Source: Amphiura filiformis (lineage: Eukaryota; Echinodermata; Ophiuroidea; Amphilepidida; Amphiuridae). Taken from it: 64,000 bases of DNA. The stretch is taken from NCBI RefSeq assembly GCF_039555335.1, contig NC_092629.1, positions 5,041,912 through 5,105,911 on the forward strand. The letters run 5' to 3'. Below are positions 1-64,000 of the stretch, piece after piece. Every line of letters starts with the position of its first letter. Position 1 is the first letter of the stretch. A program made the translations under genes and the position numbers. The notes under the pieces were generated by a model. It worked only from the letters and a program-made list of their open reading frames with translations. It made no database searches and was not told where the DNA came from.

Positions 1-694
1 TGAGACGCCAAAAATCATTTGCAAATTGGCTCAACTTACCCCAATGGTGGGGTAAGTTGAGTCAGTCGCTGGGGCAAGTTGAGCCACCATAGAAATGCAC
101 AGTATATGCCATAGCTGTGAAATTCAATTTTGCCTTTTTTTTAATTGTTGTTTTCAGGTATTTATTTCAAAAAATAGTTTGATATAGAAGTAGTTTGATC
201 TAAATATTGCATACAAGTAATTTCTGACAAGGTTTTACTTTAAATAAAAAAATTGGGGAAATTTCTACAGGTTTTTCCTATGCTCAACTTGCCCCATGGC
301 CTGTGGCTCAACTTACCCCATGTGACCATTTTTGTCAACAACCAAGCCTCCCGCCTGACTAAAACTTGTTACAGTTGTAAATAGTTTTCTAAAATAGTGT
401 TCATATATCACATCCTCAATACCCAGAATGCTATCATTTTAGCTTTTTTCTTTCTGGGTGAAACATGAAAAAAATTGGTTTTTGCCAAAAGTTTGAAAAA
501 AAGTGCGAAAAATGAACTTTCTAATGCAGCTTTCTTACCCTATGTGCAAGTGATTCCATATTACACTTGAGAAGCCTCTGTTATGTCATATACAAATAAG
601 TGGAACTGCAAAGTAAGATAAGTTTTTTTTTTTTTTTCTAGAGGGGGTGGCCCAACTTACCCCTTGGCTCAACTTACCCCACTCTCCCCTACTA
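1..694. mobile_element. Element with GGCTCAACTTACCCCA ends, cut by the window start
   Basis: 'ggctcaacttacccca' and its reverse complement occur near 28, 45, 78, 283, 304, 644 and 666, and the right end is 'cccactctcccctac'. The left end lies outside the window. This motif is widespread in marine animal repeats. Non-coding. Confidence 0.55.
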
Positions 695-1400
695 CAAGAC
701 CGTCATGAATGATGAATACATATCATCTTGTATTTCTGAAGCACAAATTATTGTGAATCGTTTGATACCGGTACTGATTATTTTTTGACAGATAAGTTGT
801 ATTGTCGTGTGAATATTGAACTACGTACGTCGGCAGTTGTGTTCTCTCTGAAGCGGGCTCTGAAAGCTTCTGAAGCTTTATGTCATGAGATAGCTGCATT
901 TTAACCAAATCCAAGGTACAGTATTTTCAGCCTGGAATTTCAATTTTAGGTAATTATTCGGAACTGACAGCTATTGCAAACACGATATTAATATTAATTA
1001 TAAATTATAAATCACTAAATTCAATTCAGTATTGTATTTTATTTACATAATATTGTCATACTCATGATTGTTGTGGCTACTGGCTGGTGATGGATATTAA
1101 TTTATTATGTCATGAGGTCATTCTGTCAGCTCAGATGGAATATAATACTTTTAGCATAGGCTGATGAGGACATAACAACAGCAGGAACAGCGTGCACACA
1201 ATATTATTTTTAAACGAGCTTTATTTTATTAAGTATAATTAATACATTACCGTTACTAAGTTTAAATATTTCATTATCATTTACAATAAAAAAAAGTTAT
1301 TACATTTAGATAGGAGGCCTGGACCTTCTTTTTATGCTGTGCATCAGTTTGGAACCTGCTTCCTTTGAATCTGCGTTTTTGTGATTCACTAACATGACTA

Positions 1401-1575
1401 AGGGCATTTCATGATCCACAACATCATCCCCCACTTTTCTCAAAAAATGTTGAGATTTTTATATCACTGGAAAGCTCTGGGTATACATAATGTTTTAATG
1501 TACAAAAAAATACTTGCAGATTAATTCGTTTAGCAAAGATATCATGAAATTTGTCTATGGAGCAGTGTTCTACAT
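1401..1575 (-). repeat. Dispersed repeat, copy 1 of 3 (inverted)
   Basis: It is the reverse complement of the family at 14325-14535 and 52660-52993: 'gggcatttcatgatccacaa', 'gcagattaattcgttt' and 'atttgtctatggagcagtgt'. Confidence 0.7.
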
Positions 1576-1584
1576 TTGTATAGA

Positions 1585-2064
1585 CCACTTGACATCAATG
1601 TTTATCAACAAAGGCGAGGGATTGGTCTTTCGATGTGCTCGAACGAACCGCTACACTGTTCAATGGCTTTCATGTACTATGTGAAATGTGGTGGGAAATT
1701 TAAAATACACATGCCCTGAGCAAACTAAGATGCGCACGCACACTGCAGGGCAAAGAACAATGGAAAGTGCCATAATGCGTGCGCATACTGCCGGGCAATG
1801 ACGTCACATGTCAAGTGGTCTATAGACATCACTGTTTATCAACAAAGGAGAGGGACTCGTCTGTCGATATGCTTGAACGAGCCGCTACACTGTCACTGTT
1901 TAATGGCTTTCTTGTACTATATGAAATGTGGCGGGCGATTTAAAATGCATGTGCCCTTAGCAAACTACGATGCGTACGCATACTGCAGGGCAAAGAACAA
2001 TGGAAACTGCCATAATGCGTGCGCATACTGCCGGGCAATGACATCACAGGCCAAGTGGTCTATA
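1585..2064 (+). repeat. Two tandem copies of a ~234 bp repeat
   Basis: 'gacatcaatgtttatcaaca' at 1591 recurs as 'gacatcactgtttatcaaca' at 1825, and both copies run to 'catactgccgggcaatgacrtcac' and 'caagtggtctata'. The open frame at 1798-2184 is incidental. Confidence 0.85.
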
Positions 2065-4290
2065 CACATACTCATTCATGCATTTAAGGCTAATGGAACT
2101 CGATTGTTAGTTTCCTTTTTGACCGCCCGCATCACCACTTTGACCAAAACTTTCATTATTTTCATAAAAAAGTCAATTATCTGAACATTGAAATGGAAAT
2201 AATCAAAATTGAAACTCTCAAAATGTCTGACATATCCCCTGCTGATCATAATCAGCACTTTTTCTTAGTTCTAGGGGTAGAGGATGTAGTAAATAATGAA
2301 AATTTAAGGATTACCTCATCATGTTTCTAGTGATTACAAAAATCGCTAATTTCTTTTCATTTTCATGAAAACAAATTCAAATCTTTTCTCAATCTGTTGC
2401 AAAATGTCTGTAAAGATGATCTAAGCATTAATACCAGTTTTGAGATGGTCTTTCATCAACAATATATACTTTGGTACCGGTACTGGTGGGGTACCTAAAT
2501 TTGGAGAAAGCTGTTCATAAAATCATTGATTTTAGGCCCCCTCTATATCTAATTATCTCAAAACCATCCAAAAGTTTTTCTTGTATATTAGCAAGGCTAT
2601 AGAAAGCATTTCTACTTCCTAGACATATTTTTTGAAAAGTTATCACTGAATTTCAAAAAATAAAAAATACAATTGAAGAAACCTCAAAAAGGAAGCGGGA
2701 GGGGACGTGAAACATGTTTATTTTTTTATTTGGCCTTATAAACCTGATTGGACATTGCAGGAGTGTTGATAACGCGTAATATGCTCATAGAGGTGCGCGT
2801 CTGTATTGCGTTGTATACGTAGACAGTCGAGTGCGGAATATTCGCAAGCGCTAGTAGTACGCGCAACAAAAAATGTGAAATTGTAAACAATTAAGTTTAG
2901 TTCATTTTAGAAAAAGGTGAGCTAGCTATGACGGTAGCTTAATTTTTGCTTTAAGGGGTCGAGCAATCTTGTCTCAAATATCTCCGAAATGGGAGAAATC
3001 TGCCGTGTTTGCTGTGGAATTTTTCCAACCAATATCTATCTCAGGTGCAAAATTTATGGTGCACATGAAAGAATGAAGTCTAGCTGATAGGAAATTCTTC
3101 AAATATGCCTGTACATATAACGACGCATAACAGCGTTTTTATAGGTGAACTTTTTTCGAGCAGTCCGTGTGTACAGGACCTTGAAATAAGAATTATGATA
3201 GATATTTGCGACTTCGGAATGCAACGAAGGCATGTTTATACTACCTGATTTTACACTCTCGCCGACCACTGTCCATGTTCGATTTATGGTAATACAATTA
3301 ACCAATTTTTAAATATCAATTTGTTTAGATTCACGGAAGCCATATTTTGTACATTTTCGACAGTAACAAGTTAACGCCAATTTTGGTACAAATTTATCAG
3401 TTTTGCCAAAGTTATTTATCCGGTTAACTAACGAATACCAAGGTTCATAGGCGAGCTAATAGCGCTATGTTATTTACTTTTACTTACGATTATTATCATG
3501 ATTCCGTTTGAGAACAAATATAATCCTTATGGGTCTCCAACTTTGTCTTCAAGCTTCTTCACACGACTATATAGCCATGTTTTATGGAGTGTTGCCAGAC
3601 AAGTCAAAAGCAAATTGGGACAAATCGGCATATATGGCCTGTAACTACATCAATATATCACCCAAATGTCCATGTTATTTAGGGTAGGCCAGATGCATCA
3701 ACCTATCAACTTCAGATTAATAGATCAACAAGTTAACATATGCCCCATTCTATTTATAGTACAAAAAATATATTAATTAGCAATTTTATATTTTTGATAT
3801 ATTTTTGAAAATGTCACATATGGTACCAATCATTTTGATACACCCTGTATATCAAAATGATTATTTATCTAGTAACAATGGACACTCTTGAAATATATAT
3901 CCAGAATATATAGGTTATATGATTTGTTATACAATTTATCTAAACATGTGCAAGTATTATGTGCAACATTGTGGTGAATGTTTAAAACTAACAGTTACCA
4001 ATAATTTTGATATTATTGTAGACTCCATTCAAAGAATAGTAAGGTAATGGTACCTTACAATGAGCATTTTTTTTTCTTCAATTTTTGTATACATGTACGG
4101 TACGCATTAAAAATTTGACATCATAGCGAATCTCACTCAGAGTTTTCCATGTTTGTACTTTGTATGGTCAAGTTTGGCACCTTTACAGACTGATCATCAT
4201 TACCAGTACATGTATATTATATACCTTTTTTTAGCACTGTACAGGGTGTAACAATAAAATTTATCATACAATTACATTTTGAATTCTCAG
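2065..4290. other. Upstream region, mostly unrecognised
   Basis: AT-rich, with stops in all frames, apart from the CpG-rich patch at 2780-2916. 'acaccctgtat' (3840) and 'acagggtgtaac' (4241) are inverted and about 400 bp apart, hinting at a small decayed element. No gene seen. Confidence 0.5.
2780..2916 (+). promoter_or_regulatory. CpG-rich patch ending at a splice donor: possible first exon of the Plavaka-like gene
   Basis: It is unusually CpG-rich for its surroundings ('aacgcgtaat', 'gcgcgtctg', 'gcaagcgctagtagtacgcgc') and ends in 'aaaaag' followed by a strong donor GTGAGC at 2917. Exon 1 at 4291 opens with an acceptor and 21 nt before its ATG, so a 5' untranslated exon is expected upstream. 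No TATA box was identified. Inference only. Confidence 0.3.
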
Positions 4291-4485
4291 GAAAAACTAA
4301 GAGTCAAAGATATGTCTAACCCCGAAAATGATGAAGGGTGCACCAAGAGCTACTGTGAGACATGTTGCCGGAAATTTGACACGCTCCGTTCTTTTACAAG
4401 ACACTTGACAACAAAGAGGCACATGTCAGAATTAGTTTTGAATGGTGAGGAGGATGACAGCAGTTACATCTCTGAAGAAGATGTT
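4291..4485 (+). CDS. Exon 1: start and C2H2 zinc finger
   Basis: The acceptor 'ttctcag' ends at 4290 and the donor gtaagt begins at 4486. Coding starts at ATG 4312, which gives 58 codons in phase 0. The finger reads C-x2-C-x12-H-x5-H (CETCC...RH...KRH), followed by an acidic, serine-rich tail ending EEDV. An N-terminal finger also occurs in fungal Plavaka proteins. An upstream untranslated exon is possible (see 2780-2916). Confidence 0.75.
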
Positions 4486-7400
4486 GTAAGTAACTTATAC
4501 ATGTATGTAGAAACAATTTCAAAGATAATTGAATTTAATTTCAACAAACCCAAAATCTAAATCAGCTAAAATTAAGGAAAATAATTTTTTCACAGATATC
4601 AACCTGACTCAAACATACATGTATATGCCCTAGGATACTAGAACCACAAAATTCTCCTTTAAAACATATTACAATGTTTAATGTTTTTAAATCCAATTTT
4701 TAAAGTTTTTGCAACCCATTTGGCCCAAATAAAATTATATTTGGTTGAACCTCATATATACCTGATGTAGATTCCTGTCATCTGATTGGTTGAATGTGCA
4801 GTCATTGAATTAACTATGCCCTCAAAATGAACTATGGACCGGTCCATGGAAATGAACTATAGATCGGTCACATGCGTCTCGATCAAACTGCGCAATCGCA
4901 ACATCCACGTATCTATTCGGTATATAAAACAAATATTGACTGCTTTATTCGGGACATGGTTAAGAATATAGGCCTGCGGTGATTTCAAAACCATGCTATG
5001 CATCTCGGGTCATAGCATGGTTTTGAGATCACCTTGGGCCTATTAATCTTAACCATGCCCCTCATAGCAGGCAATATTTGTATACCTTTTCTTAAAAGTT
5101 TTTTCTTCCTGTGTATGCTAATAGGTTTTTGTATAATTTCTCTCCCAACAAAATAATACATTGTACACATTCATTAACCTATAATTAATAAAATGCATGT
5201 ACTATTTATTTTTCTATCTTCAGGATGATGTTGGTATGGATATGTTTGATGATGTTATGTCAGCTGATGTGAACATGTCAGCTGATATGGATATGTCAGA
5301 TGATGTTGTCGACATGTCAGATGATATTGAAATGTCAGATGGGGAGGATGACAAAGAGCCTAAATCTTATTGGCCATTTCCCTCCAAGAAATGGCGAATT
5401 AGTTATACTACTTCACGGACCACACCCAATAGTAAGTGTGTGCATGATGTGCATCTCTAAACACTATGATAATTTGAATTTATATAAGATCTGTAAATTT
5501 ATTTCTCTGCATGCATGTCCAGGAGGTATAACCTTCACCGCCCCCACTCCATGCATCCATGGTATTCATGCTTGTTGGTGAACTTTAAAACACCCCTTCT
5601 GCATCTCATTTCGCGAAGTTTTCAGGGGAAAAACTCCCCTTTTTTTAGCAATTTCACAAATTATTTGCACTTCGACAATTCCCTATTTTCGCTAAAACGC
5701 GAACGATATTTCTAATATACCCCTTCCTGGCAAAAACGCGTAGGGTTGGCTCACAGGTCTCATGGCTAAATGTAAGAACTTCAATCACTTGACCGGGTGC
5801 ACACTGCATATGCACCAAACGAAAAATTGTGAAACTGCAATATTTTCGTAAATAAGCCACAGAAGATGTAATAAATTATTACCTCTTCTCTGGTAGCGTC
5901 TGGTAAAAGCAAGAGAAGTGATACTTTTTTTCAATTTTGAGAACACATGGTTTGAAAAAAAGCACCCCTTTTTGTGTGTTTCGCGAATCGTGTTTCTTCA
6001 TCTGAAAACACCCCTTCGCGAAATTTTCGACAAGCATGAATACCCGCGGATGCACAAAGTGCGGGGGCCGGGAACCTTCATCTTTACAATAGCCCCATGG
6101 TTCCATTTACATTAAAATTCAACTTTTGATTTTGTCCATTTAGGAAATCAAATAGTTCCGGTATACTATTAGATTATATTAATGAAAATAATGGCCTGAT
6201 TCTTTCATTACAGAGTACACCTATGCTAAATTACACTTGGAGTTTGTTGAAGGCACGTGACAGTACATTACCAAGACTGACAGAGGTTAGTTTAAATTTG
6301 AATTTCCCTCAAATCCACATGTTGTTTATTTGTTGGCCACTGCATGGGTCACTGACTTAAATCGAACAGAATTGCATGGCTAAAAAAGGGGTCATTGATG
6401 TACCAAGAGGCCTATTGATATGCATATTAGAGTAGTGTTATTTTGAAGTACAGCCAAACAGTACAGGATGCCCTGCTCGTTTTGTATAGTCTGTGGTGTT
6501 CTTTACATGCACAGGACCAACGGCTTAAAGTGCCCTTAAACAGGAAGCTCGCTTGGCCAGTTCTCCACAGAAGAACTGACTTACACCTGTTACTTTGATG
6601 ACAGACAAAACAGAATTTACATGGATAGATTTTAACCTTGACTAATTCCCTAAGGAACTTGAACCAAAAGTGGGGCTTCCACTTTAAGCACAAAGCATTT
6701 AAAGTGAAGTGCCTTGCTCAAGGACACAAATTAAAGAGCCAGTCGAGCTCAAGCAGACCTACTCAGATTTCAAACCCGTACCCTGGGATTCACAGTCCAA
6801 GGCTCCTCTCTATTTTTAGTTATCATCCAAATTAGTTATCATCAAATTAAATGGATATGGCCGGTGAAAACAAGTTTTGGTTAAATGTCAAAAAATCTTG
6901 ATCCAATATAAATTAATATTTATCTTTATTATTGAAATCATTCTTAACTCGTTATTTTTTATTCAACATCAGATTGTTTTTTATCCAACTCAGATCAGCT
7001 ACAAGGAGCAGTTCCCGATAGCCCCATCCTGGCCTACAGATGTCTCCGCAATCTTAGAGAGAGATATTGTGAGAGCTGAAATCCCCCTTTTTTCTGATAC
7101 CATTCCTTCCACACAACAGGGTACTTTCATGTGTGATTCCAACATGTGTGTTGTTTGCAAGGACCATATCCGAGAAGGGGATTCTGTCACCAGTAATTCC
7201 AACAATTCCTCCCACAAGATACGGGGCAACGTTAGCATCACCTGCACCACATCTAATGTAGTGTATGTATCTCATTTCTTGCAGAGTTTGTGGTATACAG
7301 TATATGTGGGATAAACTCTATGTATATGCTTTACCTGGACTGATTTTCCTGGTGGTATTGTCAGCAATGTAAGACAGTAAGAGTACTTAAAATGTGCTTT

Positions 7401-10400
7401 TCAGTGTACTTTAAATGTACTTTAATGTGGTCATGTGATGTTTACATGTATAAGTCACATGACTACATTCTTCTAGATTTGAAAATACCAACGGCCATTT
7501 TGTGGCAGATGTGCTAAGGTTGTATATTGCAATGGATGTATAAAACTATTCATTTATATAAAATGAAGCTAGGACTAAATACAGGCTTGATTACAGGAGA
7601 TAGTTACTGGTAATGTATACTTGTGAACATAATTGTGTTACCAATACTATGATAAGCTCCATAAATGTGGTAAGCTTAAGCTTATAATTATAACCTTACT
7701 GGTGTACAATGTTCCTTTGGTATGGAACCTTGTAAACACAAAACTGTCAGGGCTCACATTTTAGCAACAAATTTTAAAGTGGAAATGTATGTGATTTGGG
7801 GGATTTTGCCTAGTGGGAAGGGGAGGCAAACTGGGAGGACAAGAGAAATATTGCCCCCCTTGCCCCCCCCCCCCAAGCGCCGCCACTGAATATACTTGTT
7901 TTGGTATAAAGTATAATTAAAGTACAGTGCTTTAACTATGCTTGTTTGGTATAAAGTACAATTAAAGTACAGTACTTTAAATGTGCTTTTTCAGTATGCT
8001 TTAAATGTACTTTTCTGGTCATTGTGCTTTATTTGTACTTTAAAGGTACTTTATCATCGTTCCAAATGTCACACATTGGAATGTTGTTTAGAAAGCATAT
8101 TTAAAGTACAGTGCTTTAAATATACTTGTTTTGGTCCAGGGTTTTTTCAGGGCCACCCTTGGGAGGGTCAAAAATTGTCAGGGCCCAGGACACAGGTTCA
8201 ACACCAGGAAGCTTGACACCCCTATTGGTAATCCCTTTAACCTCCCCAACCACTCTATCTCCGACCTGGTCCTACATGTACACAGTCCGTGCCAACAGGG
8301 AGAAGTTTTGGATGAAGCACTAGACGTACCATCCAGCCACACAGTCTCAACATCCAAGAGGGAAACGACTATCATCATAATTCCCCCCTTTTATTTTCCC
8401 CCAATTTAAAAAAAAATGTTTCCCTCCACTTTATACTTTTAGTTTTTGTATATAGGCTATTTACTTCTTTATTCAAATGTTATATGTAGTTGAATTTTTA
8501 CCATTAATTTTCATTTTTATATTCAGCCCATTGTCTTCATTAATTTTACATCCCTTACTTCTGTGACATCCAACTTCCTGCCCTTATTGTTATTTTCCAG
8601 GAAACACTTATGTCTTCTAGTTCTATTGTTTTGCTTATTTTCTTTACCTCTATGTCCATGTCTTAGTCCATGTACCTAGTCTTAGTCCGAGTATATATTA
8701 TATGTATGTTTGTGTGTTGTCTTGTCACTTAATTGCCTTTGATAAAGATCCTGCTAGGATCAAAAGCTCAGGCCCATCATTTTACTTTAATATTTTGTGG
8801 ATAAACACAGCTCACTTTTAACTTTTAAGTTTTATATTCACCACAGGTTAAGAAATTTATCACAAAACTTCCCGGATATTGTGAACCTGGATCATTTGAG
8901 GATTCAAATGGGACGGAATTTTTCGTCATCAGTTTAAAAGAAATCCTGAAACAAGTAATGGCCACACCATATCTCTCCAAATCAATTGCAAGATTCCCAG
9001 AACAACACACAGATAGATTGATGAGGTTAGATGTACTTAAAGTAATGTCATCATGCTATATAATAATTTGTGGAATGACATTTTTAGTAATTTTAGAAAA
9101 TCACATCAGCCATAATGACCTTTGTATGACCTTTGACCTCATGGCTAGTGCATGTGTCAAGGGATATGTCATCGTGCTTTATGTAATTCATGTAATTCGT
9201 GTATGGAGTAGCAGTTTTAGTAAAAATAACAGAAAACTGACAGAAAGTCACATTTTCGGCCATAATGACCTTTCCATGACCTTTGACCTTAATTTAATTA
9301 GCATATTACAAGCAACCTATGGTGTAGTATATTACTTAGTTGACTGAGTGAATTTGAGTCATGTGGGTGTCCTACTGGACCCCAGCAGAATAGTCTGGGT
9401 GGGCCCCCCGGAGGACACTTTTGTATTTAAAGTTGTCACCTGTTTCCAAGGACTTTCATCTTCTTTTACCGATTACACAACATGGTAGTACGTACTACAT
9501 GAGTTAATTGTACTGACAAATATTTAGTCTTCCGTTCATATCAGGCTGCAAAATAATTGCCTTTTGGTGCCCCTATCAGTTGTCTTGATGTCATAATTGC
9601 TGCTATTCTTTAACATGTAATTGCCTTGTAAAATAGACATGCCCTTTCAAAATGGCCTTGAAATGGGGCTAAATGGGTGCCCTTTAATATTTGGCTATTT
9701 CCATTTTTCAATGTGTAATTGAGAGGCAAGGCAGTGACTGAGTGGGGGTCAGATTGTTTTCATATTATGTGGGTCATTATATTTTCCCCAGGAGCTAGGA
9801 GGACACTTTTGTATTCAAAGTTGTCACCTGAGGACCGATTTACACAACACGGTTGTACTTGGTACATGAGTTAATTGTACTGACAAAAAAGTCTTCAGTT
9901 TATATTTGTTTATATCAATAACAGTTTATTAACATTTTCTTTTTATACCCTTTCATCTCAATCAGAGAAATCTTTCAAGGACAGCAGTGGCTGCAGACTG
10001 CACAGTTGTGCACGCCTATGGTAGAAGTAGGCCGGAGTAACCAGTATTTTGTGCACGAATTTGTGCATGTTGGCCAATCATATGTGATTATATGCATAAT
10101 GAAATTCATTATGTTGGTAAGTCGATCTGCAGTTAGCATATTTATGTTAATTGAAATTTTTATATTTCTGATACATTATTTGTGATAGATGGTGATGGCT
10201 GGTGATAGCTAGTGATGGCTGGTGATACCTGCATGGTAACTGATGACACCTGGTGATGGCTGGTGATAGCTGTTGATGTTTGGTGATATAGCTGGTGATG
10301 GTTTATGATAGCTGGTGATAACTGGTGATACATCGTGATGGCTGCATATGGTGATAGCTGGTGATAGCTGGTGCTGTTGACGGTTGCATGGTGATAGCTG

Positions 10401-13400
10401 GTGATAACTGGTGATAGCTGGTCATGGCTGGTAATGAATGGTTATAACTTGTCATAGCTTGTGATAGCTGGTGATGGCTGATGGTTTGGTGATGGTTTGT
10501 GATGGTTGGTGATGTCTGGTGATACCTGGTGATAACTGGTGATACCTGGTGATTCCGTGGTGATACCTGGTGATGACTGGTGATAACTGGTGATACCTGG
10601 TGATGACTGGTGATAACTGGTGATACCTGGTGATGACTGGTGATAACTGGTTATATCTGGTTTTGGCTGGTGATAACTGGTGATACCGGCAAGGTGATGG
10701 TTGGTGACAGCTGGTGATAACTGGCGATGGCTGGTGATAACTGGTGGTACCTGGTGCGGGCTGGTGATATTGTTGGTGATAACTGGTGATAACTGCATGG
10801 TGATGGCTGGTGATACCTGGTGATGACTGGTGATAACTGGTGATACCTGGTGATGACTGGTGATAACGGGTTATATCTGGTGCTGGCTGGTGGTAACTGG
10901 TGATACCGGCATGGTGATGGTTGGTGACAGCTGGTGATAACTGGTGTTAACTGGTGACACTTGGTGATGGCTGGTGATACCTGGTGATGGTTAGTGGTAA
11001 CCATGGTAACTGGTGATACCTGGTGCTGGCTGGTGATATTGCTGGTGATAACATGGTGATACCTGGTGCTGGCTGGTGATATTGCTGGTGATAACATGGT
11101 GATACCTGATGGCTGGTGATACCTGGTGATGGCTGGTGATACCTGGTGATGACTGGTGATAACTGGTTATATCTGGTTTTGGCTGGTGATAACTGGTGAT
11201 ACCGGCATGGTGATGGTTGGTGACAGCTGGTGATAACTGGCGATGGCTGGTGATAACTGGTGGTACCTGGTGCGGGCTGGTGATATTGTTGGTGATAACT
11301 GGTGATACCTGCATGGTGATGGCTGGTGATACCTGGTGATGACTGGTGATAACTGGTGATACCTGGTGATGACTGGTGATAACTGGTTATATCTGGTGCT
11401 GGCTGGTGGTAACTGGTGATACCGGCATGGTGATGGTTGGTGACAGCTGGTGATAACTGGTGTCAACTGGTGATACTTGGTGATGGCTGGTGATACCTGG
11501 TGATGGTTGGTGATATTGCTGGTGATAACATGGTGATACCTGATGGCTGGTGATACCTGGTGATGGCTGGTGATACCTGGTGATAACTGGTTATATCTGG
11601 TGCTGGATGGTGATATCTGGTGATATCTGGTGATAACTGGGGATACCGGAATGGTGATGGTTGGTGACAGCTGGTGATAACTGGTGATGGCTGGTGATAA
11701 CTGGTGATACCTGGTGATGGCTAGAGATAACTGGTGATGGCTGGTGATAGTTGGTGAGTAGCAATAGCTAACAATGGTCATCAGGTGAAGAGCCATTGCC
11801 AATTTTGTGTTTTTTGAAATTGAAAAAAAATGTTTGAATATGTTTGAATTCACAGATAGATGATGGTGAAAATAAACTGATGGTGGTCGGGCTTGTCTGC
11901 AACGCAAGTGATGGTAAACTTAGATTTACCGGCAATTCGTTTTGTGGTAGAGTTGCCGATATCCATGGCCACTACAAAGGGCAAATAGATAGAGACAGTG
12001 TTGGATGGCACAATACCCAAAAGATGGATGAGGAAGTAAGGGGCTGTGCAATACTGAATTATGAGCCCGCTGGTGGTGGTAAACTTTCCAAATGGCATGC
12101 CAAAAATTGCTTAACCCCTTTTGGCCTATCAAAAATTACTTCCTCCCCCCTTGGTCTGCACAAAAATTTTGCCTCCCATTTGTACATGCCAAATTTTTTT
12201 AAATCCCATTTCCTTTAATGGTCTAGATACATGTTGCGAGCACAGAAGAAAGGAAATTTGCATATCTAAGTATTTACGTACTGTTTTCCTAATCCTTTTT
12301 AGAGCGTTTTAGTTTGAATGTGAGCCATAAAATCTGTGCCCCCCCCCCCCCTTAGCTTGCCTAAACTTGATTTTACCCTCTCACCAGGGCTCATACATGT
12401 AATTATTGCACAGCCCCTAAAACAGGCATAATTCTTCCCAGATGTAACAAAATTTCATAGGCCAAACATTTACTTGAAATAAAATGACATGGTTGACATT
12501 GGAGTGGTGGGTATGCATTGATATTTTGCTGATTTGAGTTCCTGTCAATTGCTTTTACTGTAGATTTTTAGATTATGATGTTAATTTACAGAAATAAGGT
12601 TTTGAGATGGGTTGGATTTTTTTTTACGAAAGTCATCAGTGGAATTACGGCTTATGAATTATGATGAATTATGACTGTGCCTGTTTACACTTATGATATG
12701 AATGACTTTATGAATTTGATTGCGACTTTTGCCCAATGTTAAGGGGGGTATTACTTTACATTACCATCATGTGAAAAACAATAATTTTTATAAATATTGG
12801 GGCATTCTTCATCAGGAAATGTTACAATATGGTTTTAACCTAATATGTCAATACAGGTTGTTGATGTGTTGGTGAATGAACATCCAATGAAAGCAAAGGC
12901 CAAGGGTCACAACATTATAACAGTTCCTGTTGTATTATTTTCGGATGATATCGGTGGAAACCGCTCAAAGAAATGGAAGAAATTCACAGTGTGGAGTTTG
13001 ACTATTGGAGGTAGGCCTATGTATAAACATGAAACTTAAATCAAAGAAATTAATGTTGGCACACGCTGGCATACTGAAGGTAAATTGCCACCCCCGTACT
13101 CCCCCACCCCCAGATCAATGTTGATGAAAGCACATCTATTTACATTCGGCTCTCCAGTCTCCCCAACATTGATTGAGGGGAATGGGGGAGGGAAGGGGAA
13201 AGGAGAAGGTTTGTGCTTTTTATCAAACATACTAATTTCACTGAATTATCAGAGCGGCAATGAAGAGTTCCAACTTCCAACATATTGTCAAGGTGTGCCA
13301 ACTATTAATTTTGTTGATTGTAGATATGTCCAGATCAGAGCTGGAGAACTCGAGTGCATTGCACTCCTGCTAATATGCAAGGCCAGGCGAGTAAATATGC

Positions 13401-16400
13401 GAGGCATGTGGGTAAATTGGAAAAGACTGAGATACTTACAAATTCCATGGTCAAACTTTGCTGAAAATGATATGCACTTTTCAAATCCTAGCTAGCTAAC
13501 ACCCTGGATGAACACCAAGACTTACCAATTATAGTGCCAGATCGAGCTGTGCATACATGTATATTTTGCAGGAATCAGGGTTGTTTAGGTGTGATGAAAA
13601 GAAGTTTTAATTTTGTGTATATGTCATGTACATATTTGTCAAAAAATTACATGAATATCCCACTGTTTCTCAATATAATCTTTGTACCATACTTCAAAAT
13701 TAATGACTGTTACTGCATGCCCTTTTCCCTTTATTTAGGATTACCTTTTAGAGAGAACTGCAAGCTCCAGAACAATTTTCTTCTGACGACATCGCAACAT
13801 GTCAGTGTTTGGGAGCTATGTACCCCGATAGTCCAGGAATTGAAAGAGCTAGAGTCAGAGGGCATGTTCTTATATGATGCTTCTGCCAAACAGACCGTCT
13901 TTGTCATAGCACCATTACTAATTGTAACCGCTGATAATGAGCGTGCATCCGAGCTTGTAAATCACTTAGGGTGCTCTGCGAACATGTTTTGTTCCTTATG
14001 CAAAGTAAGTACAAGTGTCTATATAGTCTTATTTTTAATTTCTGTTATTTTTGCATTCCATACACTTTATAATTTAAATAGTACCATAACACTAATTTAT
14101 TATGGTAGATGTGATTCATTGTCCAGTGTCTATATATAAATAATATAAAGTACCTAAATTATTGTAACAATAATAATGTTTCATTAACATGTATAGGCCC
14201 ATAAACAGAAGAACCCACACCAGATTGGGGAAGTGAGAACAAAACAAGAAACATGTGATATCATCAAGCAAATCAACCAAGCACCAACCAAGAGGTAGCT
14301 AATTTATTATAAATGAGTATTTTGTGATCCTAGCATCCTCTTCTTATGATTTTTTCCAGTATATATCCACAAAAAGAGCTTATTCCCAAAATTTATATTT
14401 TTTGCAAAACGAATTAATCTGCAAGCAACTTTTTGTACATAAACACTAAGTAGCCAGATGTTTCCAGTGGTATAAAAATCTCAACTTTTCTTTTCTGAGA
14501 AATGTGTGGGATGAGGTTGTGGATCACAAAATGCCCAAAATCACAGTAAATTTCTGTTCGGATAGGCAAGGTATCTTATTGGTGAAATACCAATCGCCCA
14601 TCATTCCCCAACGGTGTATTATGACGCGATTCATTGCAGGGAAAAATATTGATTTAGAGGCTGTCGACATTGAGCACAGGTTTAATGTATATATGTCAAG
14701 ACGTAAGACAAGTAGCAATATGTTCACAGTTTAAACGTCACTTGTTCAATGATAAACATGCATATGATGTGTTTAGCCATCATTTGATCAGTATAACTCC
14801 AAATAAAACTGGAGATCTCTGGTTTTAATATATCAGAACTTAATATTACTGTCATTTTGAGCACTTCAAATCACACATTATGGCTTTAACGCAAATTGAA
14901 TATTTATTGTATGTATCAATATGAAATGACATTTGTGATTTCTTTAATTTCAGTGCAAAGTCAGCTTTGAAAAGCTTGCATGGTGTGATTGCTACACCCA
15001 ATCCATTATTTCAGCTATCATCTTTCAGAGGCAACTTGTGAGTATAAACTATATAGTCTCAAATTAGTTTTAACTAGCGACCACCCGTCTTGCGCGGTCA
15101 GAGTCTTTCGCAGTTTTTTTAAATATTTTGTGAACATGTAGGCCTAAATGTTTTATTTAATGTGATTAATGGTACGAGAGGAGATTATCATAATATGTAG
15201 TATCCTTTCCATATAAATCAATGGCTTGAAATTGCAATTACATCATGATCGAAGCAAGTCTTGCCACCATCTCATATCCACCGTGAGAAGTCTTGCCCTG
15301 TTTGATGCTGGCCGCCCTGATATTTAAGATTTTTATGCATTTACAGTACTTTTTAGCCCATTTTGGACAAATTTGTTGTACTTTTTGGCCATTTTTTACC
15401 ATTTTCGTCCAAGTTTGTCACCCACCTTGAAATGTACCTTGCTGCCCCCTGCTAAAGTCCTGGCTACATCAATGAGCAGATGAACACACTTTTATTCAAT
15501 TCCCTCTTCGCCCCCTGTGGTATGCTGGCTGACCTGATATTTAAGATTTGTATGCACATACTTGTTGTACTTTTTATTTGTTAGCCCATTTTGGATAAAT
15601 TTGTTGTACTTTTTACTTTTTAGCCCATTTGTGACAATTTGCCCCCCCCCCCATGAAATTTGCCACTGTGCAGATGAAACAATTTTATTCACATTTCCTT
15701 GCACTCTTGTTTCATATTATTAAGTTATACAATTAAGATCATACAATGCTGATAGCATTACCACAAAGAACAGAGTAGGCCTATTCATGGTAAATAAAAT
15801 TCAGTGGTTTGAGAGGCACATAGGCAATTGCACCATATTATAATTAGCACAATTAAACTATAATACCCTCCTCACTTTGCTACACCAACAGCCCTTAGGG
15901 ACGCACCATTAGATTCTCAGGGTGGGGGTAGGAAGTTTTGAAAAAAATACTACCCACGACATGAGCAAAAAAAAAAAAACTTTCCCACACCAACACTAAA
16001 AAAAAACTTTCCCCACCTAACTGTGTATAAATGCATGAAATTAAAAAACAAAAACAAAATTCACCGCCTTTGGCGGCAACAAAAATTTCTTTCCTTACCA
16101 TAACTTCCTACCCACCCCCCCCAGTATCAAATGAAAAGTCCCTTATAGGTATGAGATGTTCATGATAGCAATCTTGACCTACAAAAAGGACATTATGAGA
16201 TGTTGACAATCTTCCAAAAAGGACATTTCATCCTTTTGAGTAAATGTTGACTTTATTGATGTGTGACTAATTAGGTGTTCATACACAGTCCCTGGTAGTG
16301 GTACTATATAATACTGTGTGATTGTATAGTAGGTAATTCAATGACCATGCAGACTACAGGCATAGTAACTTCACAAAAATGCCAGGACAGAAGGCCAATT

Positions 16401-19400
16401 TCATGCTATTTCGGGCTATGTCAACATTAGTGTATTGTGTTGGCCTGAAAAGTTTTAGCATGCAGGATACTCTGGTAGTGCCTTTGAAACTAATTAACAT
16501 AATTTGACACCCTTAACGTAAACAAAAACAAAATTGGACGTTTTATTGGGGTGCGGACAACTTTACTCTACGCAACGCAAAAATCTGTTTTCAGAAATAA
16601 TGTAAAACGTAGGAGTTTTTAGCCTTATCAAGTCGCCAAACTCAGTAATTTATTATAGATAAAACAAAGTGAATTTTGTCTTATTATGAAAATAACCAAT
16701 TTTTCGAAATAATATAAATTTATTGATATACAATTTTCTGGGTTTTTTTTTGTATATTATACATTTAGGGCAATACCGGTAGAGAGATTGCACACAGTCC
16801 TTCTGGGACCTTACAAGGCGCTCACTATCCACACATTAGCAGGGATGAATGCAACACAGAAGGCAGCACTCAACAGAGATTTGGAGGCAAGTAACATAGT
16901 TGGCTTCCATATTTTATGTGACTCCAGTCATTTTTTTTTCTTTAACCCTTAACACTTAACCCTGCTTTTTGATATCGGAAGTTAAAGAAGATACGAAAAA
17001 GGAGAAAAGATGAACAAAGAAGTCACTTGGCACCCCCGGGATTCGAACCTTTGACCTCCGCATGCCAACCACATGATCACGGACCGGTAGCTACACAGGT
17101 TATCGCTGCCCGACCAGCAATTCCGTGAGCATATAACACTTAGGGTGATTGCATCATCGCAGACCCTGGGATGCACACATGCGCTTAATTTTTTATCATG
17201 TTTTTGTGGTATTTTTGGGTGTTGGGGTTATTGACCTTATTTCAGCAACCATTGGGCTATTTTGGCCACTAAATAAATTATTTAAAGGACTAAAACATGT
17301 AAAAGGTGCTAACAAAAATACAACTTGCAAGTATCAAACAGTGACTGGAATAGCCCCATTTTATTATGATTGTATGTATTTTTGATACTGTTCGTGTTAA
17401 CATAAACTCAGTAAACAGGTAAAGGGTAGACTTCCAAAAATTACATTTCAACTCTTTGAACTGCACTAATAATGAATGTGAGTGAGACAATTATGCAGTG
17501 TACATATGTCATATGGGACAGGAAAACTGTTTTAATATTAAATTCTTGTCATACTTTGCTCAAATCAAGTAATGTAAAATTTTAAGTGCAGCAAAATTTT
17601 TCCCCATAATTATGTGGAAAATTCTGATTTTACGATGTGTGATAATCACAATTGATCGTAATGAAGTGTATACTTTTTGTGTGCAATTTATAAATTATGT
17701 ATATATAAATTTCAGCTTATGGATTGGAGTCCATTTGAGTACAAGCTTGGAAAATTGGAGAGCTGCAATACTTTCTTTGGCAGAGATTTCAAGATATGGG
17801 CACAGGTGGCACCAATAATTCTTGCAAACCATTTATCAGAGGAAGAAATGGCTATATGGTGGGCATTGAGTGAGGTCAGTGTGCCGCATGTCTGAAAAAT
17901 ATTAACAAATAATTACCATATTTAAGATCTGTAGCCTGATTATCAGATTTTGTAAAAGAGTTGAAATTTTTTATACTACCGAAAATCTCTGGCTTCATAT
18001 TTTGTGTGCAAAACATTTTTGTGAATTCATTAGCTTTGTCAAATTTGTATTTATGTTCGCATAATGAAATTACAGCACAGTACGTAGCCTCTATGTAGCA
18101 ATGTCATAGCCATAAGCATGCATAACTCGCAAACACAAACTGCAATCAACTTAAAAGTTGTATGATCTTTTTAAATTTTTAGATTTGCCTTTTTTTCTTC
18201 CAAAATGATAAAATAGTTAATATGCAATCATTATGAAATTTCCCAATACATTTGGACGCGAAAAACATTGGAAATTTGCAAGGATAGTCTTGCAAATATG
18301 GGATAACTTTCCCCTAGGTCATCCAATATGCCATATACAGTAGGACTACAACTGGTATCTACTGGTCAGTTTATATATTTCCCCATCTGTTATTTTTATT
18401 TTAACATCTCTTCCTATACCTTTATACAGGAGCCAACCGTTGTTAATTCGTGATGAACACACACTTTTACTGTAGCATATACGCAAACGCGAGCGAGAAT
18501 ATGCGTTACGTGAGAGCGCGTAAAATTCGTCATGTCTGGAACCTTTGTGCATATGCAAGCTTACAAGTTGAATTCAGTATTTGTCAGGTAGCGGATAAAC
18601 ATTGCCGTTTTATTCTGTAGTTTTATTGCTGATATCAACAGAGAAATCATCAAAGTTTTTGTAAGGCTGAGTGGCATGATTAACTGACATTCCTTGGGAA
18701 ATAATTGTGAATTATACGATCTTTAGCTTCATTTCGTTGTTGAAAGGGATTCAATCATGTTTCACCATTGTTCATCACCGATTAACAAATCGCGTCCGGC
18801 GCGCCTAAAGCTGCCCTCGCGAGGTAAACCACGCAGACGACGCGGACGCATAGTTGTTAATCGGTGATGAACTGACGGTGAAACATGATTGAATCCCTAA
18901 GTGCGCCTTTAAATTTTTGGAATACAGTTTGTTTTGTGTATATCTACTGATACATAACATGAAATAATCTTGATGCTAGATTCACAAAATACACCTTTAA
19001 CAATAACAGATCTTTTCATTTTGTACTCCAGATCTTTTTACTCTCCTATGAGAATGCCATAGACCCAGACAAGTTGTACGAAATGAGGGAGACAGTTAAC
19101 TTATTTATGGACGAGGCGAAAAGACATCCAGCTGACCTCCTGAAAAAAGTCAAGACACACAAGCTTTTACATATCCCAGATATGATGTACATGTATGGGC
19201 CAATGGCGACATGCTGCACTGAAAGGTGATATACAATTTATCCATTGAATTTGTAAACAGTATAAGTATTAGTATACTTATTTTTAGGATTTAAATGCAA
19301 ACATGTAAATTCATTTTCTGATACTGATTTCACAAGCTGCACGCAAGTGATACCTGGAATGCACATAACATTTGTTATTGCTGTATATATAAATTGACAT

Positions 19401-22400
19401 CATTTTGAGAATGGAACATGCAGCTGATTGTTGATATATTTTTAAAATGTATATGGTCGAATCCAACCAAAAGTGTTCACGGGCCAAAAATAAAAGTCCA
19501 AAATAAAAATTGAACAGGTAATCTTTGAATACACACCTTTCAGGAAATAAATTTAGATTCAATCCAATGACTGCTTTTCATAACTGATGTAGATGTTTTT
19601 AAAAATACCGTAAGAAATAATTTGAAAAAATGGGTCAAAATAGCATGTTTTGGGGTCTCTGTGTCTAAGTTTTTCACAGAAGGGGGTCTTATTATATATG
19701 GCGCGAAGCGTATGATCAAGGTGAATAAACACAACACAAAAATGAAAGCCAATTGATTAATACTTTAAAGTTATGGTCCTGAATATGCCGTGTACACTTT
19801 TCATTGGATTCGACCATATACGCACTGCAGTTGCTACTTGTTCATGTATAAAAACCAAGCATTTAAATACAAATGCCCCTTAAAAAGCTCCTCCTCTTAA
19901 ACATTTTAAGACTAAAAGCAATTGGTTTCTAGAAATCAGTCGCAATGAGTCTCAATCAAGTCAATCATTCCTATTTTGGTGGAATTTATACATCATCTGT
20001 ATCATCAAAAAATGTCATCATGACTGTGCCAATGTACATACCAAACAAAGGTAATGTATTCAATGAAGAGGTGACATGCTGATTAAATGGTCATCATCCA
20101 GCCCTACAAAGTGTAAAAGAAGGCATGTGGGAACAATTGTATAATACAATTTATTATCATTGTTATTATTATTAAAATTCCAGACAGGAAGGCTTCATCA
20201 AGGAAGTGAGAGAGAGGAATTGCCATTCTAACCGGCACACAGCAAGCAGAGATATCACCAATGGTTTTAACAGTAAACAACACTTGCGTTTTATTTGCAA
20301 GGGGGGGTATGTTGAGGTTGATGGGGAAATGAGGTGAGTATCATAGTTCAGAATACTTTTGGAAATAAAATTCATCAGTAGATTTAGCATGCACAGCAAC
20401 AACTTAACTGACAAAAAAGAAATCACAATTAGTGTTCGTTTCATTTTCTCCAATTGATGTGACTTACAAATCAGTAACAATGAGTGAACTCTATCTTGAG
20501 GGAAGTCATCTGTATCATCAAAGATGTCATCAGGACTGTACCTACTTATATATTCAAGTGTTCTTTAACTGAAAATGATTCAGATTTGACACAAATAATT
20601 CATGAAAATTTAATATTCCAACAGATGTGCTGGAGAAGGAGTGCAGGAACTATTCAGAATGCCGCTGATACAAAAATATCTGTATCAGGAAACACAGAGG
20701 GTGTGCTATGATTCTCCAGGTCAACTCAGAATCAAGGTAATCGTTAGAATGACTATTATTTTCTTATTCAATTAACATTTATAGAAATTGTCCACCAATA
20801 TGTATAGTTGTGGTTTAGCTTGTAAGCGCTGCATTTCATTGATTCCTGGATGTCATCTACATGAAATGGTAGCTTCCGTGTCATAGCAGAACATTCTTCT
20901 AGAGGCATGCTCTAGAATGTACTGTGCAAATAAGATCGAAGTACACACAACTAAAAACGTAAAACAAGTGTTATTCATATTAGAATAAGTGGAGTTTCAG
21001 CATGGTATTTTAATTATTGCTAAACAAAATTGTGTTCATGATTGAAATAATATTTACCTGACAAATTAAGAATGAAAATAGAAAATATTAATAGACAGCT
21101 CCAATTTTTCATTGAAGTGGAGGTTGGCATGCTTAATGTATAATGGCTTCACAGTGCAATATCAACTGCTGTTTAATATGGGAAATTATAGCACTACTGA
21201 AAAAGGATAGTATGCTACTATGAAGTATATACATCCTGTTTTGTCAGGGAAGGTAGCTTAATTGGCCCAGATGATACTTAAAGGTATAAATTTGATACAA
21301 GCCAGTACTATAATATGATGTATTTTTGTCAACAGAACAAAGAGGACAAATCACCTGGTGAGATGTTCACCAACATCCAACTTCTGGAAGTCACGAGGTA
21401 AAATTAGTACTCAATAGGCCTACTCGTTATACTCATTATCAAAAAAAACAAACCCTCTGTCCTAGAACAAAATAGGCATTATATATTTAACTGTGTATGA
21501 TAGAAGTTTCTCCGACATTCATTCATTTAAAATTGGGTACTTTTTGTGAATGAAACAATGAACGATATAGATATGCCACAAAATGTTTTGTTATGCGATA
21601 TATGACAGAAGAGGTGTACCAGATTCTACAGTTGTGACTATGCATAGTCTACTCCACCCTTCAAATGGGATGTTAAGGCATTTTACCGATATGTATATAT
21701 GATCAAGAGGAATGAGTCACATGTCGACCCTGGTCGAAAATGAGTTTTACATCGGTTCCTAAAGAAAACATTTAGAGCTTTCAGAAACTGAAAACCCCAT
21801 GTTGATATGACTTTCCTTCGCGAAGTTACGTCATTTTATCAATCACTGAAAACAATGTAAAACAAAAGAATTTGAAAACTTTCTTTGCCAATATCTCAAA
21901 ATCAATATTAGTGACATACGACTCATTTCCCTTGATCATGTCACAAATGGCAGGTAGTGAGTATCGCAATCTAATTAAATACATTTTAACTATGAAATGT
22001 ATTGAGTTGCGGCAAAAAGTAATCTATATTATGTGATCGTCCACGACAAAACGCTCGTAAAGCCGGCCTCTGGTCAATTTTGTTTTATATTGTGTTTAAA
22101 AAATATATTATAAGCTTTAAAATAATAATTAATATATCATTTGACTTCAAAAGATATCCAGAGGCAGAGTAATGGTTTGTTGCTCCTTCAGCAAAAGATA
22201 CATTTATATTTCGGTATACGTATGTCTATTTTTCCACATTGCTGGTAATAAAGATCAAACCATCATAATTGGCAGTCAATTCAAAACATCAAAAAGTCAA
22301 CGAGGTTCAGGAATGCACTCTCATTGTTAATTGTTAAATCCCGCCACTTGAACAGGATTTAGCCAAAGCAAACAAAGACTAGACCTATAGGAATTCTATA

Positions 22401-25400
22401 CATAACGGTTTTGACTGGCACTAACAAAATCAGGATCTTGATCGAGGTAGATATCAATACAACCTTTATACACAATTTGCCAACTTTACGAACGGTTTTT
22501 TTCTTGTATTATATATATGTAGGCTTGTTGGTCATGATGTGACATCATGCCAGGAGTTTGATGCAGTGAATGATTGCAACGGCAAGTTACGCAGAATCAA
22601 ATCCAAAATCAAGTACAGAGAAGATGAACAGGTAAGATTCAACCAAAATATCAAGCATGCTCAGATTGTTTTAACAATTATAAGACCCCTGGCCAAACAT
22701 TTAACCCTTTGTAACTCTGTTTTAAAATGCACTAATTTGACACTTAGCTATAATATAACCTAATATTGAACCTGTATATGAAGAGCTTATTTCCAAACCG
22801 TGTTAAGTCCACAAGATTCACTTTGAAGAAAATCAGGAATTTTCTTTATGGCAATAAAAAAAAGTTTGATTTCTATAAAATTACAGTGAAGTGAAGGTGA
22901 CATATATAGGACCATAAAAACATGTTTTAAGTTAAAATCTAGAGACTTTTGATTTTTTTAAATAATTAATTTGTTTTAAAAAAAGCATGGACTTTGCACA
23001 AAATGCAATTTCTGGCATGGACTTAACACATTTTGACACAAAACATAGCATCTGTAACACAGAACTAACCACTTGACTTGACTTGACTTGACATTTTTCT
23101 CAAACTAGTCTTAAAAGATAACAAATTTATTAAAAACATACAAAATGTAATTCTCTCTACTATAAAACACAATTTTGCCACAAAACACCTTGCATCTCGA
23201 ACCCCCTCCTCCCAACCATTTTTTACCAAAATCTGATGTTTAAAATAGTTCAAAATTCAAAACTGAGTTGTATTGTATTTCTCAGAATTGAATAAACATC
23301 ATTTCATTGTCAATAAGTGATAATCTGAGATATCCACTTGTTTTATCACATTATCACAATTTCCCCCTAAGTTTTTTTATACCTTTAACTTTAAATAATA
23401 CCTTGAATTTAGTAGAACATTTTGATAATCATTCAAAATAATAATATCAAAAACTAATACTACCACCATCCTCTAACATTGATTCTACCATCACAACCTC
23501 TCACTCTCCCCCTTCCCATCCTGTTCATGTCTTTCTGGAGGTATCTATCAAATATTTAAGAAATCCCATACAAACTAGGCTTACTAATATTTAAAAAACC
23601 AAAACAACAACAACAACAACAACTTTTTATGCAGACCAAATTTAGGTATATTAGTCTCGGGACCAAACAAGAATGAAGACGCAAAGCAAAGCAATGTTAT
23701 CAATCATGCAGAACTTTGATAGAAGCCCTATGCCGTGCTACTTGCCTACAAGCTGCCCACAAGGGCAGTGTTTGTGGACTTAACACAGTTTGCTACCAAA
23801 CTGGATTGGACTTAACAAAAAAAAAAAAAAAATCAATACTTTGTGTGTCAATATTTCGGGACTTGACTAAAAAAAAAAAAAAAAACACACATTGCTGGAT
23901 AGCCCTAGTTACTCACTACCCATTTTCATCAAAATCTCAATTTTGAAGGTGGGTGGAAATAAGCTCTTCATATAATAATGTAAAACTGGTGCACCAAATA
24001 CCTTCAATACTTCGGAACTTCAATATTTAACATTTTCAAATCCTTCGGAACTTCAATATTTAACATTTTCAAATCCTTAAGGGGCACATGTCCCCTCGGT
24101 TACCCGTCTGTGCCGCTCTTGGACAACGTATATAGCAAGCCATTGGGCCCATTACGTATTGCGGCAACGCGTTGCTTTCAATAAACAACACGTTGTTAAA
24201 TCAGCCAATAGGAACATAGCTTTTTGCAATGCGTTGCTTTCCAAAGCAACGCGTTGTTTAAAGTTGCCAAAAGCAACGCGTTGCTTTCATTTTAGAGCAT
24301 GTTGCGAAGAGCGCCAATCACAGCAAATCTTATAGAAGACTCGGTCGTCGATGATACATACAACTATTAATCATCAGAAACAACACAGCTCTTGAAAGCG
24401 TTGAGATGATTGGCCAACCTAAACAACGCGTTGCCGACCTAGTGAGTTGAGCAATGAAAACAACACATTGCTTAGGAAGCAACGCGTTGTTTTCGAAGGC
24501 AACACATTGCCAAAAGCTCCCTTTTTATTGGCTGAATTAACAACACGTAGCTGAAAGCAACGCATTGCCGCAATACGTAATGGGCTCAATGGCTTGCTAT
24601 AAACGTAATGGGCATGTATATTACTTGAAAGCTAGGTGAATCATTTAATAATAGTTACCATATTAAATCCGCAATAACAAAACCTAACGCAGAGGACTAG
24701 CTAAAGGCGATAAAATTATAATGTCAGAATGGTCCAGATTTTATGACACTTACAAATATCAATTTGTAAGCTCTCTTTAGAAAAGACATACACATGTAGT
24801 TGATTGAAATTATGACCGTATAAAAAAACAGGTGAAAATAGTAACTTTTTGCTCAACAAGATTTGCAATTTTAAGTGAATTGGCTATTGCTCAAGTTCTA
24901 ATGAGGCTAGTTTATCTACAATATAAGTGTGCCCTTTCATTTAATGACATAAGATCTGAAAAACATTGTAAGGAACACTTGAGGATTTGACTTTTATAAC
25001 CTACATTTTCGTCAAAATTGTGCTGGGATATGTTGTTTTCATCAGATTTACCACATTCGCCTTGCCATATATATTGAATTGCGTTATGTGTTGAAATGAG
25101 AAAATAGTGTTTTTAGGGGGAAGTGTTAGCTTTCATTTGATGTAAAAGAAAATTTGATTGTATAAGGGAACACTTGAGGATTTGACAAAAAACAATCACA
25201 GAGGCCCATTTTCCAGCTAGAAGTTCACACAGCTCTTACGATGCTATGTACTTCAACCATGCAGTGTAATCAAAGACTGTGTAGAGACGATTCACAGCTT
25301 GATTGGAAGATCTTGGACGAAAATGTATGCTCAGGTGTATGGAGGTGGAAACTGTGCATAGATCTGTAGGTGGGGGATAAGAGAATTGCTTTTGTATAGA

Positions 25401-25830
25401 ATCATTTCCATTATGTTGCTCAAATGACAGTGTATCAGTGGTATCACAGTGATTTTCACATGCCATGGGGCCAAGGCCAGCCATATTTTAAAAACTGTGT
25501 ACACCTATTTGATTTGGAATCGTTTACTAATATGTAAACTTTTGTCAATTTATTCTGAAACAGGACTGCTATGGAATAATTGAAATATGCGCACTCATCA
25601 ATGACAAGGATCCAATATGCATTGTGCAGAAAATGGCAGAGGTAGATTCAACTAGTGACTTTCCACATTTCACAATTACTGATGAGCAATTAGCAATTTC
25701 CACAAGTATGATTTTAGGCTGTCCGTGCTTCGTGCACAAATGCACAACATTTTGTACAGTTAGGCCCCTGTATCATGATTTAATAAATTCAAACATAATG
25801 ATTTTAAATACGTACTACCTCGGTAACTAA
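4291..25830 (+). CDS. 17-exon Plavaka/Tnp2-like (CACTA superfamily) transposase-derived gene
   Basis: Seventeen exons were joined by hand: 4291-4485, 5224-5431, 6214-6285, 8847-9041, 11856-12035, 12857-13010, 13739-14004, 14197-14294, 14954-15037, 16769-16886, 17716-17874, 19032-19225, 20184-20333, 20625-20736, 21336-21397, 22523-22631 and 25564-25830. The ATG is taken at 4312. The joined product is about 866 residues. Order of parts: C2H2 finger (~14-38), acidic linker, WPFPSK motif (~110), FSDD (D~306-307), TADNERASEL (D~393) with a following C-x2-C, PVERLHTVLLG (~480), FFGRDF...AQVAP (~536), and TER-QE (~634), which I take as the E of a DDE core. These blocks appear in this order in fungal Plavaka-type transposases (family knowledge). 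Phase is kept at every junction and no exon has an internal stop. Exon 2 needs a 1-base shift. I saw no flanking CACTA-type terminal repeats. Either an immobile, possibly domesticated gene or a recently dead intron-bearing transposon. Confidence 0.8.
4919..5086. mobile_element. Fold-back element, end family FB1, in intron 1
   Basis: Left arm 'ggtatataaaacaaatattg', then 'gggacatggttaagaatata' and 'gatttcaaaaccatgctatg'; the right arm is the inverse with few mismatches. The apex contains 'catctcgggt'. The outer about 25 bp match those of 28064-28264. Confidence 0.9.
5224..5431 (+). CDS. Exon 2: acidic linker and WPF motif, with frameshift
   Basis: The exon opens after 'tatcttcag' and closes at donor gtaagt (5432). 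The frame entering from exon 1 gives acidic Met-Ser-Asp repeats (for example MSDDVVDMSDDIEMSD), then YWPFPSKK. The next conserved stretch, NGELVILLHGPHPI, is in the +1 frame and alone joins exon 3 in phase. The switch falls in the 'aagaaa' run near 5386-5391, so one extra A is the simplest cause: an assembly or read indel, a polymorphism, or inactivation. Confidence 0.75.
5510..6110. repeat. Degenerate inverted repeat in intron 2
   Basis: The left side 'atggtattcatgcttgttgg' and 'aaacaccccttctgcatctc', with 'ttcgcgaa', is loosely inverted or repeated at 5975-6060 ('aaacaccccttcgcgaaatt', 'gacaagcatgaatacccgcg'). Several 'ttcgcgaa' palindromes occur. Non-coding. Confidence 0.45.
6214..6285 (+). 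CDS. Exon 3 of the Plavaka-like gene
   Basis: The exon lies between acceptor 'tttcattacag' and donor gttagt and is exactly 24 codons. It reads STPMLNYTWSLLKARD and ends PRLTE. It joins exon 2 only in the shifted frame of exon 2. The entry frame is set by the absence of stops; the other two phases hit stops quickly. Confidence 0.7.
6440..6815 (-). mobile_element. SINE-like repeat (tRNA-derived head at right end)
   Basis: Read on the minus strand, the right end has a box-B-like stretch (gggtttgaaatc) near 6765. It is followed by a body with 'gtccttgagcaaggcac', a near-palindromic motif common in SINE-like repeats of marine deuterostomes. It lies inside intron 3. Boundaries are approximate. Confidence 0.45.
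6990..7320 (+). pseudogene. Penelope-like element relic: linker and start of GIY-YIG domain
   Basis: The frame reads QISYKEQFPIAPSWP, then a Cys-rich linker (CDSNMCVVCKDHI), then ITCTTSNVVYV. This is the pattern just before the GIY-YIG endonuclease of Penelope-like retroelements. A frameshift follows, and the expected C-x2-C-G-x-Q-Y motif appears in the next frame as CRVCGIQY (about 7282-7305). It is broken and sits in intron 3, so it is not part of the host gene. The C-terminal half continues at 8170-8390 after an AT-rich insertion. Confidence 0.7.
7380..8130. repeat. AT-rich repeat with 'tttaaagtac' inverted motifs splitting the Penelope relic
   Basis: Many copies of 'aaagtac', 'gtacttt' and 'tttaaa' occur in both orientations between the two halves of the Penelope-like relic, plus a poly-C tract near 7863-7874. 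It looks like a nested non-coding insertion. No clean terminal repeats were resolved. Confidence 0.4.
8170..8390 (+). pseudogene. Penelope-like element relic: C-terminal end of GIY-YIG domain
   Basis: The reading frame gives PIGNPFNLPNHSISDLVLHV, matching the 'HFN-PGHS-SDL' block that ends the GIY-YIG domain of Penelope-like elements. The 3' non-coding tail probably runs to about 8810 ('gatcctgctaggatcaaaag' and 'ggataaacacagctc'). The domain is separated from its N-terminal half by about 850 bp of inserted sequence. Confidence 0.65.
8847..9041 (+). CDS. Exon 4 of the Plavaka-like gene
   Basis: It opens after 'ttcaccacag' and closes at donor gtaatg (9042), giving 65 codons in phase 0. It encodes VKKFITKLPGYCEPGSF and SLKEILKQVMATPYLSKSIA. 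A tempting earlier donor at 9026 (gttaga) gives a stop on joining exon 5, so the later donor is chosen. Confidence 0.7.
9050..9300 (+). repeat. Two direct copies of a ~150 bp repeat with DR1-type motifs
   Basis: Each copy contains 'cataatgacctt' followed by 'catgacctttgacct' or 'tatgacctttgacct'. The 13-mer TGACCTTTGACCT at 9127-9139 and 9277-9289 is a perfect DR1 arrangement of nuclear-receptor half sites. Both lie in intron 4. Confidence 0.55.
9405..9905 (+). repeat. Direct repeat pair in intron 4
   Basis: Segments 9408-9530 and 9790-9900 share 'ggaggacacttttgtattyaaagttgtcacctg' and later 'acatgagttaattgtactgacaaa'. They are about 385 bp apart and frame unrelated sequence. Their origin is not recognised. 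Confidence 0.55.
10185..11765 (+). repeat. 1.6 kb minisatellite, (TGGTGATRNC)n
   Basis: Degenerate copies of the 10-mer 'tggtgataac', 'tggtgatacc', 'tggtgatggc' and 'tggtgatgac' run without interruption for about 1.6 kb. Higher-order blocks recur: about 10790-11010 is nearly repeated at 11310-11510, and a segment of about 500 bp looks duplicated. Long minus-strand ORFs rich in SPxITSYHQ are a by-product of a repeat whose minus strand is stop-poor. It fills the end of intron 4. Confidence 0.9.
11856..12035 (+). CDS. Exon 5 of the Plavaka-like gene
   Basis: Acceptor 'gaattcacag' and donor gtaagg (12036) bound 60 codons in phase 0. It encodes IDDGENKLMVVGLVCN and later RDSVGWHNTQKMDEE. The stretch lies just before the catalytic core, and its own function is not recognised. 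The donor overlaps the target-site duplication of a MITE (see 12040-12417). Confidence 0.75.
12040..12417. mobile_element. PIF/Harbinger-like MITE with TAA target duplication
   Basis: Terminal inverted repeats begin GGGGCTGTGCAATA (left) and end TATTGCACAGCCCC-like (right), and continue as 'atgagccc'/'gggctcat'. TAA flanks both ends (12037-12039 and 12418-12420). The 3-bp TWA duplication is typical of PIF/Harbinger-derived MITEs (family knowledge). No coding capacity. Confidence 0.7.
12857..13010 (+). CDS. Exon 6: first catalytic Asp block
   Basis: Acceptor 'gtcaatacag' and donor gtaggc bound 154 nt, leaving phase 1. It encodes KGHNIITVPVVLFSDDIGGN, then RSKKWKKF. The VLFSDD-GN-SK-W pattern is the first catalytic block of Plavaka-type transposases, with the Asp at about residue 306-307. 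Confidence 0.85.
13739..14004 (+). CDS. Exon 7: second catalytic Asp block and Cys pair
   Basis: The acceptor 'ctttatttag' supplies GA to complete a Gly codon, and the donor is gtaagt. The 89 codons include LTTSQHVSVWELCTPIV, VTADNERASELVNHLG and CSLCK. The TADN Asp (~393) is the likely second catalytic residue. The C-x2-C after it matches the zinc-ligand pair of the family. Confidence 0.85.
14197..14294 (+). CDS. Exon 8 of the Plavaka-like gene
   Basis: Acceptor 'catgtatag' and donor gtagct; phase 0 in, phase 2 out. It encodes a basic, helical-looking stretch (GEVRTKQETCDIIKQI). It continues directly after the Cys pair of exon 7. Confidence 0.7.
14325..14535 (+). repeat. Dispersed repeat, copy 2 of 3
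   Basis: It shares long matches such as 'cgaattaatctgcaag', 'tttccagtg-tataaaa' and 'gatgagg-tgtggatcac' with 52660-52993 (same strand) and 1401-1575 (opposite strand). It begins some 30 bp after exon 8. Non-coding; class unknown. Confidence 0.7.
14954..15037 (+). CDS. Exon 9 of the Plavaka-like gene
   Basis: Acceptor 'tttaatttcag' and donor gtgagt; phase 2 in and out. It encodes SAKSALKSLHGVIATPNPLF and QLSSFRGN. It leads into the conserved PVE-LHTVLLG block of exon 10. Confidence 0.75.
15290..15660 (+). repeat. Two tandem-like copies of a ~150 bp repeat
   Basis: Segments near 15305-15420 and 15523-15650 share 'cctgatatttaagattt-tatgca' and 'agcccattttggayaaatttgttgtactttt'. They are about 215 bp apart and non-coding, in intron 9. 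Confidence 0.55.
15894..16145. mobile_element. MITE with imperfect terminal inverted repeats
   Basis: The left end 'cttagggacgcaccatt' and right end (reverse complement 'ataagggacttttcattt') each run into a G-rich 'ggtgggggtaggaagtt' block. About 250 bp, non-coding, intron 9. Confidence 0.6.
16769..16886 (+). CDS. Exon 10: PVE-LHTVLLG block, GC donor
   Basis: Acceptor 'tacatttag'; phase 2 in. It encodes AIPVERLHTVLLGPYKALT. The PVE-LH-VLLG signature is highly diagnostic of Plavaka-type transposases. The donor is GC (gcaagt at 16887), the only non-GT donor in the gene; the extended match GAG|gcaagt is typical of functional GC-AG introns. Confidence 0.85.
17000..17150 (-). mobile_element. tRNA-derived SINE or tRNA-like relic
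   Basis: The minus strand reads 'ggttcgaatcccgggggtgcca', a perfect box B with a 3' acceptor-like end (near 17028-17049). It is preceded by degenerate anticodon and D-arm regions. A complete cloverleaf cannot be drawn, so it is more likely a SINE head or decayed tRNA than a working tRNA gene. Intron 10. Confidence 0.5.
17716..17874 (+). CDS. Exon 11: GRDF / AQVAP block
   Basis: Acceptor 'aaatttcag' and donor gtcagt bound 53 codons in phase 0. It encodes FFGRDFKIWAQVAPIILANH and EEEMAIWWALSE. The GRDF-x4-QVAP signature is conserved in the family. Confidence 0.85.
18745..18898. mobile_element. Fold-back element, end family FB2
   Basis: A near-perfect palindrome: the left arm starts AGGGATTCAATCATG and the right arm ends CATGATTGAATCCCT. 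Arms of about 60-65 bp hold 'gtttcacc', 'gttcatcaccgattaaca' and 'gcgtccg', and the loop is GC-rich. Its ends match the fold-back at 28679-28784, but the arm interiors do not. Intron 11. Confidence 0.85.
19032..19225 (+). CDS. Exon 12 of the Plavaka-like gene
   Basis: Acceptor 'tgtactccag' and donor gtgata; phase 0 in, phase 2 out. It encodes PDKLYEMRETVNLFMDEAKR and HKLLHIPDMMYMYGPMATCC. The K-H-L-HIP-D-x4-GP pattern precedes the putative catalytic Glu. Confidence 0.85.
19449..19821. mobile_element. MITE with GTATATGGTCGAATCCAA ends
   Basis: The left end GTATATGGTCGAATCCAACC is inverted at the right end (ggattcgaccatatac), and 'aaagtgt'/'acactttt' follows inside. About 373 bp, no coding sequence. 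Intron 12. Confidence 0.7.
20184..20333 (+). CDS. Exon 13: putative catalytic Glu region
   Basis: Acceptor 'aaaattccag' and donor gtgagt; phase 2 in and out. With the end of exon 12 it reads TERQEGFIKEVRERN, then NRHTASRDITNGF and HLRFICKGGYV. The arginine-rich, SRDI-containing block follows the catalytic Glu in Plavaka-type proteins. Confidence 0.85.
20625..20736 (+). CDS. Exon 14 of the Plavaka-like gene
   Basis: Acceptor 'ttccaacag' and donor gtaatc; phase 2 in, phase 0 out. It encodes CAGEGVQELFRMPLIQKYLY and DSPGQLRIK. A nearer donor-like gtcaac at 20719 breaks phase with exon 15. Confidence 0.75.
21336..21397 (+). CDS. Exon 15 of the Plavaka-like gene
   Basis: Acceptor 'ttgtcaacag' and donor gtaaaa; phase 0 in, phase 2 out. 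It encodes NKEDKSPGEMFTNIQLLEVT. Short exon, supported mainly by splice sites and phase on both sides. Confidence 0.6.
21699..21938. mobile_element. MITE with ATGATCAAGRGRAATGAGTC ends
   Basis: The left end 'atgatcaagaggaatgagtc' is inverted at the right end 'gactcatttcccttgatcat', and 'acatgtcg'/'gacat' extends the repeat inward. About 240 bp, non-coding. Intron 15. Confidence 0.65.
22025..22514. mobile_element. Non-autonomous DNA element, decayed copy of the 45.9 kb family
   Basis: It is collinear with 45917-46502 over several hundred bases, sharing 'ggtcaattttgttttat', 'atcatttgacttcaaa', 'gtcaacgaggttcag' and 'cacttgaacaggatttagcc'. Its ends are degraded. The right end finishes about 8 bp before the acceptor of exon 16, so it supplies much of the 3' end of intron 15. 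Confidence 0.65.
22523..22631 (+). CDS. Exon 16 of the Plavaka-like gene
   Basis: Acceptor 'atatatgtag' and donor gtaaga; phase 2 in, phase 0 out. It encodes LVGHDVTSCQEFDAVNDCNG and a basic tail RRIKSKIKYREDEQ. Confidence 0.65.
22775..23975. mobile_element. 1.2 kb element with short inverted ends
   Basis: Left 'tatatgaagagcttatttcc' is inverted at the right end 'ggaaataagctcttcatata'. The interior holds repeated 'gacttaaca' and 'ttaagtcca' motifs, a (CAA)n tract near 23605-23623 and poly-A tracts. No coding sequence. It fills much of intron 16. Confidence 0.6.
24005..24080 (+). repeat. Two tandem copies of a ~38 bp repeat
   Basis: 'cttcggaacttcaatattta' plus 'acattttcaaatcc' occurs twice back to back just outside the 22.8-24.0 kb element. 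Simple local duplication. Confidence 0.8.
24131..24601. mobile_element. TIR element packed with CAACGCGTTG palindromes
   Basis: Terminal inverted repeats 'tatagcaagccattgggccc'/'gggctcaatggcttgctata' continue as 'attacgtattgcggcaa' and its inverse. AACGTA occurs just outside both ends, a candidate target duplication. The interior holds at least five exact CAACGCGTTG palindromes and many one-base variants. Non-coding, about 471 bp, in intron 16. Confidence 0.8.
25564..25830 (+). CDS. Exon 17: C-terminus and stop
   Basis: Acceptor 'tctgaaacag', phase 0. It encodes DCYGIIEICALINDKD, then HKCTTFCTV and LYHDLINSNIMILNTYYLGN, with a TAA at 25828-25830. The HKC-x3-C plus 'HDL-NS-ILNTYY' ending resembles the conserved C-terminus of related proteins. 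An internal gtatga near 25707 is not used if the terminal exon is read through. No clear polyadenylation signal was found just after the stop. Confidence 0.7.
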   Translation, partial: DCYGIIEICALINDKDPICIVQKMAEVDSTSDFPHFTITDEQLAISTSMILGCPCFVHKCTTFCTVRPLYHDLINSNIMILNTYYLGN

Positions 25831-25905
25831 TTCTTAACACTTATCTTAAGCACCACTTTTAGTTTGTGTTTGAATATGTTTAGATATCAAACATCAACCT
25901 CTATT

Positions 25906-26270
25906 CCCAGCAAACACAAAATTGTTTTTAAAATGTTATAAACAAGATATATTTTGGGTTTGGTTTAGGTAAAAACGTTTTTAATAACATTACATGTTGG
26001 GTTACATAATGGTCATGAAAACATTTTAAGACGTGTCGTACGAAAACACACTACAACAATATTTTAAAAATGTTTTCAAAATGTTATTGTAAAATTTCAT
26101 TTTTGCCAAATACTTTGTCAACACTTAAATAACATTGTTAACAATTTTGCAGTAGGTTTATATCAAGAATTGTTTTTAATGCCCTTTATATAACCTGACA
26201 TTTTAACCTTTTTCTGATAACCTTTTATAACCTTTGTAACTGATGTCGAAAACGTTTGGTGCTTGCTGGG
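25906..26270. mobile_element. MITE with CCCAGCAA ends, copy 1
   Basis: Left 'cccagcaaacacaaaa' and right 'gcttgctggg' are inverted, and the interior is rich in 'aacgtttt' and 'aaaatgtt'. Related copies lie at 46875-47100 and 61946-62180. It is inserted within another palindrome ('atcaacctctat' left, 'atagaggttgat' right). Confidence 0.75.
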
Positions 26271-26689
26271 ATTATAATCTAAACACAAGTTTAACAGTGA
26301 TGTTTAGCTTGTGTTTTGATTATATAGAGGTTGATATCTGAACACTTCACTTAACTAAACATTATTTAAGGTGTGAAATTACTGTTTGTCTTCTCTGTAC
26401 TTGATTTGTATTAATCTGCAGTACCGGTAGGTGGTTACTCAAATCAAATTACCATGGTAAATTGTAGCAAACCAACAGGTAGCATTTTCGGATATTTGGT
26501 ATATCAATTACTCTTTTTCAAAAGCTTAGGTCCATTTTGGTGTATGGATGTGTCACTTCTTTACAGTTTTCATGTTTTTGAAAACTTGCCTAATTTGATT
26601 TACAGAGTCGGGCACCCACATTTGCACAGTATCTTTTATGGTGACTGAGAAAACATGAGACACACCAAGTGATGGATGGCTTTCCATCC

Positions 26690-26880
26690 CAGCTTACTTG
26701 TGCTGTAAGTGCATACCAATGGGAGCATGGTGTTCAAGCGGAATGAGCTGTGACTCATAATCGTAAGGTTGCAGGCTCTATAGCACCGGCGACACCATTG
26801 TGTTGTGCCCCAAGTATTTTATCCTGATTACTCTTCTCCACCCAGGTGTATAAATCGGTACCGCCATTTTTAAATGCTGG
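26690..26880 (+). mobile_element. tRNA-derived SINE fragment
   Basis: The head has a degenerate box B (ggttgcaggctc near 26767). The body reads 'cggcgacaccattgtgttgt', then 'tttatcctgattactcttct' and 'ccacccaggtgtataaat'. This body is a familiar SINE-like sequence of echinoderm and other deuterostome genomes (recollection, not a search). Confidence 0.55.
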
Positions 26881-28060
26881 GAAGGTAACTTCTGTATCAT
26901 TTGTCATAAAATTTGTATTATATCGCAAATTTTTTTATAAATCATTTGATTTCTGAAGGATATTACTCATACTATTCAGAATGCAATTTGGTGTTTCTGA
27001 TGTGCTCTAAGGTCCCACAAAAATACTGTTCAAACAATGCTATCCGAGCCTTAGTGTAGACAACCTTATCCAAAAACATTTTGAAAATTTGTAAAAAACA
27101 ATTTGCAGTAAATTTGGTCAAGTGTGGAAAATTATTGTTATATGTATGGGTCCACTTTCTAATTCTCAGCAGCAAACATCTACCAAACCTGAGTATATAT
27201 ACCCGCTGCTTATGGTTATTATGCAGGCATGGGATTATCAGTGATTATGTCCTTGTGTAAACCTGATGTGTATAACTTTTAGTGTCACTATAGGCCTATA
27301 TAATAACCTTTGCTTGATATATTGCAGAATGTTATCAATGAAGTGTTAAATCTGATCCAGATGAAGCAGTATTTAACCTGGGTCCACAAATATTTCCAGG
27401 TGGATGTGGATATCATATGCTCATATGCGCACAATATAAGTTATTATATCCCTCATTAATATATTCTCGTTCATTAATTGGTTAAACGAGTATCATGTGA
27501 CCAAAAATAGTTTTGCTATTTTGCAAACTTGTTAACAAGCCGATTGATGAGGGAACGGGTACTATTCAAAGTACTATCTCCGGGAAATAGTTTTACTATC
27601 TCCCTCTGAGCACGTCCCGGAGCGCATATGACCTCATAACCGCGTCGCAGTTCCTAGTGGTCAGTGCAACTCGCCACATACACGGGATATCAGTACCGGA
27701 TCCGGGGTATTAATGTGTAGCAATTCGTTTTGTCTTGCGAAGCACACAAGCAGCACAGAAGTGCAGCTAAAATACGGCGGTTTAATGGCATAAATCTGAG
27801 TTACATCAGGATCAATATCTTATATTGATGGTGAAATAACAAAGAACATGGTTACTCGTTTCACGGCGGTATTGTAGAGGTTACAACATCACAGCTTACA
27901 ACGTTTTCACGGTAAGCTTTAGTCACTCAACTGTGTGCGTGCTTTGTGCATTCAATCAAAACAAAGCAAGGCCAGCGTAGCCTTGACTAGGCCTAGGCCT
28001 AGCCTACATTTATGCCTAGGCCTTTTGCCTTGTGTTTAATGAACAAAGAATATATTAATG
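26880..28060. other. Intergenic; CpG-richer patch near 27540-27930
   Basis: No coding frame was recognised. The segment from about 27600 to 27930 is richer in CpG than its surroundings and could be a promoter or an old repeat. 'gacctcataaccgcgtcgca' and 'aggcctaggcctagcctac' stand out. Function not shown. Confidence 0.3.
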
Positions 28061-28063
28061 AAG

Positions 28064-28264
28064 GATATAAAACAAATATTTACTGCTCTAAATTCGGGAT
28101 CTGGTGGAATCTATTGGGCCCCTCGGTGAACTGGAGACCGTGAGCCTACTATTTTCCCTCGACCTGGCGGTCTCGGGAAAATAGTAGGCTCACGGTCTCC
28201 AGTTCACCTCGGGGACCAATAGATTCCACCAGATCCCTCATGAGCAGTAAATATTTGTATAATA
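28064..28264. mobile_element. Fold-back element, end family FB1
   Basis: Arms of about 90 bp: left 'gatataaaacaaatatttac', 'gggatctggtggaatctatt' and 'ggtgaactggagaccgtgag'. The right arm is the inverse with few mismatches. The apex is 'ttccctcgacctggcggtct'. Its ends match the fold-back at 4919-5086, but the arm interior does not. Confidence 0.9.
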
Positions 28265-28479
28265 TAAATGGTGAGTTTTTCCATTGGTACTGAATCAATG
28301 TACTGTACATACAATGTTTTAAGTGTCAAAATAAGGGTGTTTGACAGACCTTCAAATTATTATAAATGACAAAGTATTTACAGTTTTCTACTATTTGGGT
28401 AGTAAAATGTGAACAAAAAATGTTGTGTATTTGTAAGTTAAGGAAAATGTTTGTTCAGGGTGAAAAACCTACACATTTT

Positions 28480-28595
28480 GCTTTGAACCTCAGGATATAG
28501 CCTACTTGGATCAAACATGTCAAAAGGCAAAATGTTTAGATTTTTCAAAATGCCCTCCAAATAACCGATGAGTAGATTAACCTCTTATAAGAAAA
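28480..28595. mobile_element. Decayed FB3 fold-back relic
   Basis: The right half 'aaaatgtttagatttttcaa', then 'gccctccaaataaccgatg' and 'ttaacctct' matches the right end of the fold-back at 61608-61780. The left half is strongly mutated ('acacattttgctttgaacctcagg'). Confidence 0.6.
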
Positions 28596-28678
28596 CACTA
28601 ATGGCTCATGAAATACAAGACGATGCTAAAGGCCCTCACAGTTGCACTTTATGTGGTGCGGCATAGTGGTATCCATTA

Positions 28679-28784
28679 GGGATTCATTCATAGGATTGAG
28701 GGCATGATCGCTGTTTATGCCCGAGGCGTGAGCCGAGGGCATAAATCATAATAGATCATGCCCTCAATCTTATTATTGAATCCC
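28679..28784. mobile_element. Fold-back element, end family FB2
   Basis: Arms 'gggattcattcataggattg' and 'gagggcatgat', with the inverse at the right ending 'attgaatccc'. The apex is 'tgcccgaggcgtgagccgag'. It shares only its terminal GGGATTCA-TCAT with 18745-18898. Confidence 0.85.
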
Positions 28785-28799
28785 GTTCATACTTACCCA

Positions 28800-31700
28800 A
28801 CATTCTGAACATTGTTAGCAATTCAATGCAAATGAAAATAATAAGGGTTTACAAGTTTAAATAACATTTCCATACCGTTTTCCTTCAAAAATTGGGAAAA
28901 TGAATAGGCCTACTTGCAGGAAGCAGCTCGGTTCATAAGGTCAACGGCCGGGAGTCAGCGCGTTCATCTTCAGCGCTCCGCATGAGATGGGCACGGTGAC
29001 ATGCGCATGTACGTAACACTGGCAAATCGTGTGCAGCTTGTTTATGCCCTGCGTACTGGTCATAAACAGAATTTATGACCAGCAAAAAACATCCCAAATC
29101 CAATCAGAAACGTCGTTATATCGTGAGAATATATGAATACGAGTTGAAACACCATGGAGAAGGTAACATGAAAAAGTATATTGAGTCTGCTAAAAAACAA
29201 AAAGTTTGTAGTGGAGTTGAGAAACCAATCAATGTAATGAATGTTTCTCCAGTCAAAACAATTGAATGAAAATGTTGCCTGAAAATTGATGTTTTCAAAT
29301 AAAGTTGAATTGTAGAAACATGAAACAAATGAACCGGGACATGTACGTCCCACCAGCTAGAGTTGACAGTGGAAAGCTACATCATTTCAGGTACTGTAGT
29401 TTGCATTTACTTTGCAATTTATCATACCTGTGGACCTTAAACATCATGAAATAAACACATAATCATGCAAGGATAGAAGACTTCATCATGTGATGATTGT
29501 CCTAAAAGTTGTCATGAACAAGCAAAATTGACTCAAAATGAGAATGCACTTTTCAATGTCTTTGTTTGCATCATGCAGTATTTACGTGTGAAAGTGTGAA
29601 ACCTGTTAAAGCCAAAAGAATGAGCTGAGTGAAATATGTTCCCATACTAGCACCTATATGCACTGAGAGTCCTTCGTTCCACTTCAAGCGTTGATAAGCA
29701 TTAGCACTTAAACAGAAAACACACACAAGGAGAGATACAAGTTGTGATGACTTCCAATATAGCATGAATAAAGTCAACCCAAAAGAGCAAGGAATAGCTG
29801 GTGAAAACATGTACCCCGGTCGGGACCCCGGTATCATAATAAGCCCTGCAACACTTAAACATAAAATTATATGAGTTTACACATGTTACATGCAGGATCA
29901 AAGTCAGTGGTGAAGTATGAGAAAAGAAAGTCACACATGTAGTCGCATTGGTAGTGATTGTGACAAAAGTAAGAGAAATGATTTGCTTACAGGAAATGTG
30001 ACATGAGGTACTGGAAAAAATCAAACTTGCTCCATATCAAAAGAAGAAAGCAAAAATAAAGTCAGAACAAAGTAGCACTTAATCTGATTCTATTTTCCAG
30101 AAATTCACTGTATAGATAATTGTGCTACTACATGCATTCATGAATTTCCAAGAACCAGTTGGACAGTAAAGATGGTGGAAGCAGTGAGAAAGAGAATTGC
30201 TCTGGTTTTGAATAGACATTAAAAGAGTATACAAGTCTTAAAGCAAAATAAACCAATATCAAGTGAGCACAACTTTATTGGACAAAGGAAAAATATATAA
30301 TCTGGAAACTAGCATTTTGATCAGTTTTAATGTGTCCAAACCAAAGGAGCTGCATATTCCTGACAAGGCTGACATCCTTATACCCAATCATTTTTCTATA
30401 ACATTTGCTTAATTACTGCCAATGACCAGATCAAATTATTGTGTCATATTAATTACATGTATGAGCACAAAAGGGAAGTCTTTTCACACTAATAATGCTG
30501 AAACAAGCACATCCCAAAAAGTAATTACACTCATATATGGGGCAAAATGAATCTATGCATCCAATTTTAAAACTGAAATAGTAACAATAAACCCATTTTA
30601 ATGTGTATCCATGTTAAAACCTTGAATGAAAAAAAATTGCAGAATCAAAATTTGCATTTTAAGATATTAAAATCAGTGTATCATTACAATCTCTATGTGC
30701 ATACACAATGGCAAGCACAATGGGAACACATTTTGGGTTATTAAGATGAGGCATCAAAATAGGCCAAAAAAAATTGGGCTTCTTTTTGGTATTTCAGTTT
30801 TAGTAAAATGGGATGCATAGATTCTGAGTTATTGCATGCTGCAGAAATTTCAACCAAATGAACACAGACTGACATAGCCACAATTTTCTGAGCACACTGT
30901 GCAATAGGCATGTCTATGAAACAATTGGTAACACACATGGTTACCAACTGTTGTGTCGAGTTGGGTGCCGGGGGTTGGATTTGATTACAGCTGTTGAAGC
31001 TGTGTTCATTCAATTAAATTTCCTACATACTGTAGTAACAAAAGGGAGGGGGGAATTAATTGATGCATTTAAATATCTTTATTGTGTATATAAAGTATAG
31101 GTAAGGGACACGCAACAGTTTCTCATTAAAACCCAAAACTCTGAATTTCAAAGGTTATTCTGTAACAAATCCAATAAAAGTTGATGTTAACATGACAGTT
31201 TTGTGCTGTAGCACATTGAGGTATGTTAAAATCATCTCTTATCAGATATGTTTGAGAACTTTGGGCAATCTTGATGTATATATTTGCAGATCTTTCAGAT
31301 GTTTATATATTATATTTTTTATATGTTTGCTTGTCAATACCACTAATTTCTCAATACAATTAATACACGAGGCGGAAACAATTTTAAAACCACTGATTGC
31401 GTGATGCAAGATATTTATTATTTCTTGATAGAAATTGTGGAATTTACAAATTGGTTGTAATGTCATATATGTAATACACAGATAACTTTGTACCCATTTT
31501 TGTGTCATCACATGGAATGCATTTGTGGTACAACTCTTTTAATCTTTTATGACACTTTTGTGAAGGCTTTATTGTGAATATTTTAGAATTCCAATATACC
31601 AGCATAGCTTCATATGTAACATATGTTGTGATCAAGCTAAATGAGTCATTTGTCACTAACATTGATTTTGAGATACAGGCAATAGTTGTTTTCAACTTCT

Positions 31701-32224
31701 TTGCTATTTTATTATTCCAATATCTATAGAACGGTAACTCCAAGTCATTGATATAATTCGCTGAACATGACAACATTAAATTTTGATTTTGCAAACAACT
31801 TAATATTTTGCTTGATCACATAGCCTATTTGGATAGAGTCTAGGAAAATTGTCATATGGTTGTGGAGTTGTGTATTGTTTTCAATTAACTAGACTCTGAA
31901 TCCAAAGGGTGCAAAGGAGGTGACCATATGGTAAATTGAATTAAGGTCAAAGGTCACACACAGATTATATTTTGCAATGCTTTAACAGGCCTTGCTGTCT
32001 AGATTTTAAATGTGATTGGTCAATCACCCACTAGCATGATGCCAGACGAATGGTCAAATCACTCTCTAGGTCTTAAAGATCATTCATACCAATATGAAAC
32101 AATTGTGCACTGTTGATGCCCTCTCTGTCGTATTCAGGGATTAAGTTTAATTTATTACGATTATTCAAATACATTTAAAGTTGTAAAACTTGAATGTAAA
32201 TTGTTATTGGAATCGATTGTAAAA
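28800..32224. other. Intergenic, no gene recognised
   Basis: It contains several short open frames on both strands (such as 29075-29269, basic, and 31444-31794 minus) without recognisable domains or convincing splice context. A perfect DR1 motif (AGGTCAAAGGTCA) lies at 31944-31956. AT-rich. Confidence 0.5.
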
Positions 32225-32812
32225 ACATCAAAAGAAATAAGTCCCCCTCTGAACATGTCGTCATAACATTGTAAGGTTTCGTTTTGTACCAATAAAACTA
32301 ACTTTGAAATAACGATATGACTGTTTACCAAGTACTGTGTGAAAATGAGAGATTTTCATGACTTCAGGGCTGAATGAGCCTAAATTGAAGGCAAAAACTG
32401 CCCTTTTCAAAAGTCACAATGTAGGCCTATGCTTGTCACAAAAGTTGATTCATGGCTTGTTACTAATCATGCTAATGGAAAACCCCATGTGTTTGAGTGC
32501 AGTTTAAAATCCTCACCAAGTGAACATTTACTGTAATGTGTATCGATTCTTGATTATTCAGCCATGCAAATCCCCTTGGTGCAGAGTTCAGCACAGTGAA
32601 TTGTAAGATGGCCAGTTCCATTCTTGTCCCAATACGCCTTGCAGTTAACAAGCATAGGCCTACTTTGTGACTTTTGGAAAGGGCAGTTTTTGTCTTCAAA
32701 ACACTTAGTCAACAATCATATAATTATTTCTTAGTAAGTTTTATTGGTACAAAGTTTTACTTTAAGATTTTATGACGAAATTTTCAGAGGGGGACTTATT
32801 TCTTTTTATGTG
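32225..32812. mobile_element. MITE with AAAAGAAATAAGTCCCCC ends
   Basis: The left end 'aaaagaaataagtccccctc' is inverted at the right end 'gagggggacttatttctttt'. Further inside, 'gcccttttcaaaagtcacaa' (32402) and 'ttgtgacttttggaaagggc' (32665) pair as well. It is a long degenerate hairpin of about 590 bp, non-coding. Confidence 0.7.
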
Positions 32813-34017
32813 TTTATATATTCGTAAAGGTTTTGAACTATCCTTTATCCATTTTAGGGGCATTTTGTTGTACTATCAACTGATTACAGAACAACAATGA
32901 GCTACATATGTACATGAAATAAATCATTGTAAAGAAAACATTAATACAGATCTTGATACATATTTTTCGTTGTCGGTTAGGCCAAAAAGAAAAGTTGTTT
33001 GTTTGTACCACCCACTCCTCAATTTAATGCCTGACCAATATTTTTTTCCATCTTTTTTTTTAAAAAGTTTTTTTTTTCAGATTTGGTGTATCTCTGGACC
33101 TATCTAGAGCTAAATGCTTATAGGATTGTTCATGGTTGAAAATAAAAAGCCCCCCTAAAAAAAAAAAAAAATTTTGTGTCTTCAATATGCAAAGTTATAT
33201 AATTTGTGTTCATGTCATAGTGTATTATTATTAATAACTTTAAAAATACATTGGATTTATATCCATTTTGAAATCATTAAAAGACTATGATAATGAACAG
33301 AATCTCTTTTGCATAATAAAGAAACAAAATGTTGTTGTGGTTTTTAAGTCACCATGAATGGTTGTAGCTTTTAGCTTTAGCTAGGTCCAGCAATATGCCA
33401 AATCCGAATTATTTTTTTAATGCCTGCCGCACCTCTTCTTTCAAAGCTGTGGAGGACAAACAAACATTTTTTTTGCCCTATGCATTGAGATATATATATA
33501 TATATATAATCAATAAATTTCAATTTGCGATACAAGGGCTGGTGTATGGACATTTGCACAGTATTTGTTGTAAGGGCATGAGAGCACATGAGACATCAAA
33601 TTGAATTCTGAATACAAAGAATGTCCTGATGATATCAATTTTTTTGAAACTCGCGATATAATACACATTTTATCGCAAAAATGCCTAAAAATTAATATTT
33701 TTGATATTTAACAGTCCTAGAAGTAAACTTTATCAATCTAATGATATGTCCTTAAAGTGTATGTAACTGGGATGAGAAGCCAAAGATCAATTGAAAATGT
33801 TGACCTTTCGTATTGAAGATATGGTTTTTCCCCAAAACACCAAAAAAAAAAAAAAGATATCAAATTTTTATAATTCGTCAACAAAATTTATATTCCTTGA
33901 ATTCAAAATACAATTCGATGGGACTGGTGTACTCTCAGCTCCCACAAAAAAAAAATGTGCAAAGGTGTAATATGTTAATATCCGCCCTAAAATAATAATT
34001 ATAAGTTAATAATTGCA

Positions 34018-34148
34018 GCACTTGTTGGAAGTGAAATTGTACAAATGAATGCATGCGTACCGAGATGTTGAAGCGTCTAATGCACAAGCCCCAACATCAA
34101 CATCTCGTACAAGTGCATTATTTTGTACAACTTCTTGAGTAACAAGTG
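34018..34148. mobile_element. Fold-back element; half copy at 36929-36983
   Basis: Left arm 'cttgttggaagtgaaattgt' and 'accgagatgttga'; the right arm inverts it ('tcaacatctcgtac', 'tgtacaacttcttgagtaac'). A single-arm copy lies at 36929-36983 ('tcttgttgagagtgaaattg', 'actgagatgttga'). Confidence 0.7.
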
Positions 34149-35633
34149 ATACGATTTATTAACCTATTTCATAGACGAGTTTGCTATTTTTATAACAAAA
34201 TTTCCCCCTTATATTGGAAAATACAAGCAATTATAAAAGCATTCACCTGAAAGAAAAATGAACAGGTCCAAAAGCACTGCGAAGTTTCGCACAAATTGCA
34301 CAACAATATTTATGCACGGCTATTAATTTACTAACGTTTGTTCTGATTGGTTCTTGCTATCTAAAAGTATATGAACCAGAATTATGCATAAAGATGACTC
34401 TGTTCTTTTTTTCTATCATACCTTGAGTTTGAGTTGTATTGCTCCAGCAGTTTTTTATATGAGAAGCAAAAACAAACTTATATGATGCTCTGCATAATAA
34501 CACATGCATACTTCCACGGAGCTATCATATTCGTCGAGGCACAATAGATTATGTAACGTATTGTAACTTTGTGCCGATTAGATTTTCCGCCAAGCTATTC
34601 ATCGAGAGGTACCTTTTGTTCAGGACAAAAGAGTTCTGCCATTAAATCGGTAACTAACCTGACAGCGTACTAACACTTTACCAAGCAGGCTACTGTCAAT
34701 AAGTGATCAAAAGAATGTCATGTGAAAGCGCCCACTTGAGTGAGAGGTACCTATTGTCCTTATTCAACCCAAGGGTGTGACCGAGTGTTCGCCAGCACAC
34801 AAAATCACACTTCACTGTCGGAGTACAATTATTTACCACCCACCTTTATTTAGGCGCCTCATTTAAAGCACTTCTATAGAGTTGCTGATCGATTACCCAT
34901 AACAATGTGCAATGGCTGCTATCAAAGTCTATCCGTGTTTCTTAATATCAAGAATATCCATATTAAAAGCCAGTAGGGGTAATTGGGGTAGTGAAGGAGG
35001 GGTCAAGGGGTGAAAAGCGAATGGGTGATCAAGATTATAGGGAGGGGAGGAAGACAAAAAGTGCATAGGCGTATAGATCCGGGGGGATAAATCCCCCCAA
35101 TATTTTGCCACATCTTGGGCCTTAACTTTTACTTTTTTTATAACAATTTTTTTATTTTGAGAAAGAAAAATGGGGAATGAGACTGCTGATTAGGTCACAC
35201 CTGTTAAATCATCGTTCCCAAAGGTTATATAAAACCACTATTGTGTGTATGTAGAGCCTGGAAAGTTGGGTCTGAGACAAACATTTTTCGACAGGTGCTG
35301 GAGTGGATAAATGAAATTTCAGTAAAATTAATAGGTATTTATATTTATAAACTATAAAAATAGCTAAATGGTATTAAAGGTCTGAATGTAGTCTGTCACC
35401 TATCCCAATGTACTTAGGACAGCGTTCAAGCCTTGACTTACGTTTGGCGGACAGAATGGTGGGAACTTAAAGTGAAAGATATCCTACTTAAAGGAACATT
35501 TTCTAGGGTGAAATTTTATGTAGAAACTGAATCTGACATAAAAAAATGCATAATTATCAACTTGAAAATTTTCCCCATAGCACTGTACAGGCATATTTCT
35601 GATTTTCTGCCCAAGTCCTCAAATTTGAGCGAA

Positions 35634-35772
35634 AATTGGCAAGAAAAATAAGTCCTTCAAACTGGGACTTAGGACTAAACAAATATAAACTTGCTCTAGA
35701 GGGAGGTCTTGGCTATAGCAAGTTTATATTTGTTTAGTCCTGAGAGTTTTGAAGGACTTATTTTTTGCGAAG
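35634..35772. mobile_element. Fold-back element
   Basis: Left arm 'aaaaataagtccttcaaact' and 'ggactaaacaaatataaact' is mirrored by 'agtttatatttgtttagtcc' and 'gaaggacttatttttt'. Arms are about 60 bp and the loop about 25 bp. Confidence 0.85.
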
Positions 35773-38159
35773 GCCTTTATTTTTTTCACACCTGCCGAAA
35801 CGTTAGGGGTAGGGGTAACATATTACTACTTTATTTTTTATCAGTACATTTAACTGAGTCAAGTTTTAAATCACTATTTAGCTATTGAAATACTGAATAA
35901 AAAGACACAAAAAGCATCTCAATAGCTCATACCATTGAGGAGTTATGGCCTTTTCAAGCTCAAAATTAGACGAAAATTGCATTTTTTCCCAAATCAATTG
36001 TCACCCTGACCCCCAACTTTCTAACCCTGTTACAAAAATAAAGAAATTGATTTATCAATGCATTGCTTATTACCAACTTACAGTAATAAACTGGAAGTAA
36101 ACAACATTCATTTGGTTAGAGGATATGGAGAGCCAACTGACTTTGGAAGAAACCAAAATCACAGCTGTTTGGTAATCTAGGAATATAGGGTGTCCCAAGG
36201 TATGTTAGATTTTTTTACAATTCAACATATTTTGAACCTAAACATTTCCCCCCTAACCCATACAGAAACAATATGTCCATATTTAGATTCCTCGTCAAAT
36301 TTCCCTTCAGAAAATCTATACTTTGACTATGATAGGATAAGTAATTAAAATTTTACAGTAATTTATAGATTTTGAAGACATCTGCACTACAGTGTTTAAT
36401 ATGACAACAGGTAGTTTTGTATGGAAAAGTTTGTATTTTCTAGACTAAACCAATCATAAATTATTAAAAACAATTAGTAGAATTGTTTAGCTGTAAGGCC
36501 ATGAGTGTTTTAGATGCTAAATAGAGTCCAAATCCAATTTACAGCCTTTACAGAAGCAGATTACGCACTAAAAATACCAATCCCATAGAGTTTGTGTGTA
36601 CCACATCCCCCACCACCGCCACCATGCCCATTCTGAATTCTATGAATCACAGTGTCAGTATTAAAAAGGTTCAAGTATTTCTTTTTACAGGGTTGAAAGT
36701 GCATTTTATTTAGCAATAAAATGAGACCACAAGCATGACAATACCTTCTTGCTTGACAGAGATATCATCATTTGTTTTGAGTCGACTTTGGCAAAATGTA
36801 ACATCGCCACCTTTTTTTGGTGGCGAGCTCAAGACACACGACCCAATCTTTCCGCAAAAAACATGCTTCCAACATTCACTCAAATAGCAGGTGCATCTTT
36901 AGTCAATATTTATAGGTTTTAATGAATGTGTCTTGTTGAGAGTGAAATTGTACAACATAATGCACATGTACTGAGATGTTGATGCAATAATTCCTTTGCT
37001 TGAATGCTCACATACGGGTTATAACAACAGAATCCAAGATTTATTTCCAGTCTATCTCAACTGCACATACATGTACTATAACACTGTATACTTGTATTGA
37101 GATCTTATTCACCATGACAGTCATATGATGTTTTCTACCTCACAGTGAGGCTCGTCATCACCCAAATATTCAAAGTTAATCTGCACTACATCACAGTTTC
37201 TAAATATATATCTCTCCTTTAAAATCCCAAGCCCCAGTCATAGTTGATCGTTGACTTCTGTTGTGCCAGTCTGAAACAACAATAAAAACAACAACATCTT
37301 TATAATATTATATTATACAAATGATTAGTGTAATGAATAGGTATATAAAAATTATGTTTCAGTTAAAGCCATATTATAACATTTGCTATTGAGGACGCCT
37401 CACTGATTTTTAAAATTCATTTTTTACACGATTATATTGTACTTTATTAAACCAATATACCCTGCAAAAATCAAGACTCTAGGTGCTGTAGTTTTGTGAA
37501 AATCCGAGATTTTGAATAAAGCGCCGGAACCGGCGCCTTAGTATTACGATGGAATTACTAGGCGAACGCATACACGATGTTCATAACACACAGTCATGAC
37601 AGTACGTTACACGGCGTAAGGGACGGTGATCTACACAACAAAGGGTCGTTCTACAACATGACCGAAGGAGTGGTACGTATTGGCGACATACGCGCTGGTA
37701 GTAAATTCCAATTTTCTTTGCTTTGCCGTAGTTGTTCGGCTCAAAAATAAAAGGGGATATATCTGACAGTAAAAACTAACATTTTATGTCAAAGAAATGC
37801 TAATCTATTTTGTATGATAATGTTATAATATTGATTTAAATGAATATCAAAGCTCCTTCAACGTAGGCATTACTGTAGGCTCCTACATCTGCAGGCATCT
37901 GTATCAATCTTCTTCTCCAGGAAGTGGAGGCTTAGAATTTTGGCAAGTATCTGAGAATCCATTCTCTCAGAGATTTGAACTCCTGAATGGATTTGCAAGA
38001 ATCTTGCAAATATTTGAAGCCCACACATTAGCTCAATTTTCTGTTCAAAATTTCACCCCTGAAGTCTTAAATCAGGCATTAAGCTCATCATGAATCTACA
38101 TAAATAATTAAATGCCTAATTTTTAGGCCTTTGTAATCTTCCAAGTATTTATAATTATA

Positions 38160-39555
38160 CATGTACAATTGAAAGAGTGGTTCTTCGTCAATTGCAGCAA
38201 CACCTTTTTGACAATAACCTATTGGAAATAAATCAATCCGCGTATAGGAAGGGTCATAGTGTTGAAACCGCAGTACTGAGTGTCGTGGACCGCCTGCTCA
38301 AAAACTCTGATGAGAAATTTGTCTCACTCGTTGCCCTCCTTGACCTCAGTGCTGCGTTTGATACGCTCGACCACTCAATTCTTCTTAGACGCCTTGAAAT
38401 CACTTTCGGTATCAGTGGCAATGTTCTTAAATGGTTTCATTCATATGTGTCACAAAGATTCCAATCTGTCATTGTTAATGGTTCAACTTCAAACTGTGCC
38501 CACTTTTGTGCGGGGTTCCACAGGGCTCTGTATTGGGGCCAGTTTTGTTTACATTATATTCCCAATCCCTCTCAGATGTCATCAATCTTCACAATTGCTC
38601 TTTCCATAAGTATGCCGATGATACCGTTGTATTTCAAAGTGGTCCTCCTGAGAAGTTTGAGGTAACTAAGATCGCAATTCAGGAATGTATCAGTGACATT
38701 TTATGTTGGATGGACAGCAATAAGCTAATGCTAAACACAGATAAGACCGAGGTTATGATTGTGGGCACCACTTGGCGTGTTAAGCAGGTTGCTAGTAATT
38801 CCATCACAATTTTGAATTCTGATATCAAAATACAGGAGTCTGTTAAGTACCTTGGGGTGAGATTGGATCAAACGTTATCCATGTCCAGTCACATCAGTGA
38901 AGTTTGCCGCTCATCATTTTTGTCTTTAAGACGTATTGGGTGTATTCGGCCTTATCTGTCTGATAAAGCTACATCATGTCTTGTCAATTCAATTATTACA
39001 TCACGCCTTGACTTCTGTAACTCGTCCTTGACTGGTATCACCACTGACCAACTTAACAGACTTCAAAGAATACAAAATTGCGCGCCCGCTTAATCATGAA
39101 GAAAAGGAAGTATGAGCATATCACCCCGTCATATATGAGCTTCACTGGCTGCCATTAGAATTTCGGATTCAGTATAAGTTAGCTGTTCTTGCTTTTCGGC
39201 ACTTTGAAGATACTTTACCAACTTATCTGTCTGCTACGCTTCATGCGTACAAACCAGCTCGATCACTTGATCTTCTACTGAAAGATTATTGAAATCTCCC
39301 GTGTAAATCTAAAATCGGCTGGTGAACGCTCCTTTCATTTCGCTGCCCGGCTGTTTGGAACTCGCTTCCAAACAGCCTCCGTAACACACATTCGCTCACG
39401 CAGTTCAAAAAGCAACTTAAAACTCATCTTTTTCTTCGTGCTTTTCCGGATTCACATATATATGTAACTTGTTTGTCTTTATTGTTTGTGCGCTTTGAGT
39501 TCTTTTGAAGATTTGCGCTACTAAGAACCCTCCATTATTATTATTATTATTAATT
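38160..39555 (+). pseudogene. L2/CR1-like LINE, 5'-truncated, frameshifted reverse transcriptase
   Basis: The first frame gives RT motifs from finger to palm (NQSAYRKGHSVETA, LLDLSAAFDTLDHSILL). After a frameshift near 38510, the second gives CGVPQGSVLGPVLFTLY, YADDTVVF and NKLMLNTDKTEVM, with catalytic AFD and YADD intact, then LGVRLDQTLSMSSHI. A second shift follows near 39090. The tail ends in (ATT)n at 39535-39552, as in L2-type elements. No endonuclease domain is present. A dead copy. Confidence 0.85.
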
Positions 39556-40384
39556 GAATTTGTCTGTATCAAAATTCCGACCAAGATGGAAACACAATCG
39601 TAATGACATTTCAATTGATACAATCACTGTTTTTAAAAACTGTTATTTTAATTTAGTATTAAAACTACAAAAACTGAGTATGAAGTACAGGATAAAAAAT
39701 GTTCTAATCATCCATATCTCATATAAAAAAGTTATCAAATTAAAATTAATCAAAATTTTACCTTTCTTGTTTGTCTGTAGTCTAGTAGATCGTCATTATG
39801 AATGATGTGTAGATTGCGCTGTAAGAAAATTAAGTCACAAATTTAAAATAAGGGCATATTCACATCAAAATGGTAAACTTTGTTTTCAATTTAAATAAAA
39901 CATTTTTAGTTAAAATATGAAGCACATTTGAGAGTGCTTTCCCATATTCTTTTGGGCCATGCATCAACTACAACAATAACAAAACAACAAAAATAGTTGC
40001 GAAAAATAGTGTAATATTGAAATTAAACTCTTTACATTTTAGCTACCACTACGTATGACTATCCACTCGTATAACAACAAAACCAATGTGTGATTTTGTG
40101 ATTAAAATTTTATTATTATAAACTTCTAGGTATGTTTCTAAAGAAATGAAAATTATGTTCTTATTTTATGGTCATCAAAGTGCTGCCATTGCAGAACTAT
40201 GTAATTGACATGCAGACATCCTTTTTTTTCTTCAGTCATAATTGGGTAATCAAATTAAATCACTGAAACTTCAATCTGATTGCCCTTTTGAGATATAAGC
40301 AATAATGTATTTGTATACCATGGGATATTATTTTTCTTTCAAGAGAGTGCAGATCAGTCTAGGAGGCAGCAAATATATACAATC

Positions 40385-40680
40385 AGGTTGCACAAACGGT
40401 GGTTGTCAGAGTTGAATGTTCAAACTGGGTCAGTGTCAAATCTGGCATTCCTCAAGGCACTGTACTTGGTCCACTCGGATTCTTAATATACATTAATGAT
40501 TTCCCTGACAACCCCCAATGTTCGATTATTCGCAGACGATTGCGTAATCTATAGATTCAGAACCATTTTCTGGAGACTGACACTGATCTCATAGGCCTAC
40601 AGAATGAGTACAGTGAATACTGGCAAATGAAATTTGACCCAGAAATATGTGTTGCTCTAAAACTAAAAACTCACACATAC
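40385..40680 (+). pseudogene. LINE reverse transcriptase fragment (Jockey/CR1-like)
   Basis: One frame reads SGIPQGTVLGPLGFLIYIND; after a frameshift near 40515, VRLFADDCVIYR, then YWQMKFDPEICVALK. These are the palm B, YADD-box and following RT blocks. It is short, shifted twice and unrelated in detail to the 38.2 kb copy. Confidence 0.75.
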
Positions 40681-40825
40681 ACACATTGTACAACACTATC
40701 CTGCAAGAGACAAACTCACATACACACTAGCATCGAATGTGTAAATGACAACGACTATGGAAGACATGAGTTCTGCAGCAAGACTATCTTGTGCAAATGC
40801 GAAGCTGGAGTACTCAATTTATAAT

Positions 40826-40980
40826 TTAGGATTTTGGCTTTTGCATATAGATCCAAAATCATGTCATAATGGATGGGCTGGCTATTATTTTGAAAAGTGG
40901 ATACCGACGCATACGATAAAAATATTGGCCAGCCCATCCATTATGACATGATATTGGATAGGCAAAAGACAAAATCCTAT
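40826..40980. mobile_element. Fold-back element
   Basis: Left 'ttaggattttggcttttgca' and 'atcatgtcataatggatggg'; the right inverts both ('cccatccattatgacatgat', 'ggcaaaagacaaaatcctat'). Arms are about 65 bp. Confidence 0.85.
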
Positions 40981-41353
40981 CTTTTATTCTCATTCATATT
41001 CAGTTTAGTACAATTTTTATTAGTAAAACAGCCTTTTTTCAGAAAAAAATAAAGTTACTTTTGTCAGGACATCCCCGTTGGTTTAAATGAACGAAACTGT
41101 CACGAATCATTGAGGATCTACAAGCGTGCCGCCGTTATAGTCGGCGCCTCACTATCTTACTTGACTACCAACTTTTGTGTCATAATGGATCGTATTTCAC
41201 AGCCAGTTTCGAAAAGAGTAGGGTGTTAACCCCTGACTGTTCCCAACCCGTCCCGGTGTTCAAAATGGACCCCAATGATAGAGGCTTTCTTGGGTTATCC
41301 AGGGTTAAAAAAAAAAAAAAATCATTGAGTCTATATAGTGTTAGGCCCCTAAC

Positions 41354-41731
41354 AGTCAATTTTGAGTTTCCCGTCACATAATTTCTGAAAACAAGTGAGG
41401 TAACTTTTTCATTATTTATTATTTTTCTGCCTTTCATTATATGACCAACACGCATGAAAAATGTGTAATTATTTGCCACTCACTCATTTGAAGATGGATG
41501 TTTAGCCCATATGAGATTCAAAAGTGTATTAAAAAGAGTCTGCAAGGTTGACAGCAAAATGCATGTTTTAATTTTGATTTTTTCACCAAAAATAAAGGGA
41601 TATTCATAATTTTTTTTGCAAATATATAAACCAGTTTTTATCGGTATTTTTAGGAAAATCACAATAATGAATTCAAGTGAGGGTCAGAAAATGAAGTGAG
41701 GGCGGGTGACGGGAAACTCAAAATCGACTTT
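41354..41731. mobile_element. MITE with ATTTTGAGTTTCCCGTCAC ends
   Basis: 'agtcaattttgagtttcccg' at the left is inverted as 'cgggaaactcaaaatcgact' at the right. About 378 bp, no coding sequence. Confidence 0.65.
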
Positions 41732-42414
41732 CCTCGACTTACCCAAATTGTAAAGTGCACACATTTTGTTGATTTGTAGAAAATTGAACACTTAACATTC
41801 ATGCGCGCTTTGGAATATTGGTGCCTTCTCGTTCATTTTACCCCAGAATTGTACCCTGAAATTTTTTTGATTCCCCCCCCCCCATTAAGGACTGAATTTT
41901 TTATCCCCTTTTTTTAGGGTCCCCCCAATATTTTCCAATCCCACACCAAAGTATTTGAATTTATAAAATACTCACAAAAAGACATTTGAATTTCGTGATC
42001 ACATACATCTTGCTCTTCACTGGCAGTGGGTGGATGTCAAGTTTCGAGTTCAAAGAGTCATATGGAAGGTCAACGTTCATCTAATAAACCACTAAAAATA
42101 CGTGTCCGTACAAACAATTCAACGGCATGTAGTTTACTTTAAGCTTACCAATATCATGCACACATGATGCATGCACGCACGCACCACCAGCAATTTAAGA
42201 TCTTTTAAAAACAGCTCGTAGTACTACCAGCTCTGGGCCAGCAAAAGTGGCTTGATGTGGCCCATTGCAAGCGGCTCACACATATGGTCCAATCCAAGTG
42301 TCACTTTTGCTGGACCACACGAAAGGTCCTTTTGTTGATCCAATCGCCGGTTCCAGGTGTGGCCCAACACTGGCCCAGTACTGGACCAAATCGGCCAAGT
42401 TCCCTGTGTATGTA

Positions 42415-43323
42415 CTGGGTGTCCAAAAAAAAGAGGCCCCTCATTGCGCCCTCCTTTTCTCCTATTTTTGAAAAGTTGATCAAATATATTTTGGTATGTA
42501 AACCAAAACAATTATTTCAATCGGCTCACAACTTTTGAAGATATGCTCTTTTAAAGAAATGTACCCGTTTTTCACTCTGTCCACGGAGAAGATTTCGCTA
42601 CTTCAAAGATTGAAAAGAGTACACATACCATGCATGAATATCAATCATTCCTCAATGATAACTTTATAAAATAACTTTATTTATAGAATGGGCTTTACCG
42701 GTGGGTTTATGGGCAATGGATTTTGATAATAGTGTCATTAATTTGTGGGTAAAATGGATGCCGAATGGGACTTCTTTTGCTTTACTTGCAATTGCTTATT
42801 TTTTGGTTTTTTATTTGTGCCCTTTTGTTTTATTATGTTTCTTACTTTCTTACTTTGTTGTTTCTTGCTTTCTTTTTTTTTAAATTTACAACATAAGTCA
42901 TTTCTCTTTTTAGGATAAAAGGTAGCCCTAAAAGGCTGTTTGGTTTGTCTTTGCGTTGCGTACCATCCTTGTGCGCCGGATACTTGCGAATGCATTCAGT
43001 AATACGTTTGCGATCAAGATCTTGGATTTTGCCACAAAGGAAAAAAAAAATCAAGTGGTGTGAGGGCTGGTGATCGTGCAGTCCACTCCACAAGCATGAG
43101 CTATCCCAACCACTATGTTTGCTATCCGTGGACAGAGTGAAAACGGGTACTTTTATTCAACAGGACATATCTTCAAAAGTTGTGACCCGATTGAAATAGT
43201 TGTTTTGGTTTATTAAAGCTAACGATTAGGTTTCTTTACATACCAAAATGTATTTAATAAACTTTTCAGAAATAGGAGAAAAAGAGGGCGCAATGAGGGC
43301 CTCTTTTTTGGGGGACACCCTGT
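42415..43323. mobile_element. Tc1/mariner-type non-autonomous element with ~175 bp TIRs
   Basis: The ends are CTGGGTGTCC (left) and the inverse of CAGGGTGTCCCCC (right), each flanked by TA. The inverted repeats run to about 42587 and from about 43125, and include 'cattgcgccctc' and 'aaaacgggtac'. The interior of about 540 bp has no recognisable transposase. The TA duplication and the CAGGGTGTCC end suggest a Tc1/mariner-related element. Confidence 0.75.
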
Positions 43324-43519
43324 AGTACAGTATGGGACCTATGAGCAGTTATAGGTAGTAGGGGTCTACAAAATCATTATTTTAAGTAAGTTGTGCAAAT
43401 ATTGCAAACAAAATTGGCATCTACTATAAAACAAACAAACAAAAACAATATTATTTGAAATTTTAATTAAAAAAAATCCTTTTATTTCATATTTTACTTA
43501 ATTTACTTATTTCACCACG

Positions 43520-43582
43520 GTAAATTAAGATGGCGGTAAATTACCGGTAATTTACCATGTAAATTAACCGGTAATTTACCGA
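43520..43582. repeat. Self-complementary GGTAAATTACC cluster
   Basis: 'ggtaaattaccggtaatttacc' is a 22-bp perfect palindrome with further 'taaattaaccggtaatttacc' units beside it. Small fold-back structure of unknown origin. Confidence 0.6.
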
Positions 43583-43894
43583 CTCACAACACTGCAAATC
43601 ACATTGTAATTACAAGGAAATCATCAGAGCCATAACATCCGGCTGAGGGCGCAGTTGGTACTGTGAAAGCGCTCCCGGTAAGCGATCAAATTTTAAGTAG
43701 TGTTGAGGTTAAAAAATTCTTCTAATTCACATTGTAATTGTATTGTCTTTTTTTTCAGACGTTTTACATTATTATAGTTATCAATACTTAACAGCTACGT
43801 AATTACAATGTTATGTAATGTTCAGCAACTTTTAGAATATGAACAAAATGCAAGACATGGTCATTATAACATTTATAGGTTGGTGTTGTCCTAC

Positions 43895-45052
43895 AAAACC
43901 TGGTTATTGCCAACACTTTCTTCAAAAGGAAAGAAAATAGATACTGGACATGGGAAAGCCCAGGAGGAAAGATCAGGAATCAAATTGATTTTGTACTAAG
44001 TAGCCAGAGAAGCATACTACAGAATTGTGAAGTGATCACGAGCTAAGATACTACGTACTGAACAAGAAACTGGCACGACTGAAATTCATCAAGAATTCTA
44101 AAAAGAGCAAACTAAATATAATGCGAAAACTAGAATCAGCCAGATGAAAGACAAAATGGTATTCCTACATCTAGTAGAGAAGAAATACTCAACATCTGTG
44201 CAGAGTTTTACCAAGACCTATATAGCTCTCATTCTAACCAAAGTAAACCAAACTTCTTGTCTCCAGATCAAACAGACATAACACATGTAACGGTTAGAGA
44301 AGTAGAGACAGCAGTAAAACAAATGAAAGACAACAAGACACCTGGCACTGATGATATATCCAGTGACGTGTATAAGATAGGAGGTGCGGAAATCATCACT
44401 CAATTGACAAGACTTTACAACCAAATATTGACAGAAAAGAAGATACCAGCAGCCTGGAAGGAAGCCAAGATTATTCTTCTACATAAGAAAGGAGATAAAG
44501 AGGATATCAAAAACTACCGACCATTTAGTCTGCTTTCACATGCATATAAAATTTTCACACGAATCATTCAGAATAGAATCAAGATAATATTGGATGAGAA
44601 TCAACCTAGAGAGCAGGCAGGCTTCAGAGAGGGCTTCTCAACATCTGATCATCTGCATGCTTTGAACCAACTGATTGAGAAAGCAAATGAGTATCAGCTG
44701 AAGCTTTGTATAGGCTTTATAGATTATGAGAAAGCTTTTGATTCGGTGGAACATAGTGATCTATTTGCAGCCTTAAGCAGGATTCGAGTTAACGAGGGGT
44801 ATGTTAAGATTCTAGAAGACAGCTACACAAACGCCACAGCTACAATCCACATAGATAAGGATGTCTCCAAGCCTATCCACATACAGAGGGGAGTACGGCA
44901 AGGGGACACAATCTCTCCAAAAATATTCACAGCTGCCATGGAACAAATTTTCAAACAACTAGATTTAGAAGAAAGAGGCATCAACATCGATACAGAATGG
45001 TTAACTGACCTGAGGTTTGCTGATGATGTAGCCCTTACATCACAGTGTGAAC
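43895..45052 (+). pseudogene. RTE-like LINE fragment: end of endonuclease plus reverse transcriptase
   Basis: The endonuclease tail (IANTFFKRKENRYWTWESPG, IRNQIDFVLSS) is followed by a short linker with stops. From 44257 a long open RT frame has KTPGTDDIS, YRPFSLLSHAYKIF, FIDYEKAFDSVEH, GVRQGDTISP and LRFADDVAL; the AFD and FADD boxes are present. It is similar to RTE-type endonuclease-RT proteins of invertebrates. The frame leaves homology at about 45050 and the 3' end is missing. Confidence 0.85.
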
Positions 45053-45916
45053 AAAAACCGCATCCTGATAATCATGTATGGTTTTCAATTGTCATCGGTT
45101 TGGCATATTAATTATACTTTTTCGGCGTTTAATTGTCTGCAGATTGGCCGAAACTGCTAAAAACGTATATATTGTGTATATTTATATATTATAATTATTC
45201 AATGAGATTGATGACCATCTTAAAATTGACACGTCACAATGATTTGTCCGATCTCAATTCCATTCTTGGTTTGTGAAGCTTTCATAAAGATCATTCACGT
45301 AGTAACATTACGTGTTTCTGCACTTCGTTTTGAGGGGATATTTTCAAATATAAAATGACTTTGCTGGGACGTATATGTTAAATTTGTATTACAATTGCAT
45401 GTGTTTTGGCAGTCGGGGAATGCCGCATCTGCCCGCCTCCCGTCATGAAATCCTGCAGACGCCACTGACTCCGATCACTTTCTTTTCTAATTTCCAAAAA
45501 TTTTAACATAGATCAGTAAACCCATTTGAATGTATACTTCGTTCAGTCATTCTGGGGGTTCGGGGATTAAATTGATCCCCCTGAGTTTAATTACTAATCA
45601 ACCTCTCTCCCCACCAAGAAATGTCGACCCCGAAAACTAACCCCAAAATAATTGTTGGGCAAAACTGGTCTAAAATTGAAAATTGGTCTAGTAAACGCAA
45701 AATGCTACCATAATTTTAGGCTTAAATAGTGTACAATTAAAAGAAACGCGCCTCCCGCACAATCATCACTATAACACAGGGCAGATGCCCACCAGGAATA
45801 ATGTTTATCTTTGCATCCTCAGACAACTCACCCCACGACGCTGAAAATGTAAAATCATACAACCTACCCCCCCCCTTCCTCAAATGAATTTTTACAATGA
45901 CTACACTGATCAAGCT

Positions 45917-46502
45917 ATATGTGACTAGACGCGGCAAATCAGCCGTAAAGTCGGCCCGGTCAATTTTGTTTTATTTCGTGTTTAGAAAATATATACCATA
46001 AGCTTTAAAATGGTATATCATTTGACTTCAAACGATATCCAAAAGCGGGGTTATGATTTGTTGAACTCTGTTCCTTCGACAAAATTGTATTTTTTATCGG
46101 TTCTACATGTGTCTCTTTTCTACATTTCTGGTAATAAATATCCAACAGTCATAATTGGCGGTCATTTCAAATCATCCCCAAGTCAACGAGGTTCAGAAAT
46201 ATCCTTTCATTGTTCATTGTTGATTATACATACCTAGACAAAATACAATGCTTTGTTATCTACCACTTGAACAGGATTTAGCCAAAGCAAACAAAGACAA
46301 GAACTACTCTATAGAAATAGGTAGAAGCTTATTATCCTCTTCAGTAGTAGTAGTATTGATTGATTTAAACAGCGTTTGATAAAATACTTGTCGCAACGAA
46401 TTGATACACCTATGAATACGACCTTCACATACATTTTACACTTTAACTCAGAATACAATTTGCCGAGTTTACGGCTGATTCGCCGCGTCCACTCACATAT
46501 TA
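45917..46502. mobile_element. Non-autonomous DNA element, complete copy
   Basis: The left end 'tatatgtgactagacgcggc', then 'aaatcagccgtaaa', is inverted at the right end ('tttacggctgattcgccgcg', 'actcacatatta'). The interior matches 22025-22514. No coding sequence. Confidence 0.8.
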
Positions 46503-46874
46503 TAGCTATAGATAATAAACAAAAGTAAGGGTTGGATTTTTTACAACAAGGACCGTAGAGTTAGATAATGCACTTTCAAATTCTTTATTTTTAGGTTGCT
46601 ATTTAGTTACCGATTTGCATTTTAATTGATTTTAAATACTGTTAAACATCGCTCAGTAAACCAGCTGTGTACTTTCATAAAGATGTAGCTAGAGGTTATA
46701 ATTATGATAAATAAAAATCAGGGTTGGTTTCCCAACAAGGAGCGTAGAGTCGTATGCACTTTCAAATTCTTTTATTAGTTTTGTTTTAATTTTTTTTTCA
46801 AACATTTTTTTAAAAATATTATAGGTAGCTATTTGGTTATGGTAGACAATGAATAACCGTGATGGGCTAACATG

Positions 46875-47100
46875 CCCAGCAAATAGGCTTTACAGAAAAG
46901 GTTTAAACGTATGGTTATAATTATAAAGGGTATAAGAACGTGTAAATAATATTGCTAAAACATATTTGAAAACGTGATGCATTACGATCTAACAGAATGT
47001 TATTTAACTGTTGACACATTATTTTTCAAAAATGTTTGCTCAAAATATTTTACAATAACGTTTCAAAAATGTAAATGTAAATGTATTTAAAAGAACATGT
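46875..47100. mobile_element. CCCAGCAA-end MITE, truncated copy
   Basis: It starts 'cccagcaaataggctttaca' and shows 'aaaacgtg', 'ttatttaactgttgacacat' and 'ttcaaaaatgt' as in the copies at 25906 and 61946. The right terminal repeat is missing. Confidence 0.55.
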
Positions 47101-48991
47101 TTGTCACACTTCGTTCTTTGTTTATTATGTGTTTAGTATTCTGATCGTGTAACCATTAATCAACATTCCTACAAACTTGGCCTTCATATAATTACACGTA
47201 TATTGATATTTTCGAGATATTTTCTTTAAAAAAATTGCGCATGTATACTAAGGGCATTATAGAATGATCTGTACCGGGCAAGTTGAAGGGTTTTAGCTAA
47301 TAGCGAGATGCCCGCGCTCAGCATGCCCCCCCCCCCCGATAGCTGAGTAAATGGGAAGAATCACTGAACATGTGACCATGACATGTATAGGGTCTTTTTA
47401 TCTTTTCAGTTTCGGGAGCCTTGTTCAGAACGAAACACAATGGATTATGCGAGATGATCTTTGAATTCATTGAAGTTTGAAGTATGAATCAGCTTGCAAT
47501 TCGCCAGTGAAGTGGTTATATAACTCCCTGGATATTGGATCACGCACCTTTTGGAATTGATAGTAGGCATGCCATAGACGTTGTGTTGCGATCATTTCGA
47601 TCGTAGTGCAGTACATAGTAATAATCGGATTACACGTAACACTTCGCTGGCGAATAGAGGTGAATACCTGCTGTCAATCAAGGCTGGATAAGACAAGATT
47701 ATAGAACACACACAGTGTGTGGAACACCGATGTTTTAGTGGTCTAGCGCCCTCTCGCTTTTATGTCCTCTAATACCTAATAGACCTTTGATGTCGTAAAA
47801 GTGGTTAAAATAAATGTGACAAATTACCAATTCAAATGAAAAGGTCCACCTTTTTTTCTGTAAAAAACGTTGAAAATCAGCCCTTTACAAATCACAAAAG
47901 GTCCACTTTTGAGCCGATCGCACCCCAATAAATCCTGGCTACGGACCTTTGTCGCTTTTCCCTCCTGACTTTTTGTATCATGTAGCACACCATATTTCAC
48001 TTCCTCACCCTCCGAATCAGTATCCCTCTCCTTCCCGGTCCCTTCTCTCTCCGCTCGTGTTCTTCTTTTCTAGTCTTTCCGTCTCTCCCTCTCCTCTCTT
48101 TCTCCCTCGCCCCCTCCCCTCACTTGTTCAGTATGTCAGTCTCAAGTATCTCCCCCTCCATCTTTGTGAAATTTATCATTTTGATCAATGCCTGACAACA
48201 ATCAAAAATAAAATAAACATTAAAACAAACCAGATAGTAGGCTGATTTACATCAATTCCGTGACCGTGGAGAGCGAAGGTTTCTCAGTGGATGAAGGTTA
48301 ATTAAGAAATTTAGCGGGTGCTCCTCGCGAGAGCGTGGCCGCCGTCAGCCATTTTGAAAACTATATTTTTCAATGGTTTGGCCTATAATGCTGTTCAGTA
48401 TATGTTTTCTGAGATTTTGTGGGTCGAGAAATTCATAGCTCATGTCTATATGATGCTATGACCAACTTTTGACATTCAAATCCAAGATAGTCAAATTTTC
48501 AAATTGGTCGTATAGCCTTATTAGGCTCTAATTAAAGCTCTCATCATATCGAGTTGAGTGGTGGACTCTAAAACTACAAGTAATCATTATTTGACCTGTT
48601 TTGACCTTCAAATCCAACATGGCCGGCGATTTTCAGTTAATTTTTCAAAGCAGTCATTTCATAATAGCCTGTAATAAAAGCTTTGTTCATGCAGAGCTGA
48701 ATTATGAACAGCAAAACTACACGTGTACAGAGTTTATCTCAGAAGGTATATCGGAAATGAACCTCCGTTCTCCATTGTCATAGAATTACTGGAGATGAAT
48801 ACATGTAAGTATATATACCTCATTCTGGCACACACACATACACCCCACATATATTCATTTTAATGAGTTTAGTCGATATTTGTTTCAGGTCTACGTGTAT
48901 GTTGCTTTACACCCAATCAACTGAAGATCAACAATGATTGAAATCAGTATATCGAAGACATCTAGAAAGAAACATATTCTTTTTTTTTTTA
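47101..48991. other. Intergenic, no gene recognised
   Basis: A pyrimidine-rich tract (about 47950-48130) creates an open frame without domain content. A poly-C run is at 47327-47337. Nothing else can be named. Confidence 0.5.
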
Positions 48992-49020
48992 NNNNNNNNN
49001 NNNNNNNNNNNNNNNNNNNN
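48992..49020. other. Assembly gap (29 N)
   Basis: A run of 29 N follows a T-tract (48980-48990). Sequence continuity across it is not shown by this window. Confidence 0.99.
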
Positions 49021-49274
49021 GCTTGCTTGTTATCTATAGCAAAATCATACTAAAATGTGGCTCTCTTAGAGACCATGTAGACCATAATAAATGGGGAGTA
49101 CACAGACTAATTGCTTTACACTCTACACAGCGTACCCCGCACAGTGTCATCGTCCCGATATCTTCATGGCGGAAATCGCCATGGTAGGTTGAATCCACCA
49201 CCACGCATGGCCATTTTGTTCCGACCTGTTTAATAGTTTTGAGACGCATAATGGGCCAAAGGACATCTAACTAA

Positions 49275-49673
49275 AGCCCGGTCCTGACTCCACATCGCAG
49301 CGCGATGCGATGCTGCGATGCTATAAAAAATGTAATCTGAGCCAGGTTTTTACGAGCTCAGCGGTGGAAATTATCATCGCGCGGTGGAAATTTCGGTCCG
49401 CGATGGAGTTGAACAATGTTCAACTTTTTCGCCTCGCGCTGCGATATCGCAGCCGTGCACGTTTCTGATTGGCTGCTGGAAAATCAAGGTCGGTAGAATG
49501 ACCTTAAATGGAGATGCAGACCCTACATGCTTTTAAAACATCACAACATCGCGAGAAGAAATGATATTGTACATTTTAATTTCATCGCGCGATGCTACGA
49601 TATTTGAAAAGCATCGCAGCATCGCAGCATCGTAGCATCGCATCGCGCTGCGAAGTGAAGTCAGGATCGGGCT
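49275..49673. mobile_element. PIF/Harbinger-like MITE with GCATCGCAG repeats and TAA duplication
   Basis: The left end AGCCCGGTCCTGAC is inverted at the right end (gtcaggatcgggct), with TAA directly outside both ends. Inside the ends, 'cgcagcgcgatgcgatgct' and iterated 'gcatcgcag' motifs form long inverted arms. About 399 bp, non-coding. Confidence 0.8.
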
Positions 49674-50239
49674 TAAGGCTACTGACAATAGCCCGGTGAC
49701 TTACCTCGCTGTGTGTGAGTGAACATGGTACGCCATAGGTCACTGCTTTTAGACTACCTCCACGATTGGCCTATACATTGCGCTATATAGTACGGCACAT
49801 ATAAAATCAAAATTATCAAATGTCTGTAATGTAAATGATTCTTTTCTCATATATTTATTTTTTTTGCTTTGTGTGTGTGTGTTCTCGGCCACCGCTCTTG
49901 TCATGTCTTGTTTGTATGTTTGTTTGGTTTTTGAGTGTTTAATTTGTCAGGTGGTGCAACATTTTCTCAGGCTTTTGCTTTTAGTTGCACCTCCTCCATC
50001 TTGTTTTGATATAAAGTTGCTGGTGTTATTATGTATGTGATTTTTGATGGAAATAAATTGAATATAGTTAGGTCAAAAACCTCAATTTGGTGACCACTCT
50101 CTGGCTAGTAAGGTTTGACGATTGATTCGACTTCTATGGATCATTTAGAAAAAATAGCCCCCATGTCCCTCGCGAAAATCCCGGCATTTTTCGCTAGAGG
50201 CCAAAATTCAAAATGGCCGCCGCCACTATTTTGAAAATT

Positions 50240-50520
50240 TAAGTTTTGAACCAGAGCACCTATAATCATGCACAAAGACACTTTTTCGGATATGTCGAGT
50301 ACAAGGATTCCGATTCTGACATTAGTTTGACATTACGGCATCATTTTCACCCAGAAATCCAAGATGTTGGCCGGCACCATCTTGAAACATTTAGTTTTGA
50401 ACCAGAGGACCTAAAATCGTGTACAAAAACACCTTTTCCGGTAAGTCGACCCCAAGAAATCCGAATCTGACATTAATTTGACGTTATAACATAATTTTTG
50501 CCAAGAAACCCAAGATGGCC
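50240..50520 (+). repeat. Two tandem copies of a ~155 bp repeat
   Basis: Both copies share 'agttttgaaccagag', 'acctaaaatcgtgtacaaaa' (or 'acctataatcatgcacaaag') and 'tctgacattagtttgacatt', and end near 'aagatggccc'. Non-coding. Confidence 0.65.
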
Positions 50521-51560
50521 CCCATTTGGTAGAGTGTAAATGTGATTTTTGAATGAGAGCAGAACACAAGTGTGTCATTTCCGCCTTATCTGGGGTTCAT
50601 GTCCCTTATATGGGGTTTAAACTGCCTTATCTTGGGTTTACATCCCATATCTAGGGATAAGGTTATCTGTGGTTTAGACGACCTTATCCTGGGTTTAGGT
50701 TCCTTACCTGTGGCTAAGATGCCTTAACATTAGCATATCGCAGTCTAAACCCAGATAAGGCATCTAAACCCCCAGATAATGCGCCGTAACTCCAGATAAG
50801 CGACGTAGACCCCCGATAAAGCAGTCCAAACCCCAAATAAGGCGCATTAACCCTAAATAAGGAATATAAACCCCAGATAAGGCATCTTAACCCCACATAA
50901 GATACCTTAACTCTAGATAAGGGTCGTTAACCCCAGATAGGGGTCGTCTACCCGTTTGGTAGAGCGTAAATGTGATTTTTGAATGAGAGCAGAACATAAG
51001 TGTGTCATTTCCGCCTTATCTGGGGTTCATGTCCCTTATATGGGGTTTAAACTGCCTTATTTTGGGTTTACATCCTTATCTAGGGATAAGGCGCGTTATC
51101 TGTGGTTTAGACGGCCTTATCCTGGGTTTAGGTTCCTTACCTGTGGCTAAGATGCCTTAACATTAGCATATCGCTGTCTAAACCCAGATAAGGCATCTAA
51201 ACCCCCAGATAACTGGGGATAAGCGACGTAGACCCCAGATAAGCGACGTAGACCCGAGATAAAGCAGTCCGAACCCCAAATAAGGCGCCTTAACCCTAAA
51301 TAAGGAACATAAACCCCAGATAAGGTATCTAAACCCCACATAAGGTGCCTTAACTCTAGATAAGGGTCGTTAACCCCAGATAAGGGTCGTAAACCTCAGA
51401 TAAGGCATTTAAACCCAAGATAAGGCGCCTTAACCCCAGATAAGAGACGTAAACTCAAATATGGCAGTCTAAACCCCAGATAATTTGGGGTTGGGACTGC
51501 TTTATCTACGTCCCTTATCTGGGGTTACGGCGCCTTATCTGGGGTTTAGACTGCCATATC
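50520..51560. repeat. Inverted satellite: ~17 bp CCTTATCTGGGGTTT unit, ~430 bp duplicated block
   Basis: Within each block a run of forward units (ccttatctggggtt) switches to its reverse complement (aaccccagataagg) at about 50735 and 51170, making large imperfect palindromes. The whole block, starting 'cccatttggtagagtgtaaa' (50521), recurs as 'cccgtttggtagagcgtaaa' (50951). Forward units resume near 51490. Non-coding. Confidence 0.85.
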
Positions 51561-52044
51561 TAAGTATTACTCGGATTTCTTTTTAATTATCTATAGTGCT
51601 GATCCTGGCTGCCCTCTTTAAATATGGGGTAATATTTGCAAACATAATTATATAAAATTATTCGTCATCAGAGTATTAAGATCTGTTTGGGTCAACCTGT
51701 ATCAAATACTGTATAAATACTTTATAAATTGAAAATTATTAATTTAAACTTCAACACTACTTGGTTATCGCTTTCGAGGAACTTCCTCGTCATCAGCCGA
51801 TGTTGTAACCTCTAATCTAATGGTTTCTTGGGAACAGCAAGAGACCAACCTGATCAGGTGACATCACATTGTTATTACCACTACGTATGAATCTGCAATT
51901 CTAAACTTTATACATTGATTAAAGATGTGTGAACTGATCGACAACATCACCCCCCCCCCCCCACACACACACACCTTTTCGCACCAAAATGGAGATTTTG
52001 GCATCAGAAGAAATCTCATATTTCTCTTAGTATATGTTATGAAT

Positions 52045-52190
52045 GAAAAAAAAAGGGAAGGGAAGAAAAGGGAAGGGAAGGGAAGTGAAGGGAAGGGAAG
52101 GGAAGGGAAGGGAAGGGAAGGGAAGAGGAGAGGAGAGGAGAGGAGAGGAGAGGAGAGGAGAGGAGAGGAGAGGAGAGGAGAAGAGAAGAC
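52045..52190 (+). repeat. Purine microsatellite (GGGAA)n then (GGAGA)n
   Basis: About 80 bp of GGGAA units pass into about 65 bp of GGAGA units. A short second (GGGAA)n tract lies at 52278-52318. The open frames here are products of the repeat. Confidence 0.95.
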
Positions 52191-52410
52191 TGTCGGGTCA
52201 ATCAAATGTAGGCCCTATAATACATAGGCCTGGGAGTATTTTTAGATATCCTGGGTTTAGGCCTTAACATTAGCAACGAAGGGAAGGGAAGGGAAGAGAA
52301 GGGAAGGGAAGGGAAGAGAATTGAGTAGGTCCATGCCTAAATAAACTGCATTGTCGGGTCAATCAAATGTAGGCCCTATAATACATAGGCCTGTGATTAT
52401 TTTTAGATAT
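52189..52410 (+). repeat. Direct duplication flanking a short purine tract
   Basis: A 60 bp segment (for example 'tgtcgggtcaatcaaatgta', 'ggccctataatacataggcc') occurs at 52190-52248 and 52351-52410, with only a few differences. Recent local duplication. Confidence 0.85.
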
Positions 52411-52659
52411 TGCTTGAAAGCGGGCCCTCCGCCTAAAAGTGGTTTGGTCAAAATCTGGCAAATGTCGCCAACATTTGTGAGTCTGCTGAACCCATTCGAT
52501 CTTTTCGTCACATCTAAAATATGTTTAATTTTGTTTTGAAGTCCCAAGGTATGTCAGTGAGCTCAAATCGGAACAAAAATCTGTTCTGAGTAAGCAGTTG
52601 GACATCCGAATCTTAAAAACAATTTTATGCAGATTATCCAAAACTAGACCATGATACTT

Positions 52660-52993
52660 AAAGGAGTATTTCGTTATCCTAGCATCCTCTTTTTATGACA
52701 TTTTTTCAGTACATATCCACGAAAAAGCATATTCCCAAAATTTCAGTTGATTCCGATTTTGCGTTTGCGAGTTATGCATGATTATGTGTATTACACTGCT
52801 CCATAGACAATTTCGTTCTGGTGCACCAGAACGAAATTCAAATTTCACGATATCTTTCCAAAACGAATTAATCTGCAAGAAATATTTTGTACATAAACAT
52901 TATGTAGCCAGAGGTTTCCAGTGATATAAAACCTCAACTTTTTTGAGAAAAGTGGGGGATGAGGCTGTGGATCACGAAATGCCCCTTTAATAA
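52660..52993 (+). repeat. Dispersed repeat, copy 3 of 3 (longest)
   Basis: It starts 'aaaggagtatttcgttatcc' and ends 'cgaaatgcccctttaa', with an internal 18-bp-class palindrome 'ttcgttctggtgcaccagaacgaa'. It includes the regions shared with 1401-1575 and 14325-14535. Probably the most complete copy. Confidence 0.7.
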
Positions 52994-53598
52994 ACTGATG
53001 ACTTCAATTTTAACCGTCTTTCTGGCACGTAAGATAACAGAGAAGCGATGATGGAGGTTTGAACTTTCTGAATGACACTCGTATAACAAGCTTAATTCTT
53101 TTGCATATTGTGTATTATGTATATATTCATTACCTTGAATTCTGATGGCAATTTTAATTGTAACCTAACAGCCGGTAAATGTTTCGTTGCATCCTTTATT
53201 TGACATTCATAACCTCATTCATAACCTCATTAATATACGCAGCAAGTGGGATCCAATCACAGATAATAACTTTTAAATGCGCGGACGCAAATGCAGGTCA
53301 TTGAAAAAGTATAATGACCGCGTCTCGTGACGTAGCTAAAAGTACGCTCTACAATGACCGCATAATGTGACGTGTTACGCGTTCGAACAATTTACGCGAA
53401 CGCTGGCCGCCGTATTTGGACATCGCATGATTGCGTGCTAGTGTGATTGGTCGCTAGCGGTATTTCCATAATGGGCTATTCGATTTTTTACAGGGAAAAC
53501 GACAGATAAAGTTCAAATTGTGTTCTGTTTTCAAATTAAAAGAAGAAAATGTGCCGTAAATTGAATTAAATAAAGTGAAAAGTGACGGTTATGAATGA

Positions 53599-53770
53599 GG
53601 TTAATGACTTTGCATCAGTTATTTTTCGGGTATTGTGAAATATCTAAACATTGTGCTTTGGACCTCGGAATATCCTCGGGGCTGCGCCCTCAGGATATTC
53701 CTCGGTTCCAAAGCACAATGTTTAGATATTTCACAATACGCTCAAAACAACTGATGCGCAGTCATTAACC
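53599..53770. mobile_element. Fold-back element, end family FB3, copy 1
   Basis: The ends 'ggttaatgactttgcatcag' and 'ctgatgcgcagtcattaacc' are inverted. Arms 'tattgtgaaatatctaaaca', 'ttgtgctttggacc' and 'tcggaatatcctcgg' are mirrored to the right. The apex is 'ggggctgcgccct'. Confidence 0.9.
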
Positions 53771-53805
53771 CCTAATTAATAAACGCGATGCGTGCGGTCC
53801 AATTA

Positions 53806-53992
53806 GACAATAATAACTGCGCATCATCTATTTTAAGGCATTGTGTGAAATCGGAGGGTTTTTGGGCTGAGGTATTTTTCCGAGGGAGCGGTAGCTCCCG
53901 GCCCCTCCCGAGGAAAAATACCGAGGCCCAAAACAAATCCCGACAATTTCACACAATGACCTCAAAATAGATGGTGCAAAGTTATTATTGTC
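53806..53992. mobile_element. Fold-back element, end family FB3, copy 2
   Basis: The ends 'gacaataataactgcgcatc' and 'gttattattgtc' are inverted, with 'cattgtgtgaaatcgg' beyond. The inner arm ('tttttgggctgaggtatttt') differs completely from copies 1 and 3. The apex is 'ggagcggtagctcccg'. Confidence 0.9.
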
Positions 53993-54330
53993 ATTCATTA
54001 CCGTCGTATCTAATATTTTGAACAAATCAAAATGGTATTTTATGTTATTTTAACCATAAAACGCTGTTAAATATAACCAGTTTTAATCATTGTTGTAACC
54101 TACCCTACAAACAAATCAACCAGGCGCAATTGACCGGCGTTTGCATTTTGTTGTGCGTCGAACAAACTGCGCGCGCTGGCTGCCGTATTTGGATTGCGCG
54201 CTACCATATTTGCACAGATTGTGATACGCACTTTTGTTATTGGTTGTCCTGTTTTAGCCTGATCAATTTTTGGAAAGGGAAGATGTACCGGTAAAAATCT
54301 ATTTTTATAAACTTTTGAGCAAAATGTTGT

Positions 54331-54372
54331 GTTATTTTGTAAGGTGAAGAGAACTTCACCTTACAAAATAAC
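54331..54372. terminator. Perfect 19-bp hairpin with 4-nt loop
   Basis: 'gttattttgtaaggtgaag' is followed by loop 'agaa' and its exact reverse complement. It lies near the 3' end of the minus-strand LINE fragment. The type label is only the nearest available; no transcriptional role is shown. Confidence 0.4.
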
Positions 54373-54414
54373 TTCACCTTACATTTTTGATTTGTGAAAT
54401 CTTAAATTGAGGGA

Positions 54415-54962
54415 TTTAAACTACTTCAGTGGCAAGCACTGCTTTCCAAGCAGGCCCTCATACAATATAGATATTTACAACATTATTACAGAATATTTAC
54501 AAAATAACATGATATTTAAAATGTATACAAAAACATCAATAATAAGTATGAAAGAAAATAAGTGCATCCCAAGTACATGAACGATATAAATCTAAAAAAT
54601 ACATATAAAATAAAAATAAATGATTATGATTTAGCAGAAGTAATGATGCATGTCTTGAATTGATGCAAAGACAGAGTTTCAAGGTTTACACGATATGATG
54701 GTGATAAGTTATTCCATAAGTTTGCAGCTCTTACAATAAATGTAAGTTTACCACTATTAGAATTGTATTTAGGCACGATCAATGTGTTAGAAGAATGACT
54801 CCTTGTATTGTGATCATGAGCATTATGAACAAATTCAAATTGATTACATAAATATTCAGGACAAATATTTTTGATACATTTAAAGGTAAGAATAATCATG
54901 TGATTAGACCATCTATCACAAAGTTTAATCCAATTTAAAGAATTTAACATTAGAGTCACGCG
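54415..54962 (-). pseudogene. CR1-like LINE 3' fragment
   Basis: The minus-strand frame (54624-54959) reads LNWIKLCDRWSNHMIILTFK, then NTRSHSSNTLIVP, GKLTFIVRAANLWNNL and SLHQFKTCI. This is the C-terminal region downstream of the RT in CR1/Jockey-type elements. The 3' tail ('tgcttggaaagcagtgcttg' on the minus strand) follows to about 54415. Only the 3' end survives. Confidence 0.8.
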
Positions 54963-55630
54963 GTAGCCGTGACCAGCAAGTTTTTAAAAAAAGACTGATA
55001 AAGAAGACTAATAACAGATGCTCCCGCGAGACTATATTTACAGCTAACATTAAAACACTTGACTTCTATTGTTCGATGTTATTTTTCGCTGGGTACAAAA
55101 TGTATCTAAAACCATGCTAAATGTTATTTACAGCCCCAGGTGTAATATCTTGACAACTCATTAATGCAAAAAGGGCCAACAATCCTACAGTCAATCATTG
55201 TTCGTAATAACGGATATTTTTGCTTCCATTTCACGCGGTATTTCATAGCGAAAATTAGTGGCAAATCATACTGATCCAGAATTTTTAGACACTGCTACAG
55301 GTCTACCTGGTTATCACCTTCACACTACTTTTTCAGATTCACTTCCAATTATACCCTAGCAATTTCTGAAATACCGTACATACAAATTCCGAACCCCATT
55401 CGCCAAAAAATCAAGTTTTTCACAATTCTTTTGTTCTTTTCGGACGACACATCAATTCATATAATAAATATTGTACATCGACACGCTATTTCACAGCCGC
55501 CTCTCGTGGTGTAATGGTTAAGGCATTGAACTCCTAATCCGGGGACTCGAGTTCGAAATCCGATGACCAACTTATTTTTTCAATATTTTATTAAACAATA
55601 ATTTTATTGTCATTAATCAAGGATAACACA
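54956..55630 (+). repeat. Dispersed repeat shared with 60679-60770
   Basis: The left part 'tcacgcggtagccgtgacca' and 'gcaagtttttaaaaa', and the right part 'gtcattaatcaaggataaca', occur next to each other at 60679-60770. About 580 bp is absent there. It encloses the tRNA-like sequence at 55497-55572. Confidence 0.55.
55497..55572 (+). tRNA. tRNA-like sequence, probably a pseudogene or SINE head (CCT anticodon position)
   Basis: It reads 'ggtgtaatggttaaggca' (D-arm/box A), 'ctcctaa' at the anticodon loop position (CCT, Arg-type), and 'gagttcgaaatcc' (box B/T-loop). The D-stem and anticodon stem are mismatched and the acceptor ends do not pair, so function is doubtful. Confidence 0.4.
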
Positions 55631-56041
55631 ATTTTAATCATCCAGTGCTATTATGATATTTTTTTTTTTATCAAAGCAAGATGTTTGATTCTCAGGGATA
55701 TTATGTGCATTAAGGGCCTATTTAAAAACAACCTATGTATAGTGCAGCCGCTAGCTGAACAAATAATAAAAGAAATCTTTTTATTAATTTCTTTATTTAT
55801 TTAAATCTGAATAACACAAGAAACTAGATCAGGTTACCAATATTTTTCTCATTTTTAGTTCTGTCCTACCACGGGGCGATTCGCATAATAATAGGACAAT
55901 AAAACATGTGATATGTATGAATTGTTGTTGAATCGATCTAGAGACCTGTCCCTTTGTCATCTTCAGCTATCGTAGAACTGTATTCCAACATGACTGTCAT
56001 TTCAATTGTTATACCGTTCCGGTTGGTTTATTGCATACACT

Positions 56042-56378
56042 CTATAGACGAATCTAAATTCACGCAATCCTACACCTGACTAGCAGCCTTTAGTTGGGTA
56101 GCCGTCGGCTACAATGCACTCAAAATGTGAAATGATTCGGCCTTGGCGGAAATTTTAAACTGCATTCCATCACCCGTTTTACACCTTTCATAATAATCGG
56201 ATTAACTACACGCGGTATCTATGCTTTGATGTACTTCTCGTCCTTGCATCCTCTGTAGGCGTTAGGCGGCTTTTGTTTGCACAATTGGACGCTCAAAACA
56301 CTAGGTTGGTGCTAGCGGCTACCCAAAGATGTCCGACCAAATCCTGACCATGACTTGGCTCGTTGGATTCGTCTATAG
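56042..56378. mobile_element. MITE with CTATAGACGAATC ends
   Basis: The left end 'ctatagacgaatcta' is inverted at the right end 'ggattcgtctatag'. Inside, 'gttgggtagccgtcggcta' and 'agcggctacccaaagat' also pair. About 337 bp, non-coding. Confidence 0.7.
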
Positions 56379-56574
56379 GTGTGAAAAATTATTATAGGCC
56401 TAGTATGGAAGGCCAGCAGAGACAAAAACGTATCCAAAAAGATACAACCAAATATGGAAGGCCATTAAAGTCATAGTTACGTAAAGATTAGCAAATTAGC
56501 AAAGCGGCAAAAATACCCAAATGCCTATTAAAAGGAGGGACTGTCCCCACGGAACCCCAGACACACGGAACCCC

Positions 56575-57502
56575 CGATAGAGAGCAGGGCTTGAAGAATG
56601 AGGGAAATTAAAACCACAGACCGCCAACAACCGCCGCTTAATAGGGATGTCAAACTAGATTACCCTACATGGTTACAAAGAACCACAAACCGCGAATTTT
56701 GGATATCCACCTAAATTGCCCCGCGGGGCTACAAAGAAGTATGGTTATCCAACAAGCTTAAGCTATAAATTACCCACTCCCCTAGAGATCAGGGCTTGAA
56801 GAATGAGGGAAATTAAAAACCACAAATCGCGAAAGACCGCCAACAACCGCCGCTCAATTGGCATGTCAAACTAGATTGCCCCACAGGGCTACAAAGAACC
56901 ACAAACCGCGAAATATGGATATCCAACCAGTTTAAAAGACAAATTAGCCACCGATAGAGGCCAGGGCCTGAAGAATTAGAGAAATTAAAACCACAAACCG
57001 CGAAAGAACGCCAAAAACCGCCGCTCACTAGGGATATCCAACTAGATTGGCCCGCATGGCTACAAAGTACCACAAACCGCGAAATTTGGATATCCAACAA
57101 ATTAAAACCACAAACTGCGAAAGACCACCAACAACCGCCGCTCAATAGAGACATTCAAAAACCACACACCGCGAAGTATAGTTATCCAACAAGCTTAAAC
57201 TATAAACTAACCCCTGATAGAGGGTAGAGCATGAAGAATGACGGAAATCAAAACCACAAACCGCGAAAGACCGCCAACAACCGCCGCTTAATAGGGAAAT
57301 TCAACTAGCTCTATAAATCTAAATAACTATCAACCGCGAAATTGGGATATCCAACTAGATTGCCCCGCAGGGCTACAAAGAACCACACACCGCGATGTAT
57401 AGTTATCCAACAAGAAAATAAATTAACTCCCGATAGAGGGTAGGGCATGAAGAATGAGGGAAATTAAAACTACAAACCGCGAAAGACCTCCAACAACCGC
57501 CG
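56575..57502. repeat. Degenerate satellite, left part (ACCACAAACCGCGAAA-type units)
   Basis: The units 'gaccgccaacaaccgccgct', 'ggatatccaactagattgcc' and 'ccgcagggctacaaagaacc' recur with variable spacing (about 180-260 bp between 'gaagaatgagggaaat' marks). The array continues at 60180-60475 after the Transib-like insertion. Confidence 0.85.
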
Positions 57503-58496
57503 CACAGTGGGCCAGGGTGGAATCAAAGTGTGCCAAAATTAAAATTTGGTGAATGTGGAATTTCCAAACTTTTTCAGTTGTTTGAGAAAGAAAACATTCT
57601 GAAGTATATTATTTGCCCCATAATTTATGTTTCGATGGATTTCATAAGTGTCGTATAGTCATGAATTTGCCCCAAAAGTGTTATATTTTCTCTTAAAATG
57701 GTAAAAGTGTGAATTTTGAAAACAACTAATGTAACGTTAGTAAATGAGAAACTGTTGTCTTACCATTGTGCATATGTCATACCTAATAGTAGTCAAACCA
57801 GATCATTCAAGCCAAAATATAAATAATTGTATTAATCAGGAGTAATGAGGGGTCTAATTTGGTGAAATACGGTAAAAATATGCATTTTTGGGAAAAAATT
57901 GAAATTTAGTTTGGATTCCTGTCGATTCCTGTTCAAAAAATAATGTTATCATTTGTAGACAAGTCTTAGAACTATGTTGATGGCAATGGTTTTTGCAAAT
58001 ATTTGCCAGCCTGCATTCCAGGGCCCATACAATGTACCCTATTTGCTCACATTTCAGCTGATTTTGATGGATCAGTACGGCGTACGGGTTTATCATGTCA
58101 TGTGCATAGCGCCCCGGGATAGCGCCCTCATATTGCTTAAATGCCCTGGGGATTTTGCGGTTTTCACTACAACTCTGCTCTAAGTAGCATAAGGTCTCAA
58201 TATTTTAAAACATCATTGATCGAGATAAAACAAAATCATGGAATCTCTATCAAAAACTTTTTTTTATGCTGCTTATGCAGCAGGCTCACTTTCAGATATA
58301 AATTTATCATACCATGTTTGTATGGATGCTTTGCACATTCATCATAGAATTGAACTTCCAGATAACATAGCTTAACATTTTGAAAGGTATTAAAAGACAG
58401 TAAAAAGCATTCTTTATCGTTTACATGAACGATGGAAGACACTATGTGGATCATTTCACACTCAAAATAAAGACTGGCTTAACCGGAAACTGACAT

Positions 58497-58739
58497 TTGA
58501 TGAAGAACTCCAATGCAGCAGCTGAACTTTCAGCTGCAGAGGTTCGTAGCACTTCTCATTCTGAAGGAACTTCATCAGCACCAGCACCTCCTAGGAGGGC
58601 CGAGACGTCCATCGAATATGTGGGAGGCACTGTCGATCGTTCAAAGAAAAGGAAGGCACATGATCTTTTAGAAGAAAAAGAGCCTGATATACGCAGCATC
58701 ACAAGGCATAGGCCTATGCTAACTATACATTTGGATTAG
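58497..58739 (+). CDS. Unrecognised 80-codon frame inside the Transib-like element
   Basis: It opens at an ATG and is Ala/Ser-rich at the start (AAAELSAAEVRST, SSAPAPPRRAE), then basic-acidic (DRSKKRKAHDLLEEKEPD). KKRK could be a nuclear localisation signal. Composition looks coding rather than random. It could be a terminal exon of a lost transposon protein or of a captured host gene. It matches no domain I know. Confidence 0.3.
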   Translation: MMKNSNAAAELSAAEVRSTSHSEGTSSAPAPPRRAETSIEYVGGTVDRSKKRKAHDLLEEKEPDIRSITRHRPMLTIHLD

Positions 58740-59564
58740 TTTTAATCATGATAATGGTATATATCATAAAACAATTTCATGAAAGTAGCTCAGTTTCACA
58801 GTTCATATGAAAAACCCTAAGCTCTGTGCTGAAATTAAAGACATGTGATAAAGTTGTGATCGTTTTGGTCGGAAAAATAATTGTTTTTAAAATTATGAAT
58901 ATCAGGGAATTAGAGTAGGCCTATTCTAACCTCATTAGCCTTTTGATTGAAACGTACATTCATATATTACATGCACATTCTATTCTGCTTTGAACATCCA
59001 TATAAATTATAGAATGTATGAAAGAAACTCAAGACACAAGAACCATGGTCTGCCAATTTTAAACGTGACATCTAGATTTGGTATTACGTCTAGGCCTACT
59101 TGAAAAAAATCCAATTCACATTCGCCTATAGGCTATAGCGAACGACCGAATCACGTGTTTGTAATGGAGAATTGCAATTTGAATCAAATTATTTAGTGTC
59201 GTTTGTGATGACGTTGAAGTTGTAACATCCGGGGTGGGGATCTTCCATTGACATGGTATACGTATTATGTGCTTGCCTTTTGGGTGCTTTTTTTGCCAAT
59301 TTTGGTAAAGCGATGGGTGGGTTTTCACCATAGACGAAAACGCCCAGTATTATTGTGTATTTTGATAAACATATTGGCAAAAGCACCCAATTTGAGCAAA
59401 ATCGGTTGCTTTTTCAACGAAATTGGTATATTGATGGGTTGCAAATTAGGGCCAAAATTACGTTTAAGACAATGGCAACGTTTTGGAGTCCGGCAGGAAG
59501 AATCACCTACAAATAATTTCCACCACCCCCCGGGCCCACCCCCAACATTTAGTCTGGTTGGTTG

Positions 59565-60110
59565 TTTGTTTGCTTATATTAAACAATTACAATGTCTGCA
59601 TTTTATTGATGTCATATGTATTAGAAAATGCCGTCAGTGAATTTTGCAATCCGTATAACCTTGAATATGCTATTTGATAATACTTTTCCAATCGGACATT
59701 TGAATCACTGTTGTAAGAGTAATTAACCAATCACGGCTCGTTATTTTAATGACGTCATATGCCTTGGAAAATGGATCTATTGGATTCCGCAGTCCTTAAA
59801 ACCCCCGATTTTAAAGTTTTTATAATACTTCTTACACAGGCATTTGAATTATTGCGGGAGGAATAATTGACCAATCATATATCAGCATATTAATGACGTC
59901 ATGCGCTTTCCAAAATGTCATCATTGAATTTTGCTCCCCTTGGAACCCCTATTTTGCTTTTTCAATTAAAATTTTAACATGTATCATTTGAAATACTGTT
60001 GTAAAAATAATCGACCAATCACCGTTCAGCATTTTTATGACGTCATACATTTCTAAAAATGCTTCCATTGAATTCTGCAGCCTCGAAAACCCCTAATATA
60101 GTCATTTTAC
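59565..60110 (+). repeat. Four ~144 bp internal repeats, each with a TGACGTCA-type site
   Basis: TGACGTCA lies at 59750, 59894 and 60038 (spacing exactly 144), with TGATGTCA at 59607 (143 upstream). The last three copies have 'accaatca' 15-25 bp before the site and 'ttgaattytgc'-like sequence after it. They form the right subterminal part of the Transib-like element. Confidence 0.85.
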
Positions 60111-60179
60111 CGTGTTTGTATGTGTTTGATTGTCCGTTTATAATTTTGGCACACTTTGAGGCGATTCTGGCCCACTGTG

Positions 60180-60475
60180 CGCCGCTTAATAGGAAATCCA
60201 ACTAGATTGCCCCGCAGGGCTACAAAGAACTATCAAACGCGAAATTTGGATATCCAACTAGATTGCCCCGCAGGGCTACAAAAACCACAATCATGGTTGG
60301 CATGAAGAATGAGGGAAATAAAACTACAAACCGCGAAAGACCGCCAACAACCGCCGCTTAATAGAGAAATCCAACTAGATTGCCCCGCAGGGCTACAAAG
60401 AACTATCAACCGCGAAATTTGGAGATCCAACTAGATTGCCCCGCAGGCTACAAAAACTGCAATCATTAAAACATA
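60180..60475. repeat. Degenerate satellite, right part
   Basis: It continues the array of 56575-57502 with the same units ('gattgccccgcagggctaca', 'gaccgccaacaaccgccgct'), starting with the second CGCCG duplication. Confidence 0.85.
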
Positions 60476-60866
60476 ATTATCTTGCTAAGTCGTGGCACTT
60501 AGACGCTTCCGTAGTATAAGCCTTGCTACATATACGCGCATTTCTCAGCTTCAATTTGAAGTAAATCGCACTGACTCTGTGTCTCGCTGGCATCGTCAAC
60601 ATTGGGTATGTGTTGTTCATGTTTAAATTTTCTTAGTTGCCTTGAATAAAGTATATTAAAATGTATATGTATCCCTATTCACGCGGTAGCTGTGACCAGC
60701 AAGTTTTAAAAATAAACGGCTGATAAAGTTTTATTAAATTATTTACTGTCATAAATCAAGGATAACAAACATCTATGTTTCGTTTTATTCGTTTTATGGA
60801 GTACTTCGTAACCCGATGACTTTCCAAACTTAGAGCTACTTGGCTACATTCATAAAAAGAAATAAA

Positions 60867-61323
60867 ATCCACCAAAAAAACGTTGACAACGTAAAGAAAG
60901 TAGCAAGTTTAAAAAGCCCCCACCTCGGCTCACTTTTTGAAACTTGGTCCCATTTTGAATATCAACAGCAAATCGGTGTTTTTAACGTTTAAACAATAGC
61001 ATCATTGCCATTAACATGCCTACTTGTTATTCGTTTAATTCAATCATTGATCATGAACTTAATAATTATTATAAAACAAAACATATATAGGATATTGGCT
61101 AAGAACAACATAATAACCTTTCTGATCGTTCCAGAATGCTAACAACTTAATATCGCATCGGCACATTAAAGATACATAACACTTCTGGAAATGTTTTAAG
61201 TTGATAATTATGACAAAGTTTAAATCAGTATCTTTTACAAATGGGACCAAGTTTCAAAAAGTGAGCCGAGGTGGGGGCTTTTTAAACTTGCTTTCTTTAC
61301 GTTGTCAACGTTTTTTGGTGGAT
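60867..61323. mobile_element. TIR element with ~88 bp arms (ATCCACCAAAAAAACG)
   Basis: The left arm 60867-60956 ('atccaccaaaaaaacgttga', 'aaaaagcccccacctcggct') is inverted almost perfectly at 61236-61323. The spacer of about 280 bp is AT-rich and non-coding. It abuts the LINE fragment at 61320-61612. Confidence 0.85.
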
Positions 61324-61612
61324 ATCATCTACTGGTGTTCTGATATCAGCAAAGAGAATTGTTCTAGCTAATCTGTTGTGAAGTACTTGAAGCTGATATT
61401 GATTGGTTGCAGAACAGTTAGACCAAACACTGCTGGCATAGTCGAAATGTGGAATTACAAGTGCATTATACGGCATAACTAAGGTTTTATGAGGAAGGAA
61501 ATACTTTGCACGTTTCACAACACCAATTCTCTTGGAAACATTTCCAGATAAATAATCAATATGTGATGACCAAGACATATTACTATCGAACTTAATACCA
61601 AGATAAAGGTGA
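61320..61612 (-). pseudogene. CR1-like LINE fragment (after the RT palm)
   Basis: The minus frame reads LYLGIKFDSNMSWSSHIDYL, then KRIGVVKRAKYFLP, YNALVIPHFDYASSVWSNC and LQVLHNRLARTI. This is the LGV-D-L-W-HI / HFDY-VW block of CR1/Jockey LINEs. It is cut on the left by the 60.9-61.3 kb element and on the right by an FB3 fold-back. Confidence 0.8.
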
Positions 61613-61780
61613 ACTTTGCATCGGTAATATAGTCGGGCATTGTGAAAAATCTAAACATTTTGCTTTGGACCTCGGAATATCCCTCGGAGCTACGCCCCTC
61701 GGGATATTCCTCGGTTCCAAAGGCAAAATGTTTAGATTTTTCACAAAGCCCTCCAAATAACCGATGCGCAGTTATTAACC
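61608..61780. mobile_element. Fold-back element, end family FB3, copy 3
   Basis: The ends 'gaactttgcatcggtaat' and 'accgatgcgcagttattaac' are inverted. Arms 'cattgtgaaaaatctaaaca', 'ttttgctttggacc' and 'tcggaatatccctcgg' are mirrored. The apex is 'gagctacgcccc'. Confidence 0.9.
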
Positions 61781-61945
61781 TCTAACTATAACTCCAGTCA
61801 CGTAATAATACTCGGTTAGAAATCAGATATCAGTTACTGTAATAGTAGGCTTGTATTTTATTCAGCAGCAAGACATTCCGATGGTGTAATCGAATTGGAA
61901 TACCGGTTACAGGGATTCTAGAGATCGGCGATCCGTATATCGGAC

Positions 61946-62180
61946 CCCAGCAAGTACAAAAATGTTTTCTCAAAATGTGATAATTACATTCAAAGGTCGT
62001 GTTATTATAAAGGTCATGAAAACGTTTTTAAAACTTTTAACATGAAAAAACACCACAGCAACATTTTAAAAATGTTGTCAAAATGTTTGGTTTTTTTTTG
62101 TTTTTTAAATATTTTGGCAAGCATTTAAAAAATAGTTTGACACATCTTAAATAATAAGTAAAAGTTTTGTGTTTGCTGGG
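61946..62180. mobile_element. CCCAGCAA-end MITE, short copy
   Basis: Left 'cccagcaagtacaaaaatgt' and right 'aaagttttgtgtttgctggg' are inverted, and the interior is rich in 'aaaacgttttt' and 'acattttaaaaatgtt'. Same family as 25906-26270. Confidence 0.75.
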
Positions 62181-64000
62181 TATATGCCGTATCTCATTCC
62201 GAACTTTGGTCAATAGAGGTTCCACCTATGGCGTATTATACCGTAATACTGAAACCAATATCCACATTTCAGTTATTTAATGTCTCCTTTTTTGTATCAC
62301 AAAACATTATTGAATTATACGTAATTACAGGCATCCTAATTACTATATTTAAATCTGTTCGATTCGTTTGTTCTCTGTCAATCGAATAAATAATAATGTA
62401 GGAAGAGCCTCTTTAAGAACCCTAAAAAGTATCCATCGCATCAACCAATCACAGTAATGATTTATTCATTGGATACAGTGTTGGTCAAGTGAGCGAGAAG
62501 GATTACTAATAATAGGGATGACCAATGAACCATCAACTTGATTAGAACACTCCCATAGACATGCAGGGAGCTCAACTGTGCACTGCTTGCACATACATTT
62601 CTAAATTGATCTCATTCTTTTATTTTTCAATATTTTTCTGTAAAATTTAGGGAAGTTACTGCCAATTATATTTTGTAACTATCTTGCAAATTACAGCAAC
62701 ATAACTTATTTTGTTTTTCTGTAAGTGCGAGTCAAAATTGGTCCATCGCCACAGTGCGCTTAATTGCCAGTGGCTGAGTTTAGCACTGCTCAAGAATGGC
62801 ACAAAATATTCAAATCAGTAAGATCAGGTGAAAAACGTGGCCTACTGAGCTGTAATTTGGCAGAGTTGCCAGTAATACCTCTATCATACCCTCTGTAAAA
62901 AGGTTAAAAAATTGAACAAGTAGATCTCGAGTTACAAATTAAATCACCAGCTTCCCTTTGGAATTTTTATATTCCTTTCAAATCATGTTAAGAAGACACC
63001 TTTCTGAACATAAATGTGAAGTTTCGTGCTCATTCGATGTATTGTTCACCTGATCTTAACCCTAAACGTTTTCTTATATTTAGGCCTATAACATCTACAA
63101 CTTGCTGCTGGCTATACCTTGTTTAGGACTTTCAAAAGAAGTACCTGAATGTGCAACCATAACTGTTTCAAAATAGCCCGCGATAGTCATGCAGGTAACT
63201 CCGAGGTCAAGCATTGAATTGGTTTGAACAAAGATACTCATAATGTATTGAGTGCTACTTTGGTTTGAATGAGGAATACTACAGGAATACACATGAGCAT
63301 GATGAGGATAATCTCTATTGTTGTGAATGAGTCAATGACCTTCAAAACTTAAGATTTTGTTTACATACACCTACTAATTGGTCATATTAAACCCAATAAC
63401 ATTGAAATTCTTGGTTGTGAAAAAAAAGTTCACCTACTTAGTGCAATTTTGATTTTGTGCCATATCGGCTATCTTGGATGATTTTGGCAAATGTCCTCTA
63501 AATGCATGATTTCAATGCCTTGGTTTGAAAAAATAAGTTATGCCAGTGACTAGTTAAGTGCCATTTCATAAGAAACCCTTTGATACTTTCACAATATGCT
63601 TGTTTCATGTTTGCAAATATGTTAAAATAAAGAAATATATAAAGGTAAATATATGCTTATGCCAATTTTGCTCCCAACTGCTATTTTTGGACCTTGTCAT
63701 TTTATTTCGTTCAATGACCGGTCAGAATGGGAAACTTTGATAATTCATAATTCGAAAAGTTTTTGACCGATTTTGACCATTTAACCACCAAAATACTTCT
63801 GTTGATTAGTTCTACTCAGAAAACAATCTTTTGTAGCAATAGGGTCAACATGAAATTTTGATGGTTATCCCTACTAATAAATATGGGAGAGCAATGACGT
63901 TAGCATCGCTATACGTAAAAGACCTTAAGGAGTTTATTAACATCCTCTAAAAAGTTATGCAAGTGATGTTAAAGAATCAAGTTTCCCTAATGTATTCATT
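62181..64000. other. Window end, no feature recognised
   Basis: AT-rich sequence with short frames on both strands. No domain, terminal repeat or RNA gene was seen. Confidence 0.5.

Follow-up and report, generated by a model that had tools for sequence, protein, structure and literature searches.

A likely non-autonomous Transib-type transposon with doubled end motifs in a satellite array of Amphiura filiformis

Introduction

In the accepted view, RAG recombination derives from Transib or RAG-like (RAGL) elements, and the recombinase of the antibody genes is related to Transib. A sequence-only reading of 64,000 nucleotides of the Amphiura filiformis genome (the window, meaning the whole stretch of DNA that was analysed) had picked out an element, inserted in a satellite, whose two ends carry the heptamer of the V(D)J recombination signal sequence (RSS). 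It offered two identities: a non-autonomous Transib or a relative of the RAGL/ProtoRAG elements. This locus raises the question of which kind of transposon was inserted here, and of how its ends are built. Comparisons with published elements draw on the papers cited below and, for the identity of the element, also on PMC6941560.

Results

Borders of the element and its target site

The insertion and its immediate flanks are made up as follows; the wider coordinates 57498-60184 given earlier count both target-site duplications as well.

57498..57502, no strand: left target-site duplication CGCCG, read directly
57503..60179, + strand: whole element, 2677 bp, probably a non-autonomous Transib-type transposon
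57503..57541, + strand: left 39-bp terminal inverted repeat, opening with CACAGTG
60141..60179, - strand: right 39-bp terminal inverted repeat, opening with CACAGTG
60180..60184, no strand: right target-site duplication CGCCG, read directly

The perfect CGCCG flanks described in the sequence-only reading are thus present, and its statement that removal of the element restores the satellite holds as well. The surrounding monomers repeat from about 56.6 to 60.45 kb. Excision of the element with one CGCCG leaves a 120-bp join whose identity to the adjacent monomer (60299-60417) is 96.7% over 120 alignment columns; it is 85-87% identical to the satellite at two more full-length places, other matches being weaker or shorter. 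In addition, six further places in the window agree with the target site at 16 or more of its 21 bases, and every one of them has an intact CGCCGCT.

These six uninterrupted sites, together with the joined flanks, fix the borders and the 5-bp duplication, given ends of the form CAC..GTG: such ends are compatible with the uninterrupted site only if the duplication is 5 bp long, and the 3 bp on the left (CCG) and on the right (CGC) differ. A 3-bp GCC duplication is arithmetically possible, since CGCCG has palindromic outer bases, though only with ends GCAC..GTGC, and we know of no family that fits such ends together with a 3-bp duplication. CGCCG is a form of the palindrome CGNCG, a target rule of this type being known for Transib; CGNCG occurs at 47 positions in the window, eight of them in the satellite when both duplications are counted. 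The target of this one insertion is therefore both GC-rich and palindromic.

Agreement between the two ends

The arrangement CACAGTG-N23-CCAAAATTA, in which CCAAAATTA is the final nine bases of the repeat, is found twice in the window, at 57503-57541 (+) and 60141-60179 (-), and never in 100 shuffles, in agreement with the earlier description of both ends as a heptamer, 23 bp and a 9-mer. The ends are identical at 34 of 39 positions. As a control for chance we considered the 123 pairs of CAC and GTG that are separated by 100-6000 bp and flanked by a perfect 5-bp duplication; after the element pair, the best of them reached 18/39. The five mismatches fall at positions 14, 15, 17, 19 and 20, and five random positions among 39 span 7 or fewer with P = 0.00087, the span having been chosen post hoc. 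As had been stated, the ends are thus identical over their outer 13 bp and their inner 18 bp, while the 8 bp in between, said to differ, do so at five positions and agree at three.

Exact scans with the CACAGTG-type end pattern, which fixes 16 of the 39 positions, returned 68 stretches in bacterial and archaeal genome contigs and two in viral contigs. These 70 stretches agree with the ends of the element at 18 to 26 of 39 positions and include neither the full outer 13-mer (0/70) nor the full inner 18-mer (0/70), and we take them as chance occurrences and not as relatives. We considered a CACAGTG/CACTGTG pair at 12985/15664, with a similar distance between its members, as a possible autonomous partner but rejected it: there is little agreement past the heptamer, the flanks have no duplication in common, and the left heptamer lies inside a reading frame of a tnp2-type gene. 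The exons of a tnp2/Transposase_21-type gene extend over 12839-14139; the open reading frame at 13492-14139 matches with E = 0.0007, below the Pfam cut-off, and a probable upstream exon at about 12839-13018 has an open frame with VLFSDDIGGNRSKKWKKFTVWSLTIG.

A related 13-mer occurs twice in each end

Each terminal repeat contains two similar blocks.

57503..57515, + strand: outer 13-mer CACAGTGGGCCAG, left end
57524..57536, + strand: inner 13-mer CAAAGTGTGCCAA of the left end, offset by 21 bp from the outer 13-mer and mismatched to it at three positions
60146..60158, - strand: inner 13-mer CAAAGTGTGCCAA, right end
60167..60179, - strand: outer 13-mer CACAGTGGGCCAG, right end

The outer and inner blocks are identical at 10 of 13 positions at an offset of 21 bp. 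When all offsets from 13 to 26 were allowed, 126 of 20000 shuffles of the left end contained a 13-mer repeat with at least 10 matches. By comparison, CCAAAATTA agrees with the RSS nonamer at five of nine positions, and spacers of 22 and 28 also reach 5/9 at both ends. For these reasons the description of the ends as heptamer, 23 bp and nonamer is in part arbitrary, and a more apt description is a pair of related 13-mers, offset by 21 bp, with a variable 8-bp block between them. The earlier suggestion of two separate binding blocks gains support, at the level of the sequence, from the clustering of the mismatches (P about 0.0009) and from the likeness of the blocks (10/13).

The analogy with the RSS is exact as far as the heptamer CACAGTG is concerned, and an A-containing block lies at about the position of the nonamer. 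Beyond this it was overdrawn: the nonamer agreement of 5/9 is not better at a spacing of 23 than elsewhere and, since the spacing is equal at both ends of the element, there is no 12/23 asymmetry. The ends therefore lack the unequal spacers and the nonamer of a V(D)J 12/23 pair, and, unlike a 23-RSS, these equal ends bound a transposon-like insertion. In the available parts of the Transib literature examined we found no description of paired 13-mers 21 bp apart, and a search that covered few subscription journals found no co-mention of Transib and CACAGTGG.

Possible coding remnants and searches for a transposase

Two overlapping pieces of reading frame lie within the element.

58238..58513, + strand: piece A, 92 codons that begin with an ATG and include two in-frame stops, a possible transposase remnant
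58500..58736, + strand: piece B, open for 79 codons before a stop, in the frame following that of piece A, whose end it overlaps

By a rough composition test, trained on four short stretches (in-frame Pfam-matched parts and one whole open reading frame), the base-position composition of piece B is coding-like: 41 of 18220 frames in the window score as high (0.2%), as do 18 of 17065 once the training frames and the pieces are removed, and none of 3406 elsewhere in the element. The composition of piece A is not coding-like, with 2590 of 18220 window frames as high (14%). The two pieces may resemble the start of Transib transposases, with a basic R-S-K-K-R-K stretch and an R-W..W-L pattern. Neither had a match in Pfam or in viral contigs (piece A being searched from 58244), and PDB gave unrelated chains only, at E 0.5-0.6. 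Against the nonamer-binding domain of mouse RAG1, shuffles scored as high in 1488 of 2000 cases for piece B and 1991 of 2000 for piece A.

The sequence-only reading had proposed a search for RAG1-like or Transib transposase genes. Six-frame translation of the element gave no Pfam family above the cut-off, the RAG1L and RAG2L families included, and one match to an unrelated DUF at E = 0.12; the RAG1 family was sought in these six frames, in four frames within the element and in 19 other open reading frames, and was not found. The Pfam RAG1 model has little sensitivity for Transib: a Transib core that matches HzTransib at E = 2e-121 scored 21.5 bits against a cut-off of 25. Transib cores (that of structure 6pqn and the one just mentioned) gave nothing above noise in the window (best E 1.1, in a search run without a positive control) and no match in viral contigs. 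A RAG1 family search of four genomes and then of 369 of their class, one genome being in both sets, matched neither the family nor the controls and so carries no weight.

Other features of the element and the window

Towards its right end the element carries a short tandem array.

59655..60086, + strand: three diverged 144-bp tandem repeats

These repeats are about 70% alike, yet CCAATCA and ATGACGTCAT (CCAAT-box and CRE-like, respectively) are unchanged in each. Separate from the element is a fold-back at 60862-61328, with perfectly complementary 54-bp arms 283 bases apart and further arms outward. Reverse-transcriptase reading frames at 38120-39093 and 44134-45111 (RVT_1, E 8.1e-09 to 8.3e-28) probably belong to two LINE-type elements. 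A 1.6-kb minisatellite at 10182-11762 consists of about 155 copies of the 10-bp unit GTGATAGCTG with 71% matches, and at 50521-51390 a 443-bp unit is repeated once in tandem, the two copies being 92% alike; short repeats such as AACCCCAAATAAGGC abound in the stretch where it lies. Over the window (1-64000), TAGGCCTA occurs 16 times, overlapping occurrences included, as against 0.7 expected from base composition and 14.4 from its 7-mers; looking for this motif in the literature gave no match.

Discussion

Our findings make it likely that what was inserted here is a cut-and-paste DNA transposon belonging to the Transib superfamily, in a decayed and non-autonomous copy. Among the known superfamilies it is Transib that is indicated by the combination of heptamer-like CAC..GTG inverted repeats, a 5-bp duplication and a GC-rich, palindromic target. 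We infer this membership from the ends, the window having yielded no match to the core of a Transib transposase, whose gene a non-autonomous copy may lack. Transib insertions make duplications of 5 bp, in 532 of 533 cases for hopper and in 7 of 7 for transib2, and the hopper target motif is GC-rich and palindromic (PMC3276498). The Drosophila elements hopper and transib2 and Hztransib of Helicoverpa are like this element in their CAC start, duplication length and palindromic target. Symmetric ends, too, are found in some Transib elements: they occur among the members of subgroup II, those of subgroup I all being asymmetric (PMC9435367). Other features count against the assignment. Symmetric-spacer Transib ends have spacers of 20-22 bp (PMC8355894, figure legend), and a spacer read as 23 falls outside this range; the duplication CGCCG differs from the published target motifs CCANTGG and CABHG (PMC3276498) and from the GCTCG of Hztransib (PMC1852546). 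This copy also differs from those elements in carrying no recognisable transposase and in having two related 13-mers in its ends. With the doubled motif as the exception, it looks like an otherwise ordinary member of the superfamily.

Chapaev duplications are 4 bp long and those of Mirage 2 bp, and these families bear on the possibility that the element belongs to another branch, known or undescribed, of the EnSpm-Mirage-Chapaev-Transib clade that happens to make 5-bp duplications. Ends of the form CA..TG predominate in this clade, CAC..GTG being found in some EnSpm/CACTA families, and its duplications range from 2 to 5 bp (PMC12730594); an EnSpm-type tnp2 gene is present in the window at 13492-14139, albeit below the Pfam cut-off. 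EnSpm makes duplications of 3 bp (PMC12730594), whereas with CAC..GTG ends only 5 bp restores the uninterrupted site here. None of the duplication lengths of EnSpm/CACTA (3 bp), Chapaev (4 bp) and Mirage (2 bp) is seen at this element, and we regard an origin in another branch as unlikely.

The second identity offered at the outset, a non-autonomous relative of the RAGL/ProtoRAG elements (which encode RAG1-like and RAG2-like proteins) moved by a RAG1L-RAG2L complex, has several points in its favour. RAGL elements share a 5-bp duplication and a CAC start with our element, and some of them are non-autonomous (PMC7204232). The ends of AanRAGL open with CACA and are built from 13-bp and 10-bp elements (PMC9435367), and the sea-star TransibSU has 13-bp identical ends (PMC4411706), so that neither a CACA start nor a 13-bp block is foreign to the group. 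Most RAGL ends start with CACT, that of ProtoRAG being CACTATG (PMC8289069), and the element shows neither this nor the CACTWMC start of protostome RAGL ends; its CACA start does not in itself exclude RAGL, since AanRAGL shares it. It is the following positions that make the fit a poor one. The protostome RAGL ends, CACTWMCAAACKTYKBB, have AAA at positions 8-10, aligned with the A-rich region of deuterostome ends (PMC7204232), and the AanRAGL end CACACCCAAACCT also has AAA there (PMC9435367), whereas CACAGTGGGCCAG has GGC at both ends of our element. The ends are moreover symmetric, as against the asymmetric 27/31 bp of ProtoRAG and 4/13 bp of AanRAGL (PMC8289069, PMC9435367). The six frames of the element contain no match to the Pfam RAG1 family, although a non-autonomous copy could do without the RAG1L and RAG2L genes. 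Of the two identities, then, it is Transib that the duplication, the CAC..GTG termini, the GC-rich palindromic target and the symmetric ends favour, and the RAGL identity, with GGC at positions 8-10, seems to us distinctly improbable.

Ends starting with CAC are not typical of hAT elements, although CAGTGGG is present at bases 3-9 of the end of the element. A hAT-type origin would have to involve a family such as hAT5: hAT duplications are of 8 bp, and of 5-7 bp in hAT5 to hAT7, so that the observed 5 bp fits hAT5 only (PMC12730594). When CAGTGG is taken as the terminus, however, the flanks become ...CGCCGCA and TGCGCCGC. These have no duplication in common, nor is the uninterrupted site restored, and we consider such an origin highly improbable. 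That the inverted repeats arose by chance in repetitive DNA, without any transposon, is scarcely credible when the ends agree at 34 of 39 positions against 18 of 39 for the next best of the 123 candidate pairs and when the satellite is restored in phase.

If the element is a Transib, its history may be pictured as follows. With a Transib transposase supplied in trans from another part of the genome, both 39-bp ends would be bound and cut immediately outside their CAC; their insertion into a GC-rich palindromic target, at cuts staggered by 5 bp, would then leave the CGCCG duplications in the satellite repeat. In each end the two related 13-mers could be points of transposase contact separated by two turns of the helix, and the stretch at 58238-58736 might, very tentatively, be what remains of the beginning of a transposase gene.

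The doubled motif invites a more speculative proposal, which we think has only a slender chance of being right: each end may be a tandem duplication of one binding motif, of which the outer copy, CACAGTGGGCCAG, keeps the CAC needed for activity while the inner copy, CAAAGTGTGCCAA, has lost it (CAA). The CAC triplet is essential for the activity of ProtoRAG (PMC8289069); since the inner copy has CAA in its place, our guess is that it might be bound and yet escape cutting.

Taken alone, the element leaves the derivation of RAG recombination from Transib/RAGL elements unchanged. What it contributes is a single candidate Transib insertion whose borders are well defined, which has the exact RSS heptamer at each end, and whose insertion site lends itself to checking against satellite copies nearby. 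Its doubled 13-mer provides a testable idea about the origin of two-part transposon ends: if the proposal of a tandem duplication is true, a bipartite end composed of a heptamer, a spacer and a second block can arise through duplication of one motif and disarming of the inner copy, and this would be a concrete evolutionary route to the bipartite ends of Transib and, by extension, to RSS-like signals.
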